Of a stretch of 45,339 bases of DNA, positions 1 to 45,339 are shown one piece after another. Each line of letters starts with the position of its first letter. The first letter of the stretch is position 1. Under the pieces are notes generated by a model. It was not told the DNA's origin. It did not search any database and was given only the letters and a program-made list of their open reading frames with translations. This DNA comes from an uncultured Ruminiclostridium sp. Lineage in GTDB: Bacteria > Bacillota > Clostridia > Oscillospirales > Ruminococcaceae. Location: positions 1 through 45,339 of the forward strand of contig CANQXF010000018.1 in the NCBI GenBank assembly GCA_947627695.1. The letters run 5' to 3'. The position numbers and the translations under genes are program-made.

Positions 1-1
1 G

Positions 2-2839
2 CACCAAAGAGCAGACTTTGGTGCAAATTTCAGAGGTTCGTGTAATTGTATCATTTTAGACACGGCAACCGACCCATGTATGGGAAGCGGCCATATCCTC
101 GTATATGCGTTCGACGTGTTCATGCAGATCTATCGGGTGCAGGGCTGGAGCGACCGTGACGCTGTGCGGCGCATTATTGAAAAGAATTTGTTCGGACTGG
201 ATATCGACGAAAGAGCAGCGCAGCTTGCTTATTTTTCCGTGATGATGAAAGCCTGCCAGTATGACAAGCGTTTCCTCACCAGAAAAGATGAGAAAGGAGA
301 TCCAAATCTTCCGCAGCCAAATATCTATGCTATCCCGGAAAGCGGGTATTTCGACAAGGATGGCAAGAGAGTGACAGCCGTTGACCCTGACGCTATTGAA
401 GCCTTCGTTCACGGGAGTTCGGAGATAAATGCAAATCTTGATAAGCTCCTTGAGCAGATGTTCAATGCAAAAGAATACGGCTCCGCTCTCCAGATAGAGG
501 GTGTGGACTTTGATGCTTTGTGCGCCCGCTACGATGAAACGCAGAATGAAAACGGATTGCATCGGAATACAATTGCAGATGACCTGCTGCCGCTGATCAG
601 GGTGGCTGAGATGTTGTCAAGGAAGTATGACGTTGTGGTTACCAATCCGCCATATATGGGTAATGGGGGGATGAATAGTAGGCTCTCAGACTATATAAAG
701 AGAAATTACCCTGATGAAAAATCGGATTTATTTGCCTGCTTTATAGCAAGAGGAAATCAAATGGCAAAAGCGGGTGGATATAATTCAATGGTTACAATGC
801 AGAGCTGGATGTTTCTTTCTAGTTTTGAACACATGAGAGAAAAAATTCTTGCATCAAAGACAATTACTAATCTTCTGCACATGGAGAATATGGTACTCGG
901 AATTGCTTTCGGAACCGCCGTAACTGTTTTCAGAAATGACATTATCAAGGGTTATAAGGGAACATATAATTACATAAAACTATGTGACATTGAGAATGAA
1001 GCACCAAAAGCCTTTCCTGTTCCCGGTAACCGCTTTGCACAAGTCAGCACAGACAACTTCTCCAAAATCCCCGGTTCGCCGGTGGCGTATTGGGTGAGTG
1101 AAACCGTTCAAAAATCCTTTGATAATCCAAATTTAGGAAGTATACTCGTCACAAGAGAAGGCATGGCAACTGCGGACAATAACAGTTTTTTAAGGCTATG
1201 GTATGAATTACCTATAAATCATATAAACTTTAATGCCCAATCTGAAAATGATGTTATTTTACCTGCTGTTTGGGTTCCGTATAATAAAGGCGGAGACTAT
1301 AGAAAATGGTATGGTAATAACGAATATGTTGTTTTTTGGAAAGATAATGGGAGTGCAATAAAAAACAATATTGACCCCAAAACAAAAAGAATTAGATCAC
1401 ATAATTACAATGGTGAATACGGGTTTAAAGAAGGAATTACTTGGTCTGCAATAAGTTCATCAAAAATTTCAGTAAGGTATGCTAAAAACGGTTTTTTATT
1501 TGATTCTAAGGGCGCAAAGGGATTTTCAAACAAATATGATAATTTGATTTTAAGCATGTCGCTAATAAACAGCGTTGTAGGATTAAATTACCTCCAGTTT
1601 TTATCTCCTACTATTGATTTTAAGGTTGGCGATATCATTGAAATTCCCCTAATACAAAAGCGTTGTGACGATATTGTTGATTTAACAAACGCATGCATTT
1701 CCCTATGCAAATTTGACTGGGACTCCTTTGAAACCTCATGGGACTTCAAGCGTCATCCAATTGTGCAGGCGCATTATGACAATGCAGAATATGTCAAGCG
1801 TGGAATTTTGCAGGGACGATATCCTGATCTTATTAAAGACTGCTATATTCAATGGGGAACCGACTGTGATCTTCGGTTTCAAAATCTCAAGCGTAACGAG
1901 GAAGAACTCAACCGTATCTTCATCGACATCTACGGTCTTCAGGACGAGCTTACACCCGAAGTTGACGATAAAGACGTCACCGTCCGAAAGGCAGATCTAC
2001 AGCGGGATATCCGCAGTTTCATATCCTATGCTGTGGGCTGTATGTTCGGTCGCTACTCCATAGACAAGCCCGGTCTTATCTATGCAGGCGGGGATTTTAA
2101 TACGAAATATTGTCGTTGGATTTCCCAATTAGGCGATAAGGCAACCGACGAAATAGACGCAAACGGCAATTTAGTTCAAGGAGGATGGGCAGGAAGTTCT
2201 CTGTGGAAATATGATGGTATTCGCTGTGGAGATGAATGGAAGCCTGCTTCTTTTGCGCCGGACACGGACAACATTATCCCGATCTGCGATGACGAATACT
2301 TTGACGATGACATCACAGGACGATTCGTGCAGTTCGTGGAAATTGTTTTCGGCAAAGAAACCTTGCAGGAGAACCTTAAGTTTATCGCCGAGGCGCTGGG
2401 CGGAAAGGGATCGCCGCAAGTGGTAATTCGGAATTACTTCCTGAACGATTTCTACGCCGACCATCTGAAGGTGTATCAGAAACGCCCGATATACTGGCTC
2501 TTTGACAGCGGGAAGAAAAACGGATTCAAAGCGCTGATCTATATGCACCGCTATCAGCCTGACACAATTGCACGAATGAGAACAGACTATATTCATGAGC
2601 AGCAGGCAAGTTACCGTACCGCTATTGAGGATATGGAGCGCCGTATCTCCGCCGCAGGCACTGCGGATCGTGTCAGACTGAACAAGCAGCTGTCAAAACT
2701 GAAAGAGCAGGATACGGAACTTCGGGAATATGAGGAAAAGATCCACCACCTCGCAGACCAGATGATCCGCATTGACCTTGATGATGGCGTAAAGCACAAT
2801 TATGAGATCTTCAAGGATGTCCTTGCAAAGATAAAATAA
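2..2839 (+). CDS. pglX: BREX type 1 adenine-specific DNA methyltransferase PglX (5'-truncated)
   Basis: PglX is the BREX methyltransferase that marks host DNA at N6-adenine so the system can discriminate phage DNA. The methyltransferase motif I DPCMGSGH spans the ATG at 80, so that ATG cannot be the true start. The frame stays open to base 2, and the N-terminal part of the protein lies outside the window. The catalytic NPPY motif (TNPPYMGNGG) is near residue 189 counted from the ATG at 80. A variable, AT-rich middle section (about 1120-1690) probably holds the target-recognition part. The C-terminus has a charged helical stretch (about 835-885). The stop is 13 bp before pglZ, which has a good ribosome binding site, so the two are one operon. 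The order pglX-pglZ-brxL matches type 1 BREX. brxA, brxB and brxC would lie upstream, outside the window. A perfect inverted repeat sits at 1-24. Confidence 0.93.
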   Translation, partial: HQRADFGANFRGSCNCIILDTATDPCMGSGHILVYAFDVFMQIYRVQGWSDRDAVRRIIEKNLFGLDIDERAAQLAYFSVMMKACQYDKRFLTRKDEKGDPNLPQPNIYAIPESGYFDKDGKRVTAVDPDAIEAFVHGSSEINANLDKLLEQMFNAKEYGSALQIEGVDFDALCARYDETQNENGLHRNTIADDLLPLIRVAEMLSRKYDVVVTNPPYMGNGGMNSRLSDYIKRNYPDEKSDLFACFIARGNQMAKAGGYNSMVTMQSWMFLSSFEHMREKILASKTITNLLHMENMVLGIAFGTAVTVFRNDIIKGYKGTYNYIKLCDIENEAPKAFPVPGNRFAQVSTDNFSKIPGSPVAYWVSETVQKSFDNPNLGSILVTREGMATADNNSFLRLWYELPINHINFNAQSENDVILPAVWVPYNKGGDYRKWYGNNEYVVFWKDNGSAIKNNIDPKTKRIRSHNYNGEYGFKEGITWSAISSSKISVRYAKNGFLFDSKGAKGFSNKYDNLILSMSLINSVVGLNYLQFLSPTIDFKVGDIIEIPLIQKRCDDIVDLTNACISLCKFDWDSFETSWDFKRHPIVQAHYDNAEYVKRGILQGRYPDLIKDCYIQWGTDCDLRFQNLKRNEEELNRIFIDIYGLQDELTPEVDDKDVTVRKADLQRDIRSFISYAVGCMFGRYSIDKPGLIYAGGDFNTKYCRWISQLGDKATDEIDANGNLVQGGWAGSSLWKYDGIRCGDEWKPASFAPDTDNIIPICDDEYFDDDITGRFVQFVEIVFGKETLQENLKFIAEALGGKGSPQVVIRNYFLNDFYADHLKVYQKRPIYWLFDSGKKNGFKALIYMHRYQPDTIARMRTDYIHEQQASYRTAIEDMERRISAAGTADRVRLNKQLSKLKEQDTELREYEEKIHHLADQMIRIDLDDGVKHNYEIFKDVLAKIK

Positions 2840-2852
2840 AGGAGGTGTCACG

Positions 2853-5450
2853 ATGGATACAGAAAAGGTCGTTCAGGATCTGAACCGACGCTTTGAAATG
2901 CCCCTGCCGGAGTTCTATAAACGGCGAATCATATTTTGGTATGACGAGGATAAAGAGTTTGAGGATCGAATTGACGAGATAGAGCTTGCAAACGCAAAAC
3001 TCGTAAAACTAACCGGTTCTAATTCTTTTGCCGTCAAAAAGCTGCTCGCCGAAGACGATACCGCAAGCAATTATGTCGTTTACCGTCCGTTTGGATATGA
3101 AAAGGATGATGATAACTGGCTGCTGAACGTCGAATTGTACAGCGAGGATTTCCGCTCCGATCTCCTGTCCCTGTGGATGGATGAGATGCATATTCCGTCT
3201 ACTACGACCCTCCGCAATACGGTAAAGGGATATCGGAAATACTTCAACGCAAAAGAACGCAGAGCAAAGGTCACCTCACTTGCCGAAAAGAAGGCAATCA
3301 GCACGCCTTCTTCTTTACATTTGACCGTGATGGCAGCTATCTGCAATTGTGATGCGACGCCGGAAGCCGTTATCCGCACAGTGCTTTCAGCAGGAATGGA
3401 TATTGAAACAAACAGTCTTTATATGGATATTGTCACTTACGGTGCAAAAGAAGCGTTTTGGGCGATGGTCAGACAAGGGACGGGATACAGCGAAACAGAG
3501 GCCGACTTGATGCGTCTTGCCGCCCATATTCTTCTGACCGCCGCCTCAAGGACGATGGCAAATGAATATCTTGCGGGACTTGATAGCTTTCTTTCAACTC
3601 CTCATCAGTCCTATTGCTATGACTTTGTTTCGGAATGGCTGCACAGCGCAGATTCCATGGGGCTGTATGAGATCTCCCGCATTGTAGAGGATGAACTGAG
3701 ATTGCCGCAGCGTTTCTCAAAACTTGCGGCGGAGGATATAGCGGCGACCGAGTGTTTCCCGTGTATCAACGAGTGTATCCTGAGAAAGCTGATGGAAGAG
3801 ATCGGCGATCACCTTATCAACGTGGACGCTATCACTTCCCTTGTGGAAAAGCGTCGGACGATGGTTTGGTATGATCTCACACAGCACTATTATGAGGGCG
3901 TGCTGCAAATTGCCAATATGCAGGCGTTCTACAAAGAACACGCAGACGAATTTCATACTGCTGAATCTAAAAATATCTGGATGGCATATACCAATGTTTA
4001 CTACAAGATGGACACCTACTACCGTCTGTTCCACCTCGCATTTGCAAGCAGCTTGACAGAGTCAAATCCCGAATTGGAAGACTTGTTCAAGCAGAATGTG
4101 GAGATCGTCGAGGGACTGTATAAGAATTGGTTTCTTGGAAAACTTGGCGATAATTGGACAAAAGTTTGCGCTGATGAACTGAAAGAATACGGACACATCT
4201 TTGAGATACCTAAACAGAGCGATTTCTACCGCAATAAGATCGGACAAGCGGACAGCAAGATCTATGTCATCATTTCCGATGCGTTAAGATATGAGGTAGC
4301 AGCTTCGCTGTGTGAACAACTTCGTCGGGAAACGCAGGCTCACGTTGAAATCAGCAGCATGCAGGCAATCTTTCCAACTATCACGAAGTTCGGAATGGCA
4401 GCACTTTTGCCAAATCAAGAATTGTCTGCACAGGTGCGGAATGAAAAGCTTGTCGTTCTCGCCGACGGAAACCTGACTGATAGCAACTACAGAGAGCAGA
4501 TTTTGAAAAATGCTGACAGGGAAAGCGTGACGCTAAAATATGATGCAATCATCAAAGCAAAGCGTCCGGAACGAAGCGAATGGGTCAAAGGAAAGAATGT
4601 CGTGTATATCTACCATGACACCATAGACGAGGCCGGGCATAACGCTGACACCGCTGTCTTCCCGGCCTGCAGCAATGCCATTGAGGAAATCAAGAATCTG
4701 ATTAGGATTATTGTAAACGACTTCGGCGGCGCTAATATTATCGTTACTGCGGATCACGGTTTTCTCTATACATACAGTCCGTTGTCAGAAGACGAAAAGG
4801 TAGATAAGATGAATTTTAACAATCAGGATGTGGAGTACGGAAGACGGTACGCCATAATGAAAAAAGGCGCTGCGCCGGATTATCTGATGCCTGTTAAATT
4901 TTTGGACGGAAAGACCGATTTTGACGCATTTGCTCCAAGGGAAAACACTCGTATCAAGATGAACGGAGGCGGTATGAACTTTGTTCATGGCGGTGTCAGC
5001 TTGCAGGAAATGGTCGTTCCTGTCATTGAATATCACTTCCTGCGTAATACATCTAAAGAGTATCAAAGAAACAGGCAGAAATACGATACTAAGCCCGCAA
5101 CAGTGAGTCTTCTATCATCAAGCAGAAAAATCAGTAATATGATTTTCTCGCTCAACTTCTATCAAAAAGAGGCAGTCAGCGGAAACCGGGAAGCAGCGAC
5201 CTATATTCTGTATTTTGTTGATGCCAGCGGAAAGCAAATCAGCGACACACAGAAAATCATAGCAGACAAAACTGCTGCAAGCAGTCAGGAACGAACATTT
5301 AGGTGTACCTTCAATTTGAAATCGCTGCCTTATAGCAACACTGAAACATATTATCTTATCATTGCAGATGAGAGTGGGCTTGGTATCCCACAGCGTGAGG
5401 AATTCCAAATCGACATTGCGTTTGCGGTGGATGAATTTAACTTCTTCTAA
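2853..5450 (+). CDS. pglZ: BREX type 1 phosphatase-like protein PglZ (type A)
   Basis: This 865-residue protein has the alkaline-phosphatase-superfamily core typical of PglZ. Around residue 470 is VIISDALRYE, around 585 is IYHDTIDEAGHN, and around 628 is VTADHGFLYTY. These aspartates and histidines are the usual metal-binding positions of the fold. PglZ is a core BREX component needed with PglX for host methylation and phage exclusion, although its exact substrate is not settled. The N-terminal 450 residues are largely helical and would be the adaptor part. The start follows an AAAGGAGGTG ribosome binding site. The gene sits 13 bp after pglX and 17 bp before brxL. No truncation or frameshift is visible. 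Confidence 0.95.
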   Translation: MDTEKVVQDLNRRFEMPLPEFYKRRIIFWYDEDKEFEDRIDEIELANAKLVKLTGSNSFAVKKLLAEDDTASNYVVYRPFGYEKDDDNWLLNVELYSEDFRSDLLSLWMDEMHIPSTTTLRNTVKGYRKYFNAKERRAKVTSLAEKKAISTPSSLHLTVMAAICNCDATPEAVIRTVLSAGMDIETNSLYMDIVTYGAKEAFWAMVRQGTGYSETEADLMRLAAHILLTAASRTMANEYLAGLDSFLSTPHQSYCYDFVSEWLHSADSMGLYEISRIVEDELRLPQRFSKLAAEDIAATECFPCINECILRKLMEEIGDHLINVDAITSLVEKRRTMVWYDLTQHYYEGVLQIANMQAFYKEHADEFHTAESKNIWMAYTNVYYKMDTYYRLFHLAFASSLTESNPELEDLFKQNVEIVEGLYKNWFLGKLGDNWTKVCADELKEYGHIFEIPKQSDFYRNKIGQADSKIYVIISDALRYEVAASLCEQLRRETQAHVEISSMQAIFPTITKFGMAALLPNQELSAQVRNEKLVVLADGNLTDSNYREQILKNADRESVTLKYDAIIKAKRPERSEWVKGKNVVYIYHDTIDEAGHNADTAVFPACSNAIEEIKNLIRIIVNDFGGANIIVTADHGFLYTYSPLSEDEKVDKMNFNNQDVEYGRRYAIMKKGAAPDYLMPVKFLDGKTDFDAFAPRENTRIKMNGGGMNFVHGGVSLQEMVVPVIEYHFLRNTSKEYQRNRQKYDTKPATVSLLSSSRKISNMIFSLNFYQKEAVSGNREAATYILYFVDASGKQISDTQKIIADKTAASSQERTFRCTFNLKSLPYSNTETYYLIIADESGLGIPQREEFQIDIAFAVDEFNFF

Positions 5451-5467
5451 AAGAACGGAGGATTCAG

Positions 5468-7528
5468 ATGGCTGAGAATGAGCAATTCACGAGCAATCGT
5501 GAAATTATCAAGGAAAAGCTCCGTCAGACCTTTGATGGGCGGATTGTTCGCAAGGATTTGACAAAACACATAAAAGAAGGAGCAAATGTCCCGGTCTATG
5601 TTCTTGAATTTTTGCTGGGGCAATATTGTTCCTCCGATGAGCCAGAAGTAATCGAAAAAGGCGTTTCCAATGTCAAAAAGATTCTTTCAGATAACTATGT
5701 GCGCCCTGATGAGGCACAAAAGATTCTATCCCTGCTTCGGCAAAAAGGCTCTTACACGGTAATCGACAAAATCACGGTGAACCTGAATATTCGGAAAGAT
5801 TCCTATGAAGCGGAGTTTTCCAATCTTGGGATCAAGACGATTCCTATAAGCGAAGATTACCCGTCAAAGTATGACCGTCTGTTGTGCGGCGGCATCTGGT
5901 GCATCGTGCAGCTTGATTATGAGTTTGTCGAGGAAGATAAGGGAACTTCGCCGATCCATATCCGCAGACTGACTCCCATTCAGATGCCCCATGTGGATAT
6001 TGAGGAACTGAAAGATGGCAGGAAAGCGTTTACAAAGGACGAATGGCTTGACATTCTGATGCGCTCTATCGGTATGGAGCCGGATATGCTGAACGAGCGT
6101 GAGAAATGGTTGCTGCTCGGAAGAATGATTCCACTCGTTGAGAACAATTACAACCTTTGTGAACTTGGCCCTCGCAGCACAGGAAAATCGCATATATACA
6201 AAGAGATTTCACCAAACAGCATTCTTGTATCAGGCGGGCAAACTACGGTTGCCAATCTGTTTTATAACATGGGACGGAAGACTGTCGGGCTTGTCGGTCT
6301 GTGGGACTGCGTTGCTTTTGATGAAGTGGCGGGCATCCGGTTCAAAGAAAAAGACGGCATACAGATCATGAAGGACTATATGGCGTCAGGTTCCTTTGCC
6401 CGTGGTAAAGAAGAAAAGGCAGCAACCGCCTCAATGGTCTTTGTCGGAAATATCAACCAAAGCGTAGATGTGCTGCTGAAGACATCAAGCCTGTTTGACC
6501 CATTTCCGCCTGAAATGGGAACAGATACAGCATTTTTGGATCGTGTTCACTGCTATATTCCTGGATGGGAGATCCCTAAATTCCGCCCGGAACATTTTAC
6601 AGACGATTATGGGTTTATCACAGACTACCTTGCCGAGTTTATTCGAGAACTTCGAAAAGAACAGCACGGGGATGCGATTGAAAAATATTTCCACCTCGGA
6701 AAGAATCTGAATCAGCGTGATACAATTGCGGTTCGCAAAACCGTCGGTGGACTAATCAAGTTGCTATACCCAAATGGAGAGTACACAAAAAGCGAACTTG
6801 AAGAAATATTGATATATGCGCTTGAGATGCGCCGAAGAGTCAAAGAGCAGCTAAAGAAACTCGGCGGCATGGAATTCTACGATGTAAACTTTTCATACAT
6901 TGACAACGATACATTTGAGGAACATTTTGTTTCCGTTCCTGAACAGGGCGGCGGTAAACTTATTCCAGAGGGGATGTGTAATCCCGGACAGGTATATACC
7001 GTGTCACAGGGCAAATCCGGCATGATTGGAGTTTTCAGGCTGGAAAGTCAGATGCTCCCCGGCAACGGTAAATTTGAGCGGACGGGAATCGGCTCAGACG
7101 GGAAGTGTAAGGAAGCCGCAAACACAGCCTTTAACTACTTGAAGGCCAACAGCAACCGAATCAGCGGCAGCATCAGCACCATAACAAAGGACTTTATCAT
7201 AAATTATCAAGACCTTCAGGGGATTGGGATGACGCAGAGACTGACTTTACCGTCACTGATTGCGCTTTGCTCCATCAGCTTGAGCAAACCGACAATTTCG
7301 TCTCTTGCAGTGCTTGGTGAAATCAGCATTGCGGGAACTATGCTCAAAGTAGATGAATTGGCAAACGCTCTGCAAGTCTGCCTTGACAGCGGTGCTAAAA
7401 AGGTGCTTTTACCTATAACATCTGCGCCTGATCTCGGAACAGTTCCTTCGGAGCTGATCGGCAGTTTTAATATCATTTTTTACAGCAGTCCTGAAGATGC
7501 GGTGTTCAAGGCTTTAGGAGTTGAATAA
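5468..7528 (+). CDS. brxL: BREX system Lon-like AAA+ protein BrxL
   Basis: This 686-residue protein is the last gene of the BREX operon. An N-terminal BrxL-type domain (about 1-200) is followed by an AAA+ ATPase. Walker A is GPRSTGKS near residue 235, Walker B is VAFDEV near 282, and a sensor-like VFVGNINQ lies near 320. The last ~170 residues resemble a Lon proteolytic domain, with GEISIAGTML standing where Lon has GEITLRGxVL. The lysine of Lon's GGLKEK motif is not visible: the matching stretch reads KVDELAN. The region around the expected nucleophile reads LPSLIALC and is five residues shorter than in Lon. The domain may therefore be structural rather than proteolytic. BrxL proteins are known as DNA-binding AAA+ ring assemblies in BREX. 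The ribosome binding site is ACGGAGGA. Confidence 0.93.
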   Translation: MAENEQFTSNREIIKEKLRQTFDGRIVRKDLTKHIKEGANVPVYVLEFLLGQYCSSDEPEVIEKGVSNVKKILSDNYVRPDEAQKILSLLRQKGSYTVIDKITVNLNIRKDSYEAEFSNLGIKTIPISEDYPSKYDRLLCGGIWCIVQLDYEFVEEDKGTSPIHIRRLTPIQMPHVDIEELKDGRKAFTKDEWLDILMRSIGMEPDMLNEREKWLLLGRMIPLVENNYNLCELGPRSTGKSHIYKEISPNSILVSGGQTTVANLFYNMGRKTVGLVGLWDCVAFDEVAGIRFKEKDGIQIMKDYMASGSFARGKEEKAATASMVFVGNINQSVDVLLKTSSLFDPFPPEMGTDTAFLDRVHCYIPGWEIPKFRPEHFTDDYGFITDYLAEFIRELRKEQHGDAIEKYFHLGKNLNQRDTIAVRKTVGGLIKLLYPNGEYTKSELEEILIYALEMRRRVKEQLKKLGGMEFYDVNFSYIDNDTFEEHFVSVPEQGGGKLIPEGMCNPGQVYTVSQGKSGMIGVFRLESQMLPGNGKFERTGIGSDGKCKEAANTAFNYLKANSNRISGSISTITKDFIINYQDLQGIGMTQRLTLPSLIALCSISLSKPTISSLAVLGEISIAGTMLKVDELANALQVCLDSGAKKVLLPITSAPDLGTVPSELIGSFNIIFYSSPEDAVFKALGVE

Positions 7529-7717
7529 GCGCATAAGGAAATGAAGGCGTTGAACAATGGCAAGACGCAAAAATCGAATAAAAATAGCGGCAGGTGTCTT
7601 GAACCATTCAATTTCTTGATTGAAAATTCTGTGAATGACTGGCTGTGAGCGAAGGGAGTGGAGGTGCGCTTCCTTTAATGTGCTGATGGTTTGACCGCCA
7701 ACGGTTGCAACCCCTTG

Positions 7718-7746
7718 TTGATATTTGAAACGAAAAATGATAAAAT
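7718..7746 (+). promoter_or_regulatory. Sigma-A-type promoter for mntA
   Basis: TTGATA at 7718-7723 and TAAAAT at 7741-7746 are separated by 17 bp. They lie 45 bp upstream of the mntA start and downstream of the BREX operon. The rest of the 262-bp gap after brxL (7529-7790) shows no convincing gene. Confidence 0.5.
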
Positions 7747-7790
7747 AAACTTAGGAACTCAACTGTTTATATTTATAAAGCGGTGATACC

Positions 7791-8126
7791 ATGATTTATA
7801 CAATAGATGAAATAAAAGAAATAGTCGCTCCTGTGGCGAAGAAATATAATCTTGAAAAAGTGTATCTCTTTGGCTCATATGCCCGTGGGGAAGCCACAGA
7901 AAACAGCGATGTTGATTTAAGAATTGACGGTGACCAAAATATACATTCTTGGTTTGAATTAAGCGGTTTGTTTTTGGATTTTCAAGACGCTTTGAAAAAA
8001 TCAATTGATTTAATAACAACATCTGCTTTGCGTCAGAATATGAATGACCCATTAACGCAAAAATTTGTGACCACAATACAAAAAGAGGAAAAACTTATTT
8101 ATGTTAAATCAGTCAGAAGGCAATAA
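7791..8126 (+). CDS. mntA: MntA-type minimal nucleotidyltransferase antitoxin
   Basis: This 111-residue protein is a minimal nucleotidyltransferase. The family signature GSx10DxD is complete: GSYARGEATENSDVD at about residues 29-43. In characterised MntA/HepT pairs, MntA adds AMP residues to the HEPN RNase HepT and so inactivates it. The next gene, four bases downstream, is a HEPN-domain gene, which is the standard partner order. That partner is frameshifted here, so the antitoxin appears to have outlived its toxin. A promoter at 7718-7746 and a GCGGTG ribosome binding site precede it. Its position beside BREX on the likely mobile element suits a defence or stabilisation module. Confidence 0.85.
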   Translation: MIYTIDEIKEIVAPVAKKYNLEKVYLFGSYARGEATENSDVDLRIDGDQNIHSWFELSGLFLDFQDALKKSIDLITTSALRQNMNDPLTQKFVTTIQKEEKLIYVKSVRRQ

Positions 8127-8130
8127 TATT

Positions 8131-8532
8131 ATGGCGTTCGGAAAAAATCAAGGTATTCTTTGCCATATTGTGCGGTATTGCAACGATATTACGGAAGATT
8201 TATCAACTATTGAAAACTATAATGAATTTTTTTACAACCGTATGTGTAAAAATTCAGTAGGAATGAGTATAGCACAGATAGGAGTATTAGCTGCGCACCT
8301 TTCGGACGAATATATAAATGCAATTATTTTCCTAAATTCCATGGCATCAAATTCGGGGAATGAGAAATGTTGTTGTTCACAACTACTTAAAAGTAGATAT
8401 TGAAAAAATGCGGTTTACTGCAAAAAAGATATTCCTAAACTGAAAGCATTTTGTGAAGAACAAATATCAATATTGAATTTACTTAACCAGAACAATCAAT
8501 CTGCAAGTAAGTGTGCCTTTGATGATAGATAA
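8131..8532 (+). pseudogene. hepT: HepT/DUF86 HEPN-domain RNase toxin, frameshifted
   Basis: The ATG at 8131 has AGAAGG upstream and gives MAFGKNQGILCHIVRY, a normal DUF86 start. The family sequence runs in that frame to about 8318. It continues from 8336 in a second frame as IPWHQIRGMRNVVVHNYLK, which includes the HEPN catalytic Rx4HxY (Arg codon 8363, His codon 8378). It returns to the first frame near 8422 as KKDIPKLKAFCEEQ and stops at 8532. The pattern fits three one-base losses in A-rich runs: two between 8318 and 8336 and one near 8421-8427. The unshifted frame ends early at 8403. The result is either a dead toxin or an artefact of homopolymer sequencing errors. An alternative start at 8101 overlaps mntA and is less likely. 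Confidence 0.8.
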
Positions 8533-8568
8533 GAATACGAGGAAGAAGAAATCTGACTTCACAACATT

Positions 8569-8604
8569 AAAATAAAAGAGCCTTTTTCAAGGCTCTTTTA
8601 TTTT
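8569..8604. terminator. Bidirectional rho-independent terminator
   Basis: A 14-bp perfect stem is formed by 8569-8582 and 8591-8604 with an 8-base loop. The stem has A-rich and T-rich outer ends, so it works on both strands. It separates the mntA/hepT locus from the convergent ATPase gene. A second hairpin with CCCTCCCT and AGGGAGGG arms lies at about 8636-8670. Confidence 0.75.
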
Positions 8605-8719
8605 GAAATGTGCAAAATTTGATAGAAAAAGCCCTCCCTCAGAACGCTTGTACTCGTTTTAAGGGAGGGTAAATATGCCATTGTGTTGTGCTACATAACG
8701 TCGCCCGCAGCTTTGATTT

Positions 8720-9949
8720 TCATATCATCCAGATCGGCACGATCAGGTTATCCTTGTCAAATGCGCTGAATTGCTCTGCCATACAGAGAACGGCGCCTGT
8801 GCCGAGCTCGAGAGGAGATTTGTCGATGACTCCGAAAATGCGGGTCAGGCGTTTGTCAGGGGTGGCGGTTTTTTTGATCTCCAGCGGGCACAGCTTGCCG
8901 TCGCCTTCCAGAATAACGTCTATCTCTTTGGCGTCACGGTCTCGATAGAAGTAGAGGTACGGCTCCAGCCCTGCGTTCTGATAGCTTTTCATAATTTCCG
9001 ACACGGCGAAATTCTCCAACAGCGCACCACTCATCGCTCCACTCTCAGCTACCTCAGGCGACGACCAGCGGGTCAGGTAGCAAACCAGTCCCGTATCATA
9101 GAAATATACCTTCGGCGTCTTGATAGTGCGCTTGAGAACGTTATTGGAATATGGGTGCAGAAGGAAGATTATTCCCAACGTTTCAAGTATATTGATCCAT
9201 GCCTTAGAAGTCTGAATATCGATATCCGCATCGTCAGCCAGCGCCTTGTAATTCAAAAGCTGAGAGCAGCGGGCGGCGACGGCTGTCACAAATCGGTTGA
9301 ATTTCAGTGCGTCCACGGTATTGGAAAGCTCCCGCACGTCACGCTCCACGTAAGTTGAAAGATAGGAGGAATAAAAGATATTACGGTCTGCATACTGCCC
9401 GCTGACAAGCCCGGGCATTGAACCTTGCCAAAGTCGTTTAAACAACTCAGGGGTGGTGACAGGCTGTATCTGATTTCGCTCCGCAAACAGCCTCTCCATA
9501 TCCGTCGTAAACGGCACGCATGGGACTCCGATAATTTCCCGCTGCGACATAGGCGACATATGCAGAAGCGCCACACGACCTGCAAGCGATTCCTGCACGC
9601 CATGCATAAGTCGGAATATCTGCGACCCGATCAGCCAGAAATCACCGGGACTATGGTTCTTATCAATATGGAGCTTTATATATGTGAACAGCTCGGGCGC
9701 ATATTGGACCTCATCAATAAGAACAGGAGGCTTATGAAGCTGAAGGAAGAGGGCAGGGTCGTTTTTTGCCATATCACGCTCGGTCAGATCGTCCAGCGTA
9801 ACATATTCACGACCGATGTTCTCCTTGTCTGCCAGTTTCTGAAGCATAGTCGTCTTACCTGCCTGCCGTGGACCTGTCAGAAGGATCGCCGAGCAAGATT
9901 TGCTCAGTTCCAGAATTCGGTCTTCCATATGTCGGTTGATATATTGCAT
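8720..9949 (-). CDS. AAA+ ATPase with DUF4143 domain
   Basis: This 409-residue protein is of the common ATP-binding/DUF4143 family. Walker A is GPRQAGKTT at residues 26-34, Walker B is PVLIDEVQ near 75-82, and WLIGSQ near 104-109 is the sensor region. The C-terminal half (about 200-400) has the DUF4143 pattern, ending in YFYRDRDAKEIDVILE and LEIKKT, which resemble the acidic and lysine residues of a restriction-endonuclease-like fold. The role of the family is not established; members often sit in accessory and defence regions. The gene stands alone, faces the mntA/hepT pair, and is driven by a strong promoter overlapped by repeated operator-like sites, which suggests tight regulation. Confidence 0.85.
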   Translation of the reverse strand: MQYINRHMEDRILELSKSCSAILLTGPRQAGKTTMLQKLADKENIGREYVTLDDLTERDMAKNDPALFLQLHKPPVLIDEVQYAPELFTYIKLHIDKNHSPGDFWLIGSQIFRLMHGVQESLAGRVALLHMSPMSQREIIGVPCVPFTTDMERLFAERNQIQPVTTPELFKRLWQGSMPGLVSGQYADRNIFYSSYLSTYVERDVRELSNTVDALKFNRFVTAVAARCSQLLNYKALADDADIDIQTSKAWINILETLGIIFLLHPYSNNVLKRTIKTPKVYFYDTGLVCYLTRWSSPEVAESGAMSGALLENFAVSEIMKSYQNAGLEPYLYFYRDRDAKEIDVILEGDGKLCPLEIKKTATPDKRLTRIFGVIDKSPLELGTGAVLCMAEQFSAFDKDNLIVPIWMI

Positions 9950-9973
9950 AACACACCACCTGTATCAATAGTT

Positions 9974-10070
9974 TTCGGCTGATTTTAGCTCTGCTTATAT
10001 TATAGCCGAAGTCTGGCGATTAGTCAATATAATTTCGGCAGATTTTTGATAATTACCAAAATTTGCCGAA
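9974..10070. promoter_or_regulatory. Four operator-like TTCGGC half-sites at 30-bp spacing
   Basis: The heptamers are TTCGGCT at 9974-9980, AGCCGAA at 10004-10010, TTCGGCA at 10034-10040 and TGCCGAA at 10064-10070. They alternate in orientation, and each begins exactly 30 bp after the last. They form two inverted repeats 60 bp apart. The second pair extends into about 15 matching bases per arm. The first pair brackets the -10 box and one arm lies in the promoter spacer, as expected for a repressor that loops or oligomerises on DNA. Confidence 0.6.
9999..10027 (-). promoter_or_regulatory. Strong promoter of the AAA+/DUF4143 gene
   Basis: Read on the minus strand, TTGACT (10022-10027) and TATAAT (9999-10004) are separated by exactly 17 bp. 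The transcript would start near 9992, about 40 bp upstream of the ATPase start codon. A TTCGGC half-site lies inside the spacer. Confidence 0.75.
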
Positions 10071-10081
10071 ATTAGTTGAAG

Positions 10082-10526
10082 CGTATAGGATATCAATTGT
10101 CTTTTGTATTATTTGGCGTGTTGATCTGATCCTCTTATAATGAGGTTTTTAATTTTGTGTATTACAATCCTGCAAATTACCGGCAAATTAAATTATGACC
10201 AAACAGGAATATATTTTGTATATCTTAGAACAACTCCTTCCAGCTTTTAAGCTATGCTCTTGCTTTTACTTTTTTATCATTTCCCTTTTGTCATTATTTT
10301 TCTTCAGCACCCCGTTTTCGGGTTTCCTGTGCGTCGGCACACCTCGCAAACGCCCTTGGCGTTTGGCTGTACGGTAGAGGTGGCACACCTCTATTCTTGC
10401 CATAGTGTGCTTAATACACACATATGGTTTTTTCAAAAAAATTGAAAAGAAAGCAGGGAAATTTTTTCATTTTTCCCTGTTTTTGAAGCTTATGAAGATG
10501 TTTTTTTGCCGTTTTTTATTGTCCGT
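10082..10526. other. Gene-free, hairpin-rich stretch
   Basis: No credible gene is seen. The left half is AT-rich. Between about 10310 and 10420 there are several short hairpins: TGTGC/GCACA at 10328-10341, CAAACGCC/GGCGTTTG at 10347-10365, and TAGAGGTG/CACCTCTA at 10375-10393. The stretch lies downstream of the minus-strand parB-like gene, so part of it may end that transcript. A role in element maintenance is possible but not shown. Confidence 0.5.
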
Positions 10527-11564
10527 TTACTGTTTTTTGTCAAAACGTTCTTCCAAAAGGGCATATATTGTTTTTTCGATCTCATCGTCCGATGTTCCAA
10601 TCGGAAAAAATTGCTTAAATTTTGAGTATATACCTTTTTTCTTGGACTTGTCAGGCTTTTGAAGCGTGCTTTTTATTTCTTCTGTTGTTAATGAACCGTG
10701 CCGCTGATAAAAAGCCCTCAGCTTTTTTGCCGCCGTTCCGCTTATAGATGTACCGTCCTCAATGACATCGCACACGTTCAACTGACATTCTTCGTCATCA
10801 ATGAAGGTCAGTTCATAGGCGGCATTGAGTTTTATCATGCCCTCGTCGAGCAAGGAAAGGAGTTTGGAGGTAAGTGTCGCTATGCGAATATATTGAGAGA
10901 CTGTTGTTCGATTGAGACTGTATTGTTGACCTATTTTATCTCTTGAGAAAGAATTTGGCAGGATTCCTGCCAAATTAGAGTTTTCCGCATTGTTATGCGG
11001 ATTTGCGGGGTTTTTGTCACTTTCGTTTGTAAACTTATCAGAGTTGATTTCTTGGAGCTCATCAGCACTTTTTCTTCCTCTTTTTTTCTTCAGCGCTTCA
11101 TAATGTTCTGCAAGGCAGAACGCACGTTCCGAGTATGTCATATCGGTAAAGCTGCGCTGTCTGAGGTTCGTTTCCCCGACGATTATCTGTGCCTGATTAT
11201 CGTCAATGTCGGTGTAGATGACGGCAGGCGCTTCGGTAAGTCCTGCAAGTTCGGCGGCTTTCTTTCGGTTGTGACCGCTGAGAATGATGTATTCATCATC
11301 TTTTTTCCAAACCACTAACGGCTCGATGATACCGTTCTCCTTAATTGACTGCACCATATCGTCAAGCCGTTCCCCTTTGTAAAGCTTGAACTTGTGATTC
11401 GGAAAATCTTTGAGAACGGAAAAAGGGATGAGGAAATAACCTTTTTTGTTTCGGGGAAAAGGTCCGTTTTCTTCCTGTTCTTTCAGCCTTTTTTCTTCCT
11501 CTGCTTTTTCGTCTTCTTCAATCATTTTTTCAAATTTTGCGATTTGTTCTGCTGTTAATTGCAT
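10527..11564 (-). CDS. ParB-like partition/DNA-binding protein
   Basis: This 345-residue protein has a ParB/Spo0J N-terminal domain at about residues 40-160. Visible family motifs are RLDDMVQSIKENGIIEPLVV, LSGHNRKKAAELAG and GETNLRQRSF. A helix-turn-helix stretch follows near residues 205-235 (SRDKIGQQYSLNRTTVSQYI), and the tail is basic. The N-terminus starts with a charged coiled-coil-like segment. ParB proteins bind centromere-like sites and act with ParA in segregation. No parA is next to it here. Directly upstream is an array of three palindromic repeats that could be its binding site. The ribosome binding site AAAGGA is properly spaced. It is the last gene of a minus-strand maintenance module with rep and the excisionase-like gene. 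Confidence 0.85.
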   Translation of the reverse strand: MQLTAEQIAKFEKMIEEDEKAEEEKRLKEQEENGPFPRNKKGYFLIPFSVLKDFPNHKFKLYKGERLDDMVQSIKENGIIEPLVVWKKDDEYIILSGHNRKKAAELAGLTEAPAVIYTDIDDNQAQIIVGETNLRQRSFTDMTYSERAFCLAEHYEALKKKRGRKSADELQEINSDKFTNESDKNPANPHNNAENSNLAGILPNSFSRDKIGQQYSLNRTTVSQYIRIATLTSKLLSLLDEGMIKLNAAYELTFIDDEECQLNVCDVIEDGTSISGTAAKKLRAFYQRHGSLTTEEIKSTLQKPDKSKKKGIYSKFKQFFPIGTSDDEIEKTIYALLEERFDKKQ

Positions 11565-11603
11565 ATTGATTCCTTTCTTTCTGTTTGATTTTTATTGTTC
11601 ATA

Positions 11604-12068
11604 GCCGTTGCAGTGATATGTAAAACACTGTTTTGCCAGCCTTTTGTCAAAAAGCGTGACGGTTGTGACGGTTTTTGTGACAGCGTGGTGCGGTGTAAAA
11701 AACTGTCACAGCCGTCACGAACTGTCACGCAACGTCCATTTCTTTTAAATTTTTTGTCGTTCTCAACCGTCGCAGATGTGTATAAAACGCTGTTTTACAG
11801 CCCTTTGTCAAAAAAGCGTGACGGTTGTGACGGTTTTTGTGACAGCTGGGTGTGGTGTAAAAAAACCGTCACAGCCGTCACGAACTGTCACGCAACGTCA
11901 AATTCCTTTAAATTTTTTGTCGTTCTCAACCGTCGCAGATATGTATAAAATGCTGTTTTACAGCCTTCTGTCATAAAAGCGTGACGGCTGTGACGGTTGT
12001 GACGGTTTTTGTGACAGCGTGGTGTGGTGTAAAAAACCGTCACAGCCGTCACGAACCGTCACGCACTG
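11604..12068. repeat. Three tandem ~162-bp repeats, candidate origin or centromere
   Basis: The segment GCGTGACGG starts at 11654, 11816 and 11979, giving periods of 162 and 163 bp. Each unit has a conserved lead (about 11604, 11766 and 11929). Two TGACGG direct repeats follow, or three in the last unit. Then comes a ~20-bp spacer, a right arm made of CTGTCACA/CCGTCAC/CTGTCACGC elements, and in the first two units a T-rich tail. The left and right arms of each unit form an imperfect ~28-bp inverted repeat. The array fills the whole gap between the rep stop codon and the parB-like start. Short iterated GTGACGG motifs, palindromes and AT-rich tails between rep and parB suit a replication origin (iterons) or a parS-like centromere. 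Confidence 0.75.
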
Positions 12069-12070
12069 CC

Positions 12071-13210
12071 TCACGTTTCGCCTTCAAAGCAAAACTCAAG
12101 CTTCCGTCCATCGTGACTTCGGCTGCTTTTATACGAAATCCTGTATTCGTCTCTCAAGCGGCTTGCACAAGCGTTCAGCTTCTTCGTGACCGCATTGGAA
12201 GGAATATCCGTTCCTATCAGATCGATAAGTTCTGTGGCTGTTCCTGTCCATTCGGGAGAATCAGCGTTGACAAATCCCGCTATTTTTTCCAGAATAGGCT
12301 CAGGCGGTTCTGTCCAAAACTCTGTTTCAGATTTTTCAAAATCCCAAGCGAGCGTTTCTTTGTTTCTTGTGAGCATTATCCTCTGGTCCGGCTGGTCACG
12401 TCCGGAAATCTCCAGCACAGCCTTATTTGCTCCCCGCTTTTCCTTATACAGGACAAACGCTCCGTCCGCAGCGCCAAACAAGCCGTTCGTGCCTGAGATC
12501 ATATCGAATTTATCGTCGGACTGCTGTTTGCGGGTGTGATGGACGAGAAGCAGGCATATTCCTATGCTGTCCGCAAAGCCTTTAAGCTCAGCCGCCGTCT
12601 CGTAGTCGCTTGCATAATTGTAATTGCCGTTCTCGCCGGGGCGGATCTTCTGAAAAGTATCGATTATGATCAGCTTTGTGTTTTTATGCTCTTCAACGAA
12701 TCTTTTAAGCTGTTCGCATAGACCCTTGCCAAATTGGCGTGATTCTGTCGCAATGTGGAGATCAGGAGTGCTGTCCGTACCAAACATACCGTACAGACGT
12801 TTCTGCAATCGTCCTAAGTTATCCTCCAATGCAAGATACAGAACTGTCCCTTTATTAACGGAGTAGTTCCACAGCGGCTTGCCCGTGCTTACAGAAAATG
12901 CAAGCTGAAGCATAAAAAAGCTTTTGCCTACCTTCGGCGCACCGACAAAAAGATACGTTCCCGCATAAAGCAGTCCCTCTATCAGCGGAGGCGCTTGCAT
13001 ATAAACGTTTTCGTACAGCTCGTCCATAGATATCGTCTGCATATACGACAGGTCATTATCGTTTTGCGGTATTTTATTGCAAAATATGCTTATACTGTTG
13101 CTTTTTTGACCGGGGTATGATATAATATTATTGTTATCAGGAGACTGCTCCCCGCTTATTGCCGTAAGCGGACCCGGGGCAGCTTTTTCTTTTGTATTCA
13201 CTGTTGCCAT
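12071..13210 (-). CDS. RepA-like AAA ATPase (replication helicase family)
   Basis: This 379-residue protein is of the RepA/RadA-like hexameric ATPase group (AAA_25-type). Walker A is GAPKVGKSFF near residue 88. VLYLALEDNLGRLQKRL follows near 120, Walker B is LIIIDTFQKI near 180, and LLLVHHTRKQ near 215 is the sensor. Such proteins act as replicative helicases of small plasmids and integrative elements. The C-terminal ~100 residues, with TATELIDLIG and NAVTKKLNACASRL, look like a winged-helix DNA-binding domain. The stop codon touches the tandem-repeat array. The gene follows the excisionase-like gene by 33 bp on the same strand. Its ribosome binding site (GAGGG) is close to the ATG, so the start is the least certain part. 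Confidence 0.8.
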   Translation of the reverse strand: MATVNTKEKAAPGPLTAISGEQSPDNNNIISYPGQKSNSISIFCNKIPQNDNDLSYMQTISMDELYENVYMQAPPLIEGLLYAGTYLFVGAPKVGKSFFMLQLAFSVSTGKPLWNYSVNKGTVLYLALEDNLGRLQKRLYGMFGTDSTPDLHIATESRQFGKGLCEQLKRFVEEHKNTKLIIIDTFQKIRPGENGNYNYASDYETAAELKGFADSIGICLLLVHHTRKQQSDDKFDMISGTNGLFGAADGAFVLYKEKRGANKAVLEISGRDQPDQRIMLTRNKETLAWDFEKSETEFWTEPPEPILEKIAGFVNADSPEWTGTATELIDLIGTDIPSNAVTKKLNACASRLRDEYRISYKSSRSHDGRKLEFCFEGET

Positions 13211-13243
13211 TGCCCTCGTTTCTTTTGAATATTTTCAGCGGAG

Positions 13244-13486
13244 TTATAATATCTTGTCTATCGGCTTTATTTTGCCGCCCGTCGTTTCAGGCTCTGTTTC
13301 AACTGTCAGCCTTGAGGTATTGAGATATTCCGTCAGCTTGTCCACATTCACAAGAAAACGTCTGCCTGCTTTCACCGCCACTATTTCGCCGCTGGCGACC
13401 TTTGCCCTGATAAAATGTACCGGGAGATTAAAAAGGGAGGCGGTAGTCTTGATCGTTTCCATTCTCGGAGGTTTGAATTCTGTCAT
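13244..13486 (-). CDS. Excisionase-like helix-turn-helix protein
   Basis: This 80-residue protein has the short MerR/excisionase-type winged helix: TIKTTASLFNLPVHFIRAKV, then VAVKAGRRFLVNVDKLTEYL. This pattern is typical of Xis or small DNA-binding proteins beside element integrases. It would help excision or control the module. The ribosome binding site GAAAGGA is well placed. It sits between the 54-residue small protein and rep on the minus strand and is probably co-transcribed with them from the divergent promoter near 13860. Confidence 0.75.
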   Translation of the reverse strand: MTEFKPPRMETIKTTASLFNLPVHFIRAKVASGEIVAVKAGRRFLVNVDKLTEYLNTSRLTVETEPETTGGKIKPIDKIL

Positions 13487-13575
13487 TTTTGTGTCCTTTC
13501 ATATTGCGCTCCCGCCGCTTTTATGATATAATGGCTATGGAGCTTATTTTTGGTGGTACGAAAATTTGCGTCTTT

Positions 13576-13615
13576 GCTGCTTCGGTATGTTTTGGCATAT
13601 CGGAGCAGCTTTTTT
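13576..13615 (+). terminator. Possible + strand terminator
   Basis: An imperfect 14-bp stem (13576-13589 with 13596-13609) is followed by six T on the + strand. It overlaps the end of the 54-residue gene and would stop antisense transcription into the maintenance operon. Confidence 0.35.
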
Positions 13616-13616
13616 G

Positions 13617-13781
13617 TTATACATTTTCCTTTTCCTGCTTCTGCATCTGCGCAGCTTTTTTGAGCCAGAAGCGGCGCTGATGTTCTCTTACCTTGTCCTT
13701 GTTCCTGGCTCTCCACTGCTTTTGATAAGCCCTGCGAGCCTCTATCGCTTTTTGTTCCTCTGCGGAAATTGTTTGGCACAT
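13617..13781 (-). CDS. Small basic protein of 54 residues
   Basis: An ATG at 13781 follows an excellent AAGGAGGTG ribosome binding site. It opens a short frame beginning MCQTISAEEQKAIEARRAYQ and ending QMQKQEKENV, with stop at 13617-13619. It is rich in Lys, Arg, Gln and Glu and predicted to be one long helix. The WRARNKDKVREHQRRFWLKK stretch resembles small proteins often found in Clostridia integrative elements. Its function is unknown. It is the first gene after the minus-strand promoter. A longer frame starting at the overlapping GTG (13779) encodes an unconvincing Lys/Ser-rich product and was rejected. Confidence 0.65.
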   Translation of the reverse strand: MCQTISAEEQKAIEARRAYQKQWRARNKDKVREHQRRFWLKKAAQMQKQEKENV

Positions 13782-13824
13782 TCTTTTTTTCACCTCCTTG
13801 TAATTTTTTCTTTCCTTTTACCCC

Positions 13825-13852
13825 TTGACAATCAAGGATTTCTTGCTATAAT
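13825..13852 (+). promoter_or_regulatory. Consensus promoter of the xre-int transcript
   Basis: TTGACA at 13825-13830 and TATAAT at 13847-13852 both match consensus, with a 16-bp spacer. The XRE regulator starts 105 bp downstream. Confidence 0.7.
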
Positions 13853-13855
13853 TAG

Positions 13856-13884
13856 AGTATAGCACAAAACAACAAGAAAAGCAA
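13856..13884 (-). promoter_or_regulatory. Divergent promoter of the rep/parB module
   Basis: On the minus strand TTGCTT (13879-13884) and TATACT (13856-13861) have a 17-bp spacer and lead to the 54-residue gene. This promoter lies back to back with the xre promoter. Their core elements are only 3 bp apart, so one bound regulator could switch both. Confidence 0.55.
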
Positions 13885-13956
13885 GAGCAAATTAAAGAAA
13901 ATAACAAAATATCAAGCTATACTTGACCAAAAGAAAGAAAGGAAATAAGAGTACCT

Positions 13957-14904
13957 ATGAAAGAAACCAGATATACTTATAACGCTGAAAAAGAAAATGC
14001 AACATTTGCAGTTAAACTAAGGGATTTGTTTGAAATCAAAGATGCAACCCACAAAGAACTCGCTGAGTATATAGAGGAGGTAACAGGCGAAAGCATTACA
14101 AGACAGGCAATAAGTCAATGGTGCAATGGAAGCACCTGCCCGAATCTTAAAACTGTACCTGTTATTGCTGAATTTTTCAATGTTTCTACTGATTATTTGT
14201 TGACAGATGTAAAGCTCAACACCACCGACCCTGATTTTAGAGCAGCATGCAAATATACCGGGCTTAATGAGGAAACAGTCAAACGGCTTCATAATCACAT
14301 ATCATGTTCTTCAATTGTAAACCGTATTGTTAATAGCAAAATTTTTTTTGAAATAATATACTCAATGCATGAATTAAGTATTAAAAGTCAAAGGGTAATG
14401 GATTGGAGTATGCTTTTCCACAACTATAAAACTACGATGAAATTGACTAAGATGCTGAACATAACCTACAAACAGGCGGAGGAAATCGTTCGTTTATATA
14501 TATCTGACAAATATAAGATGAAATATAAACTACCCCAAGATAGCCTTAATGCCTATATACCCTTAGAAATCTTGAACGACGACACAGAATGTGACACTTT
14601 CAGATATAAACTTATTAAATGCTCAGAAAAAATAAGCAATTTGTTTGACCACAGGGAAGATTTTTTTAAATTCACCCGTGAGGAGCTTATGGAATATCTG
14701 CATATAACCAAAGAAGAACTGAAAACGCTTCAGGAAGAAGCGAGAAAGTATCACAGCATGGCCGATCAAGATGATTCTTTTGATGATATGGACACAGATG
14801 ATACCATGGATGATTGGTTTTATGAAAGTAGAACAAGACACCTTCAAGAGGAAGAAGCAAAAGAGGAGCAAAACAATGGCGAGCATAACTCCACGCAGGA
14901 ATAA
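13957..14904 (+). CDS. XRE-family helix-turn-helix regulator
   Basis: This 315-residue protein has an N-terminal XRE/Cro-CI domain at about residues 18-85. TGESITRQAISQWCNG is the recognition part, and LKTVPVIAEFFNVSTDYLL follows. The rest has no domain I recognise. The C-terminus is very acidic (DDSFDDMDTDDTMDDW) and then charged. The position is typical for the repressor of an integrative element: directly upstream of the integrase and divergent from the replication module across overlapping promoters. The ribosome binding site is GAAAGGAAATAAG. The 3' end overlaps the integrase start by 29 bp, so the two are translationally coupled. Confidence 0.8.
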   Translation: MKETRYTYNAEKENATFAVKLRDLFEIKDATHKELAEYIEEVTGESITRQAISQWCNGSTCPNLKTVPVIAEFFNVSTDYLLTDVKLNTTDPDFRAACKYTGLNEETVKRLHNHISCSSIVNRIVNSKIFFEIIYSMHELSIKSQRVMDWSMLFHNYKTTMKLTKMLNITYKQAEEIVRLYISDKYKMKYKLPQDSLNAYIPLEILNDDTECDTFRYKLIKCSEKISNLFDHREDFFKFTREELMEYLHITKEELKTLQEEARKYHSMADQDDSFDDMDTDDTMDDWFYESRTRHLQEEEAKEEQNNGEHNSTQE

Positions 14905-16129
14905 GGACGGAAAAATAATAAGCTATACTATACGGGTATACCGTGGCTATGACATAAGCGGCAGGCGGCTGAAGCCCTATCTTATGACGTGGAAGCCGGA
15001 CGACAAGATGACTGACAGGCAGATACAAAAAGAGCTTCAGTGGCAGGCGCTTGAATTTGAAAAGCGGTGTGAAAACGGTGAAGCTTCAGGAAGCAATATA
15101 AAGCTTTGCGACTTCTGCGACAAATATCTTGAAATGGCGAAGACCTTTCTTTCCCCCGCTACATACGAATTATACAAGCGTAATATAACCGAGTACGTAA
15201 AACCCGCTTTAGGTCATATAAAGGTGAAGGATATCAAGCCGATGCATATTCAGCAGTATTTACAGCAACTTGCTGAACTGCCGAAGCAGTCGAAGAGAAC
15301 TGAAGAGGAAGACCCCGACGAAAAGATCTCCGCTTCTACCGTAAAAAGGTATTTAGCCGTTCTGCAATCAGTATTAAAGCAGGCTGTGAAGCTGGGTATC
15401 ATACCTGACAGTCCTGCAAAAGCAGAAAAGTTGACCCTGCCTAAAATCGTACAGCCAAAAGTTTCAATTTTTACCAAGCAGGAAGCCGTTAAAATGCTGT
15501 ATGCCCTTGAAAATGAGCCTTTGCAATATCAGGTGCTGCTTCAGCTTGCGTTATATATGGGAGCAAGGCGGGGCGAGCTTGTCGCTCTGAAGTTCAGCGA
15601 TATAGACTTTAATACAAACAAAATAACGATAGAGCGCAGCGCTTTCAAGCTGTCAGGTCAGAAAATGCAGTTCAAGCCGCCGAAAGACAATGAAACACGC
15701 TGCATCACGGTAAGCGCCGCCTGCATAAGTCTGATAGAGGAGCTAAAGCAGGAAAAGGAACAGGAGGCTTACAGGATCGGCACGCAATGGCACGAGGGCG
15801 ACTGGCTTTTCACACAGTGGAACGGTGAAATAATGAACATATCCACGCCTTCTCATTGGTTCAGTGATTTTTTGAAAAGAAACGATCTGCCTCACCGAAA
15901 ATTCCACGCCCTGCGGCACACCTCAGCGACGCTGCTTTTATACGGCGGAGTGAACGTCAGACAGGTCCAGAACCGATTGGGACACGGCAATATCAAGACT
16001 ACAAACATATATCTGCATTGTGTGGAAGAAGCTGACGCTGAGGCGGCAACCGTTCTTGAAAGTATACTTGATACAAAGAAAAAAGCCGATACTGAAAATC
16101 AATCCTCGATTATTAAAGCACAAAAATAA
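14876..16129 (+). CDS. int: Tyrosine recombinase (integrase) of an integrative element
   Basis: The ATG at 14876 gives MASITPRRNKDGKIISYTIR, a normal integrase N-terminus, and has AGAGGAG upstream. A longer reading from 14771 adds 35 residues antiparallel to family expectation and is rejected. The 417-residue protein has an AP2-like arm-binding domain (about 1-60) and a core-binding SAM-like domain (about 75-180). The catalytic domain carries the first Arg in GARRGELVAL, then HALRHTSATLLL, LGHGNIKTTNIY and the nucleophile Tyr in NIYLH. All catalytic positions appear present. It overlaps the XRE gene and ends 152 bp from the 3' end of tRNA-Ala. It is expected to catalyse integration and excision of the segment that carries BREX. 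Confidence 0.93.
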   Translation: MASITPRRNKDGKIISYTIRVYRGYDISGRRLKPYLMTWKPDDKMTDRQIQKELQWQALEFEKRCENGEASGSNIKLCDFCDKYLEMAKTFLSPATYELYKRNITEYVKPALGHIKVKDIKPMHIQQYLQQLAELPKQSKRTEEEDPDEKISASTVKRYLAVLQSVLKQAVKLGIIPDSPAKAEKLTLPKIVQPKVSIFTKQEAVKMLYALENEPLQYQVLLQLALYMGARRGELVALKFSDIDFNTNKITIERSAFKLSGQKMQFKPPKDNETRCITVSAACISLIEELKQEKEQEAYRIGTQWHEGDWLFTQWNGEIMNISTPSHWFSDFLKRNDLPHRKFHALRHTSATLLLYGGVNVRQVQNRLGHGNIKTTNIYLHCVEEADAEAATVLESILDTKKKADTENQSSIIKAQK

Positions 16130-16170
16130 CAGACTGCCGCAAATATTACGGCAGTCTGTTCATTTATTTT
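16128..16170 (+). terminator. Terminator after the integrase
   Basis: AACAGACTGCCG (16128-16139) pairs perfectly with 16149-16160, giving a 12-bp stem and 9-base loop. A T-rich tract follows. The stem begins in the integrase stop codon. Confidence 0.8.
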
Positions 16171-16186
16171 GGCTGGAATTTTTTCC

Positions 16187-16208
16187 AATGGCGCACTAAT
16201 GGCGCACT
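16187..16208. repeat. Tandem 11-bp direct repeat, candidate attachment or arm site
   Basis: AATGGCGCACT occurs twice head to tail (16187-16197 and 16198-16208) between the integrase and the tRNA-Ala gene. This is where att core or integrase arm-type sites are expected. No further copy was noticed at the left of the window, so the assignment is tentative. Confidence 0.45.
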
Positions 16209-16225
16209 ATTTGCAAAAATCTGTC

Positions 16226-16275
16226 TGAAATACAAAAGCCGCCTAACAAGCTCAAAAGGCTTTGTTAAGCGGTTT
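16226..16275 (-). terminator. Terminator of the tRNA transcript
   Basis: Just after the tRNA-Ala 3' end on the minus strand, CCGCTTAACAA pairs imperfectly with TTGTTAGGCGG, with an inner AGCC/GAGCTT region, and is followed by CTTTTGTATTT. It would end the asnS-tRNA transcript. Confidence 0.5.
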
Positions 16276-16280
16276 ATATG

Positions 16281-16356
16281 TGGTGGAGCATAGGGGATTC
16301 GAACCCCTGACCCCAACACTGCCAGTGTTGTGCGCTCCCAGCTGCGCTAATGCCCC
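16281..16356 (-). tRNA. tRNA-Ala (anticodon GGC)
   Basis: The 76-nt cloverleaf has acceptor GGGGCAT/ATGCTCC, anticodon loop CTGGCAG, a TTCGAAT T-loop, discriminator A and encoded CCA. Its 3' end faces the integrase, making it or its flank the likely integration target. Confidence 0.95.
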
Positions 16357-16360
16357 GTTG

Positions 16361-16515
16361 GTCAGTTTACAGTGTAAAATGCAAAATACACAATAATGGA
16401 GTTTTGCTTTTTTAAAAGCGGATTTGAATTGCCGCCTGCGAATTCGCACCTGTCATTTCAAATCTGCGGCGAAGCCGCTCCATCACTGTGTACTGTACAC
16501 TGTCAACTGTTAAAT
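16361..16515 (+). repeat. Heptamer-bordered palindromic element, copy A
   Basis: The left border runs in 7-bp steps (GTCAGTT, TACAGTG and so on). The right border also runs in 7-bp steps (CATCACT, GTGTACT, GTACACT, GTCAACT). The core holds CACCTGTCATTTCAAATC and GCGGCGAAGCCGC. It fills the space between tRNA-Ala and tRNA-Cys, leaving only 4 and 3 bp. Confidence 0.75.
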
Positions 16516-16518
16516 ATC

Positions 16519-16592
16519 TGGAGGCGCCACCCGGATTTGAACCGGGGATCAGGGTGTTGCAGACCCTTGCCTTACCACTTGGCTATAGCGCC
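16519..16592 (-). tRNA. tRNA-Cys (anticodon GCA)
   Basis: The 74-nt cloverleaf has acceptor GGCGCTA/TGGCGCC, anticodon loop CTGCAAC, discriminator U and encoded CCA. Confidence 0.95.
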
Positions 16593-16710
16593 GCTTTTCG
16601 CTTTTGTGAATACGCAACTTTTGTTCACAAAAACGAAAATGTCTGCCCCCGCTTCTGCAAGGGCTGGTACAGCTTATTCGGAATATCGCAAAAATATTCC
16701 TGTAAACTGC

Positions 16711-16786
16711 TGGAGCGGATTACGAGGCTCGAACTCGCTACCTCCACCTTGGCAAGGTGGCGCTCTACCGGATGAGCTAAATCCGC
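16711..16786 (-). tRNA. tRNA-Gly (anticodon GCC)
   Basis: The 76-nt cloverleaf has acceptor GCGGATT/AATCCGC, anticodon loop TTGCCAA, T-arm GCGAG/CTCGT, discriminator U and encoded CCA. The 118-bp gap to tRNA-Cys holds two imperfect hairpins but no heptamer element. Confidence 0.95.
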
Positions 16787-16790
16787 AATT

Positions 16791-16940
16791 GTCAGTGTAC
16801 AGTGTATAGTTGATAGTTGACAATGGTGGTGTCCGCTGTGCGGACAAATTTGGATTGGCGTGTACAAATTTGCACCTGTCATTTAAATCTGCGGCAAAGC
16901 CGCTCCACAACTGTACACTGTCAACTGTACACTGTACACT
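16791..16940 (+). repeat. Heptamer-bordered palindromic element, copy B
   Basis: The left border has GTCAGTG, TACAGTG, TATAGTT, GATAGTT, GACAATG. The right border has CACAACT, GTACACT, GTCAACT, GTACACT, GTACACT. The core has CACCTGTCATTTAAATC and GCGGCAAAGCCGC. It fills the tRNA-Gly to tRNA-Phe gap, leaving 4 and 3 bp. Confidence 0.8.
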
Positions 16941-16943
16941 GCT

Positions 16944-17019
<76 letters not shown>

Positions 17020-17021
17020 AG

Positions 17022-17140
17022 AGTGTTTGCGAAGCAAACACGATCCAACATTGCTTGATTTTCCCTTAAGGAAAATCATTTTCGCTTCGCGAAAACCGCA
17101 ATATTGGACACCGTTTGCAAGACGATAAGTTATGCTGAAC
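17022..17140. repeat. Compound palindrome between tRNA-Phe and tRNA-Val
   Basis: Three perfect hairpins follow one another: GTGTTTGC/GCAAACAC, GATTTTCC/GGAAAATC and TTTTCGC/GCGAAAA. The last two are enclosed by CCAACATTGC and GCAATATTGG, giving a branched structure. A CAACTAA heptamer pair lies just beyond, near 17147-17162. Confidence 0.55.
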
Positions 17141-17173
17141 AGTTCCAACTAACAACTAACCGCCAATAACTAT

Positions 17174-17249
17174 TGGTGGGAGCTACAGGGCTCGAACCTG
17201 TGACCCTCTGCTTGTAGGGCAGATGCTCTCCCAGCTGAGCTAAGCTCCC
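17174..17249 (-). tRNA. tRNA-Val (anticodon TAC)
   Basis: The 76-nt cloverleaf has acceptor GGGAGCT/AGCTCCC, anticodon loop CCTACAA, T-loop TTCGAGC, discriminator A and encoded CCA. It is the tRNA nearest to asnS and on the same strand. Confidence 0.95.
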
Positions 17250-17314
17250 ACTTTTTAACGGCTTTTTTATTATACACGCTTTTGCACCGCTTGTCAAGAG
17301 GAAAATCAAAAAAA

Positions 17315-17466
17315 TTTACAGTTGACAGTTGACAGTTGACAATTATGGTATCGCCTGCGGCGATAAATTTGAAATGACAGGTCAAAATTTGCACCCGCCA
17401 ATCAAAATCTGCAGCGAAGCTGCTCCACAACTGTCAACTGTACACTGTGCACTGTACACTGTCAAT
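17315..17466 (+). repeat. Heptamer-bordered palindromic element, copy C
   Basis: The left border is TTTACAG then TTGACAG twice. The right border has CACAACT, GTCAACT, GTACACT, GTGCACT, GTACACT, GTCAATA. An inner hairpin TCGCC/GGCGA and the pair TTTGAAATGACAGG with the GCAGCGAAGCTGC stem mark the core. The last heptamer overlaps the asnS stop codon. Confidence 0.8.
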
Positions 17467-18853
17467 ACTCTGCATTTCCCGCCGTTCTGGGGAACGGGAT
17501 AACGTCCCTGATGTTGCCTACGGCGGTGATATACATTATCAATCGCTCAAAGCCCAGACCGAAGCCTGCGTGCTTGGTGCCGCCGTAACGGCGCAGGTCA
17601 AGATACCAGTCGTAATCCTTGGGGTCAAGTCCCAGCTCCGCCATTCTCGCCTCAAGCCTGTCAAGGCGCTCCTCACGCTGACTGCCGCCGATTATTTCTC
17701 CCACTCCCGGAACAAGCAGGTCTACCGCCGCCACCGTCTTGTTGTCGTCGTTCATTCGCATATAGAACGCCTTTATCTCCTTGGGGTAATCGGTGACGAA
17801 AAGCGGCTTTTTGAACACCTGTTCGGTGAGGAAACGTTCGTGTTCCGTCTGGAGATCCGCACCCCAGAAAACGGGGTATTTGAACTGGTCCTTATGCTGT
17901 TCAAGTATCTCCACCGCCTCGGTGTAGGTGACGTGAGCAAAGTCGCTGTTCACTATGTCGGTTAGGCGCTGTATAAGCTCCTTGTCGTAGAAATCGTTGA
18001 AGAATTTCATCTCGTCGGGGCATTTTTCCATAACCGTTTTCAGCACATACTTTATCATATCCCTTGCAAGGTCCATATCGTCCTGCAGGTCCGCAAATGC
18101 TATCTCAGGCTCTATCATCCAAAATTCAGCCGCATGGCGGGTGGTGTTGGAATTTTCCGCCCTGAAGGTGGGACCGAAGGTGTAGATATTCCCGAAAGCC
18201 ATAGCCATAGCTTCGCCCTCAAGCTGTCCCGAAACGGTAAGGCTGGTGGGCTTGCCGAAAAAGTCCTGGGAATAATCTATCTTTCCCTCCTCGGTGCGGG
18301 GAGGATCCTGGGGGTCAAGTACGGAGACTCTGAACATCTCTCCTGCGCCCTCGCAGTCGCTTCCTGTGATTATGGGAGTGTTGACGTATACAAAGCCGCG
18401 CTCGTTGAAAAAGCTGTGTATCGCATAAGCGGCGACGCTCCTTACTCTCAGCACCGCGCCGATGGTGTTTGTTCTTGCTCTCAGGTGGGAAATTGTGCGC
18501 AGATATTCAAGGGTGTGGCGCTTTTTCTGCAAGGGGTAATCAGAGGGCGCAAGTCCGTCCACGATAACTTCTGCTGCGTGAATTTCAAAAGGCTGTTTTG
18601 CTTCGGGAGTGAGCAAAAATTCACCTGTAACGGTGACAGCGGAGCCTACCCCCAGCTTGCTCACCTCCTCAAAATTATCTATCTTATCCTGCTCAAAAAC
18701 TATCTGCACTCCTTTAAATCCGCTGCCGTCGGAAAGCTCCATAAAGCCGAAGGCTTTGCTTCCTCTGACGGTCTTTACCCAGCCGCAGACGGTTAGGGTG
18801 GAGCGATTTTCAGGGGTGTTTTTGTAAAGCTGTGCGATTTGTGTTCTCTTCAT
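17462..18853 (-). CDS. asnS: Asparagine--tRNA ligase
   Basis: This 463-residue class IIb aminoacyl-tRNA synthetase charges tRNA-Asn. The N-terminal OB-fold anticodon-binding domain (about 1-110) includes [19 protein letters not shown]. The catalytic core carries motif 2 ([18 protein letters not shown]) and motif 3 ([16 protein letters not shown]). [10 protein letters not shown] at the C-terminus is typical of AsnRS and separates it from AspRS. The length is normal. It has its own promoter and is followed on the same strand by the tRNA genes. No T-box leader is visible in the short upstream gap. Confidence 0.97.
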
Positions 18854-18899
18854 AATTTAAAATTCCTTTTTATATAATTTCAAAGCTTTTGCCTGTTAT

Positions 18900-18928
18900 A
18901 TTGTAACACTTTTTCCTGCGGTTTTCAA
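18900..18928 (-). promoter_or_regulatory. Promoter of asnS
   Basis: On the minus strand TTGAAA (18923-18928) and TACAAT (18900-18905) are separated by 17 bp, about 46 bp before the asnS start. Confidence 0.65.
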
Positions 18929-18935
18929 GGGCAAA

Positions 18936-18964
18936 TTGACAGGAAAAAATATTTATGCTACAAT
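18936..18964 (+). promoter_or_regulatory. Promoter of the secreted protein gene
   Basis: TTGACA (18936-18941) and TACAAT (18959-18964) have a 17-bp spacer and point towards the gene at 19049. This promoter is back to back with the asnS promoter. Confidence 0.65.
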
Positions 18965-19048
18965 ATTGACAGTTAAGACCTGCGAAGCGGCTACGCAAAC
19001 GCTGAAAGCTCCGCAGATATGCCCTTTGACCTGACTTTGAGGTGCGCT

Positions 19049-20500
19049 ATGATAAAAAGATTTATTACAGTGATTCTGGCGATAGCCGTTTCTGCTTCCG
19101 CCCTTTCCGTTTCCGCACACGCAAATTCCGCCCAGATGCACTGGAGCGGCGTTGACGCAACGGGGACTATGACAAGCGACAAGAACTGCCCCATAACGGT
19201 GGAGAGGGAAGTCCTCACCTTTGACATAACCGAAGCTCCAAGTAACTATTATGAAGACGTTTCACAAATAAGGGATTACAAAAATTCCGTCACGGCAAAT
19301 TACACCTTTTATAATCCCGCTGATTACAAGGTCACCGCAACGCTGGTGTTCCCTTTCGGCAGGCTCCCCGAATATTTTTACAATAGAACTGATGAGGTTT
19401 ATCAGGCGGAAGCGGAAAAGTACGGCGTTACCCTGAACGGAGAAAAGGTAAAGACCGTCCTGCGCCACACCCTTTCCACGGGATATTTTGACCTTGAAAG
19501 AGATCTGAGCAGGCTGAAGGACGGATACAGCGAAAAATACATTTATTCCCCCGACCTTCCTGTGTACAAGTATACCTATAAGGTAAGCGGGCTTTCAGCG
19601 GAAAAGGGCGACTATACGGACGCCGTTCTCTCCGTCACGAAAAATGGCGACAGCACGCTTATTTTAGAGGGAATGTCGGGATACAGGACCACAAACGCCG
19701 ATATACGGAATACCGAAAGGGGCTCGGTGGACGTGCAAAACGGCGACACTGTTATCCTCTGGTGCCTTGGCGACCCTGAAAATCTTGAACTGAAATGGAA
19801 TTTGTACGACGACGGCTCTTGGAAAACCGAAGTAAGCGGGGAGATTGCCCTGACGAATACTGAAGAAATGAGCTTTGAAGAATTTGCCCTGCAAGACTAT
19901 GACCCGAACTCGGAAATTTCCCAAACCGACTGGTACAACGCAATGGTGGACTTTTTGACGGAAGACAGAGCAGGAGGTATCTGCCTGCGCCATGAATGGG
20001 AGCAGGATATAAGCGGCAGGCTTATGCGCTGGTATCAGTACGAGATGACCCTTGCCCCGGGCGAAAGGGCGGAAAACATAGTTACCGCCCCCGTTTATCC
20101 CGATATAGGCACATCGTACGACCCCACGCTTTGCGACTACACCTATCTGCTCTCTCCCGCTGAGACCTGGGCGGATTTCGGACAGCTTGACATTGTGATA
20201 AACACGCCGTTTTATATTGTAGGCAGGGACTATTACGGCGACAGCTTTGCCACGCTCCCCTTTGAGAAGATGGACTATGACGAGGGTATAAACGGCGGGC
20301 GGCAGGGATATTTTTATTCCTGCGAGGGGCTTCCCGAAAAGGACCTTGTGTTTACGCTGTGTGAGAAGGAAATTGCGGTAAGCTCCTCAAGCGGTGCAAA
20401 CGTACTTCTTGTCATTGGTATTGCCGCTTTGGCAATTCCCGTTGTTCTCGCCATAGCGGCGGGAATTGTGGGGATAATTCTTGTGAGGAAGAAAAGCTGA
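19049..20500 (+). CDS. Secreted, membrane-anchored protein of unknown function
   Basis: I do not recognise this family. Starting at the ATG at 19049 gives a clean signal peptide, MIKRFITVILAIAVSASA, with a likely signal peptidase site after SAHA. An upstream in-frame ATG at 19019 would put ten extra residues before it and is less likely. The ~420-residue exported part is rich in Tyr, Asp and Thr and probably beta-rich. The C-terminus has one membrane helix (VLLVIGIAALAIPVVLAIAA) followed by VRKKS, so the protein would be anchored with its bulk outside. It is 483 residues long. It is divergent from asnS and has no obvious partner gene. A weak hairpin (20509-20525) follows. Confidence 0.75.
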   Translation: MIKRFITVILAIAVSASALSVSAHANSAQMHWSGVDATGTMTSDKNCPITVEREVLTFDITEAPSNYYEDVSQIRDYKNSVTANYTFYNPADYKVTATLVFPFGRLPEYFYNRTDEVYQAEAEKYGVTLNGEKVKTVLRHTLSTGYFDLERDLSRLKDGYSEKYIYSPDLPVYKYTYKVSGLSAEKGDYTDAVLSVTKNGDSTLILEGMSGYRTTNADIRNTERGSVDVQNGDTVILWCLGDPENLELKWNLYDDGSWKTEVSGEIALTNTEEMSFEEFALQDYDPNSEISQTDWYNAMVDFLTEDRAGGICLRHEWEQDISGRLMRWYQYEMTLAPGERAENIVTAPVYPDIGTSYDPTLCDYTYLLSPAETWADFGQLDIVINTPFYIVGRDYYGDSFATLPFEKMDYDEGINGGRQGYFYSCEGLPEKDLVFTLCEKEIAVSSSSGANVLLVIGIAALAIPVVLAIAAGIVGIILVRKKS

Positions 20501-20555
20501 TCATTTTGCGCAACCTAAAGTTGCGTGCTTTCCCGAAAAAGCAATACATAATTGG

Positions 20556-20584
20556 TTGAACAGCGTCCGCCATTATGCTACAAT
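20556..20584 (+). promoter_or_regulatory. Promoter of the XRE-like regulator
   Basis: TTGAAC (20556-20561) and TACAAT (20579-20584) are separated by 17 bp and lie 42 bp before the start codon. Confidence 0.6.
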
Positions 20585-20626
20585 GTTCCTGTCAGCTGAT
20601 AATATCTACTGTAAAGGAGAATTTTT

Positions 20627-21293
20627 ATGAGCGTGGGAAAAAATCTGCAATTTCTGCGGAAGATGAAAAATCTTACTCAGGAGGAGCTTGCGGAAAAGTT
20701 AGCGGTGAGCAGACAGACAGTTTCCAAGTGGGAGTTGGACGACGCCCAGCCAGAAATTGACAAGGCTATCTCCCTGTGCGAGTTATTCAACTGCTCGTTA
20801 GACGACCTGTTCAGAAGTGAAATGAACGGTGTTGAGGATATTTACACAAATCTGCGTACAGAAACAGTAAAGGGCTTTCGTTATGTAAAGCACGCTGTGG
20901 TAAGCACCACTCCCGAAGACGACGCCATTGACAGGATATTTACCATTGCCCGCAGCAGCGGCGTTGAAAAACCCAAGGTGATCGGCTGGGATTTTCCCGT
21001 ATTGTCACAGGAGCAGATAAATGTTTACAATATGCATGGGTATGAGGCGGCGTGGATATTGCCCGAGGGAATGACCCCCTCAGACTGTGAGATACATCAG
21101 CAGGAGGATCACCTGTATGCCGCCATCACCATAACAAACCCCCTTTGAAAACCCCTTTGTGTCAATTCCCAAGGGCTATCAGACGCTGTTGGAATATATC
21201 AGGGTAAATGGTCTTGAGCGTGACGACAAAGGCGTTATCCCCTGCTTTGAGGTGGACGGGGAGAGTATGGATATTTATATTGCGGTGAGATGA
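20627..21293 (+). pseudogene. XRE regulator with GyrI-like effector domain, frameshifted
   Basis: An AAAGGAG ribosome binding site leads to an XRE domain (about residues 1-65, including LAEKLAVSRQTVSKWE). A ~150-residue domain follows that resembles the GyrI/AraC-effector-binding fold (GFRYVKHAVVSTT, GYEAAWILPEG, YAAITITN). The frame stops at 21148 after a CCCCC run. Shifting by one base there restores NPFENPFVSIPKGYQTLLEY and GVIPCFEVDGESMDIYIAV, the expected end, with stop at 21291-21293. Both the sequence before and after the break fit the family, so one base was gained in the C run, either truly or by sequencing error. If real, the effector domain loses its last ~50 residues. Confidence 0.75.
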
Positions 21294-21324
21294 ATGTTGA
21301 GGAAAAATAATAACAACAACTAAA

Positions 21325-21480
21325 ACAGTTTACAGTTAAGAGTGCAAAGTTAAGAGTTGTGGAGTTTTCGCCTTTGGCGAAAACGGATTTGAAATGGCAG
21401 GCGGAAATTAACGGGTGTCATTTTAAATCTGCGGCAAAGCCACTCCACAACTTTACACTTTACACTGTACACTTTGCACT
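21325..21480 (+). repeat. Heptamer-bordered palindromic element, copy D
   Basis: The left border is ACAGTTT, ACAGTTA, AGAGTGC, AAAGTTA, AGAGTTG. The right border is CACAACT, TTACACT, TTACACT, GTACACT, TTGCACT. The core has a TTTTCGCC/GGCGAAAA hairpin and outer GTGGAG/CTCCAC arms. It lies between the XRE gene and spoVAEb, 4 kb from the other copies. Confidence 0.75.
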
Positions 21481-21481
21481 G

Positions 21482-21515
21482 ACAAGCTGACAGCTTTCGC
21501 TGTCAGCTTGTTTTA
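21482..21515. terminator. Hairpin terminator at the end of spoVAEb
   Basis: A perfect 13-bp stem (21482-21494 with 21499-21511) and TTTC loop overlap the spoVAEb stop codon. The T run follows on the + strand, so it should also stop the convergent XRE transcript. Confidence 0.6.
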
Positions 21516-21874
21516 TCCCCCCGCTTAAAGCAGAGAGCGACGATTATTCCGAACACCACCGCTGCGGTAAGTCCTGCCGCGCCTGCGGTAAAGCCGCCTG
21601 TGAATGCGCCGAGAAGTCCGTCCTCAGCCACCGCTTTTTTTACTCCCTCGGCTAATGCATAGCCGAAGCCTGTCAGGGGAACTGTCGCCCCTGCTCCCGC
21701 AAATTCAACGATAGGCTCGTAAACGCCGCAGCCGCCCAGAACTACTCCCGCCACGACGTAAGCTACAAGTATCCTTGCGGGAGTCAGCTTTGTCAGGTCT
21801 ATTAAAAGCTGTCCCACAAGGCAGAACGCTCCGCCTATAACGAACGCCCAGAAATATTCCATAAACATTTCCAT
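21503..21874 (-). CDS. spoVAE: Stage V sporulation protein AE (SpoVAEb)
   Basis: This 123-residue integral membrane protein has about three to four membrane segments and the family pattern FVIGGAFCLVGQLLIDLTKL near residues 11-30. GGCGVYEPIVEFAGAGATVP, GFGYALAEGVK and GLLGAFTGGFTAGAAGLTAA follow. It is part of the SpoVA complex in the inner forespore membrane that moves calcium-dipicolinate into the developing spore and out at germination. It is the last gene of spoVAC-spoVAD-spoVAEb, the short form of the operon seen in many Clostridia. Confidence 0.92.
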   Translation of the reverse strand: MEMFMEYFWAFVIGGAFCLVGQLLIDLTKLTPARILVAYVVAGVVLGGCGVYEPIVEFAGAGATVPLTGFGYALAEGVKKAVAEDGLLGAFTGGFTAGAAGLTAAVVFGIIVALCFKRGDKTS

Positions 21875-21892
21875 AATTTTCCCTGCCTTTCC

Positions 21893-22897
21893 TTACTGCG
21901 CTGAAAGCTGTACTGCGTGGCTTATGCCGGGGATACTTTCCCCCTGCTGATTTATGGTGGGGGACATAAGCGCTCCCGTTGCCGCAAACAGCATGTTTTT
22001 CAGCGTTCCCTGCTCTATCTGCTTTAAGATACAGCCGCAAAGCACCGAGGCGCTGCACCCGCAGCCTGAGCCGCCTGCGTGAACGTCCTGCTTTTCCCTG
22101 TCGTACAGCATAAGTCCGCAGTCGTTATGCACCGCCGAGATATCAACACCGTCGCGCTTGAACAGCTCCTTCAGCATATCGCTGCCAACCTGTCCCAGGT
22201 CCCCTGTCAGGATAAGGTCAAAGTCGCTCACCTGCTGTGCGGTGTTGGCAAGGTGGCGGGAAATGGTGTCGTACGCCGCCGCAGCCATTGCCGCCCCCAT
22301 ATTGTTTGCGTCGGTGACGCCCATATCGTTTATCTTTCCGATAGTTACCGAACGAATATAGGGCGGCTTGCAGTGTGATGAAACTATTGCGCAGCCTGCC
22401 GCCGTCGCAGTCCACTGGGCGGTGGGAGTGCGCTGCCCGCCGTAATTCACGGGAAAGCGGAACTGTCTTTCCGCCGAGCAGAAGTGGGAGGAGGTGACGG
22501 CGGCGGCATTGTTCGCCGCTTTGCTGTCCACGAAAATGCTTGCCAGCGCAAGGCTTTCCGCCATAGTGGAGCAGGCGCCGAAAAGTCCCACGAACGGTAT
22601 CTCCGTGTCCTTTGCCCCACCGCTGGAGCTGACGCACTGGTTCAGCAGGTCGCCTGCGAACATAACGTCGATGTCCTTCTGGGAAAACCTGCCCTTGCTG
22701 AGAGCAGTGTTAAAGGCTATCTGCTGGAGCTTGCTCTCGCTTTTCTCCCAGCTCACTTCGCCAAGAGTGTTGTCCTGAGTGGTGAAATCAAAGCATTTTC
22801 CCAAAGGTCCTTCGCTCTCCATTTTCCCCGCCGCAGAGGCGTAAGCCGTCACCGAGGGCAGAGAGTCCAAAGCTATCGTTCCGTCTTTTATAAGCAT
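21893..22897 (-). CDS. spoVAD: Stage V sporulation protein AD
   Basis: This 334-residue protein has the thiolase-like fold of SpoVAD, which binds dipicolinic acid on the outer face of the spore inner membrane. Family stretches include MFAGDLLNQCVSSSGGAK, FGACSTMAESLALASIFVD, TSSHFCSAERQFRFPVNYGG and HAGGSGCGCSA. It starts after AAGGAGGCGGG. It lies 12 bp after spoVAC and 18 bp before spoVAEb on the same strand. No defect is visible. Confidence 0.95.
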   Translation of the reverse strand: MLIKDGTIALDSLPSVTAYASAAGKMESEGPLGKCFDFTTQDNTLGEVSWEKSESKLQQIAFNTALSKGRFSQKDIDVMFAGDLLNQCVSSSGGAKDTEIPFVGLFGACSTMAESLALASIFVDSKAANNAAAVTSSHFCSAERQFRFPVNYGGQRTPTAQWTATAAGCAIVSSHCKPPYIRSVTIGKINDMGVTDANNMGAAMAAAAYDTISRHLANTAQQVSDFDLILTGDLGQVGSDMLKELFKRDGVDISAVHNDCGLMLYDREKQDVHAGGSGCGCSASVLCGCILKQIEQGTLKNMLFAATGALMSPTINQQGESIPGISHAVQLSAQ

Positions 22898-22909
22898 TTT
22901 CCCGCCTCC

Positions 22910-23353
22910 TTACATCAGTTGGAACAAGTACAGAATTATTCCGTAAATAACAGACGCCGCAATGCCGTAAACTATCACGGGTCCTGCGATTATGAATATT
23001 TTTGCCGCCGTTCCCAGCACAAATCCCTCGGTCTTGAACTCAAGGGCGGGTGCAACGACTGAGTTTGCAAAGCCTGTTATAGGCACCAGCGTTCCTGCGC
23101 CGCCGTGCTTTGCTATCTTGTCATACAGCCCAAAGCCTGTCAGAAAGGCGCTGAAGAATATCAGCGTTATGGAAGTGACGCTGCGGGCGTTCATCTCGTT
23201 TAGTCCCCAATAGGAATAAAGGTTGAACAAAGCCTGTCCCAGACAGCAGATCAGCCCGCCTATCACAAAGGCTTTGGGCAGTGTCAGGTACAGCTTGGTG
23301 TTGGGCGAGGCTTTTTTGGTAAGCCTGTCGTATTCGGCGGTGGTCATTTTCAT
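22910..23353 (-). CDS. spoVAC: Stage V sporulation protein AC
   Basis: This 147-residue membrane protein is the SpoVAC channel subunit. It has KAFVIGGLICCLGQALFNLY near residues 29-48, FGLYDKIAKHGGAGTLVPIT in the middle, and a final hydrophobic segment. SpoVAC of Bacillus is known to act as a mechanosensitive channel in dipicolinate release. It is the first gene of the operon. A weak sigma-G-like pair lies upstream on the minus strand (GTTATA at 23393-23398 and CATTGAA at 23369-23375, 17 bp apart), in keeping with forespore expression. The ribosome binding site is GTGAGGG. Confidence 0.93.
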   Translation of the reverse strand: MKMTTAEYDRLTKKASPNTKLYLTLPKAFVIGGLICCLGQALFNLYSYWGLNEMNARSVTSITLIFFSAFLTGFGLYDKIAKHGGAGTLVPITGFANSVVAPALEFKTEGFVLGTAAKIFIIAGPVIVYGIAASVIYGIILYLFQLM

Positions 23354-23413
23354 TTTCGTTCCCTCACATTCAATGTAGATTGCAGTAACTTATATAACTG
23401 TAATAACGAAATC

Positions 23414-23438
23414 ACGCCCCCTTGTTTTAAGGGGGCGT
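23414..23438. terminator. GC-rich hairpin between fkbH-like gene and spoVA
   Basis: ACGCCCCCTT (23414-23423) pairs perfectly with AAGGGGGCGT (23429-23438) around a 5-base loop. It lies just after the end of the polysaccharide cluster and probably insulates it from the spoVA operon. The T run is poor. Confidence 0.5.
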
Positions 23439-23478
23439 TGGTAGTATGTGAGGAGGAAGGTGGGATTATGCGCTGAGA

Positions 23479-26400
23479 TCATTCGATATCGAATAATTTT
23501 ATGTTTTTGTAAATGGCGTCACGGATCAGCTTGGCAAGCTCAAGGTTACATTCAGGAGTGTAACCGTATCTGTGCAGGAAATAATCGGGACGGTCGCGTT
23601 TTTCAAAGAGGGGGAAGGCGTCGACTTTTATTATGGGGTCTTCTATGGCTTCCCAACGGAGCCAGTGGAAATAAGTACCGCCGACTGAATCATATCTCCA
23701 ATTTGCCAGTATCAATACTGCGATATCATTAGGCATAAATTCAATTTTATCTAATAAATCCAGCATCTGTGAATAATCATAATTCCAACAATTGGCGTAA
23801 TTCTGTACTCTATATGGTAGCTTCAACATATTCTGAAGATATGAAGCAATTGTCTCTTCATCATTTACTCCATAACCAAATGCATGAGGTCCTCCGAAAA
23901 TATAAACGGTTCCCAAATAGCTATCAGGATTTCCTACAGTTTTCCTAACACCGTTTTTTATATTTACATAAAGTCCTTCTGTGTCGACAAATGTATATGT
24001 CTCCAAATTCGGGTCATAGTGAGTCTTTGGAACACTCATCGTTTCTAAAAGTTCTTCTCTTGTCTTTGCCTTTAATTGTGATGGCAAACTTTCATAATGA
24101 TTGGCAATTCTATGTTTCACATCAGACTCATTAATAAACTTATTATCATCCAAAACTTTTTCGTTTGGCAAAAGCTTTGAATAATCAAATCCTGTTCCTC
24201 TATGCAAATTAGCCGTTCTGATTGTTATTATTTTCGGAATTTTTGATTTAAATTTGTTAACAAACAGATTTTTTGTTAACAAACAGAAAAGAATCTCAGT
24301 CAAGGATATGATTTTTGCATGAGTCTTAGAAAAAATATTTTTTATATTCAAGAAATCTTCTAAATCGAAAGCAAATAAAAGTACATCTTTCTCTGATAGG
24401 GGTATTGGATTGTTTATATCCTTTATTACATATGAAGACATCGGCGGCGTTAATCTCCATATGTTATCAGTTGTAAATAAATATCTGATCTTAACAGTCG
24501 ATTGTTTCAGAAAAGGAGTGATAAATCTGCACATTCTTTCGTCCAGGAAAATGCTAATCTCACCAATATTGTGTTGTATAAAATAATCAAACGGATTGAC
24601 GCCAATAGCCGCCAACTCTGAAACTTGAATTGCAATTGTATTAAAATTGTTTTCCGCTGATGCATTTTTTTTGATAAATTCGTTTGTTTTTATTAAGGCG
24701 CTGCTATAATTGCTGCTCAGCGGATCCAAATAATTTACATAATTATATTGTGTATAGTTTATCGCCGGTGTAGAAAAATCGCAAATTACCATTTTATTCA
24801 TGTCATAAATCACGTTTTTGGCAAACCAGCGGCCTACTTTTGATACGTTCACTTCATAGTGCATTTGGTTTGTTATTTCCGATACAAATTCATTAAATCT
24901 ATTCCTTATAACTGTACACTGTACTAAATATTTTTCAGAGCGACTTAATTGAATGTCTACATTAAATATCCCATTTACAATATATGTAGTCACTTTACAT
25001 ACATCATCGGAAGCAGGAATACTGAATTCTTTAACTACTGCATTATTTGGTATTTTTTCTGAAGATTTATAATCACTATTGTAACTATGCAAGTTTATTC
25101 CCATGTATTCGATTATTTCTTCTGCTAAAAAATAACCTATATTTCTGTTATAGTGATTTGGAACAAACTCAAAAAAATCCGTTGGAGATTTTGCATATTT
25201 TCTTATATCTATCAACTGCACATTTCTGTGCTCCTGAGCAATTTTTTCTGCAATTTTATTTTGCTCTATACGACTGCAATAATCGCTGTCTTTTCCCTTA
25301 GTAGGAAACTCAACATCCGGTACTGTCTGTATAAACAATTTTGTATTATATGACAGATGTTCACATATATATGATAATTCGCTTTCTATATCATCCAGCG
25401 ACACTATGTGCGGATCATAATCGTCGAAAATGCTTTGATCTGTGTTTTCTCTGTTAACAGGTACAGAATAAAAATATGAACTATTTTCTTTAGAAATATA
25501 CTTTTTTATACCATCAATTCCCTGAAGCGTTATTAATACATAGTCTGTACTTTCATTATAAATATCAGTGTCAAAAGTGTAAATATTATTTATAGCTCCC
25601 ACTTTAGACATCCATTCACGCTTTTGGTCTTCAGTTGCACGCAGTGCTACTGCCAAATTTAAAGGACATGGTCGTGGATCTATCTCCGCAAATTTCGCAT
25701 CAGGCAATTTTGGCTGCAAGTATGCCCAGACAGGCCGCAAAGAACAAGAACCATAAACAATGAGCTTGGGAGTTTTGTCAGAAGATGCGACAGTTTCTTT
25801 TTGGACAGAAGCTGTATTGTTTATCCACTCCGGTTTATCAGTTTTATTAAGCTCAGCAGCGACCTCGCCTACCACTTCAATGTCGGGATAACCAAGCTCT
25901 GCATATACCCACTGCTCCACTCCCATACCTAAAATACGGCAGGAGAATACAAGCTGGAGAGCTTTTCCGTCTTTTATCGCATAGCAGCCGATTATGCCGT
26001 GATCGCCGTATTTATCGGTGACGTGTACAACGCCGCTGGTTATTTCCGGGTCGGTAAATATTCTGTCGACTTCTTCCTGAGAGATCCTGTCCTTGGTAAA
26101 ATTGAGTTGGTTGTTGCGGTGTATCATTTCATAGATTCTCACCAGCTTGTCGCTGCAATCCTCTATCAATTCAACGTGGATCTCAGACTGATACAAAAAT
26201 TCCTCGTTTGAGCCGCTTTGTGCTCTGGCAGCAGCTTTTTCCTCAAGGATCTTATACTGCTTTAATCTGGAATGTTCGCTGTCGTCTTTTCCTTCAAAGG
26301 CGGGGTCCTTTACAAGCTCAGGTAGATCCTCAGGCAGAGATACGTTTATACCCCCCCCCGCTGCGAATTTTGCTTCTTCCAGATTGTTCACGTTATCGTC

Positions 26401-26700
26401 GATGAAAAGGCAGTTTACGGGGCGAAGATTCATATCTGAGATTATGTTTTTGACACGCTGTCCCTTGGGAGTCCAGTCGATGGAAGGGAATACAAAATAT
26501 TCCCAAACGCCAAGCTCTTCCAGCTTTGCTTTTGTTTTTTCATAGTCGTTTTTGGAACAGATAGAGTTTACTATTCCTCGGTCGGTGAGGTGCTTTACCA
26601 ACTCGATATTTTCGGGAACAGGCGTTATTTCCCCGTCGGAGATAGTGCCTTTCCAAAAGGTTTCGTCCAGGTCCCAGATGAGCAATTTTATTGTTTCCAT
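23479..26700 (-). CDS. FkbH-like HAD/GNAT protein with SGNH-like C-terminal part (copy 1)
   Basis: This 1073-residue multidomain protein starts with an FkbH-type HAD-IIIC domain (about 1-150): LLIWDLDETFWKG, NSICSKNDYEK, CLFIDDN. A GNAT-like domain follows (about 165-285) with MIHRNNQLNFTK and GVVHVTDKYGDHGIIGCYAI. Known FkbH proteins move a glyceryl group from 1,3-bisphosphoglycerate onto a carrier protein. No carrier gene is visible here, so the acceptor is unknown. The middle (about 300-560) starts LIVYGSCSLRP and contains NHYNRNIGYFLAEE, reminiscent of SGNH-like DUF6270. The C-terminal part has FGGPHAFGYGVNDEET, like the SGNH hydrolase block I but without its usual serine. The first 881 and last 190 bases nearly match copy 2. 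A G9 run lies at 26351-26359. A cell-surface glycan modification role is inferred. Confidence 0.8.
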   Translation of the reverse strand: METIKLLIWDLDETFWKGTISDGEITPVPENIELVKHLTDRGIVNSICSKNDYEKTKAKLEELGVWEYFVFPSIDWTPKGQRVKNIISDMNLRPVNCLFIDDNVNNLEEAKFAAGGGINVSLPEDLPELVKDPAFEGKDDSEHSRLKQYKILEEKAAARAQSGSNEEFLYQSEIHVELIEDCSDKLVRIYEMIHRNNQLNFTKDRISQEEVDRIFTDPEITSGVVHVTDKYGDHGIIGCYAIKDGKALQLVFSCRILGMGVEQWVYAELGYPDIEVVGEVAAELNKTDKPEWINNTASVQKETVASSDKTPKLIVYGSCSLRPVWAYLQPKLPDAKFAEIDPRPCPLNLAVALRATEDQKREWMSKVGAINNIYTFDTDIYNESTDYVLITLQGIDGIKKYISKENSSYFYSVPVNRENTDQSIFDDYDPHIVSLDDIESELSYICEHLSYNTKLFIQTVPDVEFPTKGKDSDYCSRIEQNKIAEKIAQEHRNVQLIDIRKYAKSPTDFFEFVPNHYNRNIGYFLAEEIIEYMGINLHSYNSDYKSSEKIPNNAVVKEFSIPASDDVCKVTTYIVNGIFNVDIQLSRSEKYLVQCTVIRNRFNEFVSEITNQMHYEVNVSKVGRWFAKNVIYDMNKMVICDFSTPAINYTQYNYVNYLDPLSSNYSSALIKTNEFIKKNASAENNFNTIAIQVSELAAIGVNPFDYFIQHNIGEISIFLDERMCRFITPFLKQSTVKIRYLFTTDNIWRLTPPMSSYVIKDINNPIPLSEKDVLLFAFDLEDFLNIKNIFSKTHAKIISLTEILFCLLTKNLFVNKFKSKIPKIITIRTANLHRGTGFDYSKLLPNEKVLDDNKFINESDVKHRIANHYESLPSQLKAKTREELLETMSVPKTHYDPNLETYTFVDTEGLYVNIKNGVRKTVGNPDSYLGTVYIFGGPHAFGYGVNDEETIASYLQNMLKLPYRVQNYANCWNYDYSQMLDLLDKIEFMPNDIAVLILANWRYDSVGGTYFHWLRWEAIEDPIIKVDAFPLFEKRDRPDYFLHRYGYTPECNLELAKLIRDAIYKNIKLFDIE
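25820..26700 (-). repeat. 881-bp direct repeat, 5' end of fkbH-like copy 1
   Basis: This segment is almost identical to 31576-32456, the start of the second fkbH-like gene. Both include the G9 tract. The similarity stops abruptly after the codons for PEWIN. The two 3' ends (23479-23668 and 29241-29430) are also nearly identical. Confidence 0.9.
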
Positions 26701-26713
26701 TCGTATTCTCCTT

Positions 26714-28012
26714 TTATTTATTCAAACAATTTATCTGCACTTCAAGAATAACAGTATCCTCTGAGGCTGTAAGGGAGTGGGTTATGCCTTTGTCTATCGT
26801 GTAGGTGTCACCGGGGAATGCATCGTGATTCCTTCCGTTTATCCGTATCACCGCCTTGCCGCTGAGGACTGTCCATACGGTGCGGTTGGTAGTGTGGACT
26901 TTTTCCTTTATCTCGCTGTTTTTCTTTACGGTTTTCTTTTTGGTGACGGCTTTGTTCCCAGTTTCGTCCACCGAAACATTGAGCACGGTGTAATCTCCCC
27001 ACTCACGCTCCTCATACATCGGGCGAATATCCATATTTTCAACATATTTCTTTATGTAGGAGCTTTGCTCCTTGTCCGCCACAAGTATTCCGTCAGGTCC
27101 TGCCGCCACTATCATATCCTTTGCGCCCATTACAACTATGGGTATCTCAAGCTCGTTTATCACGTGGGTGTTTATGCAGTCATCACTTGCTATCGCAAAG
27201 CCGTAAAGAGGATCCATTACCTCGGTGATGGTGTTCCAGGTGCCCAGATCCTTCCATTCCCCGTCATAAGGTATCACCGCAACGCTGTCCGATTTTTCAA
27301 GCACAGCGTAGTCAAAGCTGGTCTTTTCAAAGGAAGAATAATTATTTACAACGTCTGTATAACTTCCCGACGGAACGGTTTTTCTCACTATGTCCAGCAT
27401 ATAAGACAGCTTGAAGGCAAAAACTCCGCAGTTCCAAAGTCCGCCCATATCTATGAATTTTTGTGCGGCAGCGGAATCTGGTTTTTCCTTGAACTGTGAA
27501 ACAGGGGAAGGCTCAACGTCGGTATTTTCGGGAATTATGTAGCCGTATTTTTCGGAAGGGTATGTAGGCTTTACTCCCATAAGGACAATATCCGCTGCGG
27601 CTGACTGCACCGCTTTATCCAGCTTCAACAGAGTGCGGAAATATTTGCTGTCAACATAAGGGTCAACGGGGAGCACGGTGATGGTCTCGTCGGGGTCGCA
27701 GTGCTTTTCATAGTAGAGATACGCCGCCGCAAGGGCAATTGCGGGGAATGTGTTGCGGCGCTGAGGCTCAACAATTATCGACACCTTGGAACCGAGCTGA
27801 TTTTTTATTGCCTCAACCTGCGTGGCGCTGGTGGCGACGGAAATGTCTGCGTTGGGAACGGCGGAGGAGATCTGATCGTAGACGCGACGGACCATGGAGT
27901 CCACCTCGCCGTTTTCGGTTTTTATCAGCTTGAGAAACTGCTTGGAGCGAACCTCGTTTGAAAGCGGCCAGAGGCGCTTGCCGGAGCCGCCGGAGAGTAA
28001 AACTATCTGCAT
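26714..28012 (-). CDS. manC: Mannose-1-phosphate guanylyltransferase
   Basis: This 432-residue protein has the GT-A-like pyrophosphorylase signature LSGGSGKRLWPLSNEVRSKQ at the start, QRRNTFPAIALAA near residue 84 and FKEKPD near 173. A C-terminal cupin-type segment (about 340-430), with VNRTVWTVLSGK-like sequence and FPGDTYTIDKGITHSL, matches bifunctional ManC/CpsB proteins. It makes GDP-mannose from mannose-1-phosphate and GTP for the polysaccharide cluster and may also act as mannose-6-phosphate isomerase. It lies 13 bp before fkbH-like copy 1 and 16 bp after the decayed GDP-fucose synthase gene, so it was once part of a GDP-sugar operon. The ribosome binding site is AAGGAA. Confidence 0.93.
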   Translation of the reverse strand: MQIVLLSGGSGKRLWPLSNEVRSKQFLKLIKTENGEVDSMVRRVYDQISSAVPNADISVATSATQVEAIKNQLGSKVSIIVEPQRRNTFPAIALAAAYLYYEKHCDPDETITVLPVDPYVDSKYFRTLLKLDKAVQSAAADIVLMGVKPTYPSEKYGYIIPENTDVEPSPVSQFKEKPDSAAAQKFIDMGGLWNCGVFAFKLSYMLDIVRKTVPSGSYTDVVNNYSSFEKTSFDYAVLEKSDSVAVIPYDGEWKDLGTWNTITEVMDPLYGFAIASDDCINTHVINELEIPIVVMGAKDMIVAAGPDGILVADKEQSSYIKKYVENMDIRPMYEEREWGDYTVLNVSVDETGNKAVTKKKTVKKNSEIKEKVHTTNRTVWTVLSGKAVIRINGRNHDAFPGDTYTIDKGITHSLTASEDTVILEVQINCLNK

Positions 28013-28028
28013 TTTTTATTCCTTTTCT

Positions 28029-28900
28029 TTAAGTGACAAGTAGGTCCTTGTCGTTAATATCTTCCAAAAAACAATTGTAAGTCAGTTTCAATCCGTCTTC
28101 AATGGTTGTTTTGGGTTTTCACACCAAAGAGTTGAGTTTGGAACTGTCTACAAGCTTTCTGAACAGTCCTTCGGGTTTAGTGGGATCGGTCACTATTTCT
28201 CCTTCATAACCGACAGCCTTTTTTTACCATTTCAACTATCTGTAAAATGGTGAAATCTTGTCCGTATCCTAAATCTACGCCTGAGTATTTTTCCATATAT
28301 ACAAGCAGGCGTCTGCTATATCATCAACAAACAGCAGTTCATGATATGCGTTACCGGTTTGTTACTTTATCCAGGTGATTGACCTTGGCAGAATGGCATT
28401 TTCGTATTATCGCCGGAATAATGTGCGACCTGTTTATGCTTAAATTATCATTGTAGCCACAAAAATTACAAGGCATTATGCTGATATAATCAGCACTGTA
28501 CTATTCTTTATAAAATCTGCAAGCCTTCTGTCCAGCTATTTTTGCTAAGGCATAAACTTTATTTGTAGGCTCGAGCGAACCTGTATAAACATATCCCAAA
28601 TTATTGGCTGAGTAGCTTTACATGGATAAATACATGGAGAGCCAAAAACAACAATTTTTTACATTGTTTTTATAAACTTAAGAAATAATATTGCACTGTA
28701 TTTGCCAATTATCCATAAGAAATTTATCCGGAGATTTTATATTTGCTCCTATTCCACCTACCTTTGCGGCTGTCAGAAAAACATATTCCGGCTTCTCATA
28801 ATCGAAAAACAACGCAACATCAAAAGCGCTAATTTCTCAAAAATCCTGCCTTTTATGTATGTGTATCCCCAAGCGGTAAAATTACGCACAAGAGAGGCCC
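28029..28900 (-). pseudogene. fcl: Decayed GDP-L-fucose synthase
   Basis: Fragments of the GDP-L-fucose synthase family can be read in changing frames on the minus strand. From the 5' side they are [20 protein letters not shown], then [109 protein letters not shown], and finally TTIEDGLKLTYNCFLEDIN, with stop at 28029-28031. Several in-frame stops and frame changes interrupt it (for example VYAL-to-YKE-stop, and LNSLV-stop), and the N-terminal Rossmann glycine motif is not found. It is too damaged for sequencing error alone. No intact gmd (GDP-mannose 4,6-dehydratase) is in the window. Confidence 0.85.
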
Positions 28901-29240
28901 TACCAGACCAAAGGTGTCTGCTTTCATGTTGTTATATTCGGCACCGAAGAATTCGCAGTTGTCTTACATTATGATGCGTTTTCAGCGCACATCTGCGCTT
29001 TATTGAGTCAAGGTCATTGGTATTTCCCAGAAGATTTGTGAGGCAGACAATCCATATGTTTCAGCTATTGCAATCATCAACTTATGTACATAAATGTTCA
29101 GAGCGCCCTTGTCAATGTCAGTAAAGCGCCAATTTTAATCCAATCTGATACAGAAAAAACATTTGGAGCAATCGATATCCCGTATTTCATCAACCTTCGA
29201 AAAACTGGCAATTTTCGAAAGATTATATAATAAAGTAAAA
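28901..29240 (-). pseudogene. Degraded, unidentified sequence upstream of fcl remnant
   Basis: No intact gene is visible in this 340-bp stretch. Short minus-strand fragments such as NCEFFGAEYNNMKADTFGLV and NLLGNTNDLDSIKRRCALKT look protein-like but are interrupted by stops. It may be the remains of another sugar gene lost together with fcl. I could not name it. Confidence 0.4.
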
Positions 29241-32200
29241 TTATTCGATATCGAATAATTTTATGTTTTTGTAAATGGCGTCGCAGATCAGTTTGGCAAG
29301 TTCAAGGTTACATTCGGGGGTGTAGCCGTACCTGTGCAGGAAATAATCAGGACGGTCGCGTTTTTCAAAGAGGGGGAAGGCATCGACTTTTATTATGGGG
29401 GGTTCTATAGCTTCCCAGCGGAGCCAGTGGTAATATTGATAATCAAAAATATCAGTCATCCAATTTGCCATAATAAACACAGCTATATCATTTGAACTAA
29501 AATCAATTTTATCCATTAAATTCAATGCATGGGTATAGTCATAGTCCCAACAGTTAGCATAATTTTGTACTCGATATGGTAATTTCAGTATATTTTGAAG
29601 ATAAGATGCTATTGTTTCCTCATCTTTGACGCCATAACCTAACGCATGCGGACCGCCAAAGATATAAATTGTGCCTATATAGCTTTCAGGATTTCCGGTA
29701 GTTTTACGTATTCCGTTCTGTATATTCATATGTTCTTCAGCCATGTCAGCAAATCTTCTAAAATGCACCTTATTATCAAAAAGGGTGTGAGGGACTTTCA
29801 TTAATTTTATGAGTTCCTCTTTAGGTATTCTTCGAAGCTGAGGGGGAAGCAATTCATAACTATTCGTTATTCTTTTTATTACATCTGTTTCATTAATAAA
29901 ATTGTTGTCATCTAAAATTTTTTCATTTGGTGTCAGTTTGGAATAATCAAACGCCTCGTTTCTACGTAAATTAGCAGTTCGTACCGTAATTATTTTTGGA
30001 ATTTTGTTTTTAAATCTGTCGACAAATAAATACTTTGTCAACATACAAGACAACACATATGTTATTGTGTAAATTTTGGCATTTGTTCCGGAAAACAATT
30101 TGTGTATGTTTTTAAAATTATCATAGTCAAAGGCATATAACACCACATCTTTTTTGCCTAACGGCAACGGATTATTTATATCATTTATATTATAATATTC
30201 CGTTTCAAATCCAAATAAATTAATGTTGTCGGTGGTAAACATATATCTGACTTTTACATTTGATTTTTTAATAAACGGCATTATAATTTTTCCAACTCTT
30301 TCGTCAATGAAAATATTGATCTCATCAATGCCTTGCTTTGCAAAAAAATCAAACGGATCACACCCGACAGCAGACAATTCAGATATTTGATTTACAATTG
30401 TGGTATAAACAGTATCTGCATGAATATTTCGATTTATAAATTCTTCTATTTCAGCCGTTGCATCTATACATGATGTATCTTCTAAATATTTAAAATAATT
30501 ATATTTTGTGTAGTTGATTGGCGATGTAAAAAATTCGCAAATCTGCTTTTTTGTCGTTGCATCATAAATAACTGCCTTCGCTCGCCAACAGCCTGCTCTT
30601 AACACATTCACTTTAAATTGCTTCTGATTTGTAATATCTGATATAAACTCATTAAGTCTGTTACGAATAACCAGTAGTTTAACCATATATTTTTCAGGGC
30701 AGTCAAACTGGATATCTGTTATAAATTGTCCGTTGATTATATTTGTTATAATATTGCAAGAATCGTCTGTTCCACGGATAGTGAATTTCTGTACCACGGC
30801 ATTATCAGGAATTGTATCCTTCTGCTTGTCCGTTCTGCCGGTTGATTTTACGCCCACGTAATTCAATATTTCTTCAGCAAGATAAAATCCTATATTTCTG
30901 TTATAATGGTTTGGAGCAGAATCAGAAAAATCAGTCGGCGATTTTGCATATTTTCTTATATCGATTAAATGAACATTTTTATATTTTGAAGCAATTTTTT
31001 CTACAAGCTCATTATGTTCCTTGCATAGAGTGTAAACATAATCTTTTCCTTTTTGCGGAAACTCCACCTCAGGCAAGGTTTGTATTAATAAAACAGTATT
31101 CGCCGAAAGATGCTCGCAAATGAAAGATAATTCCTCTTCTATGTCATCTGTTGACACCGGGGTCGACGTGTATTCTTCAAAAAAGCTCTCATCTGTATCG
31201 GTAGCTTTTATGGAAACAGAATAAAAATACAGTCCGTTATATTTGGAAACGTATTTTTTGATCCTATCCATATTTTGCAGTGTAAATAAAACATAGTTCG
31301 TTTTTTCACTATAAATATCCTTGTCGAATGTATATATATTGTTTATTGTACTTACTCTCTTCATCCACTCCTGCTTCTGCTCATCAGTAGCACGCAATGC
31401 TACTGCTAAATTCAAAGGACATGGAAGAGGATCAATATTTGCAAATTTAATGTTCGGTAAACATGGTTGTAAATAAGCATATACAGGTCTTATGGCACAT
31501 GTACCATATATTATCATTGTAATGAAAGATTTTTGTTCTGCCTCTGCATTGCTTTTAAAGGTTATAGATGATCGATTTATCCACTCCGGTTTATCGGTTT
31601 TATTAAGCTGAGTGGCGACCTCACCTACCACTTCAATATCGGGATAACCAAGCTCTGCGTATACCCACTGTTCCACTCCCATACCTAAAATACGGCAGGA
31701 AAATACAAGTTGAAGCGCTTTTCCGTCTTTTATCGCATAGCAGCCGATTATTCCGTGATCGCCGTATTTATCGGTGACGTGTACAACGCCGCTGGTTATT
31801 TCAGAGTCGGTAAATATTCTGTCGACTTCCTCCTGAGAGATCCTGTCCTTGGTAAAGTTGAGCTGATTGTTGCGGTGTATCATTTCATAGATCCTCACCA
31901 GCTTATCGCTGCAATCCTCTATCAATTCAACGTGGATCTCAGACTGATACAAAAACTCCTCGTTTGAGCCGCTTTGTGCTCTGGCAGCAGCTTTTTCCTC
32001 AAGGATCTTATACTGCTTTAATCTGGAATGCTCGCTGTCGTCTTTTCCTTCAAAGGCAGGGTCCTTTACAAGCTCAGGTAAATCCTCAGGCAGAGATACG
32101 TTTATACCCCCCCCCGCTGCGAATTTTGCTTCTTCCAGATTGTTCACGTTATCGTCGATGAAAAGGCAGTTTACGGGGCGAAGATTCATATCTGAGATTA

Positions 32201-32456
32201 TGTTTTTGACACGCTGTCCCTTGGGAGTCCAGTCGATGGAAGGGAATACAAAATATTCCCAAACGCCAAGTTCTTCCAGCTTTGCCTTTGTTTTTTCATA
32301 GTCGTTTTTGGAACAGATCGAGTTTACTATCCCACGGTCGGTGAGGCGCTTTACCAACTCGATATTTTCGGGAACAGGCGTTATTTCCCCGTCGGAAAGA
32401 GTTCCTTTCCAGAAGGTTTCGTCCAGATCCCAGATCAAAAGCTTGATGGTGTCCAT
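29241..32456 (-). CDS. FkbH-like HAD/GNAT protein with SGNH-like C-terminal part (copy 2)
   Basis: This 1071-residue paralogue of the protein at 23479-26700 has the same layout. The HAD-IIIC domain has WDLDETFWKG and CLFIDDN. The GNAT-like part is followed by MIIYGTCAIRP and NHYNRNIGFYLAEE, and the C-terminal SGNH-like block is FGGPHALGYGVKDEET. The first ~293 residues are nearly identical to copy 1, and the last ~60 are nearly identical. Everything between has diverged while keeping the domain order and length. A G9 tract occurs at the same place (32107-32115). The ribosome binding site is GGAG, 5 bp before the ATG. It sits between the Asn-synthetase-like fusion and the fcl remnant in the polysaccharide cluster. 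The divergent part may decide substrate or acceptor. Confidence 0.8.
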   Translation of the reverse strand: MDTIKLLIWDLDETFWKGTLSDGEITPVPENIELVKRLTDRGIVNSICSKNDYEKTKAKLEELGVWEYFVFPSIDWTPKGQRVKNIISDMNLRPVNCLFIDDNVNNLEEAKFAAGGGINVSLPEDLPELVKDPAFEGKDDSEHSRLKQYKILEEKAAARAQSGSNEEFLYQSEIHVELIEDCSDKLVRIYEMIHRNNQLNFTKDRISQEEVDRIFTDSEITSGVVHVTDKYGDHGIIGCYAIKDGKALQLVFSCRILGMGVEQWVYAELGYPDIEVVGEVATQLNKTDKPEWINRSSITFKSNAEAEQKSFITMIIYGTCAIRPVYAYLQPCLPNIKFANIDPLPCPLNLAVALRATDEQKQEWMKRVSTINNIYTFDKDIYSEKTNYVLFTLQNMDRIKKYVSKYNGLYFYSVSIKATDTDESFFEEYTSTPVSTDDIEEELSFICEHLSANTVLLIQTLPEVEFPQKGKDYVYTLCKEHNELVEKIASKYKNVHLIDIRKYAKSPTDFSDSAPNHYNRNIGFYLAEEILNYVGVKSTGRTDKQKDTIPDNAVVQKFTIRGTDDSCNIITNIINGQFITDIQFDCPEKYMVKLLVIRNRLNEFISDITNQKQFKVNVLRAGCWRAKAVIYDATTKKQICEFFTSPINYTKYNYFKYLEDTSCIDATAEIEEFINRNIHADTVYTTIVNQISELSAVGCDPFDFFAKQGIDEINIFIDERVGKIIMPFIKKSNVKVRYMFTTDNINLFGFETEYYNINDINNPLPLGKKDVVLYAFDYDNFKNIHKLFSGTNAKIYTITYVLSCMLTKYLFVDRFKNKIPKIITVRTANLRRNEAFDYSKLTPNEKILDDNNFINETDVIKRITNSYELLPPQLRRIPKEELIKLMKVPHTLFDNKVHFRRFADMAEEHMNIQNGIRKTTGNPESYIGTIYIFGGPHALGYGVKDEETIASYLQNILKLPYRVQNYANCWDYDYTHALNLMDKIDFSSNDIAVFIMANWMTDIFDYQYYHWLRWEAIEPPIIKVDAFPLFEKRDRPDYFLHRYGYTPECNLELAKLICDAIYKNIKLFDIE
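31576..32456 (-). repeat. 881-bp direct repeat, 5' end of fkbH-like copy 2
   Basis: Partner of 25820-26700 in the same orientation, about 5.76 kb away. Recombination between the two would delete manC, the fcl remnant and one fkbH-like gene, or make a chimera. Confidence 0.9.
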
Positions 32457-32555
32457 GTGTGTGCTCCATTTCCAAGTATTAATATTTTATCGCTTACATA
32501 ATTTACAAAAAATCGCTTGATAAGCTGTTAATGATTTACCTGTTATCTCAAAAAA

Positions 32556-35500
32556 TTACATTGTACAGAAAAACTTCAGATCCTCAGATGTTATAACGTA
32601 AGTAAACTTCTGTCCCTTATATTCACCCGTATGATATTTTATGCCGCTTTTGTCCAGAATGGTCAACATCTCATTTATTGTTGCCTGCTCACCATTTCTG
32701 TTTGAATCATCAACAAAAATCACAAAGCTTTTTGCAAGGCAGTCAGGCAATACATTTAAAATATCCACTCTTGAATATTTTTTCGCTTTCCCTCCGAAAG
32801 GTGCATCTATGCATATAAGGTCAAATTTTTTCCCTTCTAACAATGTTGATAATCCCTCATAAGCGCATACTTCGTCATCATCTTTATAAGTCCCGTTATA
32901 AGTGATCTGCAGCTGACATACTTCTACATTTTGCGGAATAACGTTGGATTTTTCATAAAAGCTTATCCATTCAGAATCATGTTCAACAACCATATCCGAA
33001 GCGGCAGGGTTTGACAATGCGTATTGCGAGATCATCTTTGTAGTCTGACCGAGTCCCAACTCCAGAATGTTTTGCGGACGCCATTCATCCAATACACGAT
33101 ACAAAGCATATAAAAATGGATAACCTGCCGCCCATCTGCCGGGAGAAAATTTCTTGTCCTTAAGCCAATCTGAATTGGAAATAGTATTATTAAATATCGC
33201 TGACCACAATACCTCGCTTGATAATCTTTCAGTGGTATGACTGTTTGTTTTCATATTTTCGATTTTTTTATCAAGATTATTTAAAGTATTTTGCTGATTA
33301 GCCTGAGATGATCTAACCCCCTCTATTATTTTTTCGGTATTTTTTACTGAATTATCCTCTTGTTTTGATGGACCAACATATTGCTTTCGTATGTCAAACG
33401 GCGTCCATTCAATTTCAAACTCAACGATTTCTCCGTCTTCTACCTTTTTTGTGAATTTGAAAAACTTGTCATGCCATATTGAACGAGTATCATCAAATAT
33501 CGCTTTACCGTTACAAGTAAACCTGTTATAATCCAACCAGGCAGCTACCCTGTTTCCACTTGTATCTCGCAGATCCAAAGAACGTAAAACGACGCTTAAG
33601 GTTCCTGATTTGACACACTTCAGCGTGAAGCTTAATCTGCCGGCTTTAGAACAAAGGATATGCCCAACACCTTTTTCGTCGCAAAGAAAACCCGGCGTTC
33701 TGCCTTCGGCTTTTTTATCGCTTAATTCTATAATATACACGTCATTTTCTGCCGAACCGATGTTTTTGATGTCGATCCTCGACGTGGCATAATAATTTAC
33801 CAAAGGATTTTGAATACAGAAATATCCACTTTCGCTGTCTGCAACTTCAAAGATATATTGAGCGGATGTTTCATTCATCAAAGTTGGATTCAGAGAAATG
33901 TCATTCAGCACTTTGCATATTCCGAGCACCGCATATGCATCCTGTAAAGGGTGGTATTTCCTGCTGCATGAAACATCTGCGATATAGTTATATACATCTT
34001 CATTGTAATACTTCAGGAATGTTGATTTTGTTTCATCGGAAAGAAACGCCTTTTTGATTTTTGAAATAAGGGCGTCTGCTGAAATCTTCTCCTGCTGTTT
34101 CATCTCTCTGGGCTTCAGTTTTATTGTAAGCCCTGAATTGCTGTTATCGTTCGGCTTTAAATAAGGAAAGGTTTTATTTATGGTTTTTGCCATTTCCAAG
34201 ATCTGCGGCAACATACTCCTGTTTCCCTCAAATTTAAATTCAAGAAGCTCAGGGCAATACCTGTCATATATAACAGCATAAATCAACTGTTCATATACAT
34301 TCCCTTTGAATGCCGCTTTAATTTTACTAAGTCCAATATCACACAATGGCGGTATAGACAAAACATTAGCATAATAATTTTCCGCAACTGCTTTGCCAAA
34401 ATGATTTCTGTTGATCGTCTCACGGTACAAAGCAGTTTTTGTTAAAAGCTCGGAATAAGCTATCCTGTTTCCGTAGTGACCAAATTTTTCTTTTATCTGT
34501 TCATATCCATTGGACAGCATGCTCTCAACTAACGGTTCATTATAATATGAAGAGGCATGATATGAACGAAGTCTCCGAATTGCTTTCCTAATATAATTTT
34601 TTTCATTTTCAAACTGACCTGAGTGTCCTACTATCAGTTCCCCACCTGAGCCTGAAAACAGATATCTCGGCTTTTTCACTCTGCTCGTTTTAAAATAAAA
34701 TTGTTTGTGAAACAAAGCTTTCAAATACCAGGAAATATTAAATGCATCTTCATAACTGTAATTGTCAGCTTCTTGAGCAATTGCATCGTCGTTATTCAAA
34801 GAAAATCCAAAGCGTTCCGCGATTTGTGAAGCTATTTCAAAATCCTCACTATGAGTATAAAGACTGTCGTCAGACGAATGGACTTTTATTTTACTCAGAT
34901 CAATTCCTGATTTCACAACAAGCAGAAAGGCAGTCCGAGAATCAAATCCTCCGCTTAAATCAACTATTATATCTTCTCCGTTGTCACAAAGACCCTTAAT
35001 CAATTTCGTCCACTTATGATACCAGGTATCCAGCAACCTGATTCCTTCCTCAGAATCAATATCTACCGTATTTTCCTTATAATCAGTGAGTTTTGTTGAA
35101 ACAGACTTATCAGAAATATTGATTATTATTTGAGCGCTTCTGTCTACCAAGGATATTTCATTTACAGCAGTATCATTATAAGCTACCGAACACAAGTCTA
35201 TTGTCAAAAAATAATCCGCATATGCTTTATTAAACGTTATCTTTCTTCTTGTCTTTACGTAATCCAGTAAGTAGACGAAGGAATTACTAAGAGCAAAATA
35301 ATCTCCGTCTTTGTAAATATAGATTCCGAAACAACCGACAAAATCCTGCTTTATGATGATCTGATCATCACAGCGCTTTATATAAACGTAAGCACCTGTG
35401 CCGTCAGGTTCAGCGTCCCCGAGATAATTCAGATCATCGGTTATAACTCCGTCTGTTATGCAAAAGCCGTATATTTCGCTTGTCACCTCATCCAATCGTT

Positions 35501-35561
35501 CAGAATCTATTATAAAGAACTCCTTTTTCGGGTCGAAATTATTTTTTGACAGGTCTGACAT
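32556..35561 (-). CDS. Asparagine-synthetase-like ATPase fused to a methyltransferase-like domain
   Basis: The 1001-residue fusion begins with a glutamine-amidotransferase-like fold (about 1-150) that lacks the N-terminal catalytic cysteine. An asparagine-synthetase-type PP-loop domain follows, with IIVDLSGGFDSRTAF near residues 197-211 and HSEDFEIASQIAERFGF after it. A probable beta-sandwich (about 590-745) comes next, then a coiled coil (about 755-785). The last ~200 residues carry NILELGLGQTTKMISQY near 830 and FDLICIDAPFGG near 920, the pattern of a Rossmann SAM-dependent methyltransferase. Ammonia from glutamine cannot be released without the cysteine, so amidation or another ATP-dependent ligation using a different donor is more likely. 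The start follows AAGGAG. It lies in the surface-glycan cluster, so modification of a sugar acid such as glucuronate is possible but inferred. Confidence 0.8.
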   Translation of the reverse strand: MSDLSKNNFDPKKEFFIIDSERLDEVTSEIYGFCITDGVITDDLNYLGDAEPDGTGAYVYIKRCDDQIIIKQDFVGCFGIYIYKDGDYFALSNSFVYLLDYVKTRRKITFNKAYADYFLTIDLCSVAYNDTAVNEISLVDRSAQIIINISDKSVSTKLTDYKENTVDIDSEEGIRLLDTWYHKWTKLIKGLCDNGEDIIVDLSGGFDSRTAFLLVVKSGIDLSKIKVHSSDDSLYTHSEDFEIASQIAERFGFSLNNDDAIAQEADNYSYEDAFNISWYLKALFHKQFYFKTSRVKKPRYLFSGSGGELIVGHSGQFENEKNYIRKAIRRLRSYHASSYYNEPLVESMLSNGYEQIKEKFGHYGNRIAYSELLTKTALYRETINRNHFGKAVAENYYANVLSIPPLCDIGLSKIKAAFKGNVYEQLIYAVIYDRYCPELLEFKFEGNRSMLPQILEMAKTINKTFPYLKPNDNSNSGLTIKLKPREMKQQEKISADALISKIKKAFLSDETKSTFLKYYNEDVYNYIADVSCSRKYHPLQDAYAVLGICKVLNDISLNPTLMNETSAQYIFEVADSESGYFCIQNPLVNYYATSRIDIKNIGSAENDVYIIELSDKKAEGRTPGFLCDEKGVGHILCSKAGRLSFTLKCVKSGTLSVVLRSLDLRDTSGNRVAAWLDYNRFTCNGKAIFDDTRSIWHDKFFKFTKKVEDGEIVEFEIEWTPFDIRKQYVGPSKQEDNSVKNTEKIIEGVRSSQANQQNTLNNLDKKIENMKTNSHTTERLSSEVLWSAIFNNTISNSDWLKDKKFSPGRWAAGYPFLYALYRVLDEWRPQNILELGLGQTTKMISQYALSNPAASDMVVEHDSEWISFYEKSNVIPQNVEVCQLQITYNGTYKDDDEVCAYEGLSTLLEGKKFDLICIDAPFGGKAKKYSRVDILNVLPDCLAKSFVIFVDDSNRNGEQATINEMLTILDKSGIKYHTGEYKGQKFTYVITSEDLKFFCTM

Positions 35562-35595
35562 ATTAATTTACTCCTTATTGAATTTATGTATTTTA

Positions 35596-38500
35596 TCACA
35601 AATATTTTTCCAAGACCCATTTTCCGGTAGGCTGACCGTTGCTTTGGATAAACATTCGTGCGTCCTTTCCTTCACTCTTGGAAAAGAAAGTGATATAAGC
35701 CCTGTTGGATGACAGCTTAACTATCTGTAAAATTCCTTGATTTGCAGGCAAGGAAGAGGGTTTAAGTTCACCTGATTCAACAATAAGAATATGCTTGTTG
35801 GGCGTCATATTATATACTGATTCTATTGACGCTCCTTTTTGCAAACCTATTTTCGACAAAGATGTAATTATCTTCATATCAGATTGTTGAGCTTTAATTT
35901 TCCTGATCTGCTGTTCAGCGTCTTTCAGTTTTTGCATCAGAACTTTGTTTTGCTTTTCCATTTTTAGGTTCTTTATATAAAGGATCTGCGTTTGCGAAAC
36001 AAACATAGGGTCATTCATAATACAATTATTGATTATGTTCAGGCCAAATTCTGAATCCGCCCAATTAATTATTTTTTTCCACTGAATATCATTCCTGTTT
36101 CTATCGACATTGCTCTTCCACAAAGCAGTTTCCTGAGAGCCCTGGACATATTTCAGATTTTTGAAATTTGAAACACAAACTGTGGGAACGCCACAAATGC
36201 ACTCATTTATTTTCAGCCATAGGTCGTCTGCGTGTAGGCAGGTCTTTTTTATAGTTTCCATATCAAATAATTCCTTGCCGAATATTCCGGACGGATATAA
36301 TGCGCCTGCTACCCCGGTAGCAAGAAGTTGCATGGACTCCTGCAGCTTTATGCCGTCGTATTCCATTATCCACTCGTTGTATGGAAGGATTTTACCGTTT
36401 TCGTCAACAGAAATAAGATGAGTGCGAATAGCCGACACTGCTTTAGGATAAAGAAGATATCCGATAAACAACTCGCCTATTGTTGTTTCAGGATACAAAA
36501 GATCATCATCTGCTGTTATTATGATAGCATCAGGAAATTTTTGCATTGTATAGTAATATTTATTGTGTGGACAAAGGTTTTCATCGCACCATAACAGTTC
36601 CAGCTTCTCATCATTTACAAGCTGCATTATATCAGCAGGAAGATCAGCTTCTTTTCCGGGGAATTCACATTCAGTAAGGCATAAAACGATTCGGTCTGCC
36701 GGCAATTTTTGATTCAGCAGGGAATCCACTACCTGAGAAACTCCGTCTATTCGTGCAGGATATGAGGTCAGAGATACGATCTTTTCCGTATCATAAGCCT
36801 TTACAAGCGTTTCATATTCTACTTCTTTAAGTACACGGTATTTGGGGTATAACTGTGGATTTAAATTTTCCTCGCTCACATCATCAAACATTTCACGGTT
36901 TAAATATTCGTGTGCCAACTCATAAAATTTTTTTGCGATCTCGTCGTGAATATCAATAATATTATGTTCTAATGCGAACGCAAAATTATCCACTACAAAA
37001 TAAATTATTGAATTTTCGATCTCATCTTCATATGAAAGCTTCTGTGCCTGCTCAACGGCGCTGTTTACTGCGGTAATAACATTAAGAAGCTTTTTGTGTT
37101 TTTCGTCTGTTATTGAACCGGAAAGCCCGCGATTATAATGAAGAAGCTCGTCTTTCAGATAAGATATCCTTTCAGCCTTGGCAACGCTTACTGCAGCGAA
37201 AGTAATATCGTTGTTTGAAGATATCTCCTCAAATTTAAGCCCATGTTTTTTTACAAAATCCGACCTATACAATTTATTCCATGGTGTAGGATTGACAACG
37301 GTCATAATACGGTCGGGGCAATCCATATAATTAAACGTTTCCTTGTCAGAATCCAAAAATTCCGTATGAATTCCAACTCTGTGAGAATATACGTTTTGCG
37401 CATCTGTCTGAGTAAAATTAAACGCAACGATATCGGCATCTGTTTCGATTGCTCTCGCCACTGTCTTTTCCAGAAGCTCGGCATCAAATACATCGTCGCC
37501 GTCAAGAAAAATCATGTATTCGCCATTTGCCATACCTATGCCCGTATTCCGAGCTGCTCCGGCTCCTGCATTTTCTTGCCGAACGATTTTTATTCTTTGA
37601 TCGAATGAACGATAATCTTCCAGAATATCCGCCGTATGATCCGTTGAACCGTCGTCTACGCATATTATCTCAATATTTTCAAGAGTCTGAAAAACAACAG
37701 TGTCCATGCTTCTTCTGAGATACGGCTCCAGATTAAACATAGGCATTATTACGGAAACCAACGGTGCTGACGTGTTATCGATCTCCTGAAGTTCATTCAT
37801 AATTTCAACCATTTCAAAATACTGGTCTTTATTATAAAATGCGCTCTCAGGCATATCCAGAATATCCAACGTTCTGAAGTTACGGTGTTTCAGCTGCTGA
37901 CGAACCAATCTTTTAAACGAGCCTGTAAAACTATGCATTGTAAATAATGAAAAATCTAACGCCCAATTTACAAAGCTCTGTTTGAATGAAGGATATGTGC
38001 CTCTTTCCATAAGGAACTGTTTAAGGCAATAAAGGGCATCATAATAACACGACGTACATAATTCAAATGCTTTGGACATACTTCTTTCATGACCTATTCT
38101 ATGATGCACAAATATCTTATCTATTGTTGTAATTTTTTCTGCTGCGGAAAGAGCAGAAAAAGTAAACGCCATGTCGTTGCAAACGGGTATACTCTGAAAC
38201 TCGATCCTGTTCTCCTCAACAAATGAACGCTTGTACAGCTTATCCCAAGCCGTACAGCTGGTCATTGTAAAAATATTGTCCGCACAGTCATGAGATGAAA
38301 AAGGACGATGCTCAGGCATTACTTCAAGCTTAAGCGTCCACGGACATTCGTGGAACTGCTTTGTCTGTTCGTCAAACTGGTCGCATCTGAAAGCGCATAT
38401 CTGGGAATCCGTCTCTTTAATGGCCGTATATGCCGCTTCCAGCATATCAGGCTCAAAAAAGTCGTCTGCGTCAAGGAAAGAAATATATTCTCCTTCTGCA

Positions 38501-39729
38501 AGCTTCATACCTGCATTACGGCTTTCGCCCGCATTGGAATGTTCTTTATCAACAATAATAATTCTGTCATCACGTAACTCATATTCCTTGAGGATATCAG
38601 CGGTGCTGTCTGTGGAGCCGTCGTTCACACAGATTATTTGAATTTCCTGAAGTGTCTGTCTGCATACGCTGTCCAGGCACTGACGAATGTACTTTTCTCC
38701 GTTATATACGGGTATAACGACGGAGACCACGGCCTGACCCATTATCCTTTCCAGACGCTTGTACTCATGATCATACAAAAAATAGGACGGATCGTTATTA
38801 AGAATATCCAGCTTTTCAAAATATTCTTCTCTGCATTTTTGTTTTACTTCTCTGCTCAATTCCTGATCAAGCGTGTCAATATTCCAAAGACTGAAATTCA
38901 GCGCCCAGTTTACAAAGCTGTGCCTGAAAATATCATACGTCCCGTCGGCAATAAGCTGTTCCTTTAACGCCATAAGCGCAAGATAAAAGTTGTCCCATGA
39001 CAATTCACGAGTTACGGATAAAGTGTTGTATGCGTTTATTCTTCTGTGAGCAAAAAGCGTGTTCATTACATAAATGCTTTTTGCTTTGGAATAAAGGTAA
39101 AATACAAAAAACATATCGTTAGAGGTACGTATCTCCTGAAAGCGAGCATTGTTTTCCTCTACGAAATCTCTTCTGAACAGCTTGTCCCACGCCCAGCCGC
39201 AGCCTATGTTGAATATCCTGTCAGGTATATCCATAGCGCCGAACGGATTGATGTCAGGCAGCACGTCATCTCTTATGCTGTAATCGCAGGGTACAAATTT
39301 CTGCTCCTGCTCATCATAGAAATCGGATCTGAAAACAACTATATCCGCGTCCTCGACCTTTGCGGCATAGTACGCCTTTTTCAGCATATCGGGTTCAAAA
39401 AAATCATCTGAATCCAGAATGGACAGATACTCGCCCTTAGCTTCCTGCAAGCCCTTGTTGCGTGCTGCTCCGGCTCCTGCGTGCTCCTGTCTGATTATCC
39501 TTATCCTGCTGTCCTTTAACTGATACTCTTCCAGTATTTGCAGTGATGAATCAGTTGAACCGTCATCAACACAAATAATTTCAATATTTTTGAGTGTTTG
39601 TCCTATAACACTGTCCAGGCACTGTCTCAGATATGCTTCCACGTTATATACGGCAATTATGACTGATACCATCGGCGAATCGTTTGCGACGGGTCTTGAC
39701 GTATTTGTGTCGATAGATTTTTTGTTCAT
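35596..39729 (-). CDS. Giant glycosyltransferase with four catalytic domains
   Basis: The start chosen is ATG at 39729, preceded by AGAGAGG. A further upstream ATG (39825) would overlap ugd and lacks family sequence. The 1377-residue protein has three GT2 (GT-A) domains. They begin VSVIIAVYNVEAYLRQCLDS near residue 20, VVSVVIPVYNGEKYIRQC near 330 and VSVIMPMFNLEPYLRRSM near 655. Each has its acidic triad: LDSDDFFEP, LDADDFFEP and LDGDDVFDA. A fourth, different transferase-like domain starts KIVSLTSYPARIDGV near 985 and has IIITADDDLLYP. A coiled coil (about 1260-1290) and a small C-terminal beta domain follow. It may assemble a whole repeat unit of the polysaccharide. It lies between ugd and the Asn-synthetase-like fusion. 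Confidence 0.88.
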   Translation of the reverse strand: MNKKSIDTNTSRPVANDSPMVSVIIAVYNVEAYLRQCLDSVIGQTLKNIEIICVDDGSTDSSLQILEEYQLKDSRIRIIRQEHAGAGAARNKGLQEAKGEYLSILDSDDFFEPDMLKKAYYAAKVEDADIVVFRSDFYDEQEQKFVPCDYSIRDDVLPDINPFGAMDIPDRIFNIGCGWAWDKLFRRDFVEENNARFQEIRTSNDMFFVFYLYSKAKSIYVMNTLFAHRRINAYNTLSVTRELSWDNFYLALMALKEQLIADGTYDIFRHSFVNWALNFSLWNIDTLDQELSREVKQKCREEYFEKLDILNNDPSYFLYDHEYKRLERIMGQAVVSVVIPVYNGEKYIRQCLDSVCRQTLQEIQIICVNDGSTDSTADILKEYELRDDRIIIVDKEHSNAGESRNAGMKLAEGEYISFLDADDFFEPDMLEAAYTAIKETDSQICAFRCDQFDEQTKQFHECPWTLKLEVMPEHRPFSSHDCADNIFTMTSCTAWDKLYKRSFVEENRIEFQSIPVCNDMAFTFSALSAAEKITTIDKIFVHHRIGHERSMSKAFELCTSCYYDALYCLKQFLMERGTYPSFKQSFVNWALDFSLFTMHSFTGSFKRLVRQQLKHRNFRTLDILDMPESAFYNKDQYFEMVEIMNELQEIDNTSAPLVSVIMPMFNLEPYLRRSMDTVVFQTLENIEIICVDDGSTDHTADILEDYRSFDQRIKIVRQENAGAGAARNTGIGMANGEYMIFLDGDDVFDAELLEKTVARAIETDADIVAFNFTQTDAQNVYSHRVGIHTEFLDSDKETFNYMDCPDRIMTVVNPTPWNKLYRSDFVKKHGLKFEEISSNNDITFAAVSVAKAERISYLKDELLHYNRGLSGSITDEKHKKLLNVITAVNSAVEQAQKLSYEDEIENSIIYFVVDNFAFALEHNIIDIHDEIAKKFYELAHEYLNREMFDDVSEENLNPQLYPKYRVLKEVEYETLVKAYDTEKIVSLTSYPARIDGVSQVVDSLLNQKLPADRIVLCLTECEFPGKEADLPADIMQLVNDEKLELLWCDENLCPHNKYYYTMQKFPDAIIITADDDLLYPETTIGELFIGYLLYPKAVSAIRTHLISVDENGKILPYNEWIMEYDGIKLQESMQLLATGVAGALYPSGIFGKELFDMETIKKTCLHADDLWLKINECICGVPTVCVSNFKNLKYVQGSQETALWKSNVDRNRNDIQWKKIINWADSEFGLNIINNCIMNDPMFVSQTQILYIKNLKMEKQNKVLMQKLKDAEQQIRKIKAQQSDMKIITSLSKIGLQKGASIESVYNMTPNKHILIVESGELKPSSLPANQGILQIVKLSSNRAYITFFSKSEGKDARMFIQSNGQPTGKWVLEKYL

Positions 39730-39760
39730 AACTGATACCTCTCTGTAATTATTTGAATTT

Positions 39761-40975
39761 TCAATCTCTTTTAAAAATGTCTTTCGTGTACACTTTTTCA
39801 GCGACATCGTCCAGACAGCTGTCATATCTGTTTGCGATTATTATATCGCAGACCTGTTTGAATTTTAAAATGTCGTTTATTATCGGCGTATCTTCAAATA
39901 AAGCGCCGTCTTCAAGCGTCGGCTCATAAACAACCAGCTTTGCTCCCGCCGCTTTAAGACGCTTCATAATGCCCTGTACCGAGCTGTGACGGAAATTATC
40001 GCTGTTGCTCTTCATTGTAAGTCTGAATATTCCCACCACAGGCGGTTTATCCGACGACGCTTTGCCGTATCCCGCTTTTTCAAGTACGCGGCGGGCAATA
40101 AAATCCTTTCTCGTGCGGTTGCTCTCAACTATCGCTCCGATAAGGCTTTCCGGAACGTCACGATAGTTTGCAAGCAGCTGCTTGGTGTCCTTCGGCAGGC
40201 AATACCCGCCGTAGCCGAAGCTGGGATTGTTGTAAAAATCCCCTATCCTAGGGTCAAGACAGACTCCAGATATTATTTGTCTGCTGTCAAGCCCTTTCAT
40301 TTCCGCATATGTATCCAGCTCGTTGAAATAACTTACTCTGAGAGCAAGATATGTATTGGCAAATAATTTTACCGCTTCCGCTTCAGTTGAACCCATATGA
40401 AGAACAGGAATATTTTCCTTTACTGCACCTTCCCGCATAAGCACCGAATACTTTTCCGCCGCTTTTACAAGGTCAGGATTCGCCGTGTCATAGCCGATTA
40501 TTATCCTTGACGGATAAAGGTTATCGTACAAAGCCTTGGATTCTCTCAGAAATTCAGGACTGAACATTATTTTTTCATACCCTGTTTTTTCCCTAAGCTC
40601 CTGCGTATATCCGACAGGAATAGTAGATTTGATAACTATGACAGCATTTTTATTGCAGCCCAGTATTTTTTCTACCGTGTCTTCAATATACGATGTGTCA
40701 AAATAATTTTTTTCATGATCATAATTTGTCGGAACAGCAATAATGATCATCTCTGCATCAGAATAAGCCGCCTCAGCATCAACTGTCGCAATCAGATTTA
40801 ATTCCTTTTCTTTAAAATATTTTTCGATCTCCTCATCTGCAATAGGGGATCTTCTCTGATTTACCATATTGACCTTATCCTCGATAACATCAACTGCGGT
40901 AACCTCGTTGTTCTGTGCGAGCAGAGTCGCTATTGATAATCCCACATATCCAAGGCCAGCAACAGCAATTTTCAT
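39761..40975 (-). CDS. ugd: UDP-glucose 6-dehydrogenase
   Basis: This 404-residue nucleotide-sugar dehydrogenase oxidises UDP-glucose to UDP-glucuronate with two NAD+. It has the N-terminal [10 protein letters not shown] nucleotide-binding motif, [28 protein letters not shown] and the catalytic cysteine in [15 protein letters not shown] near residue 259. [17 protein letters not shown] in the C-terminal domain is also typical. The short 404-residue form is common in Firmicutes capsule loci. It has an AAAGGAG ribosome binding site and supplies uronic acid for the cluster. A 211-bp gap upstream (40976-41186) holds no gene. Confidence 0.93.
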
Positions 40976-41186
40976 TTTTATCTCCTTTTTTTATATATCT
41001 TGATTGCTTATAGTGCAAGTGTTTTTATCCTTTACTTTGCGATTGATTTGCACCCGCCGACTGCCAAAACGCAGTTTTCTGAAACGACCTCATTGAGACT
41101 ACTCATCAGTATTTATGAAATATAGCCCTCAAAGGAATTTGCTGCGGTTGACAGTCTTTTCGTCATATTTCTTAAACCCTGATTTA

Positions 41187-43889
41187 TTAAACATCTGAAA
41201 TATTGATATAGTCCACTGCAAAAAATCTTCCTTGACCGCATATATGTGCAGAGCCTATCATAAATTCGTCATATACATCACTATTGGGAATAAAATAAAT
41301 TTTTTTTGTTCTCCACTGTATTGCGTCATCCGGAACAACTTGATGCTTATAAATTATCTGTATATGTTTAGAATCAGATTCTTTTATATGGAACGAAAAA
41401 TCGTTTGATGTCGTTTTTACCTTGAAGCATACGGACAGGCAATATTTTTTACCTTTGACAAGCGGATGCATAAGCGGCATAACAGCATAATTCCCCAATA
41501 TCGGTTTTTCTGTCTTTGTTATCAGAACAGTATGACCGTTGATAAAATGCTCCTCCCACATATTTTCATCAAACCGAAATCTGAGCTGAGACGTATCATA
41601 ATGCAAAGGTTGTAGCGACAGCGGGTCGGGATAGCTTGACAATCTGTTTGGTGTAAGGGCGGTTTTCATCGCCTCTGAAAACGGCATTGTCTGTATTGCT
41701 TTATAAAATTTGTCTCTATTGGGTGAGCAATAATTGTGACCTGCATACGCATATCCGTTTCCGCCTAACCATTCCAAAGGAACAGTCTTTTTGACTTTTA
41801 TTGCTTCATCATTTATGGAGTCAAAAAACGCCTGTCCTTTTTCGTTGTTGCAAAGAACGGCGGAAATACCCTTGCTTGTATCTATGCTGTTGTCATGCTT
41901 TGCATATCCCCAGAAATCTCCTATGGTTATATCGCCGAACCTTGGCAATGCCTGATATTTGCACTGCTCACAGTGCGGGGGACACATTACGTGGGGGTGA
42001 TATAATTTCTGATAGTCGTCCTGCCCTCCGCCGCGCCTATCAATTTTTGTGCCGTCGGTGAGGGTAAGGGTGAGGCAGTCCGAATTCCATCCCTGCTTTT
42101 TATAGCGGAATTGATAATCCTTCACTCCTTTGGGGAATGAATCCTTCAGATATTTCTGAAAAAATTCCGAGGACGGAGAATTTCCGCAAAGAAGATCTGC
42201 CGTTATCAGGTTATCATAGTCCTTTCCCAAATACGCTTTCAACCCCGTGACCTGACAGGGGCAGCCTGTAAACAAAACAAATCTGCCTGCGTCAAGCTTT
42301 TCCTTAATTTTTCTGTCAAAATCTCCGAGGTAACTTTGGAGATATTTTGATTTTTGTAATTTATGAAGTTCTTCTTTATTTTCTATCAGAATATGCTCTA
42401 CATGGAGGTCGCCTGTCCATGCTGCTCCCGATACGCAGCCGCCGCGCTTGAACGCTTCATTTGCCAGCAGGGGAAATATACCGCCGCTTGAGCTGCTTTC
42501 CAGGACCTTTTCGTCAGCGGCGATAAAGGCGTATAACGGAGGTTCTTTTTTATTGGTTTTCCGAGGAAGGCTTAAAGCGGGACAGATTTTTGAGCATAGA
42601 CCGCAATCTATGCAAAGCTCAGCGTTCAGTGACGAACGGTAATATCCCCAATTGTCCTGCTGTAATGAAAGCGCGTCTTTCGGGCAGGCGCTTACACAAG
42701 CTCCGCAGCCGGTACATTGTTTCATATCAAGAACAGACATTATAGCTTTGGACTTTGTTTGCTTTTTGCTAAATGCCCCTACTATAACATTACGCTTTTT
42801 CAGAACTTCCGCAGAAGGCTTGGGTTCGTTAAGAACGCCGCTGAGCCAGTTTCGGCATCTTGTGCGTTGTTTATCCGTAATTTTCTTTACCTTATCATAA
42901 TCAATTGGCAACAGCAATTTTTCATTATCAATGATCATTTTAGGGTCTGTAACCAGATGAGACTGGATCCCAAACAGGTCAAACAGAGACTTGAACCTGG
43001 AAAAGCCTCTGAGTTTGTTTGCTATGGCTGTCAGGTTCTTGTTGAAAATAATAGCGAAGCTGGCTCCGTGGCAGGAGTCGGTTATCACATATTCAGCGTG
43101 GCTGAGATAGTAAAGCCAGTCCTCCACTTGGAGATTTTCAATGCAATTAGGAAGGTCAGTAAGCTGTCTGTTCTTCTCAAATGTGCCGGGCACGCCGTCC
43201 AGGAGATTTATGATCTTTATGCCGCCCAATTTTTGGGACAGGTGCAGTATAGCCTCTCTTTTTTCAGGCGTGGGGTCAAGGATATATGCGGCGAGGAAGG
43301 GTTCCGTTTCGTGCGCTGTGGACTTTTCTATGATAGGCTGATATATCTGAGGATCAGCAAGGAACACAGGGTCAAGCACCTGCTCCGCCTTTATTCCGTA
43401 TTCGTCCCTGCAAAGCCTTACTCCGTCCGCTTCTCTTACGGAAATGCCGTCTATTTTTGCCATATATTCAGCGATAACTTTTCTTTCCTCAGGGGGAGCA
43501 AAGTCAACGCCGTGTCCGAATGACACCGCATAGGCTATCTTCTTTTTTTCTTCCTCTACAAAGTCAAAATAAAAAATTTTCCCGAAGTTTTTGCTTATCC
43601 CGTAATTCCACACCTGGTCCGAACCTATAACAAAAGTGTCGCATATTTGATTGAGCTTATACAACTCGTTGGGGTGGTATTGTTCGCTTATGTTGTAATG
43701 CTCCATCGCAAAGCGTCTTGAATGGGTCATTTTCAGCTCGATGTCCCTGTTGGACAAAATAGGCTTGTCTATCATCAAAACGGATTTTCCCATTGAGGTC
43801 AGCACTTGGTTCAAAGCGTAATATGTTGCTACACTGCCATAGTTACAGCCGGGCCATAAGCCCAATACTCCGATATCATATTTTGCCAT
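41187..43889 (-). CDS. Polysaccharide pyruvyltransferase fused to FrhB-like iron-sulfur protein
   Basis: This 900-residue protein has a pyruvyltransferase domain of the CsaB/WcaK family in residues about 1-350: LWPGCNYGSVATYYAL, VIGSDQVWNYG, READGVRLCRDEYG, ITDSCHGASFAIIF. Two ferredoxin clusters follow near 388 and 420 (CTGCGACVSACPKDAL and CIDCGLCSKICPAL). A coenzyme F420 hydrogenase/dehydrogenase beta-subunit-like domain follows (about 440-720), with SSSGGIFPLLA, FTGCPCQVTGLK and FGDITIGDFWG. The last ~140 residues look like a beta-sandwich. The pairing of these two families side by side is common in glycan loci of Firmicutes, but here they are a single chain. The redox step is unknown. 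It starts after a TGAGGAG site, 13 bp after the GlfT2-like gene. Confidence 0.88.
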   Translation of the reverse strand: MAKYDIGVLGLWPGCNYGSVATYYALNQVLTSMGKSVLMIDKPILSNRDIELKMTHSRRFAMEHYNISEQYHPNELYKLNQICDTFVIGSDQVWNYGISKNFGKIFYFDFVEEEKKKIAYAVSFGHGVDFAPPEERKVIAEYMAKIDGISVREADGVRLCRDEYGIKAEQVLDPVFLADPQIYQPIIEKSTAHETEPFLAAYILDPTPEKREAILHLSQKLGGIKIINLLDGVPGTFEKNRQLTDLPNCIENLQVEDWLYYLSHAEYVITDSCHGASFAIIFNKNLTAIANKLRGFSRFKSLFDLFGIQSHLVTDPKMIIDNEKLLLPIDYDKVKKITDKQRTRCRNWLSGVLNEPKPSAEVLKKRNVIVGAFSKKQTKSKAIMSVLDMKQCTGCGACVSACPKDALSLQQDNWGYYRSSLNAELCIDCGLCSKICPALSLPRKTNKKEPPLYAFIAADEKVLESSSSGGIFPLLANEAFKRGGCVSGAAWTGDLHVEHILIENKEELHKLQKSKYLQSYLGDFDRKIKEKLDAGRFVLFTGCPCQVTGLKAYLGKDYDNLITADLLCGNSPSSEFFQKYLKDSFPKGVKDYQFRYKKQGWNSDCLTLTLTDGTKIDRRGGGQDDYQKLYHPHVMCPPHCEQCKYQALPRFGDITIGDFWGYAKHDNSIDTSKGISAVLCNNEKGQAFFDSINDEAIKVKKTVPLEWLGGNGYAYAGHNYCSPNRDKFYKAIQTMPFSEAMKTALTPNRLSSYPDPLSLQPLHYDTSQLRFRFDENMWEEHFINGHTVLITKTEKPILGNYAVMPLMHPLVKGKKYCLSVCFKVKTTSNDFSFHIKESDSKHIQIIYKHQVVPDDAIQWRTKKIYFIPNSDVYDEFMIGSAHICGQGRFFAVDYINISDV

Positions 43890-43902
43890 ATTTTAATACT
43901 CC

Positions 43903-45339
43903 TCAGCCTTTTTCCTGCTTATTCATCTTCAGATACCCCGTCCAGAAATCCTCGCTCTCAAAAGTCTTTTCCTTTGCCTTATATTTTTTGGAAATTGTTT
44001 CGTATTCGTTCAGATATCTTGCTTTCAGCGTTTTAAAACGCTTTGCCAGCCTTTTAAACTCCTTGATTGAACGTCTGTATTCCACATATGCGTCCTTCAC
44101 AGGGTCAACTGCATAGATGACCGAGGCAAAGCTCTGTTTGGCAGGATAATTTCCCCAGCCGTATGGTATAACTCCTACCTTTGTGAAGTCGGAATACAAA
44201 ATTCGCTTTTGTCCATTGCAGGTATGGTCATAGATGAATTTCTTCCATTTCTCCATAGGAACAAATTCATACAGCCTGCCGTAATCCACATATTTGCGCA
44301 CCTTGTCCGTCATCGGTATCAGCTTGTTGTCCTTTGCCGACTTTTCCTTCATACATTTCTCGCCGTCAAGACCTTCTATAAATTCGGGACCCTTGAGGAA
44401 ATCCTCAAGTGCGTCAAGCAAAAGCTCCGCACCCTTGTAGTTGAACTTGTATATCTCGTCCCAGAACAATATCCTTATGCGCTCCAATACCTGCACGTCG
44501 CTGAGCTTGTCGTGTATTGCCGTAAGTATAAGGTCATTCCTGTGCACTTGATAAAATTCCATACTTGACGAAAACTTGCCGCCAAAGCCCTCGTGCCAGA
44601 TGCAGATACCGTTCATCGTGATGAACTTCGCATTGTTGCGTATGGAATATTCCACATCATCGCCCCGTACAAAGAACGGCAGTGGAAGATTGCTCCCACT
44701 CGCTGTGGAAATGGGTATGCAACAGTACCACCAGCCTGCATACTGGTGCAGGTCTTCGGGAACAGGCTCTTCGTTGCGAACCACGCTGTCCCAGAGATTA
44801 AGGTCATATCTGGGCTTGTACGGTCCGTGAGAGGCATCAGGGCTGAACACGCCTACATCTTCATGCTGTATGTTCTTTTCAGTCACTTCAAGCATTGCTC
44901 CGCTGATGAAACGGTCGCTGTATTCGGGGCGCATAAGCATAAGCAGCTTTAAAAGCCGTTTGAAACTCTGCGGGAAAAACTCCACGTCATCGTCCATCAG
45001 CAGAACGTGAGTAGCTTTCTTGCCGTTGTTCAATGTTTCTATCATTCCCCTTGTGAAGCCGCCGGAGCCGCCTGTGTTGCCATTTGGCACGATCTTTATC
45101 TTGTCTGTTGATAATTCCTTAACATCAAGCGTTCTGCCGTTGTCTATGATAAACCACTGAAAGTAGGGCGAGTATTCCTCATCATCAAAAATGTTTGACT
45201 TTATCAAAGCTATGTTTTTCTTAACATAGCTTTCCTTTTTGAATGTAGTTGTTACAAGGGAAATAAACGGGTCGTTGATATTTTCTGCCTTTGCGCAGTA
45301 TTTCCCGCTGCGGATAAAGGTGTCCTCTATTGGCGATAT
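43903..45339 (-). CDS. GlfT2-like galactofuranosyltransferase (5'-truncated)
   Basis: The reading frame stays open to the right edge of the window. The visible start at 45207 is only an internal TTG. Upstream codons read NDPFISLVTTTFKKESYVKK, the usual beta-strand of a GT2 domain. Family features in the 478 visible codons are NGNTGGSGGFTRGM, the metal-binding MDDDVEFF, FVRGDDVEYSIR and WHEGFGGKFSS with the catalytic-type Asp-Asp and His. These resemble GlfT2 and related galactofuranosyl- or rhamnosyl-type transferases. The product would add a furanose to the surface polysaccharide, but no UDP-galactopyranose mutase is visible in the window. It is the most upstream gene seen of the minus-strand cluster. 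Confidence 0.85.
   Translation of the reverse strand: MSPIEDTFIRSGKYCAKAENINDPFISLVTTTFKKESYVKKNIALIKSNIFDDEEYSPYFQWFIIDNGRTLDVKELSTDKIKIVPNGNTGGSGGFTRGMIETLNNGKKATHVLLMDDDVEFFPQSFKRLLKLLMLMRPEYSDRFISGAMLEVTEKNIQHEDVGVFSPDASHGPYKPRYDLNLWDSVVRNEEPVPEDLHQYAGWWYCCIPISTASGSNLPLPFFVRGDDVEYSIRNNAKFITMNGICIWHEGFGGKFSSSMEFYQVHRNDLILTAIHDKLSDVQVLERIRILFWDEIYKFNYKGAELLLDALEDFLKGPEFIEGLDGEKCMKEKSAKDNKLIPMTDKVRKYVDYGRLYEFVPMEKWKKFIYDHTCNGQKRILYSDFTKVGVIPYGWGNYPAKQSFASVIYAVDPVKDAYVEYRRSIKEFKRLAKRFKTLKARYLNEYETISKKYKAKEKTFESEDFWTGYLKMNKQEKG

Follow-up and report, generated by a model that had tools for sequence, protein, structure and literature searches.

Slipped-strand contingency loci are best known from host-adapted Campylobacter, Neisseria and Haemophilus, and the classic species in which mononucleotide tracts drive phase variation often have no mismatch repair. 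For Campylobacter jejuni NCTC11168, PMC4965091 counts 29 poly-G/poly-C loci of at least seven bases, and the colony data given there comprise 257 cases of G8, 214 of G9, 431 of G10, 77 of G11 and 9 of G12. The cgtB gene of the same species carries an on/off poly-G tract (PMC6437147), and genes with hypermutable polyG tracts are also described in Campylobacter phages (Sorensen 2021, as cited in PMC11868660). Within the Clostridia, Clostridioides difficile varies phase by invertible promoters, according to a 2025 review (PMC11868660).

The stretch of DNA analysed here, called the window in the following, comprises 45,339 nucleotides (contig C18) of a 2.70 Mb genome in 67 contigs. This genome resembles C. 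jejuni in the number of its tracts (36 of at least seven and 26 of at least eight bases), their in-frame position and surface-glycan targets, the mixture of on and off states, the occurrence of some tracts at 3' ends and the similar lengths, with a peak at G9-G10 here. It differs from C. jejuni in that the host belongs to the gut Clostridia and possesses MutS1; 3'-end tracts make up five of the 20 tracts of at least nine G here, and PMC4965091 gives a single one among the 29 C. jejuni loci. The likeness extends to Campylobacter phages, but here the phage tracts lie in N6-adenine methyltransferase-like genes. C. difficile provides a precedent for phase variation in Clostridia, yet the mechanism there is DNA inversion and the one proposed here is homopolymer slippage. 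A literature search on homopolymer phase variation in gut Firmicutes/Clostridia and in prokaryotes at large, on prophage methyltransferases and on FkbH genes, judged by titles and the start of abstracts and covering few subscription journals, returned no report of poly-G phase variation in Clostridia, and we therefore rate the host as unexpected. Poly-G contingency loci are thus known as a kind, whereas their Clostridia host is new, and the data are best read as a Campylobacter-type set of poly-G contingency loci in a gut Clostridia lineage.

The fkbH genes and their G9 tracts

All features of the window that concern us here lie on the minus strand:

23479..26700, minus strand: fkbH copy 1, 1073 aa, with an FkbH/HAD-IIIC domain at residues 3-269 and the rest without Pfam or NCBIfam match
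26351..26359, minus strand: G9 tract of fkbH copy 1, codons 114-117, frame open (ON)
26714..28012, minus strand: mannose-1-phosphate guanylyltransferase-like gene (NTP_transferase plus cupin), adjoining fkbH copy 1 upstream
28030..29230, minus strand: apparently decayed gene between the fkbH units, without a long open frame on its strand
29241..32456, minus strand: fkbH copy 2, 1071 aa, laid out as copy 1, the first 855 bases 95% identical
32107..32115, minus strand: G9 tract of fkbH copy 2, at the site equivalent to copy 1, frame open (ON)
32556..35561, minus strand: 1001-aa glycan-cluster protein without Pfam match
35596..39825, minus strand: 1409-aa protein with three family-2 glycosyltransferase stretches
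39761..40975, minus strand: gene of the UDP-glucose/GDP-mannose dehydrogenase family

Pieces of the decayed gene resemble, by eye, motifs that we take to be those of a GDP-sugar epimerase/fucose synthase.

The initial annotation had described two identical G9 runs in the codons for AAGGGI, within the HAD domain of two proteins of about 1070 residues, and this description is accurate: C9 on the plus strand (G9 on the minus strand) occupies exactly 26351-26359 and 32107-32115, in frame, and AAGGGI is written GCA GCG GGG GGG GGT ATA at codons 113-118 of both open reading frames. Its expectation that slippage would truncate each protein at about residue 120 is right as well, because the alternative frames meet a stop codon 0 or 6 codons beyond the tract. 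No other run of at least eight G occurs in the window. When the window was shuffled 100 times with its dinucleotides preserved, two shuffles reached the same number of 8-mer matches or more, and the excess of G runs, judged within the window alone, is modest. Since GGG accounts for only 13% of the glycine codons in the 19 window genes, GGG GGG GGT is not the default spelling of Gly-Gly-Gly here; in the same genes, three of the 45 GG dipeptides are written GGGGGG, two of these three being the fkbH tracts.

A third copy lies outside the window:

L061:15585-18821, contig C10: fkbH copy 3, with a G9 tract at G000:C10:15926-15934

In all three copies, the repeat lies within the gene, is in frame and is long enough for hypermutability, and the FkbH-domain (TIGR01686) scores of 165.2, 164.6 and 164.0 bits exceed the curated cut-off of 146.65. 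The assumption of two linked copies with four on/off states has to be extended in consequence; the two copies in the window are indeed linked, a third lies on C10, and three copies would allow eight states, provided that all of them are independent.

Replication slippage would add or remove one G of the tract, and the resulting frame change would end the protein some 117-123 residues in, ahead of most of the FkbH domain and of everything beyond it; a later slip would restore the frame, and the cells of one population would differ in making each FkbH enzyme. The FkbH protein of macrolide synthesis serves in acyl (glyceryl) loading. By analogy, the surface glycan made by the neighbouring glycosyltransferases would receive a small acyl group, perhaps glyceryl, which the enzymes encoded here would load or transfer. 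We infer that switching is active inside this strain and that it has a glycan phenotype.

The first 855 bases are 94-95% identical among the three fkbH copies, and, compared in bins of 40 codons, the paralogues are 87-100% identical over codons 1-280, after which most bins show 48-79% identity. The fall is immediate in both pairs involving copy 2 and gradual, over about 80 codons (85%, 79%, 62%), between copy 1 and the copy on C10; in the final bin, copies 1 and 2 are back at 92%. The three paralogues are mosaics of a near-identical start and a divergent remainder, a pattern that makes gene conversion or domain exchange among them likely. The identical G9 in three copies does not, for this reason, amount to three independent observations; it may have been inherited or converted and not separately kept.

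The fkbH tract in relatives

Nine orthologous fkbH sites, at 80% protein identity or more, were inspected as DNA. Six carry G9 (the three own copies, G028, G035 and L080), and the others carry G10 with a broken frame (L095), G5 (G017) or no tract (G094). In G035, G9 is retained despite a DNA identity of about 80% in the first 855 bases, in an open frame of 585 aa. The genes of G017 and G094 are open over 1076 and 1082 aa, which weakens the view that protein function dictates the tract; the loop encoded by the tract accepts in-frame changes of length (GGG, G-D, D-N). In G094, the fkbH gene has a C9 run on its coding strand at about codon 308 (L083:6673-6681), possibly a tract gained independently.

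Alleles of different length and frame thus exist between relatives, each species being represented by one genome. In L095 (CANQCB010000029.1), the G10 at the fkbH site breaks the frame at the tract, and the protein P0129 (957 aa) begins with the other frame of L095 and is the remainder of this gene, both lying on a 14693-bp contig. The second case is P0001, a protein of 129 aa that aligns with 93% of the 125-residue query at 91% identity and represents two member sequences on four contigs (the longest 65105 bp). Its C-terminal residues, GGVSTLPCQRSYPSW, equal the shifted frame of L080 (GGVSTLPCQRSYQSW), whereas L080's own G9 gene is in frame. We take P0128 (955 aa, normal frame) as the rest of the P0001 gene, a pairing based on the equal contig count (four) and the common longest contig (65105), not on DNA. 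Two lineages therefore carry fkbH alleles that lose the frame at the tract and stay open beyond it, as judged from relatives known largely from metagenomes, whose assembly may misstate the length of a homopolymer. Because relatives carry the gene broken exactly at the tract, the fkbH tract looks like a real switch. Full-length relatives occur as well, with AAGGGI or STGGGI at this position (P0122, P0124), among seven sequences examined out of the 120 listed of 1829 matches. The survey of truncated proteins covered 17 sequences among the 120 listed of 158 matches, and within these 17 a shifted-frame tail was matched for P0001 alone; many of the others lie on short contigs and were maybe cut by contig ends.

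Long G runs across the genome

Run lengths were derived from 8-, 7- and 6-mer counts on both strands. The genome contains 142 runs of six G, ten of seven, six of eight, twelve of nine and eight of ten, with none of eleven or more (36 of at least seven, 26 of at least eight and 20 of at least nine in total). Markov models of order 1-3, trained on 246 kb of own sequence from which the tracts had been removed, predict 3.3-5.2 runs of at least nine versus the 20 observed, and 77-107 runs of at least seven versus 36; if the decay from G6 to G7 is extrapolated, 0.05 runs of nine are expected versus twelve found. Long tracts are hence well above chance, the runs of six and seven G fall below model expectation, and a second peak stands at nine and ten, as in maintained contingency tracts.

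This distribution bears on the possibility that the fkbH tract merely encodes a Gly-rich stretch and arose by accidental mutation, spreading by duplication without any selected switching. The near-identity of the first 855 bases among the three copies would fit such an origin, as would the two relatives that manage without a long tract and the tolerance of the loop to in-frame length changes; a passive run would, however, leave unexplained why G9-G10 runs outnumber G7-G8 runs in the genome and often lie in glycan genes, as well as the tract-broken alleles whose remainder is open, and we consider it unlikely.

Across the survey, G9 occurs in 34 of 60 genomes, with counts that vary widely, and within the genus in 19 of 36, the own genome included, 17 of the 36 having none. 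The genus members G005 and G019 have long G runs, some of them at or near contig starts, which look like artefacts. G019, 97% complete, has by far the most G9 matches in the genus (184) and no MutS1 match near the cut-off; its long G runs are possibly artefacts.

A missing MutS was considered as the cause of tract instability and rejected, because this genome has a MutS1 match that passes the cut-off (in the survey, a match was found in 60 of 60 genomes, 57 of them over the cut-off). With MutS1 present, any instability of the tracts would have to occur despite it. We count this against switching, together with the uniform G9 of all three own fkbH copies, which show no variation in this genome, the open genes of G017 and G094 without a long tract and the 17 genus genomes without G9.

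Inventory of the tracts

The 20 own tracts of at least nine G divide into seven interior tracts with an open frame, six interior tracts with a broken frame, five near a 3' end and two without gene assignment:

Three fkbH copies: interior, frame open
C22:1429: interior, frame open, BadF-type ATPase
C27:2568: interior, frame open, short-chain dehydrogenase
C6:87648: interior, frame open, acyltransferase-like; VanT models matched far below cut-off
C9:7607: interior, frame open, acyltransferase/PGA_cap/GDSL protein
C10:10334: interior, frame broken, 937-aa protein without family match, then a citrate-lyase-ligase domain in another frame
C11:44512 (L068:6513-6522): interior, frame broken, G10 in a small leader peptide of double-glycine type
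C16:15964-15972 (L067:7965-7973): interior, frame broken, G9 in a prophage-type N6-adenine methyltransferase
C20:7399-7407 (L062): interior, frame broken, G9 in a prophage-type N6-adenine methyltransferase, at the same site as in C16
C23:16536: interior, frame broken, glycosyltransferase-11 protein, then a weak GDSL match below cut-off
C27:7468: interior, frame broken, DUF6270 protein, then 288 open codons without family match
C10:11785 (L061:11785-11794): near 3' end, cytidylyltransferase
C10:12573 (L061:12573-12582): near 3' end, cytidylyltransferase
C22:10280: near 3' end, hexapeptide acetyltransferase
C25:19663: near 3' end, ATP-grasp protein
C53:2073 (L071:2073-2081): near 3' end, GDP-mannose dehydratase
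C20:788 and C20:5386: without gene assignment

In 18 of 18 assigned tracts the G strand is the coding strand, a score for which only open reading frames on the G strand were considered. Most of the assignable G9/G10 runs lie in genes of glycan synthesis or acyltransferases, to which the leader peptide and the prophage DNA methyltransferases are added; in the leader-type peptide, the G10 sits at what is presumably the double-glycine motif. Six of the 20 tracts apparently divide a gene between frames. The two halves at C20:7399 are consecutive on one Pfam model (6-63 and 62-146); for the methyltransferase of C16, the Pfam search covered the first half. The pairs at C10:10334, C23 and C27:7468 are presumably single genes, given the open continuation in another frame. 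A G8 at L062:8283-8290 (G000:C20) lies near the start of a C5-cytosine methyltransferase-like gene (weak, below cut-off), the remainder of which is open in another frame.

Sequencing or assembly errors at homopolymers might in principle have produced the broken alleles of a gene that is always on, and the metagenomic origin of most relatives as well as the artefact-like runs of G005 and G019 lend this some weight; P0001, however, represents two member sequences on four contigs, the interrupted genes of the own genome include G9 as well as G10 tracts, and errors would not explain the excess of runs, so that we give this explanation little credence. That the broken alleles are permanent pseudogenes, a decay to which the apparently decayed gene between the fkbH units might point, is improbable in view of the 955 (P0128) and 957 (P0129) open codons after the break and its position at the tract in L095, whereas the decayed neighbour has no comparable open frame.

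The slipped-strand on/off switch proposed initially draws its support from the two tract-broken relatives, the G9-G10 excess and the six apparently interrupted genes. The two G9 tracts of the window are, in our judgement, very probably contingency loci for slipped-strand phase variation in fkbH-type glycan-modification genes, and they belong to a group of about 20 G9-G10 tracts that are spread over the genome and lie in glycan genes, in a leader peptide and in methyltransferases of prophages.

Length differences at other sites and in phages

Two further orthologous tracts differ between genomes. At the leader-peptide tract, whose flanks are 86.8% identical, the own genome has G10 with a broken frame and G028 has G9 with an open one; an acyltransferase tract is open in the own genome (G000) and in G094, but G028 has it out of frame. 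Phage contigs related to the prophage methyltransferases were scanned at the site that follows the DW motif, and 15 of the 75 rows, a few of which are spurious or repeat the same contig, show 7-9 G; most of these tracts are in frame, L239 and L317 being exceptions. Over about 2,050 bases, L239 and L240 differ by three SNPs and a G8/G9 difference in the methyltransferase, while the sole differences between L238 and L240 are one end base and the length of a second tract (C9/C10); L238 and L239 are 96.9% identical over a longer common stretch. The variation among L238-L240 comes nearest to a length change within a population, albeit in phages and from assemblies. Viral contigs, searched directly, contained no match to the fkbH tract.

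Tracts at gene ends

To the tracts near 3' ends we applied a wider definition (at least eight G, upstream open reading frame of at least 150 codons), which yielded 15 tracts from this genome and from the sequence retrieved for four relatives. In 12 of them one frame has its stop no more than five bases away from the start of the following gene, and in six of these 12 it is the current frame that does so; the three exceptions are L063, L066 and L161. G9-G10 ends of biosynthetic genes with one frame stopping on the next start were seen at L061:11785-11794, L061:12573-12582, L065:4663-4671 and L071:2073-2081. A comparable case, by its context cj0045, appears in a table footnote of PMC4965091, according to which one tract length would carry translation on into the start of cj0044c.

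The arrangement suggests a translational-coupling switch, in which tract length would decide whether the upstream stop falls on the start codon of the next gene. Because common operon overlaps give a like pattern, we offer the coupling switch as a suggestion. If it is true, a single slip would adjust the expression of an entire nucleotide-sugar operon with no enzyme broken. The most far-reaching reading, a MutS-bearing gut Clostridia lineage with a Campylobacter-like phasome of at least 20 poly-G switches, shared with its prophages and including a recurrent sub-class of gene-end coupling, is put forward tentatively, the odds being somewhat against it.

Implications

Should the contingency-locus reading be true, stochastic variation of surface glycans may extend to gut commensals of the Clostridia, with consequences for phage resistance, for recognition by the immune system and for metagenomics at strain level. 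Many genes in the off state would be labelled as pseudogenes by automatic annotation, or divided in two. The tracts in prophage methyltransferases finally suggest that phages infecting such hosts may switch genes in this way too.
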